Notes under the pieces: model-generated
What the model was told of the DNA's origin: nothing
Database searches by the model: none
Seen by the model: the letters and a program-made list of their open reading frames with translations, nothing else
Program-made: the position numbers and the translations under genes
NCBI GenBank assembly: GCA_028708865.1
Contig: JAQVYA010000001.1
Coordinates: 1-64,000, forward strand
Reading direction: 5' to 3'
DNA: 64,000 bases
Source: Desulfovibrio sp.
GTDB taxonomy: Bacteria; Desulfobacterota; Desulfovibrionia; Desulfovibrionales; Desulfovibrionaceae
Shown: positions 1 to 64,000 of the stretch, piece by piece
Layout: each line of letters opens with the position of its first letter
Position numbering within the stretch: the first letter of the stretch is position 1

Positions 1-553
1 TGCTGGCGGTTTGCTGCGATCCTGTTTCCCCGGACTGGGAAATGACCGCATAGGTGACCATGAGCTTGCCCACCAGTTCGATGATTCGGTCCAGGCGTTC
101 GGTGTCCACGCGGATGGAGGAAATGTTGGAGGATTTGATGGCTTGGGCCGCGACCTGTTGCTGGGCCTGGGCCGTGTCGGTTTTTTCCTGGGAGGCGGGT
201 TCCTCGGGGGAGGCTTCTGCTTCGGGTTGGTCCTGCGGCTCGGGCTGCTGCTCCGGCTCGTCGACCGGGGCCGGGGCGTTCATGACGCCCTCTTCCAGCA
301 GACCGGACATGGCATAGAGGAGTTTTTTGTAGCCCTCGCAAATGGTCAGCAGGGCGGTGACAATGTCCGGGCTGACCGGGGTGATGCCGTCGGACAGCAT
401 ATCCATGAGCGCGATGACCTGGGATGACGGCAACTTCACATGGGTCAGGCCCATGGTGTTGAGCACGTCTTTGACGCCTTGCCCGTTGTGTTGTTCCATC
501 TTCAGGATGTCGCGTTCGAATCCCTCGATGCAATGGCGGATGCTTTCGATCAT
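1..553 (-). CDS. CheA-like chemotaxis histidine kinase, N-terminal part (runs off the window edge)
   Basis: Manual minus-strand translation from ATG at 553: MIESIRHCIEGFERDILKMEQ...SSNISSIRVDTERLDRIIELVGKLMVTYAVISQSGE. The RVDTERLDRIIELVGKLMV motif is the CheA dimerisation (P3) signature. Its ATG overlaps the upstream TGA. Not listed in the ORF track. Confidence 0.85.
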   Translation of the reverse strand, partial: MIESIRHCIEGFERDILKMEQHNGQGVKDVLNTMGLTHVKLPSSQVIALMDMLSDGITPVSPDIVTALLTICEGYKKLLYAMSGLLEEGVMNAPAPVDEPEQQPEPQDQPEAEASPEEPASQEKTDTAQAQQQVAAQAIKSSNISSIRVDTERLDRIIELVGKLMVTYAVISQSGETGSQQTAS

Positions 554-1302
554 TTGCCCTGCTCCCGGCGGCTCGTGCGACGTTTCAGATAGCTTTCCAT
601 GCTGGGGCTGGTTTCAAAATAACGATCAAAGCCCCAAGAATGGAAGGTGGACCGACACGAGCCGCGCATCCCCACCACGGTAAGCCCCAAGCGGGCTGCG
701 TGGGCCGTCATGTCGTGCCAGACCGAGGAGCCGATGGTGCGCACCTCGGTCACGTCCAGCACGGCCTCGGTGTCATCTTTGATTTGCAGGAGCTGCGCAT
801 TCAGAGCGTTACAATGTTCTTCCAGGTGCATCCGGGGGCAGGCTACGCGGATGACCGCCACTCCCTCCACGTTGTGGAGCGTGATACAGTCCGCCAGGGG
901 GCTGAGTTCCTGCTGTTCGCCCGAGCCCGCACCAGAGAGAAGGGCCAGAATTTCGTCCGCCTCTTGCTGGTTTAGGGCACCTTCGGTGCGAATTTGTTCC
1001 AGTACTTGGAAGATGGCGGTGACGCCGCGCCCGGCCAGAGTGATGTTGTGTTCGTTATGTTCGATGTCGCCGGATTGTAGGGCCTTGAGAAAGTCCTCCA
1101 CTTTATGGGTAAAGGTGGAAGCGGGTTCGAACCCGGACATGAAGCCTGTTACCCCTTTAATGGTGTGGATGGGGCGCGCGAGCATTTCGAGCCCCTGGCC
1201 CACTTCGCCGGAATCCAGGAGTTCCAGGCCCTCGATCACCTGCGGATAGTACTTGTCGTTCACTTCCGCGAAAAATTCTTCGACCATGGGATCGATGGTC
1301 AT
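550..1302 (-). CDS. Hpt domain - STAS domain fusion protein
   Basis: N-terminal Hpt with phosphoacceptor motif PIHTIKGVTGFM; C-terminal STAS-like segment (VIRVACPRMHLEEHCNAL...AVLDVTEVRTIGSSVWHDMTAHAARLGLTVVGMRG). Confidence 0.8.
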   Translation of the reverse strand: MTIDPMVEEFFAEVNDKYYPQVIEGLELLDSGEVGQGLEMLARPIHTIKGVTGFMSGFEPASTFTHKVEDFLKALQSGDIEHNEHNITLAGRGVTAIFQVLEQIRTEGALNQQEADEILALLSGAGSGEQQELSPLADCITLHNVEGVAVIRVACPRMHLEEHCNALNAQLLQIKDDTEAVLDVTEVRTIGSSVWHDMTAHAARLGLTVVGMRGSCRSTFHSWGFDRYFETSPSMESYLKRRTSRREQGK

Positions 1303-1314
1303 GGGCTGGCCTCG

Positions 1315-1710
1315 TTATTTCGCTAGAAGACCGAGTTTTTCCAGCTCTCCGAAAAGCTTGTCCTTGTCCACCGGTTTGACGATGTACCCGGAGGCCTCCC
1401 CGTCGTGGAAAGAGCGGATTACGGTTTTGGGATCGTCCAGGGCTGTTGTCATGATCACCTTGACGGGCCGCTGGACTTCAAACTCCCGTTCCATGTCGCG
1501 GATGCGTTCCAGGGCTTCCATGCCGTCCACTTCCGGCATCATGATGTCCATAAGGATCAGCTCGTAGGGTTTGCCTTCCTTATGGGCCAGCCGAAACGCA
1601 TCCAGCGCCTCCTGCCCGTTGACCACCACTTCCACTTCGAAGGCGGTGGTCAAAAAAGAGCGGAGTACCTTCCGACTCAGGAATTCATCTTCGACGATAA
1701 GCGCACGCAT
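1315..1710 (-). CDS. CheY-like response regulator (single receiver domain)
   Basis: MRALIVEDEFLSRKVLRSFL...LILMDIMMPEVDGMEAL...VIMTTALDD...YIVKPVDKDKL; acidic pocket, phospho-Asp and Lys all present. Start chosen at the internal Met (1710) after a GAGGA ribosome binding site. Confidence 0.92.
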   Translation of the reverse strand: MRALIVEDEFLSRKVLRSFLTTAFEVEVVVNGQEALDAFRLAHKEGKPYELILMDIMMPEVDGMEALERIRDMEREFEVQRPVKVIMTTALDDPKTVIRSFHDGEASGYIVKPVDKDKLFGELEKLGLLAK

Positions 1711-1847
1711 GCCGTCCTCGCGTTCAAATGGAAAAAGTAGGGTTGTTGCATCGTTGATCAGGGTAGCAGAATCAAATGAAAAGACAAAGGGGAAATTCAA
1801 ATTGCCTATGCGCTTGCGCCCCTGGACGGAATCGGGTAGCTAGCCGC

Positions 1848-2438
1848 ATGCCACGAGAGATTACCCCGCGTCGGCTGGAGCGCATCCGCAGTGTACTGCG
1901 CCGTCGGCAAAAAGACCTTACATTGGTGATGGATAACATCTGGGACCCCCACAATGTATCGGCTGTGCTCCGCAGTTGCGATGCCTTTGGCGTGCTTGGC
2001 GTGCACCTTTACTACACCACGTCGAGCTGGCCTGACCTGGGAAAAAAATCATCCGCTTCCGCGTTGAAGTGGGTGGACCGCACGCAGCATACCGATGCCC
2101 GGGCCATGGTGGAGGGGCTGCGCAGCCAGGGGTACCAGATCGTGCGGACCGGTTTTTCCGAAACCGCCCGGGAGCCTTGCGAGTACGACCTGACCCGGCC
2201 CACGGCCATCATTCTTTCCAATGAGCACCACGGCACAGCGCCGGAGCTGGTGGAATTGGTGTCCGATGAAATCTACATTCCCATGCAGGGTATGATTCAG
2301 AGTTTCAATGTTTCCGTGGCTGCCGCTCTGATGCTCTACGAGGCGTATACTCAGCGCGAGGCGCAGGGAATGTACGACCTGCCGAGTCTGACCGAGCAGG
2401 AACTGCGTGAACACGAGGCCCTCTGGGTGGAACGCTGA
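1848..2438 (+). CDS. TrmH/SpoU-family tRNA/rRNA 2'-O-methyltransferase
   Basis: MPREITPRRLERIRSVLRRRQKDLTLVMDNIWDPHNVSAVLRSCDAFGV...IILSNEHHGTAPELV...IPMQGMIQSFNVSVAAALMLYEA: SpoU motifs 1-3. Start trimmed from 1776. Confidence 0.9.
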   Translation: MPREITPRRLERIRSVLRRRQKDLTLVMDNIWDPHNVSAVLRSCDAFGVLGVHLYYTTSSWPDLGKKSSASALKWVDRTQHTDARAMVEGLRSQGYQIVRTGFSETAREPCEYDLTRPTAIILSNEHHGTAPELVELVSDEIYIPMQGMIQSFNVSVAAALMLYEAYTQREAQGMYDLPSLTEQELREHEALWVER

Positions 2439-2464
2439 TTCCTAGTGCCTTTTGAAGCCCATAT

Positions 2465-2499
2465 CCCCCTGCAATGTCGACATGTTGCAGGGGGTTTTT
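2465..2499 (+). terminator. Rho-independent terminator after trmH-like gene
   Basis: CCCCCTGCAA...TTGCAGGGGG stem followed by TTTTT. Confidence 0.85.
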
Positions 2500-2504
2500 G
2501 TTGG

Positions 2505-2533
2505 TTGACAGCAAATCGTTTCAATCGATAAGA
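2505..2533 (+). promoter_or_regulatory. Putative sigma70-type promoter for the ABC importer operon
   Basis: TTGACA (2505-2510), 16-17 nt spacer, GATAAG/ATAAGA. Confidence 0.4.
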
Positions 2534-2574
2534 GTAACACGGGCGGTCAATTCGTAATAAAAAAAGCTCTGACA

Positions 2575-3687
2575 ATGGTTGGTCGTATGCGAGTCCTGGT
2601 GCTGTTGGCTTTTTTGTGTCTGAGTTTTCCGTGCCTGGGCCAGGCGCGGACCATAACCGATGCCCTGGGCAGAGCGGTTTCCTGCCCGGAAGAGGTCCGG
2701 CAAGTTATCTGTTCCGGTTCGGGGTGCCTGCGCCTGCTGACTTATCTCGAGGCCGAGGATCTGGTGGTGGGAGTGGACGACATGGAAGGGCGGCGTTCGT
2801 GTTTTGAGGCCCGGCCCTATGCCCTGGCCCATCCGCAATTCAAGACCATGCCCGTGTTCGGCGCATTCCGGGGCGGAGACGATCCGGAACGGATTTTGAC
2901 GCTGGACCCACAGCCGCAGGTTATCCTCAAGACATTTGCCTCTTCCATGGGGCATGATCCCCGGGAGCTCCAGGCCAAGACCGGCATCCCGGTGGTGGCC
3001 TTGAATTATGGGGACCTTGGCGAATTGCGCCCGGCGCTGGACGCCACGTTGCGAAGCATGGGCGAGGTGGTGCATCGCCGGGAGCGGGCCGAGGCTGTGG
3101 TGGCATTTTTTGATCGGACCATCGCAGACTTGGAGCGGCGCACGCGGGACATTCCGGAGCAGGAGCGTCCTTCCGTGTTTTTGGGCGGGGTGGCTTTTCG
3201 CGGAGCGCACGGGTTCCAGTCCACGGAACCGGCCTATCCGCCGTTTCGCTTTGTGCATGCCCGGAATCCGGCGGGCCAGGACGCCTTGGCCCGTAAGCAA
3301 AGTCTCCGACACAGCGACGTGGCCAAGGAGCAAATTCTGGTTTGGGACCCAGACGTGCTGTTCCTGGATGTGGCTACCTTGCAACTGGGACCCGAGGCCA
3401 GCGGATTGAGCGAATTGCGCAATGACCCCGCCTACCAGGCGCTGACAGCCGTTCGCGAGGGGCGCGTCTATGGCGTGCTACCTTACAATTGGTACACCAA
3501 GAACTACGGCTCCATTCTGGCCAATGCCTATTTCATCGGCAAGACTCTGTATCCGGAACGCTTTGCAGATGTGGACCCCGTGACCAAGGCGGATGAGATT
3601 TACACTTTCCTTGTGGGGCGGCCTGTTTTTCAGGAAATGAACGCCTCGTTCCGTAACCTGGTATTCCAGCCGGTTCCGGTGCGCTGA
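2575..3687 (+). CDS. ABC transporter periplasmic metal-chelate/iron/cobalamin-type substrate-binding protein
   Basis: Signal peptide (MRVLVLLAFLCLSFPCLGQA), ITDALGRAVSCPEEVRQVI, and C-terminal LVWDPDVLFLDVATLQ, typical of the PBP-III/BtuF-FepB superfamily; directly upstream of FecCD permease. Confidence 0.88.
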   Translation: MVGRMRVLVLLAFLCLSFPCLGQARTITDALGRAVSCPEEVRQVICSGSGCLRLLTYLEAEDLVVGVDDMEGRRSCFEARPYALAHPQFKTMPVFGAFRGGDDPERILTLDPQPQVILKTFASSMGHDPRELQAKTGIPVVALNYGDLGELRPALDATLRSMGEVVHRRERAEAVVAFFDRTIADLERRTRDIPEQERPSVFLGGVAFRGAHGFQSTEPAYPPFRFVHARNPAGQDALARKQSLRHSDVAKEQILVWDPDVLFLDVATLQLGPEASGLSELRNDPAYQALTAVREGRVYGVLPYNWYTKNYGSILANAYFIGKTLYPERFADVDPVTKADEIYTFLVGRPVFQEMNASFRNLVFQPVPVR

Positions 3688-4757
3688 TGCATTTTCACGA
3701 CGGTGAAGTGCCTGTGGATTACCGCCGCTACACCGGGCGCAAGCTGATCTTTATTGTGGGCTTGCTGGCGGGACTGCTGATTTGTCTGGTGGCGTCCATC
3801 TCTCTGGGCGCGGCCGATATTTCCATGGTCCATGTGCTAAAGAGTCTTGGTGGCCTGGATGTGGCCCCGCGTGTGGAGATCATCGTCCGCAACATTCGCC
3901 TGCCCCAGGCGCTGGCTGCGGTGGTGGCCGGGGCCGGGCTGTCCATGGCCGGGGCTGTGATGCAGTCCATCCTCCGCAACCCTTTGGGATCGCCTTTTAC
4001 CTTGGGCATTTCCCATGCTGCGGCCTTTGGCGCGGCCCTGTCGGTCATGGTTCTCGGGGGCGGGGTTATCACCTCGGGCACCGGCGGCGGCGTAAACGTG
4101 ACGGCTCCCTACATTACCACGGCTTCGGCGTTCGGCTTCAGCCTGTTGGCCGCATTGATCATCGTGGGAGTGGCTCGATCCCGGGGAGCCACTCCGGAGA
4201 CCATGGTGCTGACGGGCGTGGCTTTGGGCGCGTTGTTTACGGCGGGCACCATGTTTTTGCAATTTTTCGCCGACGATGTGCAACTGGCAGCCATGGTCTT
4301 TTGGACTTTTGGGGATACGGCCCGGGCGAGTTGGGGCGAGCTGGGATCCATTACGTTGGTGACCCTGGCCTGTACGGTGTATTTTTTGTTCAACGGCTGG
4401 AATTACAATGCCATTGACGCCGGGGACGAAACCGCCCGAGGCCTGGGCGTGCGAGTGGAAAGGCTACGCATGGCGGGCATGCTGCTGGCTTCTTTGCTGA
4501 CGGCGTCGCTGATCGCTTTTTTAGGTATCATCGGGTTTGTGGGCCTTGTGGTTCCGCACATGGTCCGCCGAATCATTGGTGCGGATCACCGCTACCTGCT
4601 CCCGGCCTGTTTTTTCGGCGGGGGCCTTCTGCTGCTCATTTCGGATACGGTGGCGCGGTTGCTGTTTTCTCCGCATACGTTGCCGGTATCCGTCTTGACG
4701 GCTTTTATGGGGGCTCCGGTCTTTCTCTTCATTATCCTCAAGGGGCGTCGTTCATGA
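3687..4757 (+). CDS. FecCD-family ABC transporter permease
   Basis: RLPQALAAVVAGAGLSMAGAVMQSILRNPLGSPFTLGISHAAAFGAAL and GFVGLVVPHMVRRIIGADHRYLLP are diagnostic of BtuC/FecCD. Confidence 0.95.
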   Translation: MHFHDGEVPVDYRRYTGRKLIFIVGLLAGLLICLVASISLGAADISMVHVLKSLGGLDVAPRVEIIVRNIRLPQALAAVVAGAGLSMAGAVMQSILRNPLGSPFTLGISHAAAFGAALSVMVLGGGVITSGTGGGVNVTAPYITTASAFGFSLLAALIIVGVARSRGATPETMVLTGVALGALFTAGTMFLQFFADDVQLAAMVFWTFGDTARASWGELGSITLVTLACTVYFLFNGWNYNAIDAGDETARGLGVRVERLRMAGMLLASLLTASLIAFLGIIGFVGLVVPHMVRRIIGADHRYLLPACFFGGGLLLLISDTVARLLFSPHTLPVSVLTAFMGAPVFLFIILKGRRS

Positions 4758-5509
4758 TTCTCAACGTGCGGGACATGGGATTCGCCTACAATGGAAGTCC
4801 GGTTTTCCAGGATGTGGAGTTCAGTGTGGACCCTGGAGAACTGCTGGCCGTGCTTGGCCCCAACGGTGTAGGCAAGACCACGCTGCTCAAATGCATCAAT
4901 GCCATCCACGCTCCGCGCAGCGGAACCGTGTACGTGGACCAGCGGGACGTGTCGCGGCTGAGTCCCCGGGAGATCGCCCGGGACGTGGGGTACGTGGCCC
5001 AGCGTAGCGAGGCGGCCCGGTTTACCGTGTTCGATGCCGTGCTCATGGGACGAAAACCCCATGTGCGCTGGCGCGTGGGGGAGGAGGATCTGCGTATTGT
5101 CTCGGCCGCGCTTAAGCGGCTGGACCTGGACCGCCTCCGGCTACGCCACATCGACACTCTCAGCGGCGGGGAGTTGCAGAAGGTGGCCGTGGCTCGCGCG
5201 TTGGTTCAGGAGCCCCGGTTGCTGTTGCTGGATGAACCCACCAGTTCACTGGACTTAAAAAATCAGATCAGTATCTTGCGGCTCGTGCGCCGGGTGGTGG
5301 ACGAGCACGATATTGCCGCGGTCATGACCATGCATGATTTGAACACGGCCTTGCGTTTTGCACATAAGTTTTTGTTTTTGAAGCAGGGGCGGGTTTTTGC
5401 CGCAGGGCACATGCACGAGGTCACCGCGGACATGGTCAGCGAGGTCTACGGACTGCCGGTGCAACTCCGCATTATAGACGGTCATCCCGTGGTGTTGCCC
5501 TGCCATTAG
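4754..5509 (+). CDS. ABC transporter ATP-binding protein (FepC/BtuD type)
   Basis: Walker A GPNGVGKTTLLK, signature LSGGELQKVAVARAL, Walker B LLLLDEPTSSLDL; overlaps permease stop by ATGA. Confidence 0.95.
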   Translation: MILNVRDMGFAYNGSPVFQDVEFSVDPGELLAVLGPNGVGKTTLLKCINAIHAPRSGTVYVDQRDVSRLSPREIARDVGYVAQRSEAARFTVFDAVLMGRKPHVRWRVGEEDLRIVSAALKRLDLDRLRLRHIDTLSGGELQKVAVARALVQEPRLLLLDEPTSSLDLKNQISILRLVRRVVDEHDIAAVMTMHDLNTALRFAHKFLFLKQGRVFAAGHMHEVTADMVSEVYGLPVQLRIIDGHPVVLPCH

Positions 5510-5540
5510 AATCCGGGGTTGGTTTGATAAGGAGACGAGT

Positions 5541-6152
5541 ATGACCTGCCGACTCACGGCCGAGGAGTATCAGGAAGTAGTGGCGTTTCACGGGCATTCC
5601 TGCCCCGGGCTGGCCATCGGCGTCCGCGTTTCGGAACTGGCCCGGCGCGAATTGGGCCCGGTGGACGCGTCCGAACTGGTGGCTGTGGCTGAGACCGACA
5701 TGTGCGGTGTGGATGCGATCCAGTTCCTCACGGGCTGCACCTTGGGGAAAGGCAATTTTATCCACAGGGACTACGGAAAGACCGCCTTTTCTTTTTATGA
5801 CCGAAGCAGCGGCCGGGCGTTTCGCGCCGTGTTTCGGCCCGAGGCCCGCTCCGGAGTTCAGGAGCGAATGGACGAAGTTTCCGCCCGTCTGGCCGACGGA
5901 TCGGCCACGGCCCAAGATAGGGAACGGCTGGCAGAGTTGCGCGGGGAAATGCTGGAGCAGTTTTTGAAATTGCCCCTGGACGAAATGTTTACAGTGCAGG
6001 CGCTTCACTCTGCCCCGCCCCGGCCTGCCCAGGTGCTGGCCACGCTGGTTTGCGACGGCTGCGGCGAGGGGGTCATGGAGTCCCGTTCTCGGCGCTGGGG
6101 CGGCCAGACTTTTTGCATTCCCTGTTTTGCGGAGCGGGAACAAAAGATCTGA
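5541..6152 (+). CDS. FmdE-family protein (formylmethanofuran dehydrogenase subunit E-like)
   Basis: FHGHSCPGLAIGVRVSELA...ETDMCGVDAIQFLTGCTLGKGNFIHRDYGKTAFSFYDR, and C-terminal zinc-ribbon-like CDGCGEGVMESR...CIPCF. Confidence 0.9.
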   Translation: MTCRLTAEEYQEVVAFHGHSCPGLAIGVRVSELARRELGPVDASELVAVAETDMCGVDAIQFLTGCTLGKGNFIHRDYGKTAFSFYDRSSGRAFRAVFRPEARSGVQERMDEVSARLADGSATAQDRERLAELRGEMLEQFLKLPLDEMFTVQALHSAPPRPAQVLATLVCDGCGEGVMESRSRRWGGQTFCIPCFAEREQKI

Positions 6153-6184
6153 TTCCGCGGCAAGCCCGGTGCCCAGGCCGGGCG

Positions 6185-8083
6185 TCAACCCTGGTATACA
6201 AAGGCCAGGGCCGCCAGCGGCGGCAGGGTCAGGCGCAGGCTCGGACCGCCATTGTCAATGCGCGCCACAGCGCCGCCCCCGTTGCCCAGGTTGGAGCCGC
6301 CATAGTGCGAGGCGTCCGTGTTCAGGACTTCGGTCCAGCGCCCTTCCCGGGGGCAGGGCACGGCATAATCGTGCCGGGGAACAGGGGTGAAGTTGAAGGC
6401 CCAGAGCACGGGGGGCGCGTCCGGAGCCTTCCGCAGAAAGCTGATCACCGAGGCGTTGTGATCGGTGAAGTCCAGCCAGTCGAATCCGGCCCACTCATTG
6501 TCCTTCGCGTACATGGCAGGCTGTTCACGCAGCAGCCGGTTCAAGTCCCCCACCAGGTTGGAAATGCCCCGGTGCTGTGGGAAATCCAGCAGCATCCAGT
6601 CCAGCTCCTTGCCGGCATCCCATTCATTCCATTGTCCGAATTCTCCGCCCATGAAGAGCAGCTTTTTGCCTGGGTGCGCCCATTGGTAGGCCAGGAGCAT
6701 GCGCAGGTTGGCGAATTTTCTCCACGAATCTCCCGGCATTTTGGAGAGTAACGAGCGTTTGCCGTGCACCACCTCGTCATGGGACAGGGGGAGCAGAAAA
6801 TTTTCGCTGAAGGCGTAGAGCATGGAAAAAGTTAGATTTTGATGATGGTGGGGGCGGTGAATGGGATCTTTTTCAAAATACCGGAGGGTGTCGTTCATCC
6901 AGCCCATGTTCCACTTGAAGGTGAATCCGAGTCCGCCGGTATAGACCGGCCTGGATACTCCGGGCCATGAGGTGGATTCCTCGGCAATGACGCTGGCCCC
7001 GGGGAAATGGGCGTGTACCAGGGTGTTCAGGTTGCGGAGGAATTCGATGGCCTCGATGTTTTCGTTGCCGCCGTACTGGTTGGGCAGCCACTGGTTTTCA
7101 GCCCGGGAATAATCGCGGTAGAGCATGGAGGCCACGGCATCGATGCGCAGCCCGTCGATGTGGAATTCCTTGAACCAGTACAGGGCGTTGGTCAGCAGGA
7201 AGTTGGCCACTTCATACCGACCGAAGTTAAATATATAGGTCCCCCAGTCCGGGTGCTCGCCCAGGCGCGGGTCCTGGTGTTCATATAGGGCCGTACCGTC
7301 AAATCGTCCCAGGCTCCAGTCGTCTTTGGGGAAATGCGCCGGAACCCAGTCCAGGATCACGCCTAGCCCGGCCTGGTGGCAGCGGTCAATGAGGTCGCGG
7401 AGTTCATCCGGTGAGCCGAAGCGGGAAGAGGGCGCAAAGTAGTGCGAGGTCTGGTAGCCCCAGGATTCGTCCAGAGGGTGTTCGGCCAGGGGGAGAAATT
7501 CCAGATGCGTGAATCCAAGCCCCTTGGCATACGGGATCAACTGGTCGGCCAATTCGCCATAGGTGGAGAATCGCCCTTCGGGACGATGCCAGGAACCGGC
7601 GTGCACCTCATAGATGGATACGGGCTGTTCCAGCGGTAGTCCTTGTTTGCGCCGCGAGTCCATCCATTCCTGGTCCTTCCATTCATAGCCGTCCAGGGCC
7701 GAGGTTACGGCGGCGTTTCCAGGGCGGGATTCTGCGGCCAGGGCGTAGGGATCTGTCTTGAAGACCACACGGCCATTGCACTGGCGTACCGCGAATTTAT
7801 AGGAAACATTGCGGGCCAGTTCGGGGATGAATCCGGCCCAGATGCCCGAGGAACCCACCGGGTACAGGGCGTGGCGGTCCGGGGTCCATTCATTGAACGC
7901 GCCAATGACGCTGACGGCTTTGGCGTTGGGTGCCCAGACCGCAAAGCGGTAGCCGGTGGAGCCGTCCTGGCCGGTGGCCGGATGGGCGCCGAGGATGCGG
8001 TACAGATCCCAATGCTTCCCCTGGGCAAAGAGGTTCAGGTCAAAGGGATCGATGAATACGGGCTGAATGGTCGGTGCGGGCAT
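6185..8083 (-). CDS. glgB: 1,4-alpha-glucan branching enzyme
   Basis: FAVWAPNAKAVSVIGAFNEW, DWVPAHFPKDDWSLGRFDGTALYEH, GLRIDAVASMLYRDYSR, AEESTSWPGVSRP, LSHDEVVHGKRSLL (GH13 branching enzyme motifs). Start trimmed to Met 8083 with AGGAG upstream. Confidence 0.96.
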   Translation of the reverse strand: MPAPTIQPVFIDPFDLNLFAQGKHWDLYRILGAHPATGQDGSTGYRFAVWAPNAKAVSVIGAFNEWTPDRHALYPVGSSGIWAGFIPELARNVSYKFAVRQCNGRVVFKTDPYALAAESRPGNAAVTSALDGYEWKDQEWMDSRRKQGLPLEQPVSIYEVHAGSWHRPEGRFSTYGELADQLIPYAKGLGFTHLEFLPLAEHPLDESWGYQTSHYFAPSSRFGSPDELRDLIDRCHQAGLGVILDWVPAHFPKDDWSLGRFDGTALYEHQDPRLGEHPDWGTYIFNFGRYEVANFLLTNALYWFKEFHIDGLRIDAVASMLYRDYSRAENQWLPNQYGGNENIEAIEFLRNLNTLVHAHFPGASVIAEESTSWPGVSRPVYTGGLGFTFKWNMGWMNDTLRYFEKDPIHRPHHHQNLTFSMLYAFSENFLLPLSHDEVVHGKRSLLSKMPGDSWRKFANLRMLLAYQWAHPGKKLLFMGGEFGQWNEWDAGKELDWMLLDFPQHRGISNLVGDLNRLLREQPAMYAKDNEWAGFDWLDFTDHNASVISFLRKAPDAPPVLWAFNFTPVPRHDYAVPCPREGRWTEVLNTDASHYGGSNLGNGGGAVARIDNGGPSLRLTLPPLAALAFVYQG

Positions 8084-8287
8084 GGCTCCTCGTGCGGCTT
8101 GGTGTATCCCTTTGCGGAGTGAACGGATCGTTTTCCTGTGTGGCGCTGTGCCCGGACCGTGGGCCTGGTTTTCGAAGCGTACAGTCCAGCTGACGCCGTC
8201 CGGTGTCGGCACCGGGCGGCCGGTTCGGGTATCGCCTGCGCCCTGGCGGGCTGGCCCGCACGGCGCACTCCGGAAGAACGGCCCGGG

Positions 8288-8596
8288 TCAGGTGGTCACG
8301 ACGCAGTTGTCGCCCCCGGCAAACGCGCTGTATTCGTAGCGGTCAGCCTTGGTGTCGTTGAGCCAGACCCCTTCATCCGTAAGGTACCGGTACTGGTAAT
8401 CGCGGCCCACTTCCAGATCCACGGTGATCGAAAAGGAGCCGTCCTTGAGCTTTTTCATGGGCAGGGTCTTGGTGTTCCACTTGTTGAATTCGCCCACCAG
8501 GAAAATGTGTTTGGCGTTTTGTGTGGCGGACTTGGGCACTTTAAAGCCCACTTTGCATACGGGTTTGCTTTTCAGGTACTTTTTGGTCAGCGGCAT
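8288..8596 (-). CDS. Stand-alone CBM48 / isoamylase early-set (AMPK-beta-like) glycogen-binding protein
   Basis: [102 protein letters not shown]; the FLVGEFNxW...YQYRYL pattern is typical. Confidence 0.85.
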
Positions 8597-10157
8597 AGGC
8601 CACCTCCGCGCGTTCCCGGACTGGGCCGGGCAAGGGGTTGCTGTGTTCCGCGTCCGTCTGTCGGCTGGCCGCTCCAAGGCTGGTTGCGGTTGGTGCCAGC
8701 AGGGACGCATAAAGATCAAGATATTTTCTGGCGGCCAGATCCCAGGTAAAGGCTTGGGCCATGGCCCGTTTCATCATGGCCTGCCATTTTGCGGGGCGCT
8801 GCCAGAGTTCCAGGGCCTGATGCACGGCTTCCAGAAACTGCTCGGCTTCGGGCCGTGCAAAGGTGAACCCCGTGGCTCGCGGACTGGGATGCGGGACAAT
8901 GGTATCGATGAGCCCGCCAACGGCAGTGGCCACCGGCGGTGTGCCGAAGCGCAGGGCATACATCTGTGTCAGTCCGCAGGGTTCGTACCGGGACGGCATG
9001 AGGAAGATGTCGGACCCGGCATGAATGCGGTGGGCCAGGTCCTCGGAATATCCGATGGCGCCGCCCAGACGCCCAGGGTATTGCTCCACGAGCTCCTGGA
9101 GCCGGGCTTCGTACTCCAGGCTGCCTTCGCCCAGCACGATAACGCCCACTTCGTATTTCATCAACTCCGGCAAAATTTCATACAGCAGGTCGATGCCCTT
9201 TTGGCGGCGCAGGCGTCCGATGAAGCAGAGTACGGGACGGTCCTCCAATTGGTCGGCCATGTAGAATTCGCGGAGCAAGGCGCGTTTGCAGACGCGTTTG
9301 CCGTCCAGGGTTTCGGGCGTATAGGCGCAGGTCAGATAGCGATCATTGTTTGGGTCCCACACACCATAATCCGCGCCGTTGAGAATACCGTGCAGCTCTG
9401 GTCGGCGGACTTGAAGAATGCCCTCCAGGCCGCAGCCGAATGCCGGGGAGATGATTTCCCGCGCATAGGCCGGGCTCACGGTGGTCACGGCGTCGGCGTA
9501 AGCGATGCCTCCCTTGAGCATGTTGAAGTCACCGTAAAATTCCACGCCGTCCATGTGCCAGGCTTCGCCGGGCAGTCCGCAATTTTCGAACAGTCGGAAT
9601 GAGAACCGCCCTTGGAAAGCGAGATTGTGAATGGTCATGACCGAATGGGTCTGCTGCCAGAACGGGTCGCTGCGTCGTAAAAAGTGTAAAAATGCCGGGG
9701 CCAGCCCGCTCTGCCAGTCGTGGGCGTGGATGATGTGGGGGGCGGCGTCGAACTGGCGGCACCAGGAAAGCGCGGCGCGTACAAAAAAAGTGAACCGTTC
9801 GCAGTTGTCGAAGTAGTCCCCTTCATATGTATTATAATAGGCGCGGCGGTCAAAGTATTCTCCGCGGGCCACGAAATAGACATTCACGCCATGGTACGTG
9901 GTCTTGTAGATTTCCGCCGTGACCGGAGCCCAGGGATACCCTACCGGGCAGTCGGACTTGACCAGTCGGATTTCATGGCCGGCTGTCCGAAGGCGGCCGT
10001 AAAATGGCGTGATGACGGAGACATCGGCTCCCTGGTTCTGAAGGGCCACAGGCAGCGCGCCCATGACGTCGCCCAGTCCTCCGCTTTTGGAAAAGGGGAA
10101 CATTTCCGAAGTGAGCAGAACGACGCGCAGCTTTGACGACGCTGGTGCACTGTTCAT
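8541..10157 (-). CDS. glgA: Glycogen synthase (ADP-glucose type)
   Basis: [27 protein letters not shown] (KxGGL motif), [39 protein letters not shown]. Confidence 0.95.
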
Positions 10158-10627
10158 GCCTCTGCTCCGGGGGTAGACGGTTGTGGGGGCAGTAGCTCGG
10201 AAAAATCGGCAAGGATGCGGGCGTGGTCAAAGGCCAGTTCCGGCAGGGCATCGAGGGGCCAGATCCGCACGGCGGCGGCGTCGTCACCAGCATGCAGCCG
10301 GGCCGGGTCGTGGGCCTGGGCCGCGTAGACAACGCTCAAGGTGTGGTGCCGGGGGTCGCGGTCTGGGGCGGAATATACGCCCACCAGCCGAGTGAGGGTT
10401 ACGTCCAGCCCGGTTTCCTCGTGTGCCTCCCGGACGGCCGCCGCTTCGCAGCTTTCCCCATAATCCACAAATCCCCCGGGCAGAGCCCAACCCAAGGGCG
10501 GGTTGGCACGCTTCACAAGCACCACATTGCGCCCAGGCAGCAGGACGACCACGTCAACCGTTGGTAATGGGTTGCGATAGATTTCCACATCCTTTCCGCA
10601 ATGCGGGCAGGATCGAGACCGTTTCAT
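10154..10627 (-). CDS. NUDIX hydrolase with N-terminal zinc-ribbon-like CPHCG
   Basis: [26 protein letters not shown] is a Nudix box; stop codon overlaps glgA start (ATGA). Alternative start at 10660. Confidence 0.9.
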
Positions 10628-10693
10628 CAGAGAGCCCCCCAGGCATGGCTGCGGCGGCATTCCGGCAAGCCACCAAGCAGACGTTATGGCTTT

Positions 10694-10721
10694 CTCATAC
10701 CATATTGGCGTGACTTGACAA
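10694..10721 (-). promoter_or_regulatory. Putative promoter for NUDIX-glg operon
   Basis: Minus strand TTGTCA - 16 nt - TATGAG. Confidence 0.35.
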
Positions 10722-10778
10722 CCGATTGAGTTTCGGATTTCCGCGAAACGTGAAATCGATACACAGCAGGCCGCAACG

Positions 10779-10808
10779 AAAAAGGCCCTCCGGACATTCC
10801 GGAGAGCC
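10779..10808 (-). terminator. Rho-independent terminator (minus strand)
   Basis: Minus-strand GGCTCTCCGG-AATGT-CCGGAGGGCC-TTTTT. Confidence 0.75.
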
Positions 10809-11146
10809 TCATTCGGACGTTATGTCTGCAAAAGAAGGAAGAAGGATACTTTCTTTGTAGCAGTAAGCATGCCAACGTGTGAGATGAAAACCATCTTTTT
10901 TATAAACACTTGTTCTTTTAAAATTATTTATTAAGTGTCGACGTGGAAAAAATTTTTTTCATGTTGTGAAAAGAAAAAAAATTGTACTTCGAAGGCAGGG
11001 GAGAAGCGGTCTTTTTGCGGTTGTCACCAATGTAACATGTTTATTTTCAAGAGAAATAAAAATTTGAACGCCAAATCAGGACGGGTTCAAAAAATTTTAC
11101 TCCATACGCCGAGAGGACGACCTGGGAAAAGGGCTTCTGGCCGCGT

Positions 11147-12600
11147 TCAACAGTTGGGTTCCACCGGCAGGCAGACCGTAAAACAGGCGCCATGGCCTGG
11201 CTCGGTTTGCACTTGAACCCGGCCACGGTGGGCTTCCACGATTTTTTTTACAATGGCAAGGCCAAGGCCGGTGCTGACCTCTCCGGCAGTGGGCCGGTTG
11301 CTGAGTTTTTGGAAGGAAAGAAAGAGCTTGTCCTGTTCTTTGGCAGGAATGCCGGGGCCTTGGTCGCGTACGGAAAAACAAATGCCTCGTCTTCAGCCCA
11401 GAGTTCCACTGCCACGCAGGTGCCATGGGAGGAGAATTTGATGGCGTTGGTCAGCAGGTTGTCGATGACTTGCCCGATGCGCCTTCGGTCCACCATGCCT
11501 TCCACGGCCTGGTGGATGTCGACTTTGATGTCGATATTTTTTTCGTCCGCCAGGAGTCGGGCAATGTCCACGCGTTCCTGGACCAGGCTGGCCACGTTTT
11601 CGGGGCGGCAGAGCAGTTCCAGGCGGCCGCTTTCGATGACGGAAATGTCCAGAAGGTCGCTGACCAGGGCATTCATTTGCCAGCCGGAAATTTGTATGTA
11701 CTCAAGCATTTTTCGCTGGTTTTCGTCGAGCACGTCCTGAGCGGTTTGCAGCAGGATGGAAGAAAATCCGTTGACTGCGTTGATGGGGTTGCGCAGGTCG
11801 TGGGCGGCCATCCCCAAAAGGCGGTTTTTGAGTTCGTCCAGCTCCCGCAGTCGGCGCTGGCGTTCCATGGCGTCCACAAGTTGGAACATGCGGGCCTGGA
11901 ATTCCTCCCGTTCAAAGGGGGTGCGCAGGAAGTCGTTGGCCCCGTTCTTGATGAACCGCACCGAAAGCGGCTCATTGGCAAAGGCGGAAACCCCGATGAT
12001 TCCAAGGTCCTTGAGTTCGCTGCGGGTCCGTATCTTGACGGTCAGTTCCACGCCGTCCATGCCCTCGAGTTCGTAATCCACCACAGCCAGAAGATAGTCC
12101 GGGTCTTGCTCGAGTACTTCCAGGGCCTTTTCGCCGGATTCCACGGCCGTGACTTCCAACAGATGCAGGGAGAGCAGTTTGCTGAGGTAGCGGCGCATGG
12201 AGCGGGAATCGTCCACCACCAGGGCTTTGTGCCCCTGGATGCGGTGCAGTCTACCGATGGCTGCCACCAGATTGTCCACGGCGTGGCGGTTTTTGACCAC
12301 GTAGTCGGTTACGCTTTTGCTCAGGATGCGCCGACGCGTTTCTCGGGTGATGTCCGAAGTAAAGACCAGGCAAGGCAACTCGTGTTCCAGCACGGCGTCC
12401 ACCACGGTGCCGTCGTCCGAGTCCGGCAGGGCCAGATCGGCCACGGCAAGAAACCACTCGTTTTCTTTCAGGGCTTCACGGGCTTCGGCCAGGGTGCCCA
12501 CGGCGCGGGCGTTGAAGCACAGGTCGCGTTCGATGCGGCGCACCAGTTCCACCTGGACAGAGCGGCTGTCTTCAATGATCAGAATGTTGGGAACGGACAT
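11147..12600 (-). CDS. Hybrid sensor kinase REC-REC-HisKA-HATPase_c, interrupted by a frameshift near 11374-11378
   Basis: Two receiver domains (NILIIEDSRSVQ...; KALVVDDSRSMRRYL...VVDYELEGMDG), H box GMAAHDLRNPINAVNGF, N box VIDNLLTNAIKFS. Reading then breaks (ORF ends 11248), while the adjacent frame continues SVRDQGPGIPAKEQDKLFLSFQKLSNRPTAGEVSTGLGLAIVKKIVEAHRGRVQVQTEPGHGACFTVCLPVEPNC* to 11147. Confidence 0.85.
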
Positions 12601-12696
12601 ACAATCACCATGCCTCACAAAGGGAATGGCAGTGCGCCGTAACGGCACACTGTCGTATCGCATTTCCGGGGTTGCCGGATGGGGAAAGACCGCTTC

Positions 12697-13296
12697 TCAG
12701 GAAACGGCAAAACCTTTTTCTTCCAAGGATTGCCGGGCCACGGCTCCGGCACGCAAAATTTCAACGCGTCCGCCTGCCAAGGGACGGAGCAGAGTGGAGG
12801 GCGCTCCCCCAGGAGGGAAGGGCTCTTCCAACAAGGCCGCGTCGGTTTTGGCCAGCAGGTCCGGGTCCAGGTCCCGCGGGCTTCCCGCCGGCGGATTGCC
12901 GCTGAAGTTGGCGCTGGTGGCCACCAGGGGGGCGTCCAGCTCCCGGCAGATTTGCGCGGCCAGGGGGTGCGGCGTGGAACGCACCGAAACCAGGCCCTGT
13001 TCGTCGCGCACCGGACGAGGCACTGCGGAACGGGCCCGGACCAGAATGGACAGCGGACCCGGCCAAAATGCCTCGGCCAGGGCGCGAATGGTGCCGGTGA
13101 TTTCATCGGTGACCAGTTCCAGCATGGAGGTGCCCCCAATGATCAGCGGCAGAGGTTTGGCTTTGGGCCGGCCTTTGATGGCGGCCACCCGCAGGGCCGC
13201 ATCCCGCAAAAAGCCGTGACACCCCAAAGCATACAATGTTTCCGTGGGGTAAACCACAACTCCGCCTTCCAGGAAGATACGCTGTATGGTTTGCAT
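12697..13296 (-). CDS. L-threonylcarbamoyladenylate synthase (Sua5/YciO/YrdC family)
   Basis: GGVVVYPTETLYALGCHGF...KGRPKAKPLPLIIG...WPGPLSILVRA...APLVATSANFSGNPP. Confidence 0.92.
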   Translation of the reverse strand: MQTIQRIFLEGGVVVYPTETLYALGCHGFLRDAALRVAAIKGRPKAKPLPLIIGGTSMLELVTDEITGTIRALAEAFWPGPLSILVRARSAVPRPVRDEQGLVSVRSTPHPLAAQICRELDAPLVATSANFSGNPPAGSPRDLDPDLLAKTDAALLEEPFPPGGAPSTLLRPLAGGRVEILRAGAVARQSLEEKGFAVS

Positions 13297-13381
13297 GCGC
13301 GTCTTGTAACAGAAAAGATCACCGTGGTCAGCGGCTTTTCAAGGGCATGGAAATGGCGTACCAACCCTTGCAGGAGGCCAC

Positions 13382-15046
13382 ATGCCAGCGCTTTTCACGG
13401 ATCGCGACGAGAATTTCGGTGCCGGGGTTTTGCAGATTTTACGTACTGCGGCTCCCACCTGGCCTTTTGGCATCGAGGAGGACCAGACCGCTCTGGCGCT
13501 GGGGCCCGGCATGCTGCGCATGGCGCGTGAGCATGCTCCGATGCTCCGGCTGGCCGCCGGAAAAATTTTGCTCTGGAACTGGCAACGCCGTCCGCTGCAC
13601 TGCGAAGCGCTGAACGCCCTGCTGGAAGCGGCGCAGGTTTTGGATCAGCCCCTGCCGCGTCTTTTGCGCAAGCTGCAAACCGCCTTGCACCGCCCCGTGG
13701 ACTCCGCGCCGTTGAAGGAGGCCATGGACCTGGGGGAGCAGGCCCTGGTGCTCAAGCATCTGTTGCAGTTCGTGCGGCGTCCCGGCGAAGGTCTGTTCTG
13801 GCTTTCCCATTGTTGGGAGTGGCTGTTGCGCCTGGGGCGGGAGGATTTGCCCCCTTCCTTGCTGGACGCCGCGGACCTTCCGTCGGAACTGGAGCCGGTA
13901 CGCCGGATGTTGCGGGCTCAGTGGGCCATGCTTTACCGTCCGGCCGAAGAGGCCCTGGCGCATGTGCGAGGGCTGGACGCAAACCTCTGGTTCCCACTGC
14001 GGGAGTACTGGTCCGCGGAGCTGTACGCACGCATGGGCGACGCAGGCCAGGGAGCGCGGCGGCTGGCCCGGGTCTGGCGGCAAATGCCCTGGCATCCGCA
14101 GCTGACCCTCAAGCTCTCCAATTTGGTGGAACCGCCGGAAAGCGTGGAACCATGCGACTTTTCAGACACCAGCGTACTGGTATATTCTTGGAATAAGGCC
14201 GAACTGCTGGAGCAGACCCTGCAAAGCCTAGCGGCTTCGGAGCTGGGGAGGGCCCGCGTCGTGGTGCTGGATAACGGTTCCAGCGATGAAACCCCGGCCG
14301 TGATGGCCCGTTGCGCCGGATTGTTCGGAGCGCATCGTTTTCAGCAGGTGCGCCTGCCCGTGAACGTGGGCGCGCCCGCGGCCCGCAACTGGCTGCTTTC
14401 CCTGCCCGAGGTGCAGGCCTGCCGACGCGTCGCTTTTTTGGATGATGATGTGATTTTGCCCCGGAACTGGCTGACTAGGTTGGGAGCGGCCATGGATGCG
14501 GCCAAGGCGGATGTGGCCGGATGTCGGATTGTTTCCGCCTGCCCTCCGGCTTGCGTGCAGTCTGCGGACTACCATCTGCTGGACCCGGGACAGGGGGCGC
14601 GTACTTTTCAGGAGCGGGAAGACAATATTCTGGTTTTTGAAAACAGCGGCAATGCGCTGGATTTTGGATTGTACGACTATCGGCGCCCGGCCATTTCCGT
14701 ATCGGGCTGCTGCCACTTGCTGAGCATGCGGGGAGTGGAGCGTGCCGGAGCATTTGACATCCGTTTTTCCCCGACCCAATTCGATGATCTGGAGCGCGAC
14801 CTGCGCGTGAACCTGGCCGGGATGCGGGTGGTGTACGAAGGGCGGCTGGCTGTCCGGCATGTGCAGCATTCCAGCCTGGCCAAGGCCCAGACCGTGTCCG
14901 GAGCCGCGCATATCTTCGGTAATCGGATCAAGCTGGAAGGCAAGTACACGCGGGAAGAAATGGCCGCTTTGGCGCAAAGGCACCGGGAAGCGCTTTGGCA
15001 GGACTTGGACGCCCGCCGGGCCGCCTTGATCCGCAGTCTCCCCTAA
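13382..15046 (+). CDS. Family 2 glycosyltransferase with ~250 aa helical N-terminal extension
   Basis: C-terminal GT-A fold signatures: SVLVYSWNKAELLEQTLQSL, VVLDNGSSDETPAVM, AFLDDDVILPRNWL. Confidence 0.8.
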   Translation: MPALFTDRDENFGAGVLQILRTAAPTWPFGIEEDQTALALGPGMLRMAREHAPMLRLAAGKILLWNWQRRPLHCEALNALLEAAQVLDQPLPRLLRKLQTALHRPVDSAPLKEAMDLGEQALVLKHLLQFVRRPGEGLFWLSHCWEWLLRLGREDLPPSLLDAADLPSELEPVRRMLRAQWAMLYRPAEEALAHVRGLDANLWFPLREYWSAELYARMGDAGQGARRLARVWRQMPWHPQLTLKLSNLVEPPESVEPCDFSDTSVLVYSWNKAELLEQTLQSLAASELGRARVVVLDNGSSDETPAVMARCAGLFGAHRFQQVRLPVNVGAPAARNWLLSLPEVQACRRVAFLDDDVILPRNWLTRLGAAMDAAKADVAGCRIVSACPPACVQSADYHLLDPGQGARTFQEREDNILVFENSGNALDFGLYDYRRPAISVSGCCHLLSMRGVERAGAFDIRFSPTQFDDLERDLRVNLAGMRVVYEGRLAVRHVQHSSLAKAQTVSGAAHIFGNRIKLEGKYTREEMAALAQRHREALWQDLDARRAALIRSLP

Positions 15047-15086
15047 ACCGAAACCATCTAATATCATTTAATCAATCGAGTACGGA

Positions 15087-16085
15087 ATGCAAACCATTCT
15101 CATTACCATGGGCGATCCGGGCGGCCTGGGACCGGAATTGCTGGTGCGCCTCTTTTTGGAGCGCTCCGCTTGTTCGATAACCAACCGATACCTGCTGCTG
15201 GGGCCGGAGTCCGCCTTGCGGACGCATCTGGGGACGGGAGAAGTCTGTTGGGAGCGGCTGGAATGCCCGGAGGAAATTCGTGACGCTGGTCCGGGGCTGT
15301 ATCTTTTTGAGCCGCCCGAATTGAACGCTTTGATTTGTCCTTTGGGCGAGCCCAGCGTGGCGGGCGGGCAATGTGCCGGGGTGAGTCTGGAGTGGGCGGT
15401 CCGGCTGCTGAAGGACGGCCTGGCCCAGGGGCTTTGCACCTGCCCGCTGAATAAGGCCATGCTTCAGGAAGCCGGGTTTGATTTTCCCGGACATACCGAG
15501 TTCTTAGCCGAGCGTCTGGGGGTTGGACGGGACAACGTCTGCATGCATCTGGGCGGGCCGGTGCTGCGTGTGAGCCTGGCCACCACGCATCCGCCCCTGC
15601 GCAAAGTGGCGGATTTGATCACGCCCGAGCGGATTTTGCGTTGTCTTCACCTGACCAGGGATTATTTGCAGGCCCTGGGCGTGCAAGGGCCTGTGGCGGT
15701 CTGCGGGGTGAATCCCCATGCCGGGGAATCCGGAAAAATTGGCTGGGAAGAGGTGGAAATCATTGCCCCGGCCCTGGAAATGGCCCGGGCTCAAGGCCTG
15801 GACGTGGCAGGGCCCCTGCCCGGGGACACGGCGTTTTACTTCGCGGCCCAGGGGCGCTACGCCGCGGTGCTGGCCATGTACCACGATCAGGGCCTGGCTC
15901 CACTCAAACTGCTGCATTTTTCCGATGCCGTGAATGTGACGTTGGGACTGCCGTATCCGCGGACTTCGCCGGACCACGGCACCGGGTACGACATCACGGG
16001 CACGGGCCAAGCCGGGCTGGACAGTTTGCGGGCCGCCCTGGACATGGTGGAGCGGCTCGTGTCTGTTCGCGCACAGGGCAACTGA
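15087..16085 (+). CDS. pdxA: 4-hydroxythreonine-4-phosphate dehydrogenase
   Basis: ILITMGDPGGLGPELLVR...TCPLNKAMLQEAGFDFPGHTEFLAERLG...CGVNPHAGESGKIGWEE...AMYHDQGLAPLKLLHF...RTSPDHGTGYDITGTGQA. Confidence 0.96.
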   Translation: MQTILITMGDPGGLGPELLVRLFLERSACSITNRYLLLGPESALRTHLGTGEVCWERLECPEEIRDAGPGLYLFEPPELNALICPLGEPSVAGGQCAGVSLEWAVRLLKDGLAQGLCTCPLNKAMLQEAGFDFPGHTEFLAERLGVGRDNVCMHLGGPVLRVSLATTHPPLRKVADLITPERILRCLHLTRDYLQALGVQGPVAVCGVNPHAGESGKIGWEEVEIIAPALEMARAQGLDVAGPLPGDTAFYFAAQGRYAAVLAMYHDQGLAPLKLLHFSDAVNVTLGLPYPRTSPDHGTGYDITGTGQAGLDSLRAALDMVERLVSVRAQGN

Positions 16086-16191
16086 GCCACTTTCTTTTTG
16101 TGGTCCTTCGCGGCAAAGCACCTTACCTCGCCCACCAATGCCAGGCAGCCTGCCTGGTTTGGAGAGCGGACCGACAGGGGGGGGATAGGGA

Positions 16192-17412
16192 TCAGCCTGC
16201 TGCGTCGCGAGCCGCGCTTTGCCCCGCAATGTGGCCGAATACCTGGGTGGCCGCCACCATGGCACCGCCCAGCCGGTTGGCGCCATGCATGCCTGTGGCG
16301 CACTCCCCACAGGCGTAAAAACCGGGCACTGGCGCAGAATCCGGATCAAGCACCCGGGCGCAGGCGTCGATGCGTGCTCCGCCGTTGCCCGCCTGGGCGA
16401 ACAGGGCCACGTGTTCCCAGGGGGCTTTTCCCACCTTGACCCGGACCACGCCCTGGTCGTTGGCATGGGCTTGCAGCCACTGGTCCATGCCGTAGTCGTG
16501 CGTTGTTTTTCCCTGGAAAGAAATGGGGCCCCAGGCCGCCGGGCAATGGGTGCGCCGGGCATCGGCCAGGGCCAGAACCTTGGCCGATGGAGCCGCCTCC
16601 CGGCCGTCCGGAGTCAGAATTACCGCATCGGCACCGGCCAGAATCGCCGGGGAGCGGAACTCCAAGGAATCCAGATTGAGCCACAGATATTGCAGATAGT
16701 CCGTGTTCTCCATTCCTGCCCCCAGGGATGCGAGCATTTCCCAGCCTTGGCCTGGATTTCCCGGCCCGGCGATGTTTCTTTCGGCCAGCGGTGCGGGGCC
16801 GCCTAAAGCAACGACCACGGCCCGGGCCCGTACCACGGCGGACCCATCATTTTTGGAATGGATCTCTGCGCCGACAAGGTTGTTTCGGGCGGGGAGCAGG
16901 CGGGTTACCTGCTGCCCGGTGAACACGCGGACGTTCAGGTCCTGGAGTTTGGCCCGCAGGAGCGCATGAGTGCGGGCCAAGTCCGTCAGAATCACGGCCC
17001 GGGCATGGGGGCTGAAGCAGGCCTGGCGCCGCAACGGCAGGCCATCCTCTCCTTGTAAAAGGGGCGCTCCCAGGGCCTGGAGGTCGCGCAGCCGGGCTTC
17101 GGCCTGTTCGGCCAGCAGGCTCGCCAGGTCCGGAAAGGCCGTACCGGGCCGTGCCAGCCCCAAGGCTTCGGCAACAAAGTCTTCCCGCTCCTGATCGGTG
17201 AGGGGGACCTGCATGCCCAGTTGGCGGTTGTAATTGGCGAACGAAGAGCCCGAAGGGCCCGGAGCCAGAGTCAGCAGGGCCACTCGGGGGCGCGAGGAGG
17301 CTTGGGCCGCGCTCCAGGCGGCGCGCATGCCGCCCAGGCCCGAGCCGAGGACCAGGACATCAATAGGATGATTTTGCCGATCAAAGGTAGGGAGTGCGGT
17401 GTTGTGGGGCAT
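16192..17412 (-). CDS. FAD-dependent oxidoreductase, fumarate reductase/L-aspartate oxidase flavoprotein-like
   Basis: DVLVLGSGLGGMRAAWSAA (dinucleotide fold), QLGMQVPLTDQEREDFVAEAL, GFYACGECATGMHGANRLGGAMVAATQVFGHIAGQSAA. Confidence 0.8.
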   Translation of the reverse strand: MPHNTALPTFDRQNHPIDVLVLGSGLGGMRAAWSAAQASSRPRVALLTLAPGPSGSSFANYNRQLGMQVPLTDQEREDFVAEALGLARPGTAFPDLASLLAEQAEARLRDLQALGAPLLQGEDGLPLRRQACFSPHARAVILTDLARTHALLRAKLQDLNVRVFTGQQVTRLLPARNNLVGAEIHSKNDGSAVVRARAVVVALGGPAPLAERNIAGPGNPGQGWEMLASLGAGMENTDYLQYLWLNLDSLEFRSPAILAGADAVILTPDGREAAPSAKVLALADARRTHCPAAWGPISFQGKTTHDYGMDQWLQAHANDQGVVRVKVGKAPWEHVALFAQAGNGGARIDACARVLDPDSAPVPGFYACGECATGMHGANRLGGAMVAATQVFGHIAGQSAARDAAG

Positions 17413-17630
17413 GGCTGGACGGTACGGCAAAAATTCCATCGGGGGAAGCGTCTGTCCGGTCCGTATCCTGGCCCGTGTATCGCATTATCTCCCAGGCCGG
17501 ATTCCGCGCCACTCCCGGCCTCGTATTCCGTCCATCTTTGGGGGGCGCATCATTTAGGGCACGTCCGAGGAGTCATTTGCCGGGCATTGAGAAGAACGGG
17601 GCCGGTGGGCGGTGTGCCCTTGCAGCCATG

Positions 17631-17657
17631 AAAAAGGCCGCCTCAGGGGCGGCCTTT
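17631..17657 (-). terminator. Rho-independent terminator downstream of TPR gene
   Basis: Minus-strand AAAGGCCGCC-CCTGA-GGCGGCCTTTTT. Confidence 0.85.
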
Positions 17658-17677
17658 GCGATTCGTGCAGGGTGGAA

Positions 17678-18475
17678 TCAGATTTTCTTCATGGCGTAAG
17701 CGCGCATTTTTTCCGCTTCCTTGAACGCGGGGTTGATGCTCAGGGCTTTTTCCGCCGCATTCTTCATCCGTTTCCATTTTTTCCAGTCAAAATAGAGCCG
17801 CCCCAGGTTGAAGTACAGGTATTCGTCGTCGTGGGCGTGTTCCAGAGCCTTGAGGTAGTAGCGTTCTGCCGCGTCGAACTGTTTGAGCTTGCGCAGTACG
17901 ATGCCGATGCGGTTGTAGAGGAACAGAGCCTGGGGGTCGTGCTCCAGGGCGTCTTCCAGCAGCCCGAGGGCGTCGTCGTAAAGGTCGGATTTGAGGTAGC
18001 GGTCCGCGATGTCGGCCTTAAGTTCCGTGTCGTTTTTATACGACTTCATCAGCTCGCCGAAGGTTTGGCGGGCCATGTCAAAGGCTTTTTCGTCGAGCTG
18101 GGCCTGTCCTTTGGCCAACTCCTCCTGTTTGTGCTGCTCCATGTTGGCCAGTTCGTTCTGGACGGACTCGGTAACGTGGTTTTGCAGCTCGCCGACCAGT
18201 TCCTGCATGGTCTTGTAGAGCTTTTTCTCTTCACCGGCCTTATAGGGGATGACCAGCGGATACAGCCGCCGGAGCTCCTTGTCCTGGTTCAGGCTGTAGA
18301 CGGCCTGTTCGATGAGCTTGGCGAATTCGTCCCGTTCGTTTTTCATCAGCGGGTTTTTGAGGATGCCCACCAGGGCCTGCATCAGGGCATTGGCCGCAGC
18401 CATGGGTTTGCCCTGCTTGAGCAGGCCGTTCACTTCGGAGAGACGCTTTCGGGATTTGATCAGTTCGACGGACAT
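17678..18475 (-). CDS. Tetratricopeptide repeat protein
   Basis: Repeated TPR units: DDALGLLEDALEHDPQALFLYNRIGIVLRKLKQFDAAERYYLKALEHAHDDEYLYFNLGRLYFDWKKWKRMKNAAEKALSINPAF. Confidence 0.85.
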   Translation of the reverse strand: MSVELIKSRKRLSEVNGLLKQGKPMAAANALMQALVGILKNPLMKNERDEFAKLIEQAVYSLNQDKELRRLYPLVIPYKAGEEKKLYKTMQELVGELQNHVTESVQNELANMEQHKQEELAKGQAQLDEKAFDMARQTFGELMKSYKNDTELKADIADRYLKSDLYDDALGLLEDALEHDPQALFLYNRIGIVLRKLKQFDAAERYYLKALEHAHDDEYLYFNLGRLYFDWKKWKRMKNAAEKALSINPAFKEAEKMRAYAMKKI

Positions 18476-18502
18476 GATGCTCCTACGGAGTGGAAGGATT
18501 GG

Positions 18503-19620
<1,118 letters not shown>

Positions 19621-19624
<4 letters not shown>

Positions 19625-20364
19625 GCTTGCTCCCTAAGGATGTTCGTCACTCCGGTCAGATCCTCTTCGCGGTCCACGCCGTGGCAGCGGTGTCGCGTCA
19701 GGCTGACCCGGATGGGGATGTTGTTTTCCAAAAACCGGAGTTGTTCGAGCCGTTCGCGTTGTTCCAGCCTGCCCTGCGGCAGGGCGGCAAAGGCGCGCAA
19801 CGCCTCCATGCGAAATCCGTACAATCCGATGTGCAGCAGGTAGTCCCCGTCTGCACCGTCACGGTTGTACGGGATGGCGGCTCTGGAAAAATAAAGCGCA
19901 TCGCCGTTGGCGGCAAGGGCCACCTTGACGCGGTCCGGCGAGGCGGCCTGCGCCGCGTCCATGCCTGCGGCCAGCGTGGTCACCCGTACATGTGCATGAC
20001 GGAACGGAGCCGTCAGTTCCGAGAGCATGTCCGGGTCCAGGCAGGGCTCGTCGCCCTGAATGTTCACCACCACGGCGTCGGGTTCCACGCCGAGTCGTTC
20101 GGCCGCTTCCAGCACGCGGTCCGTTCCGCTGGCATGGTCGGGCCGGGTCATGAGCACGGGCACGTCCAGCTCTTCGGCCTTGGCACGGATGCGTTCATCG
20201 TCCGTGGCCAGAACCACCCGGGTCATTGCCGGGCAGGCCTGGGCGCGTTGGAACACGTGCCAGAACATGGGCTTGCCCAGGATTTCCACCAAGGGCTTGC
20301 CCGGGAACCGGGAAGACGCGTACCGCGCCGGAATGATGCCGTAGCATTTGGGAAGAGCGTTCAT
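19621..20364 (-). CDS. kdsB: 3-deoxy-manno-octulosonate cytidylyltransferase
   Basis: [34 protein letters not shown]...VLATDDERI...[12 protein letters not shown]...[13 protein letters not shown]. Start trimmed to 20364 within the longer ORF 19621-21252. Confidence 0.97.
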
Positions 20365-20381
20365 GGATCGGCTCAAGGTTC

Positions 20382-21677
20382 CTACCGTCTTTTGAGTGAA
20401 TGGGCAATAGAGCGGCAGGCGGTCTCGCTGCCGCCGCGTCGTTCGGCCACATAGGCCTGGAATCGCGCCCGCACCGCATGACGATCCGGCGGCGCGTCCA
20501 CAAGCCGGATCAAACGGGCCAGCACAGCGGCCGCATCCGGCATGCGGTGCACCAGCCCGCTGTCCAGGAGTTCCTGCCCTACCCAAGAAAAGTTGCTCCA
20601 GGACGGCCCGACTACAGGACAGATGCCGCAGGCCAGCGGCTCCAGGAAATTTTGTCCTCCCAAAGGGGCCAGACTCCCCCCGACAAAGGCGGCCGTGGCC
20701 GGGGCAAAGGCCGCGGCCAGTTCCCCCATGCGGTCGCCCAGCAAAATGCTCCCTGGAGCGGCAGGCTCTTTGGCCTGGGAACGCAGGGTAAAGGGGATTT
20801 GTGCCTTGTGGAGCCGGGCGGTCCAGGCGTCCACTCGTTGGAGGTGACGCGGAAAAAGTCCGTAGACCGCGTCGGGCCGGGCGGCGCGAAGCCCGCGCAG
20901 CAGGGTCATGACCTGGTCCTCCTCCTGCTCGCGCACCGAGGCCAGTACCACGAAAGGACTTTTCGCGGGCAACACCGGGGCCAGGGGGTTGGATTCGGCG
21001 GCGCCGGATGCATCCGGCAAGGGGATGCGGTCGAACTTGAGATTCTGCATCCGTTCCACATGGCTGTGGCCGTACAGGGCTGCGAATCTTGCCGCGTCCG
21101 CCTCGGACATGGCCAGCACGCGATGCGGAGCGATGGAGCGAAACAGGGATGGAAACTTCATGTAGCCCCGCAGGCTCTTTTCGCTCATACGGCCATTGAC
21201 CACGAGAAGCTCGGCATCGCGTTCCCGGCAGGCGGCCATGAACCCGGGCCACATTTCCGATTCCAGCAGCACCACCGTGCGCGGCCGGACCGTATCCAGG
21301 GCCTTACGTACCAGCCGGGGCCGGTCCAGGGGAAAATACGCGGTCCGCAACAAAAGGTCCGGACGCACGGGCTCCCGTTCCCGGCGCAGTTCATCCAGAC
21401 GGCCCATGCCCTCAGCCGTGTTGGTGGTCAGCAGGACCGAGAGAGGCCGCTCCCAGGGGGAGCGCAGGCGTTGCAGCACCTGTCCGGCCAGCAGGGCTTC
21501 CCCCACGCTGGCGGCCTGCATCCAAAGATCGCATGGACCGGGATAGGGAGCTTTCTGCACGCGCTGTTCCCAGCCGTGTCGCAGGCGGCTGTTACGGTGC
21601 AGCAAGGGTAGAGCGGCTCCCCATGCCAGGTCGTAGAGTCGCATCAGGGCGGGATGCCTGCCGCCCATGCTAGTCAC
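20382..21677 (-). CDS. waaA: 3-deoxy-D-manno-octulosonic acid transferase
   Basis: [82 protein letters not shown]. Confidence 0.93.
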
Positions 21678-22572
21678 GCTCCAGTCCGAGGCGAATCAAC
21701 TCCGCGATCAGTTGATTGAAATCCATGCCCGTGACCTTGGCGGAGCGGGGCAGCAGGCTGGTGGAGGTCATGCCCGGCAGGGTGTTTACCTCTAGGAGGT
21801 AGGGGATGTCGTCCCGCACCATGAAGTCCGCCCGCGAATATCCCCGGCAGCCCAAGGCGTGGTGGGCCGCGAGGGACATGTTTTGCACCTCGCGCGCCAG
21901 CTCGTCCGACACGGGAGCCGGACAGATTTCATCCGCTCCATCCTGGTCGTATTTGTTTTTGTAGTCAAAAAAGGCGGCTCCATGTTTGGGCCGGATGAGG
22001 ATCAACGGCTGGGGTGTGTGTCCCAGGATGCCGCAGGTGACCTCCACACCGGGCACGGCCGCTTCCACAAGGGCCTCTTCGCCCAGGGCGTGGACCTTGT
22101 CCAGGGCGGCGGGCAGGTCCGCCTTTTGTTCCACCAGGGTCATGCCCAGACTGGAACCGCCCATGTTGGGCTTGACGAAAACCGGGTAGGGCAGGGCTGG
22201 TGAGGTTTCGCCGCTGCGGCGCGGGTGCAGTTCCCAGTCCGGGGTGCGGATGCCCGCGTCGCGGAACAGGGCCTTGGATGCGGCTTTGTTTAAGGCCAGA
22301 AAGGACGCGGCCGGCCCCGATCCCTGGTAGGGACAGCCCGCACGGTCCAGCACGGCCTGCACCAACCCGTCCTCGCCGGGAGCGCCATGCAGGGCGATGA
22401 AGGCGAAGTCGTGTTCTCCGGCCAGCCGGACCAGGGGGCCGAAGCCGCCCAAAAGGTCCAGGAAGGTGACGTCGTGCCCCAATTCATCCAGGGCCGTGCC
22501 GATATTGCGCGCCGAGGCCAGGGAGACCTCACGCTCCGTGGACCATCCGCCCGCGATCAAAAGTACTTTCAC
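21670..22572 (-). CDS. ddl: D-alanine--D-alanine ligase
   Basis: KVLLIAGGWSTEREVSLASARNIGTALDELGHDV...PVFVKPNMGGSSLGM...GYSRADFMVRDDIPYLLEVNTLPGMTSTSLLP. Confidence 0.95.
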   Translation of the reverse strand: MKVLLIAGGWSTEREVSLASARNIGTALDELGHDVTFLDLLGGFGPLVRLAGEHDFAFIALHGAPGEDGLVQAVLDRAGCPYQGSGPAASFLALNKAASKALFRDAGIRTPDWELHPRRSGETSPALPYPVFVKPNMGGSSLGMTLVEQKADLPAALDKVHALGEEALVEAAVPGVEVTCGILGHTPQPLILIRPKHGAAFFDYKNKYDQDGADEICPAPVSDELAREVQNMSLAAHHALGCRGYSRADFMVRDDIPYLLEVNTLPGMTSTSLLPRSAKVTGMDFNQLIAELIRLGLERD

Positions 22573-23161
22573 AGAGATTCACCTTAAGGGTTGTGCTGAA
22601 GAGTCGCTCCACGTCCAGGGCCTGCTCGTGCGTATAGGCGATGCGTTTCCGGATGGCCTCGGTCCTGCCGTAGCGCCGGATCAGATCCGCGAACCGTTCG
22701 TTCAGGGAGACGATGCGGTCGTGCGCTACGCGCTTGTCGCCGTAGATCACGGCCAGAGGCAACAGGTCACGGGGCAGTTCGGACGCAAAGGGCCAGAAAA
22801 CATGGTGCATGACGCCTTGGGCCAGGGCCGGGTTGCCGGTTTCATCCATGACCCAGGAGGCGCCGAGCTGGCTATGGTTGCCTCCGTAGTGGATGGTGTA
22901 GGCTTTGGCAATGTCGTGCAGCAGCGCTGAGGCGCGCACGGCGGCTACGTTGACGGTCAGTCCGGCCTCGTGGGCCAGGACGGCCAGATGCGTGGCCACG
23001 CGGGCCACCTGGGTGCAATGGGCGCGGATGTGGTCCGGCATGGCGTACCGGTCCCAGATGCGGGTGCATTCCGCGTCGTCCGGGACCCGGCCTGCGGGTG
23101 TTTCCGCGGGGGCGGGCGGGACGTTTAATGGCGGCAGGTATGGTTGAAGCGGGTTCTTCAT
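22529..23161 (-). CDS. HD-domain phosphohydrolase
   Basis: HCTQVARVATHLAVLA...ASALLHDIAKAYTIHYGGNHSQLGA...HHVFWP: HD residues; start trimmed to 23161; 44 bp overlap with ddl. Confidence 0.85.
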   Translation of the reverse strand: MKNPLQPYLPPLNVPPAPAETPAGRVPDDAECTRIWDRYAMPDHIRAHCTQVARVATHLAVLAHEAGLTVNVAAVRASALLHDIAKAYTIHYGGNHSQLGASWVMDETGNPALAQGVMHHVFWPFASELPRDLLPLAVIYGDKRVAHDRIVSLNERFADLIRRYGRTEAIRKRIAYTHEQALDVERLFSTTLKVNLCESTFDRGRMVHGA

Positions 23162-23456
23162 GGCGTTCTTGCTGAGGGTTGGCCCGGGCATGGTGCCCGG
23201 ATGCAGGGAACCTACCAGCAGGACCGGCAAAAGGCAAAGCCGGAACCGGGGGACGCGGAAAAAACGATACTCCGGAAGGGGCGTTCCAGTACGGGGATTC
23301 TCGGGGTATATCTGGGGCGGGTCATTTTTCCCTTGATCAAATCTTCATGGGGATTTAATACTCGGCAACTGACCGTGGGCTGCGGGCCCGCAATCCGCTC
23401 TGGAAAGGGCGGACGTGAGAATCTGATTTCCCACAACTCATTGAGGAGGTTAAGGA

Positions 23457-23774
23457 ATGGCTACTGTTGAGTTCAACGGCAAATCCTTTGAGGTGGATGA
23501 GGACGGTTTCCTGCAGAGCTTTGACGGCTGGAACCCGGATTGGGTCGAGTACGTCAAGGAGCAGGAAGGCATCGCCGAAATCACCGATGATCACCAGAAG
23601 GTCATCGAGTTCCTGCAGGACTACTACAAGAAGAACGGCATCGCCCCGATGGTCCGCATCCTCTCGAAGGTCACCGGCTTCAAGCTGAAGCAGATCTACG
23701 AGCTGTTCCCGTCCGGGCCTGGCAAGGGAGCCTGTAAGATGGCTGGCCTGCCCAAGCCCACCGGCTGCGTGTAA
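23457..23774 (+). CDS. dsrC: DsrC/TusE-family sulfur-carrier protein (dissimilatory sulfite reductase-associated)
   Basis: FEVDEDGFLQSFDGWNPDWVEYVKEQEGI...FLQDYYKKNGIAPMVRILSK...FPSGPGKGACKMAGLPKPTGCV; both C-terminal conserved cysteines present; strong RBS GGAGGTTAAGG. Confidence 0.96.
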   Translation: MATVEFNGKSFEVDEDGFLQSFDGWNPDWVEYVKEQEGIAEITDDHQKVIEFLQDYYKKNGIAPMVRILSKVTGFKLKQIYELFPSGPGKGACKMAGLPKPTGCV

Positions 23775-23795
23775 GCGCACCTTTTTCGGGTAGTA

Positions 23796-23824
23796 GGGCG
23801 GAAGCTGCGGCTTCCGCCCTTTTC
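23796..23824 (+). terminator. Rho-independent terminator after dsrC
   Basis: GGGCGGAAG-CTGCGG-CTTCCGCCC-TTTTC. Confidence 0.85.
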
Positions 23825-24184
23825 TTATGGCTGTTTTTCGGACGATGCATCCGCCCAAAACAGAATGCCCTTTCCCGGGCCGGTGTACATGACGCCGCTC
23901 CGGAATGGCACGGCTCGCCTGCCTGTTTCCTGCCTCTTCCGTTGGGACCGCTCCTCCCGGATTCAACCGTCTCCCGCTCTGATTCAAAACCGTTCCCCGG
24001 CATTGTTTTCGCTGGATGCGCTGTTTCTTTGCATGGTCCCGCAGCAAAGACTTTGGCTGGCAATCGGTGCGGCAAAAGTGGCGCTCCCTTGGCTGGAAAG
24101 CGGATAACGTTTGCTTCGCAAGGCTCAAAAGGGTATGAAGGTCCGCACTTTATATATCGCGGTCATTCAACGTGGAGAATTGCT

Positions 24185-25279
24185 TTGAGCCTGAAACTGC
24201 TTGACGAATTTCGGAATCCGGAACTGTGCAAGGGACTGCTCGACAAGCTGCACTCCCTGGTGGACCGGGAGTTTCGCTTCATGGAGGTGTGCGGTACGCA
24301 CACCGTGGCCATCTTTCAAAGCGGGCTGCGTTCGCTGCTCCCCGAGCAGGTGGTGCATCTTTCCGGACCCGGGTGTCCGGTCTGCGTGACCCATGAGTCC
24401 GAGGTCAATGCCTTTATTGACCTGGCTGAGCGGGACGATGTGATCGTGGCCTCCTTCGGCGATTTGATGCGGGTCCCGGGCAGCCGGGGGCGCAGCTTGA
24501 AAAAAGCCCAGGCCGACGGCGCCGCTGTGGAAGTGGTCTACTCCCCGCCCGACGCCTTGAAGCTGGCCGCTGCCAACCCTGGAAAGACCGTGGTCTTTCT
24601 CGGCGTGGGGTTTGAAACCACGGCCCCCACCGTGGCCGGGACCCTGCTCATGGCGCGCGAACAAGGGCTGAAAAACTTCAAGGTCCTTTCCTTCCATAAA
24701 CTGGTGCCGCCCGCCCTGGTGGCCCTCATGACCGACCCGGGAGTGCGCATCGACGCATTTCTCATGCCGGGGCATGTCTCCGCCATCATCGGCGTGGAGC
24801 CGTACAAGGTGGTGGCCGAACGTTTCGGGAAATCTTCGGCCGTGACCGGGTTTGAGCCTGCGGATATTCTCGGGGCCCTGGTTTTTCTTGCAGAACATTG
24901 GAAATCCGGCCAGCCCGCGGCGGCCAACCTTTACCCCCGCGTAGTGCGGGATGAAGGAAACGCCAAAGCCCGCGCCGTCATGGATCAGGTGTTTGAGACC
25001 ACGGACGCGCTTTGGCGCGGACTGGGCATGATCCCCCGGTCCGGTCTGGAGTTGCGTTCCGAGTTCGAACCGTTCGACGCCAAAAAAGCCTTTGATCTGG
25101 AAATTGTGGAGTCCCCGGCATTGCCCGGCTGTCGTTGCGGCGACGTGCTCAAGGGCAAGCTGCGCCCGGACCAGTGTCCGCTGTTCAAGAAGGCGTGCAC
25201 TCCGGCCAGCCCGGTGGGGCCCTGCATGGTTTCCACGGAAGGTTCCTGCGCCGCCTACTTCAAATACAGCATGGACTAG
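24185..25279 (+). CDS. hypD: Hydrogenase maturation protein HypD
   Basis: FMEVCGTHTVAIFQSGLRSLLPEQVVHLSGPGCPVCVTHESEVNAFIDLA; GCRCGDVLKGKLRPDQCPLFKKACTP. Probable TTG start at 24185 after a GGAG RBS rather than 23942. Confidence 0.96.
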   Translation: MSLKLLDEFRNPELCKGLLDKLHSLVDREFRFMEVCGTHTVAIFQSGLRSLLPEQVVHLSGPGCPVCVTHESEVNAFIDLAERDDVIVASFGDLMRVPGSRGRSLKKAQADGAAVEVVYSPPDALKLAAANPGKTVVFLGVGFETTAPTVAGTLLMAREQGLKNFKVLSFHKLVPPALVALMTDPGVRIDAFLMPGHVSAIIGVEPYKVVAERFGKSSAVTGFEPADILGALVFLAEHWKSGQPAAANLYPRVVRDEGNAKARAVMDQVFETTDALWRGLGMIPRSGLELRSEFEPFDAKKAFDLEIVESPALPGCRCGDVLKGKLRPDQCPLFKKACTPASPVGPCMVSTEGSCAAYFKYSMD

Positions 25280-25283
25280 CACG

Positions 25284-26288
25284 ATGAGCGAAAAGGTTCT
25301 TCTCGACTACGGCAGTGGCGGACGCGCTTCCCAGCGCCTTGTTTCCGAGCTTTTTTTGAAGCATTTCGACAACCCTGAGCTGGAGCGGCTCAACGATGCC
25401 GCGCGGCTGGACCTACAAGGGCCCGTGGCCATGAGTACGGACTCCTTTACCGTGGATCCCATCTTTTTCCCCGGAGGGGATATCGGCCGTCTGGCCGTGC
25501 ACGGTACGGTCAACGACGTGGCCATGCTCGGTGCGGAGCCGCAATACCTGACCTGCGGCTACATCATTGAGGAAGGCCTGCCCATGGACGATCTGGAGCG
25601 TATCGTGGCATCCATGGGAGAGGCGGCCCGTCATGCCGGAGTGTACATCGTCACCGGCGACACCAAGGTGGTGCCGCGTGGAACGGTGGATAAGATTTTC
25701 ATCAATACCACCGGGGTGGGGCGCATCGTGGCCGATCCCATGCCCAGCGGCGACCGGGCCACGCCCGGGGATGCGGTGTTGGTGTCCGGAACCATGGGCG
25801 ACCACGGACTGACCATCCTGGGCACTCGTGAAGGGCTTTCTTTTGAGGCCGCCGTGCAGAGCGATTGCGCCTCCTTGAATCATCTGCTGCTCAAATTGGT
25901 TCGGGCGCTGCCCTCGGTACATGTCCTGCGTGACCCCACCCGGGGCGGACTGGCCACGACCCTGAACGAAATCGCCATCAGTTCCAAGGCGGGCATGGAA
26001 ATCGATGAACAGTCCATTCCCGTGCGGCCCGAGGTGGCGGGGGGCTGTTCGGTGCTGGGGCTGGACCCCTTGTACCTGGCCAATGAAGGAAAGTTTATTT
26101 GCATCCTTCCTGAAGCGGATGCGGAAAAAGCGTTGGAGATCATGCGCCAGGATGAGCTGGGGCGCGATGCCTGCCGCGTGGGCACCGTGACCGAGGCGAA
26201 TGCGGGCAAGGTTTCTCTGGTGACGCCTTTAGGCGGCAAGCGCCTGCTGAACATGCTTGAGGGAGAACAACTGCCCCGGATTTGTTGA
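25284..26288 (+). CDS. hypE: Hydrogenase maturation protein HypE
   Basis: LLDYGSGGRASQRLVSELFL...GRLAVHGTVNDVAMLGAEP...VTGDTKVV...DPTRGGLATTLNEIA, and C-terminal PRIC carbamoylation tail. Confidence 0.97.
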   Translation: MSEKVLLDYGSGGRASQRLVSELFLKHFDNPELERLNDAARLDLQGPVAMSTDSFTVDPIFFPGGDIGRLAVHGTVNDVAMLGAEPQYLTCGYIIEEGLPMDDLERIVASMGEAARHAGVYIVTGDTKVVPRGTVDKIFINTTGVGRIVADPMPSGDRATPGDAVLVSGTMGDHGLTILGTREGLSFEAAVQSDCASLNHLLLKLVRALPSVHVLRDPTRGGLATTLNEIAISSKAGMEIDEQSIPVRPEVAGGCSVLGLDPLYLANEGKFICILPEADAEKALEIMRQDELGRDACRVGTVTEANAGKVSLVTPLGGKRLLNMLEGEQLPRIC

Positions 26289-26318
26289 CGGTTTTTGAAT
26301 TCCAGGAACAGCATGGAT

Positions 26319-26366
26319 AAAAAAACGCCCGCATCGACGTAAGGCCGGTGCGGGCGACTGTTTTTT
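26319..26366. terminator. Bidirectional Rho-independent terminator between hypE and the convergent gene
   Basis: AAAAAAA-CGCCCGCA...TGCGGGCG-ACTGTTTTTT. Confidence 0.8.
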
Positions 26367-26374
26367 GGGGCAGG

Positions 26375-26857
26375 CTACCAGTTGATGTGTTGTGCGAATT
26401 CACGCAGCACGATTTTCCAGGTGCTGGCCAGGTTGCGGATGTGTTGTTCCGTGACGCCGCCCGTGACTAGGGCGTCCATTTCCACCCGGCTGTCCCCGCT
26501 GCTGTTGCGGTAGGCCCGGCCGAAGCGCTTGGTGGTGTTCCACTCGTTGATGGACTGGGCGTCCGGGTTGCTGGACTGGGTGAACCCGCTGTAGAACTGG
26601 ATGGCCTCGCACACATCGCCGGAGCAATTGTAGAAGTAGACCTGGAAATTGAGGCCGTTGTCGCTGGAAGAGATCAGCGGGTCTCCGGCGTCGTCCCTGG
26701 TCAGCTCCGTGTCAAAGCCCATAGTGTTCAAAATGCGCTGCATTTCAGGCCCGGAGATTCCGTCATACAACGACTGTGCAAAGACGTTGCTGGAAAACAG
26801 GCCCAGGCACAAAGCCAGGGTGAGCAGCATGGTGAAACGGATCTTGGCCTGACGCAT
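26375..26857 (-). CDS. Secreted YbjN-domain-like protein
   Basis: Signal peptide RFTMLLTLALCLGLFSSNVFAQ; GISGPEMQRILNTMGFDTELTRDDAGDPLISSSDNGLNFQVYFYNC...AIQFYSGF...VNEWN-like NEWNTTKRFGRAY. Confidence 0.65.
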   Translation of the reverse strand: MRQAKIRFTMLLTLALCLGLFSSNVFAQSLYDGISGPEMQRILNTMGFDTELTRDDAGDPLISSSDNGLNFQVYFYNCSGDVCEAIQFYSGFTQSSNPDAQSINEWNTTKRFGRAYRNSSGDSRVEMDALVTGGVTEQHIRNLASTWKIVLREFAQHINW

Positions 26858-27176
26858 TCATTCCCTCCTGAAATCAAAGTGAATGTTGAAATGGGGTTAT
26901 TTACCGACCGTGGCACTGTATTCAATGCCTTTGCTCTGGTCAAGAATCAATTGGACTTTGATGTTGTCACTCTTTTGCCGTTATCTACATGCGTTGTCTG
27001 CATGTTTGACAATATAATTTTCCCGATTGACCCATATTGGGGAATATAGTAAACAGTGTTTATGAAATCTGCAACCGCTCGCCACAACTCCTTTTCCTTT
27101 TTCTTCTTTTTTATCTTTATACACGCCTGTGGCTTGGCGGAGGCAGTCTGACGCGATCAGGGCGGAAGATTTGAAA

Positions 27177-27213
27177 CCGGGGCCGCAGGCGCAAGCTGGC
27201 GGCCCCGGTTTTT
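27177..27213 (+). terminator. Terminator-like hairpin upstream of symporter operon
   Basis: CCGGGGCCGC...GCGGCCCCGG followed by TTTTT. Confidence 0.65.
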
Positions 27214-27272
27214 GTTTGGGTATTGCGCGGCCGTCCTGCTTGCTCCGGGCTCCTTGAACGGAGGGAGACGAC

Positions 27273-27512
27273 ATGATGTTGGGACTCGGTAGCGTGGAGA
27301 TCGCCCTGGCCTTTTGGCTGGTGATCTTCGGCGCGGCGGTGTGCATCGGCTATGGGGGCGTCAAGTGGAACCAGGACGGGCGGGCGGACACGGTGGACCC
27401 GCAACAGGATGAGGAGCAGGAGGAGCCGGCCGGCCAGGGGCAGGCGCACTGGGGATCGCCGGACACGGCGAAAACTCCCGGGGAAGCCCCGGACGGGGAG
27501 GTCCCTTCATGA
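27273..27512 (+). CDS. Small one-TM protein, symporter small accessory protein-like
   Basis: MMLGLGSVEIALAFWLVIFGAAVCIGYGGVKWNQDG; stop overlaps SSF symporter start (ATGA). Confidence 0.7.
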   Translation: MMLGLGSVEIALAFWLVIFGAAVCIGYGGVKWNQDGRADTVDPQQDEEQEEPAGQGQAHWGSPDTAKTPGEAPDGEVPS

Positions 27513-29107
27513 TCACCAAACTTCTCGTTTGTGCGGTCTATTTTGCGGCCGTTTTTTATTTGGGATACAAGGGCTGGCGCACCACCCGCAAAACATCGGA
27601 CTACATGCTCGCCGGAAGACGCATGCACCCCTTTGTCATGGCCATGAGCTACGGAGCCACCTTTATTTCCACGTCGGCCATCATCGGGTTCGGAGGAGCG
27701 GCCGGGCTGTTCGGATTCTCTTTGCTCTGGCTTACGGTAGCCAACGTATTTATCGGTGTTTTTCTGGCCATGACAGTATTCGGCAAACGCACCCGCCGCA
27801 TGGGGCTTTGTCTCAATTGTCACACGTTTCCCGAATTGCTGGGACGGCGTTACGACTCGTCCTTTATCCAGGGCTTTTCCGGCTTGATCATTTTTCTTTT
27901 CATCCCCGTATATGCCGCGGCCGTCCTCATCGGCATTTCCCGAATGCTGGAGGTCTCGCTGCATATTCCTTATGACGCGGCCCTGGTGGGCATGACCGTG
28001 ATATTGGCACTGTACGTGATCACGGGTGGCCTCAAGGCGGTCATGTATACGGACGCCTTTCAGGGCACCATCATGCTGGTCATGATGGTGGTGCTCCTGG
28101 TCTACACCTATGCGGCGCTGGGCGGCGTGCTCAAGGCGCACCAAGCGTTGACGGACATGGCCGCACTGATGCCGGAGAAATTGCGGCAAGGGGGCATGAT
28201 CGGCTGGACCCAGGGAGCGCGATTCGGTTCGCCGCTTTGGCTGGTGATTTACACCACCATTATCTACGGGGTGGGGGTGGGCGTGCTGGCGCAGCCCCAG
28301 TTGGCTGTGCGGTTCATGACCGTGCGCAGCGACAGGCAATTGAACCGGGCCGTGCTTTTCGGCGGGGTGTTCATCCCCTTGATGACCGGGGTAGCCTTCG
28401 TCGTCGGGGCTCTGTCCAATGCCGTGTTTGCGTCCCGGGGCGGCGGCCTGTCCATTGGAGAGGCGGGCGGCAACATGGATAAGATCATTCCGGCCTACAT
28501 CGAACAGGTCATGCCGGACTGGTTTGCCGGACTGTTCCTGCTGGGCATGTTTGCCGCGGCCATGTCCACCCTCAGCTCCCAATATCACGTGGGCGGTACC
28601 TCCCTGGGGCGCGACGTGATCGAGCACGGGCTGTTTCGGCGCAGCGTGGGCACGGCGCGGACCTCGCGTCTGGGCGTTGGGGTGACCATCCTGGCGACCC
28701 TGGTTTGGGCCTGGGTTTTGCCGGGATCGGTGATTGCCCGTGCCACGGCGTTCTTTTTCGGCCTGTGCGCGGCTTCGTTTTTGCCGGTCTATCTGCTCGG
28801 GCTGTATTGGAAGGGGATGACCCGGACCGGGGCAAAAGCCGCCATGCTCGGCGGATTTGGCGTTTCCATGCTTTGGCTCTTGTTTGTGCATGAAAAGGAG
28901 GCGGCCGCCATTGGGCTGTGTCGGTGGCTTACGGGGGAATCCACGCTGGTGGCCGGAGCCGTGCCCGGTTCCTGGCTTTGGTCGCTGCAATGGGTGGACC
29001 CCAATGTAGTGGCGCTTCCCGTGGGATTTTTTCTGGCCCTGGCGGTGAGCTGGGCCACACAACCGTTGCGGCCCGAGCATCTGGAGCGATGCTGGGCCAA
29101 CTTTTGA
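27509..29107 (+). CDS. Sodium:solute symporter (SSF) family protein
   Basis: Multi-TM protein; GYKGWRTTRKTSDYMLAGRRMHPFVMAMSYGATFISTSAIIGFGGAAG; VITGGLKAVMYTDAFQGTIMLVMM; FAAAMSTLSSQYHVGGTSLGRDV. Confidence 0.92.
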   Translation: MITKLLVCAVYFAAVFYLGYKGWRTTRKTSDYMLAGRRMHPFVMAMSYGATFISTSAIIGFGGAAGLFGFSLLWLTVANVFIGVFLAMTVFGKRTRRMGLCLNCHTFPELLGRRYDSSFIQGFSGLIIFLFIPVYAAAVLIGISRMLEVSLHIPYDAALVGMTVILALYVITGGLKAVMYTDAFQGTIMLVMMVVLLVYTYAALGGVLKAHQALTDMAALMPEKLRQGGMIGWTQGARFGSPLWLVIYTTIIYGVGVGVLAQPQLAVRFMTVRSDRQLNRAVLFGGVFIPLMTGVAFVVGALSNAVFASRGGGLSIGEAGGNMDKIIPAYIEQVMPDWFAGLFLLGMFAAAMSTLSSQYHVGGTSLGRDVIEHGLFRRSVGTARTSRLGVGVTILATLVWAWVLPGSVIARATAFFFGLCAASFLPVYLLGLYWKGMTRTGAKAAMLGGFGVSMLWLLFVHEKEAAAIGLCRWLTGESTLVAGAVPGSWLWSLQWVDPNVVALPVGFFLALAVSWATQPLRPEHLERCWANF

Positions 29108-29180
29108 CATGGCCCGGCCCGGGGGAAGGGGCGAGATTTGGGCCTGCGGCGTCGGCCCGGAGTCGCCGTAACAAACGTGT

Positions 29181-30185
29181 TTAGTCGGGAATGACCGCTG
29201 CGGGATCAAAGCCCAGCGGGTCGGCGGGCTCCATTTCCCGGATGCGGGACGCCGCAGCTTCCAGTTGCTCCCAGGTTTCGCAGGTGATCAGTTCGTTGCG
29301 CAGGGAGCGGATGTCCCGCAGGCCCTTGGCATAGCGGGGGATAAAGGAGCGCAGCTTGCGAAAGGCGCGCTCCGAGCCGTCAAACTCCCGGGTGTACCGG
29401 ATGTGCATGCGCACGACGCGGTCGAGCTGTTCGCCGGTTCGCCGGGGAGGCTCCTGGCCGCGCATGAGGGCGTGGAAGCGCTCGAAAATGGTCGGGTCGA
29501 ACATGGCCCCCCGCGCGAACATGACCGCGTCGATGCCGGTCTCCCGCAGGCAGCGCACAGCGGCCTCGGCGGTGTAGAGATCGCCGGAACCCACAATGGG
29601 CAGGGAGACGGCCTGTTTGATCTCGGCCAGGCGGGACCAGTCCGCGCTGCCTGTGAACATTTGTTTGCCGTAGCGTGGATGCAGAGTCATCCAGGCTACG
29701 CCGATGTCTTCAAGCCGCCGCGCCACATCCAGGAAAATATCGTTGCCGTTTTCCCATCCCAGACGGGTCTTGACGCCCACCCGGCCCGGCCCGGCCTTGC
29801 GGACCATGATCTCGGCAATGGCACAGAGCCGGTCCGGGTCTTCCAGCAGGCGGGAGCCTGATCCGGATTTCGTCACCTTGCGCACCGGGCAGCCCGCATT
29901 GAGGTCGAAAAATCGAAAGCCCATCTCCAGAGTTTTGTCCATGGCCTGGTCGTATGGTTCCGGGTCCGCACCAAAAAGTTGCAGGACCAGCGGCGCATCG
30001 TCCGGATGGGTCTGAAGCAGACTGGTGGTGCCGCGATTGAAGTAGCACAGCCCTTTGGCCGAGACCATTTCCGTATTGGTCACGGCGGCACCGTGGGCGC
30101 GGCAGAGCATACGGAAGGGTAGATCGCTGTAGCCGGCCAGGGGGGCGAGCCAGGGGTTTTCCGGGCTGATGGGCAGAGTTTTCAT
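29181..30185 (-). CDS. tRNA-dihydrouridine synthase
   Basis: NPWLAPLAGYSDLPFRMLCRAHGAAVTNTEMVSAKGL...DLNAGCPVRKVTKSGSGSRLLEDP...GVKTRLGW...IVGSGDLYTAE...AVMFARGAMFDP. Confidence 0.93.
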   Translation of the reverse strand: MKTLPISPENPWLAPLAGYSDLPFRMLCRAHGAAVTNTEMVSAKGLCYFNRGTTSLLQTHPDDAPLVLQLFGADPEPYDQAMDKTLEMGFRFFDLNAGCPVRKVTKSGSGSRLLEDPDRLCAIAEIMVRKAGPGRVGVKTRLGWENGNDIFLDVARRLEDIGVAWMTLHPRYGKQMFTGSADWSRLAEIKQAVSLPIVGSGDLYTAEAAVRCLRETGIDAVMFARGAMFDPTIFERFHALMRGQEPPRRTGEQLDRVVRMHIRYTREFDGSERAFRKLRSFIPRYAKGLRDIRSLRNELITCETWEQLEAAASRIREMEPADPLGFDPAAVIPD

Positions 30186-30393
30186 AGCGCCTGGAAATAG
30201 GCGCGGCCGGATGTTCTGTCAATCAAAAGTGGTTTTGCGGAGAAAAAAGGGCAAAAAGTTCTGGACAAAGCTTTTTGGAACTGGCATTAGCGTTGGCCGC
30301 AACCCAGTGCACCGCATTTTTGGCGCAGAAAAAAGCTGCAAAAAAATGCTTGCATTAATGCCGAGGGATGAGTAAGTTCCCTCGTTCACGCTG

Positions 30394-30469
30394 GCTGGCG
30401 TAGCTCAATTGGTAGAGCAGCTGATTTGTAATCAGCAGGTTGCGGGTTCAAGTCCCATCGCCAGCTCCA
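30394..30469 (+). tRNA. tRNA-Thr (TGT)
   Basis: Cloverleaf GCTGGCG...CGCCAGC-T-CCA; anticodon loop TTTGTAA. Confidence 0.95.
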
Positions 30470-30478
30470 GTCAGCAAT

Positions 30479-30564
30479 GGTGGGGTTCCCGAGTGGCCAA
30501 AGGGAACAGACTGTAAATCTGTCGGCAATCGCCTTCGGAGGTTCAAATCCTCCCCCCACCACCA
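30479..30564 (+). tRNA. tRNA-Tyr (GTA)
   Basis: GGTGGGG...CCCCACC-A-CCA, long variable arm, anticodon loop CTGTAAA. Confidence 0.95.
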
Positions 30565-30618
30565 CTTTTGAATAAATGCTGTAGGAGGCGGACTTCCGCC
30601 GGTGACTACGGATGACAA

Positions 30619-30695
30619 GCGGGAATAGCTCAATTGGCTAGAGCATCAGCCTTCCAAGCTGAGGGTTGCGGGTTCGAGTCCCGTTTCCCGCTCCA
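30619..30695 (+). tRNA. tRNA-Gly (TCC)
   Basis: GCGGGAA...TTCCCGC-T-CCA, anticodon loop CTTCCAA. Confidence 0.95.
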
Positions 30696-30735
30696 GTCGG
30701 TGTCCTGCCTATCCACCTTCCACAGCTCGGCATAC

Positions 30736-30811
30736 GCCCACGTAGCTCAGCAGGTAGAGCACATCCTTGGTAAGGATGAGGTCACCGGTTCAAGTCCGGT
30801 CGTGGGCTCCA
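30736..30811 (+). tRNA. tRNA-Thr (GGT)
   Basis: GCCCACG...CGTGGGC-T-CCA, anticodon loop TTGGTAA. Confidence 0.95.
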
Positions 30812-30876
30812 TGTCTTCACTATACTTGCTTTGAACATTAAAAATGCTGTACAGAACTTTATAGGGGGATTTCAAC

Positions 30877-32070
30877 ATGGGTAAGGCCAAGTTTGAGCGG
30901 AGCAAGCCGCATGTCAACGTTGGTACCATCGGTCACATCGACCACGGTAAGACCACTCTGACCGCCGCCATCACTAAGCTGGCCCATATGGCCGGCCACG
31001 GCGAGTACGTCGCTTTCGATGAGATCGACAAGGCTCCCGAAGAGAAAGAGCGCGGCATCACCATCGCCACCTCGCACGTCGAGTACGAGACCGCTAATCG
31101 GCACTACGCCCACGTGGACTGCCCCGGTCACGCCGACTACATCAAGAACATGATCACCGGTGCCGCCCAGATGGACGGAGCCATTCTCGTTTGCGCCGCC
31201 ACTGACGGTCCCATGCCGCAGACCCGTGAGCACATCCTGCTCGGTCGTCAGGTCGGCGTGCCCGCCATGGTTGTGTTCCTGAACAAGTGCGACATGGTGG
31301 ACGACGAGGAGTTGCTGGAGCTGGTCGAGTTGGAAGTGCGCGAGCTGCTCTCCAAATACGAGTTCCCCGGCGACGATGTCCCGGTCATTCGTGGTTCCGC
31401 TCTGAAGGCTCTTGAGGCCGACAGCGTGGATGACGAGGCCGCCAAGCCCATCTTCGAGCTGCTGGAAGCTTGCGACAGCTACATTCCCGAGCCCGAGCGC
31501 GACATCGACAAGCCTTTCTTGATGCCCATCGAGGACGTCTTCTCCATCTCCGGCCGCGGCACCGTGGTGACCGGTCGTGTGGAGCGCGGTATCATCACCG
31601 TTGGCGACGAAGTCGCGATCATCGGCATCAAAGACACCACCAAGACCACCTGCACCGGCGTTGAGATGTTCCGCAAGGTCCTCGACCAGGGGCAGGCTGG
31701 CGACAACGTGGGTATCCTGGTTCGCGGCGTGAAGCGTGAAGATGTTGAGCGTGGTCAGGTTCTGGCCAAGCCCGGCTCCATCACCCCGCACACCAAATTC
31801 AAGGCCCAGGTCTACGTCCTGTCCAAGGACGAAGGCGGCCGTCACACTCCCTTCTTCTCCGGCTACCGTCCGCAGTTCTACTTCCGCACCACGGACGTCA
31901 CCGGCGTCGTGACCCTGGAAGAGGGCGTGGAAATGGTTATGCCCGGCGACAACGCGGTGTTCAACGTTGAGCTGATCGCCCCCATCGCCATGGAGAAGGG
32001 CCTTCGCTTCGCCATCCGTGAAGGCGGCCGTACTGTCGGCGCCGGCGCGGTCAGCGAAATCGTGGAGTAA
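30877..32070 (+). CDS. tuf: Elongation factor Tu
   Basis: [24 protein letters not shown]...[25 protein letters not shown]. Confidence 0.99.
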
Positions 32071-32075
32071 TTGCA

Positions 32076-32225
32076 ATGCGCGTCAACATTCAGTTGCAGT
32101 GCACGGAGTGCAAGCGTAAGAACTACGCGACCTCCAAGAACAAGAAGAATACTACCGGACGCCTGGAAGTGAAAAAGTATTGTCCCTGGGACAAGAAACA
32201 CACTGTCCACAAAGAGTCCAAGTAG
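32076..32225 (+). CDS. rpmG: 50S ribosomal protein L33 (missing from ORF track)
   Basis: Manual translation [49 protein letters not shown]. Confidence 0.95.
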
Positions 32226-32235
32226 TTTCGAACGC

Positions 32236-32312
32236 AGGGGTGTAACTCTAACGGCTAGAGTGCCGGTCTCCAAAACCGGAAGTTGGGGGTTCGAATCCCT
32301 CCACCCCTGCCA
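32236..32312 (+). tRNA. tRNA-Trp (CCA)
   Basis: AGGGGTG...CACCCCT-G-CCA, anticodon loop CTCCAAA; between rpmG and secE. Confidence 0.95.
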
Positions 32313-32332
32313 TTTTTTATAGGACGGTCCAG

Positions 32333-32590
32333 ATGGCCAGAAGGAAAACTAAGGACTCCGGCGGCCAGCAGGCCCAGAAGGCCTCCCCGGCTAACCTGGG
32401 AGCCAAGATCTCACAGCTAAAGGAATTCTTTGAAGAATCCAAGGTTGAGATCAAAAAAGTCGTCTGGCCCAGCCGGAAGGAAACTGTCGCTACCAGTATC
32501 GCCGTCGTGGTTTTCACGGTGGTGGTCGCCCTGTTTCTGGGGGTTGTCGACTTTGGGCTTTCACAGCTCATCAGCGTCATCCTGTCCTAA
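32333..32590 (+). CDS. secE: Preprotein translocase subunit SecE
   Basis: QLKEFFEESKVEIKKVVWPSRKETVATSIAVVVFTVVVALFLGVVDFGLSQLI. Confidence 0.95.
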   Translation: MARRKTKDSGGQQAQKASPANLGAKISQLKEFFEESKVEIKKVVWPSRKETVATSIAVVVFTVVVALFLGVVDFGLSQLISVILS

Positions 32591-32615
32591 CCGCAACGCG
32601 TAAGGACATCGGACT

Positions 32616-33179
32616 ATGAGTGAATTAGAGCTTACAGGCGGTAGCTCCCAACGTGCCCGCTGGTACATTCTCCACACGTATTCGGGGTTTGAGCAGCGGG
32701 TCGAGCAGACCATCAGGGAAATGATGCGTACCGGCCAGGACAGCGGCCTGATCGAAGAGGTGGTTATGCCCACCGAAAAGGTCGTGGAAATGGTCAAGGG
32801 CGAAAAGCGGACCACCACACGCAAGTTTTATCCCGGTTACGTCATGATCAAAATGATCATGACGGACGACTCCTGGCACCTCATCCAGGATATCCCCAAG
32901 GTGACCGGGTTCGTTGGCGGCAAAAATCGTCCCACGCCCATGCGCGACAGCGAGGCGCAGCACATCCTGAACATGATGGAGAGCCGTCAGGAAAAACCAC
33001 GGCCCAAATTCAATTTTGGCCGCGGCGACGACGTCCGCGTTATTGACGGTCCCTTCTCCGGCTTCAACGGAGTGGTGGAAGACGTCAATTATGACAAGGG
33101 CAAGCTGCGCGTCAATGTCTCCATCTTCGGCCGTCAGACGCCTGTCGAGCTGGATTTTGTCCAGGTCGATAAAGGCTGA
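32616..33179 (+). CDS. nusG: Transcription termination/antitermination protein NusG
   Basis: [19 protein letters not shown]...[11 protein letters not shown]...[30 protein letters not shown] (KOW). Confidence 0.98.
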
Positions 33180-33225
33180 CCCGGGCCGGCCCTCTACGTC
33201 GAAAAGGCACCGCAAGGATTAAAAA

Positions 33226-33651
33226 ATGGCCAAGAAAGTCATCGGTAAAATCAAGTTGCAGATCGCCGCAGGCGCTGCCAACCCGTCGCCGCCAGTCGGC
33301 CCGGCTCTTGGTCAGCACGGCGTAAACATTATGGAGTTCTGCAAGGCGTTCAACGCCAAAACGCAGGACCAGAAGGGGATGATCATTCCCGTGATCATCG
33401 AGGTCTACGCGGACCGGTCGTTCTCCTTCATCACCAAGACTCCGCCCGCTTCGGTGTTGTTGCTCAAGGCCGCCAAGCTGGACAGCGGCAGCGGTGAACC
33501 CAACAAGACCAAGGTTGGCAAGGTGACCCGCACCCAGGTGCGCGAGATCGCCGAGCTGAAAATGCCCGACCTGACCGCCGCGGACATCGATGCCGCCATG
33601 CGTAGCGTCGAAGGTACCGCCCGCAGCATGGGCATTGAAGTCAAAGGCTAG
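33226..33651 (+). CDS. rplK: 50S ribosomal protein L11
   Basis: [35 protein letters not shown]. Confidence 0.99.
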
Positions 33652-33666
33652 TTGGAGAAGCGAACC

Positions 33667-34374
33667 ATGCCGAAACACGGAAAGAAATTCAGAAACGCCG
33701 TCGAGGGCAAAGACCTCACCCAGCGCGTCTCCGTGGAAGAGGGCGTCAGGCTGGTCGTTGAGGCCGCCTATGCCACCTTTGACGAGACCGTGGATGTGGC
33801 CATCAACCTCGGTGTCGATCCCAAATATTCCGATCAGATGGTGCGTGGCGCCGTGACTCTGCCCAATGGATTGGGCAAGGACGTGCGCGTCGCCGCTTTC
33901 TGTAAGGGTGAAAAGGAATCCGAGGCCAAGGACGCCGGTGCCGACATCGTTGGTGCTGAGGACCTGGTGGAAAAGGTCCAGGGCGGCTGGCTCGAGTTCG
34001 ACAAGGCTGTGGCCACCCCGGACATGATGGCCCAGGTCGGTAAGATCGGCCGGGTTCTCGGTCCCCGCGGGCTGATGCCCAACGCCAAGACCGGCACCGT
34101 CACCTTTGACATCGGTCAGGCCATCAAGGAACTTAAAGCCGGTAAGGTGGAGTTCAAGGTGGACAAGGCTGGCGTGCTGCACGCGCCCATCGGAAAAGTC
34201 TCCTTTGGCGCGGAAAAGCTCTGCGAAAACCTCAAAGCCCTGCTGGAGACCGTGAACCGTCTCAAGCCGTCTTCGAGCAAGGGCACCTATATGCGGAACC
34301 TCACCGTGGCCTCCACCATGGGCCCCGGCGTCAAGGTGGACGTGTCCACTGTCCGCAAGTTCCTGGGTGTCTAG
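33667..34374 (+). CDS. rplA: 50S ribosomal protein L1
   Basis: [14 protein letters not shown]...[19 protein letters not shown]; start trimmed to 33667. Confidence 0.98.
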
Positions 34375-34392
34375 CTAGAAATCAGGGACAAC

Positions 34393-34415
34393 CCCGCCCG
34401 GTCGGACCGGGCGGG
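34393..34415 (+). promoter_or_regulatory. Strong hairpin between rplA and rplJ (no U-tract)
   Basis: CCCGCCCGGTC-G-GACCGGGCGGG, 11 bp perfect stem. Confidence 0.6.
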
Positions 34416-34429
34416 TTGAGATATACAAC

Positions 34430-34500
34430 AAGGAAGGCGAGTCAAAGACAGCAGGTGGGGCCGCGCCCCTTAATCCGTTCCTGCCGAGACGAGATCTAGA
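34430..34500 (+). promoter_or_regulatory. Ribosomal protein L10 leader-like element
   Basis: AAAGACAGCAGG-(GGGGCCGCGCCCC)-TTAATCCGTTCCTGCCGAGACGAG: AGCAGG pairs CCTGC with TTAAT and CCGAG, as in the known L10 leader, immediately before rplJ. Confidence 0.8.
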
Positions 34501-34533
34501 CTTGCTTTCCGGGCCAACTGACGAGGAGTATCG

Positions 34534-35055
34534 ATGAACAGGCAAGAAAAAGCCCAAATTATTGAGCAGCTTTCTGAGAAGGCTTCTCGGGCAGGCATTG
34601 CCGTCGTCGCCGGATTCGCCGGTGTCTCCGTTGAGCAGAGCACGGCTCTGCGCAAGGAGCTGCGCGAGGCCGGGGTCGATTTCCAAGTCGTCAAGAACAC
34701 CCTGGCCCGGTTAGCTCTCAAGGATACCGATCACGGGGTCCTCTGTGAGCATTTCAAGGACAACTGCGCCATTGCCCTCGGGTACGAAGATCCCGTTCCC
34801 CTGGCAAAGGCGCTGGCTGAATTCGCCAAAAAGAACAAGAAGTTCGAGGTGAAGTTCGGCAGCCTTGAAGGGCGCTATCTTGACGAGAACGGCTTGAAGG
34901 AACTCGCCAAGCTGCCCGGCAAGCCCGAGCTGCTTGCGTCGGCTCTCGGCACCATGAATGCCGTACCGACCAACTTTGTGGGTCTGTTCGCTAACCTGCT
35001 GCGCAATACTCTGTATGCCTTGAACGCCATCAAGGAACAGAAGGAAGCTGCGTAG
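34534..35055 (+). CDS. rplJ: 50S ribosomal protein L10
   Basis: [61 protein letters not shown]. Confidence 0.98.
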
Positions 35056-35109
35056 CGCTGGTTCATGCTCACGACCAATTAAGGTTTACCCCCTAGGAGG
35101 ACAACGAAA

Positions 35110-35496
35110 ATGGCTGATATCACCAAAGACCAGGTTGTCGATTTTATCGCCAACATGACTGTGCTTGAGCTCTCCGAGTTCATCAAAGAGCTGGAAGAGA
35201 AGTTCGGCGTTTCCGCCGCTGCCCCCGTGGCCGCCGTGGCCGCTGCTCCTGCCGCCGGCGACGGCGCCGCTGCCGAGGAAGAGAAGACGGAGTTCGACGT
35301 CATCCTGACCGGCGCTGGAGACAACAAGATTGGCACCATCAAGGCTGTCCGCGCCATCACCGGCCTGGGCCTGAAGGAAGCCAAGGCCTTGGTCGACGAG
35401 GCTCCGAAGCCGATTAAGGAAGGCGTGTCCAAGGAAGAGGCTGAAGAGGCCAAAAAGCAGCTCGAGGAAGCGGGCGCTGGCGTTGAAGTCAAGTAA
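35110..35496 (+). CDS. rplL: 50S ribosomal protein L7/L12
   Basis: [68 protein letters not shown]. Confidence 0.99.
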
Positions 35497-35515
35497 CTAA
35501 CATTATATAACAGCC

Positions 35516-35551
35516 AAAGAGCGCAATCCCCAAAGGGGAGTTGCGCTCTTT
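35516..35551 (+). promoter_or_regulatory. Long hairpin/attenuator between rplL and rpoB
   Basis: AAAGAGCGCAA-TCCCC-AAA-GGGGA-GTTGCGCTCTTT. Confidence 0.75.
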
Positions 35552-35704
35552 GCGCTGTATCAGTATAGAATATTTTAGCGTTCCAATTTTACCATCCGCA
35601 TTTCCCGTAAACACCGGCTCCCCACCGGTATTGGCCCGAAGGGGTCGCTGGAGCTGCGCAAGGCAGTCCGTACCTAAACGCCAAACGTATCGCACGAGGG
35701 TACA

Positions 35705-39805
<4,101 letters not shown>

Positions 39806-39884
39806 GGCGTCAGGCGCAATCGACTGTTACCGGCCCGGCCGAAAGGCCGGGCCTGGACAAAAATCATAACCCCAAGAGGCAGCC

Positions 39885-42800
39885 ATGACTTTGGACGACC
39901 TGTTCACCTTGCGTGGCACTCCCAGCGTCGGCGGCGCTGGTCGTGGATTGAAATCCATCCAGATTTCCATCGCTTCTCCGGAAAAGATCCGGGAATGGTC
40001 CTTTGGCGAGGTCAAGAAGCCGGAGACCATCAACTACCGTACCTTCAAGCCGGAACGGGACGGCCTGTTCTGCGCTAAGATTTTCGGCCCGGTCAAGGAC
40101 TACGAGTGCAACTGCGGTAAGTATAAACGCATGAAGCACCGCGGCATCGTGTGCGAAAAGTGCGGTGTCGAGGTGATCGCCTCCAAGGTGCGGCGCGAGC
40201 GTATGGGCCACATTGAGTTGGCCGCGCCTGTGGCGCATATCTGGTTTTTGAAAACCCTGCCTTCCAAGATCGGCACCCTGCTGGACATTACCATGGCCGA
40301 TCTGGAGAAGGTGCTGTACTTCGATTCCTACATCGTGCTCGAACCCGGAGACACGCCGCTCAAAAAGCACCAGATCATCTCCGAGGATCAGTACCTACAG
40401 GTCATCGACCATTTCGGCGAAGACGCCTGTGAAGTGGGTATGGGCGCGGAAACCGTGCGCAAGCTCCTGGAGGCGTTGAATCTGGATGAGCTGCGCGTGG
40501 CCTTGCGCGAGGAATCGCAGACCACCAAGTCCCAGACCCGCAAGAAAAAAATTACCAAACGGCTCAAGATCGTTGAGGCCTTCCTGGAGTCCGGCAACCG
40601 GCCCGAGTGGATGATCATGGAAGTGGTTCCCGTGATTCCGCCTGAGCTGCGGCCGCTGGTTCCCCTGGATGGCGGCCGGTTCGCCACCTCGGACCTGAAC
40701 GATCTGTATCGCCGCGTGATCAACCGGAATAACCGCCTCAAGCGGCTGTTGGAACTGGGGGCGCCGGACATCATCATCCGCAACGAAAAGCGGATGTTGC
40801 AGGAGTCCGTGGACGCATTGTTCGACAACGGACGCCGCGGTCGCGCCATCACCGGAACCAACGGGCGTCCACTCAAGTCCCTGTCCGACATGATCAAGGG
40901 CAAGCAGGGCCGTTTCCGTCAGAACCTGCTTGGCAAGCGCGTGGACTATTCCGGGCGTTCGGTCATCGTGGTGGGCCCCAGCCTCAAGCTGCATCAGTGC
41001 GGCCTGCCCAAGAAAATGGCGCTGGAGCTGTTTAAGCCATTTATCTATTCCGAGTTGGAGCGGCGCGAACTGGCCACCACCATCAAGAGCGCCAAGAAGA
41101 TGGTGGAACGCGAGGACCTCGTGGTCTGGGACATCCTGGAAGACGTGGTGCGCGAGTATCCCATCATGCTCAACCGGGCCCCCACTCTGCACCGTCTGGG
41201 CATTCAGGCCTTTGAACCCCTTCTGGTGGAAGGCAAGGCCATTCAGTTGCACCCGCTGGTTTGCGCCGCGTACAACGCGGACTTTGACGGCGACCAGATG
41301 GCCGTGCACGTGCCCCTTTCCGTGGAGGCGCAGATCGAGGCCCGCGTACTGATGATGTCTTCCAACAACATCCTCAGCCCGTCCAACGGAACGCCCATCA
41401 TCAACCCTTCCCAGGACATCGTCCTTGGCCTGTACTATCTGACCACGCCCCGCAGCTTTGAGCTGGGCGAAGGCAAGGTCTTTGCCGGTCCTTGGGAAGT
41501 GATCGCGGCCCATGACGGCGGCGCGTTGAGCCTGCATGCCCGAATCAAGGTGCGCATTAACGGCGAAATGGTGGAGACCACCACGGGCCGCGTCCTGGTC
41601 AGCCAGTTGCTGCCTGAAGGCGTGGGCTTTGACGCCGTGAACCTCGTTCTGAACAAGAAGAATATTGCCCGGTTGGTGGCGCAGACCTACCGTGACGCCG
41701 GAACCAAGGCTACGGTCATTCTCTGTGACCGCATCAAGGGCCTGGGCTACGAATACGCCACCCGGGCTGGCGTGACCATCGGCGTGAAGGACCTCAAGAT
41801 TCCGGACCGCAAGGCGCATCTTATCGATTCCGCCTATAACGAGGTCTCGGAAATCGAGTCCCAATATCGCGACGGCATCATCACCCGCACCGAGAAGTAC
41901 AACAAGGTGGTGGATGTCTGGACCAAGACCACCAACGATGTCTCCAATGAAATGATGAAGGAGATGTCCATTGATGAGGTCCAGGATCCTCTTACGGGCA
42001 AGGTGGAGCACAACTCCAGCTTTAACCCGATTTATATGATGGCCACCTCCGGTGCCCGAGGCAACCAGGACCAGATGCGCCAGTTGGCGGGTATGCGAGG
42101 CCTGATGGCCAAGCCCTCCGGCGAGATCATCGAATCGCCCATTACCGCGAGTTTCCGCGAAGGGCTTTCGGTGTTGCAGTACTTCATCTCCACGCACGGT
42201 GCCCGAAAAGGTCTTGCGGACACGGCGCTGAAGACCGCCAACTCCGGTTACCTGACACGGCGTCTTGTGGACGTGGTTCAGGATGTGACCGTCAATGAGC
42301 AGGATTGCGGCACTGTGGACGGCCTGGAACTCACCCACCTGATTAAGGGCGGTGAGGTCAAGGAACGCCTCTCCGAACGTGTGCTCGGCCGGACCACCAT
42401 GTTCGACGTCTTTGACGAGACCACCGGGGAGTTGATCATCCCGGGCGACACCCTCATTGATGAGGAGTACGCGGCCAAACTGGACCAGGCAGGCGTCAAC
42501 AGCGTCATTATCCGCTCGGCCTTGACCTGCCGCTCCAAGCGGGGCGTTTGTGCCAAGTGCTACGGGCGCGACCTGGCCCGGGGCCATCTGGTCAACGTGG
42601 GTGAGACCGTGGGCATTATCGCGGCCCAGTCCATTGGTGAACCGGGCACCCAGCTGACCATGCGTACCTTCCACATCGGCGGTACCGCGTCCAAGGAGAT
42701 CGAACAGTCGTCTATCGACTCGCAGCACTCCGGCAGCGTGACCTTCTACCGCATGCGCACTGTCAAGAACAGCGAAGGCCAGCACATGGTGTTGGGTAAG

Positions 42801-44036
42801 AGCTGCCAGGTGGGCGTGGTGGACGAGCAGGGCCGGGAGCGTGAAAAGTACGTTCTTCCCTCCGGAGCCAAACTGCTGGTGCAGGAAGGCCAGGAGATCA
42901 AGAAGGGCCAGACCCTGGCCGAGTGGGATCCGTTTAACGAGCCGTTCATCGCGGACGTGAGCGGGCGGATTGTGTTTACGGACATCATCGAGGGCAAGAC
43001 CATCCAGGAACGGGTGGACGAAATGACCCAAAAGGCCACGTTCACCATCATGGAGTACCGGACCACCAACTTCCGGCCCGCCATCTCCATCGTGGATGAA
43101 AACGGCGAAGCGGTCATGCGTCCGGGCACATCCAGCCCGGCGGTGTTCCCCATGCCTGTGGGCGCCATTCTTATGGTCCGTGACGGCGAAATGCTCCAGG
43201 CTGGTGATGTCATTGCCCGTAAGCCGCGCGAAACATCCAAGACCAAGGACATCGTCGGTGGTCTGCCGCGCGTTGCCGAGCTCTTCGAAGTGCGCAAGCC
43301 CAAAGACCAGGCCGTGGTTTCCGAAATCGACGGCGTGGTGTCCTATGGTCAGGAGACCAAGGGCAAGCGCAAGATCGTGGTCACTCCGGAGGTGGGCGAT
43401 CCCAAGGAATATCTTATTCCCAAGGGCCGCCACATTACGGTTCAGGAGGCCGACTTCGTGGAAGCGGGCGACATGCTCACCGAGGGGCATCCCGAATTGC
43501 ACGATATCCTGAAGATCAAGGGTGAAAAACACCTGGCCCGGTACCTCGTGGAGGAAATCCAGGACGTGTACCGCTTCCAAGGCGTTAATATCAACGATAA
43601 GCACATTGAGATCATTGTGCGCCAGATGCTCAAAAAGGTCAGCATCCTTGACCCGGGCGGAACCACCTTCCTCATTGGTGAGCAGGTGGACAAGACCCGG
43701 TTCATGGAAGAAAACCACAAGGCCATTGCCGAGGGCTTTGAACCGGCCACGGCCGAACCCCTTGTTTTGGGCATCACGCAGGCTTCTTTGTCCACCGACT
43801 CGTTCATCTCGGCGGCTTCCTTCCAGGAAACCACCAAGGTGCTCACCGAGGCTTCGCTCATGGGCAAGGAAGACAGCCTGCGCGGACTTAAGGAAAACGT
43901 CATTGTGGGCCGGCTCATTCCTGCGGGGACGGGCTTCCGCGAATATGCGGAAACCGGCATCGACGTTCCGGACCAGCCGGAGCGGGCCGATAAGTTCCTT
44001 GAGGACCTGGAAGAGAATCCGCTCCTGGTGGAGTAG
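39885..44036 (+). CDS. rpoC: DNA-directed RNA polymerase subunit beta'
   Basis: 1383 aa, intact; [36 protein letters not shown]. Confidence 0.99.
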
Positions 44037-44060
44037 GAAAGCCGAACGATATCGATCTAA

Positions 44061-44089
44061 TGGAGAGGCTTCGGCCTCTCCATTTTTTT
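44061..44089 (+). terminator. Rho-independent terminator after rpoC
   Basis: GGAGAGGC-TTCG-GCCTCTCC-ATTTTTTT. Confidence 0.92.
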
Positions 44090-44140
44090 GGCCGGGGCCG
44101 TGCAAAGTGCGGGCATGCGGTATAAAGTGCGAAGCGAACC

Positions 44141-44169
44141 TTGACAAGTGCAGGGTTCTTGACGTACAT
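44141..44169 (+). promoter_or_regulatory. Putative promoter of rpsL operon
   Basis: TTGACA - 17 nt - GTACAT. Confidence 0.5.
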
Positions 44170-44216
44170 CCCCGTCTCTTTGCCTTGTTTTACGAAACAT
44201 TCGTTTTGGAGGAGAT

Positions 44217-44588
44217 ATGCCGACTATTAACCAGATGATCCGTAAGCGCCGCGCTGTTGTGGGCAAACGGAAAAAGACTCCGGCTCTCCAGGAATGCCCG
44301 CAGCGGCGCGGTGTGTGCACCCGTGTGTATACCACCACGCCCAAGAAGCCGAACTCTGCGTTGCGTAAGGTCGCCCGTGTGCGCCTGACCAACGGCATTG
44401 AAGTGACGGCCTACATTCCCGGTGAGGGCCACAACCTGCAGGAACACTCCGTGGTGCTGATCCGCGGCGGCCGTGTCAAGGACCTTCCTGGTGTGCGTTA
44501 CCACATCGTTCGTGGGAGCCTGGATACCGCCGGCGTTTCTGATCGTCGTCAGGGTCGTTCCAAGTACGGCGCCAAGCGTCCTAAATAG
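44217..44588 (+). CDS. rpsL: 30S ribosomal protein S12
   Basis: [57 protein letters not shown]. Confidence 0.99.
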
Positions 44589-44704
44589 GACCACGCCGTC
44601 GTTATCGGTCTGAGTGATGTAATGCCCGGGGAGCGATGCCCGAAGTAGGGTTTTTCCGGCGTTCCTGAAATAACGTCCCCCCGGCCAGAACCAAGGAGAA
44701 AAAA

Positions 44705-45175
44705 ATGCCGCGCAAAGGACCCGCGCCGAAGAGGCAGGTCAATCCCGATCCGATTTACGGGAGCCGCTTGGCGTCCCGCTTTATCAACCGCTTGATGTTC
44801 AACGGAAAGAAGAACACTGCGGAACGAATTTTTTACCAATCCCTGGAAAACCTCGGCAGCACCACTTCTGAGGATCCGCTGAAGGCTTTTGAAAAGGCCT
44901 TGGAAAACGTCAAGCCCCACGTGGAGGTCAAGTCCCGCCGCGTTGGTGGTGCGACCTACCAGGTGCCTATGGAAGTGCGGCCCGAGCGCCAGTCCGCTTT
45001 GGCCATCCGCTGGCTCATCACCTACGCCCGCAATCGGGGCGAAAAAGGCATGGTTGCCCGCCTTTCCGGCGAGCTTCTGGACGCCTACAACAACCGTGGT
45101 GGTGCCGTGAAAAAGCGCGAAGACGTGCACAAAATGGCCGAAGCCAACAAGGCCTTCGCCCATTACCGCTGGTAG
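44705..45175 (+). CDS. rpsG: 30S ribosomal protein S7
   Basis: [44 protein letters not shown]. Confidence 0.99.
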
Positions 45176-45190
45176 CGGAGGAGAGACAGC

Positions 45191-47263
<2,073 letters not shown>

Positions 47264-47310
47264 GGCCTGCCCGGCTTTTAACTTGACAGAACTGTTATAT
47301 AGAGAGTAAG

Positions 47311-47370
47311 CCTTCGAACCGTTTTTATCTATTCGAAGGATTCCGCGCCCGCTTCGAAACGGGCAGGCGC
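47311..47370 (+). promoter_or_regulatory. Structured 5' leader upstream of the S10 operon
   Basis: CCTTCGAA(47311-47318)/TTCGAAGG(47332-47339) hairpin, then GCGCCCG-CTTCGAAA-CGGGCAGGCGC (47345-47370); three TTCGAA copies. Confidence 0.5.
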
Positions 47371-47400
47371 GTTACGACGAAACGTTTCAGGAGTACGCTT

Positions 47401-47718
47401 ATGGCGACCATGACCAGTGATCGGATCAGGATCAAACTGAAAGCATATGATTATCGTATCCTGGACAAGGCGGTCACCGAGATCGTAGACACCGCCCGGA
47501 ATACCGGTGCGGCCATCGCCGGGCCCGTTCCTTTGCCCACTGATATTCACCGGACCACGGTCCAGAAGTCCGTGCACGTGGACAAGAAGTCCCGCGAGCA
47601 GTTTGAGCAGCGCGTACACAAGCGCCTCTTGGATATTCTGGAGCCCACTCAGCAGACTGTGGACTCGCTTGGTAAGCTGTCCCTGCCCGCTGGTGTTGAC
47701 GTGGAAATTAAGCTTTAA
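47401..47718 (+). CDS. rpsJ: 30S ribosomal protein S10
   Basis: [39 protein letters not shown]. Confidence 0.99.
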
Positions 47719-47731
47719 TTGAGAGGATACC

Positions 47732-48364
47732 ATGCCCAAAACGCTTGGATTGCTCGGAAAGAAGGTCGGGATGACCCGAATCTTCAGCGACGACGGCAGC
47801 GTGTGCCCTGTGACCGTGATTGCCGCCGGGCCGTGTCCGATCATGCAGATCAAATCCGTTGATAAGGAAGGATACAGCGCCTTGCAGGTGGCCTTCGAGG
47901 AAGTGCCGGAACGCAAAGTCAACCGCCCGGAGCGCGGCCATCAGGCCAAGGCCGGGAAGGGCTTTTTCCGCCACACCGTGGAGTGCCGCATCGACAACGC
48001 TGGGGAATATGAAGTGGGTCAGGAACTGACCGTGGACATGTTCAAGATCGGTGACACCGTCAAGGTGTCCGGCACCAGCAAGGGAAAAGGTTTCCAGGGC
48101 GTTATGAAGCGCTGGAACTTCGGTGGTCAACGGGCTTCCCACGGCGCGGAAAAAGTGCACCGCTCCCCGGGCTCTGTTGGTAATGCCACGTTCCCGGGAC
48201 GCATCTGGAAGAATAAAAAGATGCCCGGCCACATGGGCGCTCGGAACGTCACTCTTCCCAGCGTGGAAGTGATCGATGTCCGCCCCGAAGAAAACATCAT
48301 CGTGGTCAAGGGTCAGATTCCGGGCCCCAATAATGGCTTGGTGATGATCCGCAAGAAGAATTAG
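47732..48364 (+). CDS. rplC: 50S ribosomal protein L3
   Basis: [26 protein letters not shown]...[21 protein letters not shown]. Confidence 0.99.
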
Positions 48365-48375
48365 GGGAGTCCGAC

Positions 48376-48996
48376 ATGGCCAAAGTGAACGTGTTCGACC
48401 AGAATAATAAGGAAGTGGGCAGCATCGAGCTGGCCCCTGAGGTCTTTGAGGTGGAAGTCAAACCCGAGATCATGCATCTCGTGGTGCGCGCCTACCATGC
48501 CGCGGGGCGTGCCGGAACGCATGCCACCCGCAACCGCGCCATCAAGACCGGCGGCGGGCGTAAGCCTTGGCGTCAGAAGGGAACCGGCCGCGCCCGTGCG
48601 GGCAGCGTGCGGTCCCCCCTGTGGCGCGGCGGTGCGATTGTCTTCGGCCCACAGCCCCGTTCCTATGACTTCAAAGTCAATAAAAAGGTGCGGAGCCTGG
48701 CGCTGAAGATGGCTTTGTCTTCCAGGCTTTCCGAGGAAAGTCTCAAGGTTGTCAATGTGATTGACCTGCCTGAGATCAAAACCAAGAACTTCGTCCAGGT
48801 GACGAAGTCCCTGGGACTCGAAAAAGCCTTGATTGTTGCGAAGGATGCTGATACTAATCTCGTCCTTTCTGCCCGGAACTTGCCGGGAATTAAGGTGGTT
48901 GAGGCCGATAAGCTCAATGTCTATGATGTGCTTCGTTATCCTGCCCTTGTTTTGCTTGAGGGAGCGGCGGAGCGCGTCCAGGAAAGGCTGAAATAA
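48376..48996 (+). CDS. rplD: 50S ribosomal protein L4
   Basis: GGGRKPWRQKGTGRARAGSVRSPLWRGGAIVFGPQPR. Confidence 0.99.
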   Translation: MAKVNVFDQNNKEVGSIELAPEVFEVEVKPEIMHLVVRAYHAAGRAGTHATRNRAIKTGGGRKPWRQKGTGRARAGSVRSPLWRGGAIVFGPQPRSYDFKVNKKVRSLALKMALSSRLSEESLKVVNVIDLPEIKTKNFVQVTKSLGLEKALIVAKDADTNLVLSARNLPGIKVVEADKLNVYDVLRYPALVLLEGAAERVQERLK

Positions 48997-48997
48997 C

Positions 48998-49288
48998 ATG
49001 GATTACACCCAGGTTTTGCTCAAGCCGCTGATCTCGGAAAAGGCCACTCTGGCCAAGGAAGAGTGCAATAGCGTAGCCTTCTACGTGCACCCCTCCGCCA
49101 ATAAGATCGAGGTCAAAAATGCGGTCGAGAAGGCCTTCGACGTCACTGTCGAGGCCGTCAACATCGTCAACCGGAAGTCCCGGGACAGGAAGCGCTTCGG
49201 TCGTCTTGTTGGTCGTATCGCCGGCCACAAGAAGGCCTACGTGCGTTTGGCGCCCGGCAGTAAGATTGATCTGTTCGAAGGAGTGTAA
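48998..49288 (+). CDS. rplW: 50S ribosomal protein L23
   Basis: [43 protein letters not shown]. Confidence 0.98.
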
Positions 49289-49290
49289 GA

Positions 49291-50121
<831 letters not shown>

Positions 50122-50130
50122 GAGACAGTC

Positions 50131-50406
50131 ATGCCCAGATCGCTGAAAAAAGGTCCGTTTGTAGACGGACACCTGCTCAGGAAAGTCGAGCGGGCCAATG
50201 AGAACCAGGACCGTCGGGTCATTCAGACCTGGTCCCGCCGTTCTACCATCATTCCCGAGATGGTGGGCCTGACCTTTGCCGTGCATAACGGTAAGAAGTT
50301 CATTCCGGTGTTCGTGACAGAGAACATGGTCGGACACAAGCTGGGCGAATTTTCGCCCACCCGTACCTTCTTTGGTCACGCCGCCGACAAGAAAGGCAAG
50401 AAGTAG
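50131..50406 (+). CDS. rpsS: 30S ribosomal protein S19
   Basis: [44 protein letters not shown]. Confidence 0.99.
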
Positions 50407-50419
50407 GGGGTAGAGAAAC

Positions 50420-50752
50420 ATGGAAGCTAAAGCTGTCAGTAAGTTTCTCCGGGTCTCCCCTCGCAAGGTTCGCCTTGTTGCCAAAAATATTAACGGCAAG
50501 CCGGTCGAGGACGCGTTGAACCTGTTGCGGTTTACGCCGAACAAGTCCGCGGCCATTCTGAGGAAAGTGCTCTACTCCGCGGTCGCGAACGCGGAGCAGA
50601 AGCCCGGTGTGGATGTGGATTCGCTCAAGGTTCACCAGGTCATCGTCAACGAAGGCCCCACCTGGAAGCGCATTCAGCCGCGAGCCATGGGCCGCGCCTA
50701 TCGCATCCGTAAGCGCACCAGCCACATCACCGTCGTCGTGAAGGAAATGTAA
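50420..50752 (+). CDS. rplV: 50S ribosomal protein L22
   Basis: KFLRVSPRKVRLVAKNINGKPVEDALNLLRFTPNKSA. Confidence 0.99.
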   Translation: MEAKAVSKFLRVSPRKVRLVAKNINGKPVEDALNLLRFTPNKSAAILRKVLYSAVANAEQKPGVDVDSLKVHQVIVNEGPTWKRIQPRAMGRAYRIRKRTSHITVVVKEM

Positions 50753-50761
50753 GGTACCGTC

Positions 50762-51403
50762 ATGGGTCAGAAAGTTCATCCGTACGGCTTCAGGCTGGGG
50801 TACAATAAGAACTGGCTTTCGCGCTGGTTCAGCAAGAAGGATTACCCCGCGTTCGTCTTTGAGGACGACCGCCTGCGCAAGTACGTCAAGAAAAAGCTGT
50901 ACCAAGCCGGCATCTCCCGCATCGAGATTGAACGCGCCGGTGGTAAGGTTCGACTGATCATCCACACCGCACGTCCGGGCATCGTCATCGGACGCAAGGG
51001 GTCGGAGATCGAAAAGTTGCGCGAAGATTTGAGGAAAAAGTTCCAGACCGAGTTCACCATTGAAGTGAACGAGATCCGTCGTCCTGAGACGGATGCCCAG
51101 CTCGTGGCTGAGAACATCGCCCTCCAGCTGGAGCGCCGAGTGGCCTTCCGCCGCGCCATGAAGCGTACTGTGGGCCTTGCCCGCCGCTTTGGTGCTGAAG
51201 GCATCAAGGTCTTTTGTGCCGGTCGTCTGGCCGGTGCCGAGATCGCTCGCTCCGAATGGTATCGCGATGGTCGTGTGCCTCTGCACACCCTGCGTGCCGA
51301 TATTGATTACGGCTATGCTGTGGCTCGCACCACCTACGGCGTCATCGGCGTGAAGGTCTGGATTTTCAAAGGTGAAATTCTCGACCACGAGGTGGAACAA
51401 TAA
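50762..51403 (+). CDS. rpsC: 30S ribosomal protein S3
   Basis: [29 protein letters not shown]...[15 protein letters not shown] (KH). Confidence 0.99.
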
Positions 51404-51819
51404 TGCTTGCTCCTAGAAAAGTTAAATACCGCAAGCGGCAAAAGGGGCGCATCAAGGGCAAAGCCCAGCGCGGCAGCACGGTTTCCTTCGGCGATATTGC
51501 GCTGAAGACCCTGGACCACGGCAAGCTGACCAGTCAGCAGATCGAGTCCGCCCGTGTCGCCATCATGCGCCACATCAAGCGTGGCGGTCAGGTGTGGATT
51601 CGCGTCTTCCCCGACGTTCCCATCACAAAAAAGCCCGCTGAAGTCCGCATGGGTAAGGGTAAAGGCGCTCCCGAGGGCTGGTGCGCTCCGGTGAAACCCG
51701 GCCGCATCCTGTACGAAGTCAAGGGCGTCAGCCTAGAGCTGGCCAAGGAAGCTCTCAAGCGCGCTTCCTACAAGCTGCCCGTTCGCACCACCATCGTGGT
51801 CAAAGAGGGGGTGGAATAA
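51403..51819 (+). CDS. rplP: 50S ribosomal protein L16
   Basis: [37 protein letters not shown]. Confidence 0.99.
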
Positions 51820-52016
51820 TGCAAAGTGTCAAGGAACTTCGCGAGATGGACGACAAGAAGCTCGCTGAGACCCTGGCCGAATCGCGTCAGGAGCTGTTCT
51901 CCAAGCGTTTCCAGCATGCCACCGCGCAGCTGGAAAACACCCAGCAGCTTCCGGAACTGAAGAAAACCATCGCCCGCATTCTCACTATCCAGCGGGAACG
52001 CGCCGTGGGAGCGTAA
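51819..52016 (+). CDS. rpmC: 50S ribosomal protein L29
   Basis: [65 protein letters not shown]; start trimmed to 51819. Confidence 0.97.
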   Translation: MQSVKELREMDDKKLAETLAESRQELFSKRFQHATAQLENTQQLPELKKTIARILTIQRERAVGA

Positions 52017-52019
52017 GAT

Positions 52020-52286
52020 ATGGCCGAGCTTAAGTTTAAAGGCAACCGGCGTATGCTGACCGGCCTGGTCATCAGCGACAAAGCCGACAAGACCATTGTC
52101 GTGCGTGTCGAGACCTTGGTTAAGCACCCGTTGCTCAAGAAATATGTGCGTCGCCGCAATAAGTTCATGGCCCATGATCCGGCCAATGAGTGCAGTATCG
52201 GCGATAAGGTACAGATCGTGGAGTACCGCCCTCTCTCCAAGCAGAAGCGGTGGCATCTCGTCAAGATTCTTGAAAAGGCTGTGTAG
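52020..52286 (+). CDS. rpsQ: 30S ribosomal protein S17
   Basis: [45 protein letters not shown]. Confidence 0.98.
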
Positions 52287-52294
52287 GTGTAGCC

Positions 52295-52663
52295 ATGATC
52301 CAGGTGGAATCCAATCTCGACGTGGCTGACAACTCCGGCGCCAAGCGACTGTCCTGCATCAAGGTGCTGGGCGGATCCCGCCGGCGGTATGCCACGGTCG
52401 GTGACATCATTAAGGTTTCGGTCAAAGAGGCCATGCCGCACTCCAAGGTGAAAAAGGGCGATGTCCTCAACGCCGTGATCGTGCGGACCAAGAAAGAGGT
52501 GGGCCGTCCGGACGGTTCCTACATAAAGTTTGACACCAACTCCGCCGTGCTGCTGAACAACTCCATGGAGCCCATCGGCACCCGTATCTTTGGTCCGGTG
52601 GCCCGTGAGTTGCGGCAGAGGAACTTTATGAAGATCGTCTCTCTTGCCCCCGAGGTCCTGTAA
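52295..52663 (+). CDS. rplN: 50S ribosomal protein L14
   Basis: [46 protein letters not shown]. Confidence 0.99.
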
Positions 52664-52677
52664 GGAGGGCCTTAACT

Positions 52678-52998
52678 ATGAAGTGCAAGATCAAAAAAGA
52701 CGACAAGGTGATGGTCATCGCCGGGAAGGACAAGGGCAAGATCGGAAAGGTCCTGCGCGTCCAGCGCAAAAAGGACACGATTTTGGTCGAAAAGGTGAAC
52801 ATGGTCCAGCGCCACACCAAGGCCAATCCGTACGCCAGTCAGCCCGGTGGGATCATCGAGAAAGAGGCCCCCATCCATGTCTCCAACGTGATGGTCGTTT
52901 GCGACGCCTGCGCCAAGCCGGCCCGCATCGGCTACACCGAGACCAAGGACGGGAAAAAGGTCCGCTACTGCAAAAAATGCAACGAACAGTTTGATTAG
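52678..52998 (+). CDS. rplX: 50S ribosomal protein L24
   Basis: [44 protein letters not shown] (KOW). Confidence 0.98.
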
Positions 52999-53008
52999 GG
53001 GCTGATAC

Positions 53009-53548
53009 ATGACTCGTCTTGAGAAAATCTATCGCGAGAAGGTGGTGCCCGCTCTGCAAAAAGAGTTCGGGTACAAAAGCCCCATGGAGCTGCCCCGTCT
53101 GGAAAAGGTGTCGTTGAACATCGGTCTTGGCGAAGCCAGCCAGAACAGCAAACTCATTGAGGACGCGACGGAAGAATTGACCCGCATCGCCGGCCAGCAT
53201 GCCGTGATCACCCGGGCCAAGAAATCCATCGCGCAGTTCAAGCTCCGTGAGGGGATGCCCATCGGGTGCCGCGTCACGCTTCGTCATGATCGGATGTGGG
53301 ACTTCTTTGATAAATTGGTGAGCTTTGCTCTGCCCCGTGTTCGCGACTTCCGGGGTGTCCCGGATCGCGGCTTTGACGGGCGCGGCAACTTCACCATGGG
53401 CATCAAGGAACACACGATTTTTCCCGAGGTCGATATCGACCGCGTGGAACGGGTGAAGGGCATGAACATCACTGTCACCACGACTGCCAAGACGGACAAG
53501 GAAGGCAAAATGCTTCTTGATCTGCTTGGTATGCCCTTCAAAAAGTAG
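53009..53548 (+). CDS. rplE: 50S ribosomal protein L5
   Basis: [36 protein letters not shown]. Confidence 0.99.
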
Positions 53549-53560
53549 GAGGATACCGGT

Positions 53561-53746
53561 TTGGCCAGGACATCTCTTCGGGTCAAGGCTCAACGCAAGC
53601 CGAAGTTCAAGGTTCGCGCCTATAATCGCTGCCCCATCTGCGGGCGTTCGCGTGCGTTTCTGCGCCGGTACGGCATTTGCCGCATCTGTTTCCGCAACAA
53701 GGCGCTTGCCGGTGAACTTCCCGGCGTTCGCAAAGCGAGCTGGTAA
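53561..53746 (+). CDS. rpsN: 30S ribosomal protein S14 (zinc-binding type)
   Basis: [63 protein letters not shown] start. Confidence 0.98.
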
Positions 53747-53758
53747 GGAGATCACGCA

Positions 53759-54142
53759 ATGAGCGTTATTGATCCCATTTCCGATATGCTGAGCCGTGTC
53801 AGGAATGCCTACGGTGCGTACCACAAAAGTGTGGACATCCCCGCTTCCAAAATGAAGCAGGCCATCGCCGGCATCCTGAAGGATCAGGGATACATCACCG
53901 ACTATTCGGTTGAGGAACGGAACATCAACATCCAGTTGAAGTACTCTGACGGCAAGTCGCTCGTCACCGGACTGCGCAAGGTCAGCAAGCCTGGCCGCCG
54001 CGTTTACGTGGGGGCGGGCGAGATCCCCTCTGTGCAGAACGGTCTCGGCATCTGCATCCTTTCCACCTCTCGCGGGGTGATGGAAGGAGCGCAGGCCCGC
54101 GCCGAGAATGTGGGCGGCGAGCTGCTGTGCGAGATCTGGTAG
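53759..54142 (+). CDS. rpsH: 30S ribosomal protein S8
   Basis: DPISDMLSRVRNAYGAYHKSVDIPASKMKQAIAGILKDQGYI. Confidence 0.99.
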   Translation: MSVIDPISDMLSRVRNAYGAYHKSVDIPASKMKQAIAGILKDQGYITDYSVEERNINIQLKYSDGKSLVTGLRKVSKPGRRVYVGAGEIPSVQNGLGICILSTSRGVMEGAQARAENVGGELLCEIW

Positions 54143-54155
54143 CGAGGATTGTGAT

Positions 54156-54689
54156 ATGTCCAGAATAGGAAAACAACCCATCGCCATCCCGTCCGGCGTG
54201 GAAGTCTCCCTGGGAGACGAAATCAAGGTCAAAGGCCCGAAGGGTGCCTTGTCCACTCCCGCGGATGCCAGCGTCGATTATAAAATCGAGGACGGCCAGG
54301 TCATCATTACCCGTAAGGACGACTCCCGCAGGGCGCGTGCCCAGCACGGGCTGCGTCGTACGCTGTTGGCCAACTGCGTGGATGGCGTCAGCAAGGGCTT
54401 TGAAAAGAGCCTTGAGGTCATTGGCGTGGGCTACAAGGTCCAGGTTGCGGGCAAAAGCGTGGTTCTCACGGTGGGATATTCCCATCCTGTTGAATTCCCT
54501 CTGCCTGCCGGGATTGAGGCCAAGGTCGAAGGCAGCAAGCTGACCATCAGTGGAGCGGATAAGCAGCTGGTGGGTGAAGTTGCCGCTAAGATTCGCAAGG
54601 TGCGTCCGCCCGAGCCGTACAAGGGCAAGGGCATCAAGTATCTTGACGAGCAGATCAGACGTAAGGCCGGTAAGTCCGGCAGCAAATAA
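54156..54689 (+). CDS. rplF: 50S ribosomal protein L6
   Basis: MSRIGKQPIAIPSGVEVSLGDEIKVKGPKGAL...PPEPYKGKGIKY; start trimmed to 54156. Confidence 0.98.
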   Translation: MSRIGKQPIAIPSGVEVSLGDEIKVKGPKGALSTPADASVDYKIEDGQVIITRKDDSRRARAQHGLRRTLLANCVDGVSKGFEKSLEVIGVGYKVQVAGKSVVLTVGYSHPVEFPLPAGIEAKVEGSKLTISGADKQLVGEVAAKIRKVRPPEPYKGKGIKYLDEQIRRKAGKSGSK

Positions 54690-54701
54690 CGGGGGAAAGC
54701 T

Positions 54702-55061
54702 ATGAAGCTTACCAAGGAACAAGCCCGGCGGCGCAGAAAGGCCCGCATCCGGAAGAAGATTTCCGGTACGGTCGAGCGGCCCCGCATGGTGGTTTTCCGT
54801 TCCAACTCCCATTTGTATGTCCAACTTGTGGACGATGTCATGGGAGTGACCCTGGCCAGCTCTTCCACCTTGACTTTGAGCAAGGAAAAGGGCGAGATGC
54901 ATCCCAACCGCGAGTCCGCCACGGAAGTGGGTAAGGACATTGCCGGGAAGGCCAAGGAGCGGAACATCGAGCAGGTGGTCTTCGACCGCAATGGGTATAT
55001 TTACCACGGACGAGTGAAAGCCCTTGCTGACGGCGCCCGTGAGGGCGGCCTGAAATTCTAG
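54702..55061 (+). CDS. rplR: 50S ribosomal protein L18
   Basis: [37 protein letters not shown]. Confidence 0.98.
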
Positions 55062-55083
55062 GGCCAATCGAAGGATACGGACG

Positions 55084-55575
55084 ATGGAACAGAACGATTC
55101 CGGGCTGATTGAAAAGATCGTGTACCTGAACCGCGTGGCCAAAGTGGTCAAGGGTGGGCGAAGGTTCTCCTTCAGCTGCCTGGCGGTTGTCGGCGACGGC
55201 GAAGGCAGCGTGGGCTACGGCCTCGGAAAGGCCAACGAGGTCCCTGAGGCCATCCGCAAAGCCACCGAGCGTGCCAAAAAGGCCATGATCAGGGTTCCCC
55301 TGCTGGACGGAACGCTTCCGTATGAGACTCTCGGACGCTACGGCGCCGGGCGTGTCATGCTTAAGCCCGCCAGCCGAGGTACGGGTATCATCGCTGGCGG
55401 ACCTGTACGTGCCATTATGGAAGCAGTCGGGGTGCACGACATCCTGACCAAGGCCATCGGCACCAACAATCCGCATAACGTGCTCCGGGCGACCATGGCT
55501 GGTCTGGCTTCCCTGCGCAGTGCCGAGGAAGTTTCCGAACTGCGTGGATTGAAGGTTGAGACCCCCCGGAAGTAA
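55084..55575 (+). CDS. rpsE: 30S ribosomal protein S5
   Basis: [51 protein letters not shown]. Confidence 0.99.
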
Positions 55576-55607
55576 CTCGTCCGGATTAAGCAGGTAAGGA
55601 GACAGCC

Positions 55608-55787
55608 ATGGCACAGGTTACTGTGAAGCTTGTAAAAAGCAAAATCGGGTGCACGCCTAAACAGCGTGCCACCTTGGCGGCCCTCGGTCTGCGGAAGATT
55701 CGCCAGGAGAAATCCTTCGATGATTCCCCGGTCGTGCAGGGCATGATCAATAAAGTGAAGCACCTTGTGGAGGTTGTTGGATCATGA
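55608..55787 (+). CDS. rpmD: 50S ribosomal protein L30 (missing from ORF track)
   Basis: Manual translation MAQVTVKLVKSKIGCTPKQRATLAALGLRKIRQEKSFDDSPVVQGMINKVKHLVEVVGS*; stop overlaps rplO start. Confidence 0.96.
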   Translation: MAQVTVKLVKSKIGCTPKQRATLAALGLRKIRQEKSFDDSPVVQGMINKVKHLVEVVGS

Positions 55788-56239
55788 AGCTCCACGAATT
55801 GTACCCTTTTCCGGAGCAGACCAAGGACCGCAAGCGTATTGGCCGCGGTTCCGGCTCCGGCTGGGGAAAAACCAGCGGAAAAGGCCACAAGGGACAAAAG
55901 AGCCGCTCCGGCGCCTCTATCCCGGCCTGGTTCGAGGGCGGCCAAATGCCGCTCATGCGCCGCCTTCCCAAGCGCGGCTTCAAGAATCCGTTCCGGGTGG
56001 AATACGCGGCCATCAACCTGGGTCAGCTTTTGGCGGCCTTTGAAGGCAAAAGCGAAATCACCCTTGACGACATCTATGAACGTGGCCTGTGCAAGGTCGG
56101 TGCCCCGGTGAAAGTCCTGGGCGGTGGTGAGGTCTCTTCGGCCGTCTCCATCGAGGCCCACAGGTTCAGTGCCTCGGCAGCCGATAAGATTGCCAAGGCT
56201 GGCGGCACCGCCAAGTCCATCGAAGTTCAGGAAGGATAA
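55784..56239 (+). CDS. rplO: 50S ribosomal protein L15
   Basis: MKLHELYPFPEQTKDRKRIGRGSGSGWGKTSGKGHKGQKSRSG. Confidence 0.98.
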   Translation: MKLHELYPFPEQTKDRKRIGRGSGSGWGKTSGKGHKGQKSRSGASIPAWFEGGQMPLMRRLPKRGFKNPFRVEYAAINLGQLLAAFEGKSEITLDDIYERGLCKVGAPVKVLGGGEVSSAVSIEAHRFSASAADKIAKAGGTAKSIEVQEG

Positions 56240-56242
56240 CAC

Positions 56243-57562
56243 GTGGCACTCTCTGGCGTTGAGAATCTTGCGCGACTGCCCGAATTGAAGAAGCGGCTTC
56301 TGTGGACGCTGCTTCTTCTTTTCGTCTATCGCATCGGCATTCATATCCCGGTTCCGGGCGTGAACGGTCCGGCCCTTGCTTCCATTTTTGAAGAAGCGGC
56401 CGGAACCCTTCTGGGGCTGTTCAACATGTTCTCGGGCGGCGGATTGCAGAATCTGTCCATCTTCGCGCTGGGCATCATGCCCTACATCTCGGCCTCCATC
56501 ATTCTGCAACTGCTCACCGTGGTCAGCCCCGAGCTGAAGCGGTTGCAAAAGGAGGAAGGACAGGCCGGGCGCAAGAAGATCACCCAGTATACCCGTTACG
56601 GCACCGTGCTGATTTCCCTGGTGCAGGGGCTTGGCATTGCCGTGGGACTGGAAAGCATGGTCAGCCCCATCGGCCCGGTGGTTTCTCCGGAAACCGCAGG
56701 CTGGTCTTTCCGGATTATTACCGTGGTCACCATGGTCACGGGTACGGTTTTCCTGATGTGGCTCGGTGAAAAGCTCACGGAAAAGGGGATCGGCAACGGC
56801 ATCTCGCTGATTATCTTTGGCGGTATTGTTGCCGGACTTCCCAGTGCCGTGGCTCGTACCTTCTCGTTCATGAGCGAGGGGATCATGAGTCCGTTGTTCG
56901 TTCTGGTGCTCGTGGCCGGCATGGTCGGCGTTTTGGTCTTGATTGTGTTTGTGGAACGCGGCCAGCGTCGCATCCCCATTCACTACGCCAAGCGCCAGAT
57001 GGGTCGCCGCATGTATGGCGGGCAGACCACACACCTGCCGTTGCGGGTAAACACTGCCGGTGTTATCCCGCCCATTTTTGCCTCGAGTTTGCTGCTCTTC
57101 CCGGGCACTATCGCCCAGTTTTCGGACATGGCTTGGTTGAACGCCATTTCCGATCTCATGCAGCCCACCTCTATCGTATACAACCTCCTCTACGTGGTGG
57201 TCGTGGTTTTCTTCTGCTATTTTTACACCGCCATCGTTTTTGATCCCAAAGGGATCGCCGAGAATATCCAGAAGCAGGGCGGCTTCATTCCGGGCATTCG
57301 TCCCGGTGCCAAGACTCGTGAGTACATTGATCGCGTTCTGGCACGCATCACCCTCTGGGGATCGCTGTATGTCTCCGCTATCTGCGTCCTGCCCATGTTC
57401 CTGATTGCCCAGTTCAACGTCCCGTTTTACTTCGGCGGCACTTCGCTGCTGATTATCGTGGGCGTGGCCATGGACTTCATGGGGCAGGTGGAATCCTACA
57501 TGATTTCTCGCCAGTATGAGGGCCTGATGGGCAAGTCTGGCAGAATTAAAGGTAGGCGTTAG
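56243..57562 (+). CDS. secY: Preprotein translocase subunit SecY
   Basis: ELKKRLLWTLLLLFVYRIGIHIPVPGVN...GIGNGISLIIFGGIVAGLP; GTG start. Confidence 0.99.
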   Translation: MALSGVENLARLPELKKRLLWTLLLLFVYRIGIHIPVPGVNGPALASIFEEAAGTLLGLFNMFSGGGLQNLSIFALGIMPYISASIILQLLTVVSPELKRLQKEEGQAGRKKITQYTRYGTVLISLVQGLGIAVGLESMVSPIGPVVSPETAGWSFRIITVVTMVTGTVFLMWLGEKLTEKGIGNGISLIIFGGIVAGLPSAVARTFSFMSEGIMSPLFVLVLVAGMVGVLVLIVFVERGQRRIPIHYAKRQMGRRMYGGQTTHLPLRVNTAGVIPPIFASSLLLFPGTIAQFSDMAWLNAISDLMQPTSIVYNLLYVVVVVFFCYFYTAIVFDPKGIAENIQKQGGFIPGIRPGAKTREYIDRVLARITLWGSLYVSAICVLPMFLIAQFNVPFYFGGTSLLIIVGVAMDFMGQVESYMISRQYEGLMGKSGRIKGRR

Positions 57563-57565
57563 ACG

Positions 57566-58336
57566 TTGAAGAAGTTCAGAGGAGTTTTCCTCAAGAACGA
57601 TAGGGAGATCGGCCTCATGCGTGAGGCCAATCGCATGGTCTCGAAGATTCTTGACGAGTTGGGACGCGCGGTAAAACCGGGCGTCTCAACCATGCTCTTC
57701 GAGGAAATCGCCCAGGAAAAGTGCCGGGAATTTGGTGTCCGGCCTGCTTTCCAGGGATACGGCGGCTTTCCTTATGCACTGTGCTGCTCGGTCAACGAAG
57801 AAGTCGTGCATGGCTTCCCCTCGAAGACCAGAGTGCTTCAGGAAGGCGACATCGTCAGTTTTGACATGGGTGTTATTTATGAAGGGTTCAATGGCGACTC
57901 CGCCCGGACCTTTGGTGTTGGTAACGTCAGCGACACCGCCCGGCAACTGATGGATGTCACACGAGAATCCCTGATGAAGGGGATTGCCATGGCCCGGCCC
58001 GGACGAAATCTTTATGAGGTTTCCCGGGCTGTGCAGGAACATGCCGAGGCTGCTGGATTCGGCGTGGTTCGTCGCTTTGTGGGACATGGCATTGGAACAC
58101 GGCTTCATGAAAAGCCGGAAATCCCCAACTTTGTTCCCAAGGGCCTGCCTGGGCTGGTGCTCAAACCCGGGATGACCCTGGCTATTGAGCCCATGATTAC
58201 CGAAGGGGATCCCGATGTGGAAGTCCTTTCGGACAAGTGGACGGCGGTGACGAAAGACAGAAAGCTGTCGGCTCATTTCGAGCACACCATTGCCGTCACT
58301 TCGGACGGGCCTGTTATTTTAAGCCGGTCCGACTAG
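57566..58336 (+). CDS. map: Methionine aminopeptidase type I
   Basis: IGLMREANRMVSKILDELGRAVKPGVST...HGFPSKTRVLQEGDIVSFDMGVIYEGFNGDSARTF...GHGIGTRLHEKPEIPNF; TTG start. Confidence 0.98.
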   Translation: MKKFRGVFLKNDREIGLMREANRMVSKILDELGRAVKPGVSTMLFEEIAQEKCREFGVRPAFQGYGGFPYALCCSVNEEVVHGFPSKTRVLQEGDIVSFDMGVIYEGFNGDSARTFGVGNVSDTARQLMDVTRESLMKGIAMARPGRNLYEVSRAVQEHAEAAGFGVVRRFVGHGIGTRLHEKPEIPNFVPKGLPGLVLKPGMTLAIEPMITEGDPDVEVLSDKWTAVTKDRKLSAHFEHTIAVTSDGPVILSRSD

Positions 58337-58434
58337 GAAGTGGTTTGGCGAAACCCTTGCGGTTTCCTGGAAACTGCTGTAAAAGACACCTTCGCTTTTT
58401 CCCGACGTGGAACGTTGGGTGCTGTGAAAGGCAT

Positions 58435-58463
58435 ATGACTTTAAGGGGTTATTCCCGTACAAT
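58435..58463 (+). promoter_or_regulatory. Putative promoter ahead of rpmJ/alpha operon
   Basis: ATGACT - 17 nt - TACAAT in a ~150 nt gap. Confidence 0.4.
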
Positions 58464-58489
58464 AGAGCTGAAAGGCATTGGAGACGGTC

Positions 58490-58603
58490 ATGAAAGTCAG
58501 ACCCTCTGTCAAAAAAATGTGTTCTAAGTGCAAAATCATCAGACGCAAAGGCGTGCTGCGGGTCATCTGCGACAATCCCCGGCACAAACAGCGTCAAGGA
58601 TAA
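58490..58603 (+). CDS. rpmJ: 50S ribosomal protein L36 (missing from ORF track)
   Basis: Manual translation [37 protein letters not shown]. Confidence 0.98.
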
Positions 58604-58618
58604 GAAGGGGTATAGAAA

Positions 58619-58993
58619 GTGGCACGCATTGCTGGTGTTGATCTGCCCAAAAGCAAGCGGATGGATATCGCTCTGACCTATATCTATGGTATCGGTCAGA
58701 CGACGGCCCTCGAGATCCTCAACAAGACCGGTGTGGACTGGACCAAGAGTTCCGACGACCTGACCTCGGAAGAGGCCAACACCATTCGTGTTGAGATCGA
58801 GCAGAATCACAAGGTGGAGGGTGACCTGCGCCGCGAACTGACCGCGAATATCAAGCGGTTGATGGATATTGGCTGCTATCGCGGCCTGCGCCATCGCAAA
58901 GGACTTCCGGCCCGTGGTCAAAAGACCCACACCAATGCCCGCACCCGCAAGGGTCCGCGTCGTTCGGTCGTCGGCCGCAAGAAGAAGAAGTAG
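58619..58993 (+). CDS. rpsM: 30S ribosomal protein S13
   Basis: [33 protein letters not shown]...[24 protein letters not shown] start. Confidence 0.99.
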
Positions 58994-59047
58994 CGGCGCG
59001 TCCGCCTTTCTATATTCCCGTTAGATCGTATCTGAGGAGATCAGGAT

Positions 59048-59434
59048 ATGGCGAAACCCAAGCGTTCCGCAAAAAAAAGAGAAAAGAAGAGCGTGCCAGT
59101 GGGCCTGGCTCACATCAAGGCCACGTTCAATAATACGATCATCACCTTCACTGACATGAAGGGCAACGTGATCAGTTGGGCCAGCGCGGGCGCCTCTTTC
59201 AAGGGCTCGCGTAAGAGCACCCCCTTTGCCGCGCAGATTGCCGCCGAAAATGCCGCTAAAACGGCCCGGGACAACGGCATGCGTACTGTGGGCGTGTTTG
59301 TGAAGGGTCCGGGGTCCGGCCGTGAGGCCGCCATGCGCGCCATCGGTGCCGCGGGCTTTAAGGTCAATTTTATTCGCGACATCACCCCGATCCCCCACAA
59401 TGGCTGCCGGCCGCCCAAGCGCCGCCGCGTCTGA
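59048..59434 (+). CDS. rpsK: 30S ribosomal protein S11
   Basis: [49 protein letters not shown]. Confidence 0.99.
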
Positions 59435-59449
59435 TTTAGGAGGTTACCC

Positions 59450-60079
59450 TTGGCTCGTTACACTGAAGCTAAATGCCGCATTTGCCGCCGCGAGGGCCAG
59501 AAATTGTTCCTCAAAGGCGATCGTTGCTATACGGACAAGTGCGCCTATGAGCGTCGTCCTTATGCCCCGGGTGCCACCGGGCGCAATATGCGCCGCAAGA
59601 TGAGCGACTACGCCATCCAGTTGCGGGAGAAGCAGAAGGTCCGCCGGATGTACGGTATCCTGGAAGGCCAGTTCCACCGGTATTTTGAGCGCGCCGACGC
59701 CATGAAAGGCGTCACCGGCACCAACCTGCTGGTTATGCTCGAGCGCCGCCTGGACAACGTTATTTACCGTCTCGGGTTCGCCAACTCGCGTACCCAGGCC
59801 CGCCAGCTTGTCCGCCACGGTGCTTTTTCCGTCAATGGCCGCCGGGTGGATGTCCCCTCGTTTATGGTTCGTCCCGAAGATGTCATCGAGGTTCGCGAGA
59901 AATCCCGCAAGATTCCCGTGATCGCCGAGGCTCAGGACGTGATTGCCCGCCGCGGATGCCCCGAGTGGCTCGAGAGCGACGGCGCGGCCTTCAAGGGTAC
60001 GGTCAAGGACCTGCCCAAACGCGAGGACATTCAGTTCCCGATCAACGAGCAGCTCATCGTCGAGCTGTACTCCAAGTAA
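59450..60079 (+). CDS. rpsD: 30S ribosomal protein S4
   Basis: [40 protein letters not shown]...[33 protein letters not shown] start. Confidence 0.99.
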
Positions 60080-60091
60080 TACGGGTGATTC

Positions 60092-61132
60092 ATGCTTGTT
60101 CAAGACGGTGACAGACTTATCAACACGCGGAACTGGTCTGAGCTTGTAAAGCCGGAACAGCTCGTTCGCGACCCTAAGTCCACCGAGATCTACGGCAAAT
60201 TCGTCTGTGAGCCGTTGGAGCGTGGCTTTGCCACCACCATCGGCAACGCCCTCAGGCGGGTGCTGCTCTCCTCCTTGCAGGGAGCCGCCATTGTTGCCGC
60301 TCGGATTGAGGGGGTCCAGCACGAGTTCACCACCATCGAGGGCGTGATGGAGGACGTGACGGAAGTCGTCCTCAACCTCAAGTCCGTCCGTCTGGCCATG
60401 CGCACCGACGAGCCTCAGATTTTGGTCCTTGAGGCCGATAAGAAGGGGCCCGTGACTGCTGCCATGATTGCCGAGAACCAGAACGTTCGGGTGCTCAGCA
60501 AGGACCAGCCCATTGCGACGCTGTCTGAGGACAAGCCGCTCAAGATGGAGTTGGAAGTGCGTATGGGAAAGGGTTATGTCCCGGCTGAACTGCACGAAGG
60601 TCTTACCGAGGACATCGGCCTGATCACCATGGACGCCAGCTACTCGCCGGTGCGCAAGGTTGCGTACACCGTGGAGCAGGCTCGTGTCGGCCAGATGACC
60701 AACTACGATAAGCTCATTCTTGAGGTGTGGACGGACGGTTCCGTGTCCCCCGAGGACGCTGTGGCCTATAGCGCAAAGATCCTCAAGGACCAGCTTTCCG
60801 TTTTCATCAACTTCGACGAAATGTCCTCGGCTCAGCAGCCTGATGACGAAGATACCGTGAACCTGAACCCTAACCTGTTCAAGAGCATCGACGAGCTGGA
60901 GCTTTCGGTTCGTGCGACCAACTGCCTCAAGGCCGCCAACATCCAGCTTGTGGGCGAACTCGTGCAGCGCAGTGAGCAGCAGATGCTCAAGACCAAAAAC
61001 TTTGGTCGGAAGTCTCTGGACGAAATTCGTCGGGTACTGGACAGCATGGGACTCAAGTTCGGTATGGCCGTTGAGGACTTCGACAAGAAACAGCAGGAAT
61101 GGCTGAAGAGGAAAGAAAAAAATGAGGCATAG
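60092..61132 (+). CDS. rpoA: DNA-directed RNA polymerase subunit alpha
   Basis: [58 protein letters not shown]; alpha-[28 protein letters not shown]. Confidence 0.99.
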
Positions 61133-61565
61133 AAAGTCCGGCAGAAAACTGAACCGCACCAATGCCCATCGTAAGGCGCTGATGCGGAACATGGCGCGCG
61201 CGCTGCTCACCTATGAGCGCATCCGCACCACCGAGGCCAAAGCTAAGGAACTGCGTAAGGTCGTGGACGGCCTCGTGTCCCTGGCGCTTCGCGACGACCT
61301 GCATTCCCGTCGTCAGGCGTACAAGGCCCTGAACAATCACCAGTTGGTTCAGCGTCTGTTTGACGAAATCGCCCCGCGCTTCAAGGAAGATCAGGGCGGA
61401 TATACCCGCATTCTCAAGCTGGCTGTTCCGCGTCGCGGTGATTGCGCCCCCATGTGCGTGATCGAGCTTACCCGCCGCGCTGAAGAAGCTGCCGAAGAAA
61501 AAAACATTGCCAAGGCTGCCAAGCCTGAAGCCAAGGACGAGTCCGAGGCTCCGGCCGAGGCTTAG
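61122..61565 (+). CDS. rplQ: 50S ribosomal protein L17
   Basis: [45 protein letters not shown]. Confidence 0.99.
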
Positions 61566-61587
61566 TTCGCGGCCACGCAACGAGAAT

Positions 61588-61616
61588 AAGGCGGTCCCCA
61601 GGGACCGCCTTTTTTT
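61588..61616 (+). terminator. Rho-independent terminator closing the ribosomal operon
   Basis: AAGGCGGTCCC-CA-GGGACCGCCTTTTTTT. Confidence 0.95.
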
Positions 61617-61659
61617 ATGTCTTGCCCGATCGGTAATCTCGATGTAAGGAATTGACGTT

Positions 61660-62547
61660 ATGGATTTCAGAAAACTAGAAGCATTTTGCAAAGTATATGA
61701 GTTGCGCAGCTTTTCAGGTGCCGGGCAAGAGCTTCATCTTTCCCAACCAACCATCAGCGCACATGTGGCTGCCTTGGAAGACCGCCTGGGGCTGCCGCTG
61801 TTTGATCGCCTGGGCCGCAGTGTGCTCCCCACCCATGCCGGAGACGTGCTTTATCGGGAAGCCTCGGGCATTTTCGGCACGTTGCGCCGTGTGGAGGCTG
61901 AACTTTCTCTGCTTCGGGACGAGGTGGCCGGAGAACTGGTCATTGGCGGGAGCACCATTCCTGCCACATACATCTTACCTCGGCTCATGGCCCGCTTTCT
62001 TGGTCTGCATCCACTGGTGCGTATGGAGTTGCGCACCGGGGATACGGATCAGGTGACTCAGATGGTGGCGGACGGCACTCTGGACGCTGCCGTGGTGGGG
62101 TCGCGTCCCACCCTGCGTGGACTTGTGGCCGAGGCGCTGTTTACTGATCGACTTTGCGTGGTCGCTGCCCCGGACTTCGCGGTGCCGGACGTGCCATTGA
62201 CTGCTTGGCCCTGGATTCGCAGGGAAAAGGGGTCAGGAACCCGTCGGGCCTTTGAACGGGTACTGGCATCCAACGGTATGGATCCGAGCTCTGGGAGCTG
62301 CGTTTGTAGTGTGTATGGCACAGAGGCGGCCCTGCGCATGGCCGCGGCCGGGGCCGGAGTGGCCGCGGTCTCGGGCCGTGCCTGTGCCGGACTGGTGGAA
62401 CGGGGCGAGTTAAAGCTGGTGGATTGTGGGCTGAGCGGTCTGGAACGACGGTTTTATCTGCTGCGTCATGAATCGCGTCGGGCTTTTCCAGCGGCCACAG
62501 CATTCATGGCCTTTCTCCGGGAACACGCTGAGCACCATGTTGAATAA
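61660..62547 (+). CDS. LysR-family transcriptional regulator
   Basis: MDFRKLEAFCKVYELRSFSGAGQELHLSQPTISAHVAALEDRLGLPLFDRLGRSVLPTHAG (LysR wHTH) plus substrate-binding domain (CysB/selenium-metabolism YeiE-like sub-type). Confidence 0.93.
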   Translation: MDFRKLEAFCKVYELRSFSGAGQELHLSQPTISAHVAALEDRLGLPLFDRLGRSVLPTHAGDVLYREASGIFGTLRRVEAELSLLRDEVAGELVIGGSTIPATYILPRLMARFLGLHPLVRMELRTGDTDQVTQMVADGTLDAAVVGSRPTLRGLVAEALFTDRLCVVAAPDFAVPDVPLTAWPWIRREKGSGTRRAFERVLASNGMDPSSGSCVCSVYGTEAALRMAAAGAGVAAVSGRACAGLVERGELKLVDCGLSGLERRFYLLRHESRRAFPAATAFMAFLREHAEHHVE

Positions 62548-62609
62548 TTGTCGAATTTGAGATCCCCCGAGCATTCATTTCGAGTGCCGTCTTTGAGTCC
62601 CTCATGAAT

Positions 62610-62657
62610 TGGGCCGCCTCCTGAGAGTGGTGAAAAACTTCTCCCGGAAGCGGCCCA
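62610..62657. repeat. Long imperfect hairpin in convergent intergenic region
   Basis: TGGGCCGCcTCC ... GGAaGCGGCCCA arms with inner GAGAGT/ACtTCTC pairing. Confidence 0.6.
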
Positions 62658-62702
62658 GTGCGGCTTGTCGGATTTTCCCAACCTGCCCATGCGGGGAGTC
62701 CG

Positions 62703-63542
62703 TCAGGACAGGGATGCGAATTCCAGGGGCGGCGCCTTTGGGATGATCCCGCATTGCTGGAGCATCGCAAAGAAGCGTTGCAATCCCTGCTGTTCCCGTT
62801 CTCCAAGATTATATGATAATCCATTGAAATAAGAGCACATTTCCAGTGTGTCCAGGGAGGAACCCTGTGCGGCCAGTCCGCACATGTCGGAAAGGTGTTC
62901 CTGCCCCCACTCTTTGGCGGCGATCAGTTGCCGCATGGCCTGCTCGAGCGGGCGCTGGTGTGTTTCCCAAGCTGCACGGCGCACAATCCAAACTCCGAAA
63001 ATGAAGGGCAGGCCAGTCCATTCCAGCCATTCCTGGCCCAGGTCGTATATGTAGGGATAGTCCGGGTGCCGTCGCAAGTTCAGGGCTTCATCGCCGATGG
63101 CCAGAATGGCGGGAGGGCGTTGTCCCGAGGCAAGCAGCGCTGTGGCGTCCCCACTTTCAAATCCGGCGTGGACCTTGTAGCGTCGGTCCAGCAGCATCCG
63201 GAGCAGGGCGGCCGAGGTGTGTGTCTGGGCGCTGACCAGAACGTTTTGGCCCTCCAGTGAGGCCACTGGATTTTGGGTGAGCAGCAAAACACTCTGCACA
63301 GGCCCGTGGCAGCCAATAGCCAGGTCCGGCACGAGAAGATAGCGCTGGGGTCGGCGTGCGTATTCTATGCTGGAGTTGGCGGAAAGGTGCAGCTCGCCGC
63401 GGCGCATCTGTTCATTGAGTTCGGCGGGCACTCCGGAGACGATTTCCAGGTCGTGCCGCACCAAGCTTTGTTCCAGGGGATGATAGATGGGCAGGACATT
63501 GAGGTATCCGATTTTGCCCAGTCGCAAAGGGGAGGAGGTCAT
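62703..63542 (-). CDS. mqnA: Chorismate dehydratase, futalosine menaquinone pathway
   Basis: LRLGKIGYLNVLPIYHPLEQ...GVPAELNEQMRRGELHLSANSSIEYAR...LLVPDLAIGCHGPVQSVLLLT...PFIFGVWIVRRA. Confidence 0.92.
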   Translation of the reverse strand: MTSSPLRLGKIGYLNVLPIYHPLEQSLVRHDLEIVSGVPAELNEQMRRGELHLSANSSIEYARRPQRYLLVPDLAIGCHGPVQSVLLLTQNPVASLEGQNVLVSAQTHTSAALLRMLLDRRYKVHAGFESGDATALLASGQRPPAILAIGDEALNLRRHPDYPYIYDLGQEWLEWTGLPFIFGVWIVRRAAWETHQRPLEQAMRQLIAAKEWGQEHLSDMCGLAAQGSSLDTLEMCSYFNGLSYNLGEREQQGLQRFFAMLQQCGIIPKAPPLEFASLS

Positions 63543-64000
63543 GTTCGAATCACCGGTTCATAGGTCATGGTGCGTTGCATAGGGGTATATCCGGCGGCCT
63601 GGATCAGGCGGTGAATTTCCTTGCGTGTGAGCCGGAAGGACACGCCGGCGGCCTTGACCACATTTTCCTCGATCATCAAAGAGCCGAAGTCGTTTCCGCC
63701 GAAAAATAAGGCTAATTGGGCGATTTTTGGCCCCATGGTAACCCAGGAGACCTGAATATTGTCGATATTGTCCAGGACGATGCGAGAGAGGGCCAACATG
63801 CGCAGATATTCGGGAGCTGTTGCTGGGCGGGCTTTGATGTTGGTGTTTTCGGGTTGGAAGGTCCAGGGAATGAAGGCCGTGAAGCCATGTGTGCGTTCTT
63901 GCAGGCGGCGCACGGCGAATAAGTGAGCCAGGCGGTCCTCCTCCTGTTCCTCGTGTCCGAACATCATGGTGGCGGTGGTCCGCAGGCCCTGGCGATGAGC
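63539..64000 (-). CDS. mqnC: Cyclic dehypoxanthine futalosine synthase (radical SAM), C-terminal part; runs off window
   Basis: AHRQGLRTTATMMFGHEEQEEDRLAHLFAVRRLQERTHGFTAFIPWTFQPENTNI...SWVTMGPKIAQLALFFGGNDFGSLMIEENVVKAAG; continues open upstream past 64000; stop overlaps mqnA start. Confidence 0.9.
   Translation of the reverse strand, partial: AHRQGLRTTATMMFGHEEQEEDRLAHLFAVRRLQERTHGFTAFIPWTFQPENTNIKARPATAPEYLRMLALSRIVLDNIDNIQVSWVTMGPKIAQLALFFGGNDFGSLMIEENVVKAAGVSFRLTRKEIHRLIQAAGYTPMQRTMTYEPVIRT

Follow-up and report, generated by a model that had tools for sequence, protein, structure and literature searches.

In the HATPase_c fold of histidine kinases, ATP cannot be bound once the G1, F and G2 boxes are lost, and autophosphorylation fails as a consequence. 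Genes that are otherwise conserved can be parted by one indel, as in the frameshift pseudogenes, clusters and singletons among them, that were collected in the GeneTack survey (PMC3711429). A -1 shift is also found in programmed frameshift genes of the dnaX and IS3/IS911 type, with a Z_ZZN tetramer at the frame transition. In E. coli, such tetramers remain at background without a stimulator, a strong pseudoknot being needed; those prone to shift reach only 0.26–5.6% when the IS3 pseudoknot is present (PMC4066793). Selection against slippage-prone A/T runs is typically evident from nine bases (PMC1088944). Here we describe a histidine kinase gene of a Desulfovibrio sp. that is broken by one base at a T run, and which we regard, with a confidence a little above even, as an isolated, very recent and real null allele of a dispensable accessory kinase.

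The window, that is, the whole stretch of 64,000 nucleotides analysed, is part of an 82.8-kb contig in a draft genome of 226 contigs and 3.13 Mb that is 89.5% complete. On its minus strand, the kinase gene encodes a REC-REC-HisKA-HATPase_c protein, whose single frame is broken at a T5 run at 11374–11378 (A5 on the plus strand, as read from the sequence 11000–12800). Upstream of the break, the two receiver domains, HisKA and the N-box third of HATPase_c lie in an intact frame at 11377–12600 (MSVPNILIIED...EDEAFV), as delimited by domain search. In the listed open reading frame (ORF, 11248–12663, minus), a non-homologous tail begins after ...WAEDEAFVF; frame 0 reads ...EDEAFVFPYATKAP..., and this aberrant tail at 11248–11373 (...PYATKAPAFLPKN...ALALPL) runs up to a TAA at 11248–11250. 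The -1 frame reads SVRDQGPGIPAKEQDKLFLSFQKLSNRPTAGEVSTGLGLAIVKKIVEAHRGRVQVQTEPGHGACFTVCLPVEPNC from the T5 run, and from 11374 it gives SVRDQGPGIPAKEQ...VEPNC followed by a TGA at 11147–11149. This segment (11147–11374) carries the rest of HATPase_c, including G1 (DQGPG), the F box and G2 (GLGLA).

By itself, the -1 frame segment matches positions 41–110 of Pfam HATPase_c at 8.6e-18, while the frame-0 product covers positions 2–36 only and falls under the Pfam cut-off; the congener protein contains the whole domain, positions 2–110, at 2e-29. HATPase_c is thus split at about position 36–41 of 111, which leaves frame 0 without the G1, F and G2 boxes. As the segment also shares 92% and 76% protein identity with its counterparts in two congeners, a chance origin of the -1 frame is excluded. 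The frame break with a C-terminus kept in the -1 frame, as well as the domain order, had been proposed in the initial annotation, and both are borne out by the sequence in both frames and by the Pfam domains found. The frame-0 end of the listed ORF likewise stands, but its start at 12663 does not: orthologues in both congeners align from an ATG at 12600 (MSVPNILIIEDS), and the extension to 12663 is unconserved, so the start was set to 12600. A split two-gene arrangement was considered and rejected, because a cut between the N and G1 boxes is no natural domain border and the orthologues are fused.

Two other genomes of the genus, G001 and G002, were used for comparison. In both, the kinase gene has the same neighbourhood as here: on one side lies a Sua5/YrdC gene, on the other a NUDIX gene with glgA and glgB-type genes beyond it. 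The adjoining glycogen-type cluster (6188–10660, minus) comprises a GlgB-like branching enzyme, a small CBM48/AMPK1_CBM protein (8291–8608), a glycogen synthase and the NUDIX protein, and is found at this place in both congeners too. The congener ORFs, of 489 and 487 codons, are intact, and over the first part their proteins are 84% and 80% identical to the one here. In four relatives at a greater distance (L007–L010), too, a single frame stays open at the break point, with DxGxGI. A single open frame with the H, N, G1, F and G2 boxes is therefore present in the orthologues and absent from the copy here. None of the six orthologues has a T run at the break site, the corresponding site reading TGCTTCTCC in G002 and TGCTTCCAG in G001. 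It had been suggested to check whether relatives end with the short ALALPL tail; their orthologues are full length, which leaves the frame-break reading unrefuted. Orthologues at E<=1e-60 occur in just 8 of 99 related genomes, the genome studied included, and the kinase gene is therefore accessory. When genome contigs were scanned with the intact N-terminal part, three distant kinases and nothing closer were found. The intact orthologues in both congeners and in L007–L010 support a recent null allele.

The age of the break can be estimated from the sequence beyond it. Over the 75 codons past the break, comparison with G002, the nearest congener, gives 3, 3 and 36 changes at codon positions 1, 2 and 3, respectively, corresponding to a dN of 0.042, a dS of 1.43 and a dN/dS of about 0.03, and confirming the earlier remark that no decay is visible there. 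The lineage-specific changes in this segment, polarised against G001, are 9 synonymous to 1 nonsynonymous. Judged from these substitutions, the segment is still under strong purifying selection, and because of this the break should be either very young or a consensus error, absent from the organism. Across the whole gene, the lineage here and that of the intact congener each show 13 lineage-specific nonsynonymous codon changes. Neutral evolution over the full branch would have produced about 169 here, which again argues for a young break. By our own estimate, with two standard deviations of the difference taken as the bound, the period without constraint spans at most about 6% of the branch. 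The lack of decay is no less compatible with a sequence error than with a young allele.

Such an error, in which a homopolymer base went missing from the consensus of a gene that is whole in the genome, is a serious contender that we rate somewhat short of even, since the genome is a fragmented draft, the break sits at a homopolymer and nothing past it has decayed. Against it stand the shortness of a 5-base run and the outcome of a screen for disrupted genes, in which about 200 orthologous genes (205 kb), sampled from the genome in stretches, were compared with G002. The sensitivity of the screen was about 67%, 131 of 195 implanted one-base deletions being recovered. The kinase gene was the one convincing disruption, and no further disrupted gene among the orthologues screened was convincing. 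Moreover, longer A/T runs, of which the window holds 53 of 6 or more, broke no other gene found by the screen. Twelve other two-frame hits were set aside: the four that might have been genuine (L038, L036, L056 and L045) were resolved by DNA alignment as gene boundaries, DNA between genes or non-coding frames that overlap, and the remainder were read, by inspection only, as ORFs extended at the N terminus or as antisense shadows of conserved genes. In the reverse direction, G000 ORFs screened on G002 DNA gave six raw hits. Within the window, comparison with both congeners revealed no second break of this kind, other two-frame rows being judged by inspection. As the screen found no other disrupted gene, an assembly generally prone to homopolymer indels is unlikely; of the homopolymer error first proposed, only the single-site form keeps its weight. 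In the one genome of the species analysed, a single consensus error would look identical to a real mutation, and the strain-level null allele is favoured slightly over it.

Programmed recoding and phase variation are both unlikely, because the site has only a tetramer, no structure, no conservation and a short run. Ribosomal -1 frameshifting on the T run, which would yield full-length kinase from part of translation, was raised in the initial annotation and now seems very improbable. GTT TTT CCG does hold U_UUU in the right phase for VFS-VRDQ, the segment past it evolves under purifying selection, and GAGG occurs a few bases ahead of it, although the last is a weak point. The slippery heptamer X_XXZ_ZZN is, however, absent at the site, which reads T_GTT_TTT and offers the U_UUU tetramer only, and lone tetramers are at background in E. 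coli (PMC4066793). In-frame U_UUU is commonplace, with 329 occurrences in 141 of the 207 genes sampled, and folding of the RNA past the site is no stronger than that of shuffled sequences (z 1.27, -0.12 and 0.30; pseudoknots are outside the fold model). In addition, the frame transition is unconserved, as both congeners and the other four orthologues stay in one frame, without a T run. A lineage-specific variant, in which low-level -1 frameshifting at U_UUU tolerates the indel and gives mostly a receiver-receiver-HisKA protein that lacks the ATPase, with a little full-length kinase, is given equally little credence.

A phase-variable switch or transcriptional slippage, the former also anticipated earlier, has in its favour the homopolymer located right at the frame change. 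Yet the run is five T, vs the nine-base level for A/T runs (PMC1088944), so that no long homopolymer (about 8–9 or more) is present at the frame change; the tract is absent in orthologues, and A7 and A8 runs elsewhere in the kinase gene would be likelier switch sites. The probability of this explanation is accordingly very small. The initial view that the break is very recent, artefactual or bypassed was thus right overall, with bypass since made unlikely.

In the favoured explanation, a recent null allele, one base would have been lost very recently at the T run in a dispensable cytoplasmic REC-REC-HisKA-HATPase_c kinase, the loss being genuine to the strain or population. From what is known of the family, translation would stop after the short missense tail, giving a product that retains the receivers, the phospho-acceptor histidine and the N box. 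Without the G1, F and G2 boxes, this product would be expected not to bind ATP and hence not to autophosphorylate. Two receivers and the HisKA dimerisation helix could remain in the truncated protein; that it keeps some function as a phosphate sink or dimer partner is speculative.

The second receiver domain differs as well. Residue 227 is threonine here (TPF; codon ACC at 11920–11922, minus) and the conserved receiver lysine (KPF) in all six orthologues examined. With AAG in G002 and ACC here, K227T took at least two base changes and so cannot stem from one slip in sequencing. The substitution, specific to this lineage, fits an eased constraint on the gene in the lineage studied and hints that the second receiver may have been already atypical there; it could be an adaptive or a neutral change.

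For annotation, the kinase gene here is best flagged as frame-disrupted, left out of counts of active kinases and given a start at 12600. Whether mutation or error is responsible decides only whether the strain lost one accessory two-component kinase, and little importance extends beyond annotation. The phenomenon, an isolated recent one-base disruption, real or a single error, is ordinary.

Compared with cytoplasmic REC-REC-HisKA-HATPase_c histidine kinases (PF00072, PF00512 and PF02518), the domain order and motifs are alike, whereas HATPase_c here spans two frames and the second receiver lacks the conserved lysine; nearest by sequence are PDB 3luf for the receivers and the sensor histidine kinases 4jas/2c2a/3dge for the kinase core. 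With programmed -1 frameshift genes of the dnaX and IS3/IS911 type, the locus shares the Z_ZZN tetramer at the transition and the -1 shift, but not the heptamer, downstream structure or conservation. It is in frameshift pseudogenes that one indel likewise parts an otherwise conserved gene and is unconserved in orthologues; beside them, the break described here is unusually young, with no further decay, and has nothing distinctive.
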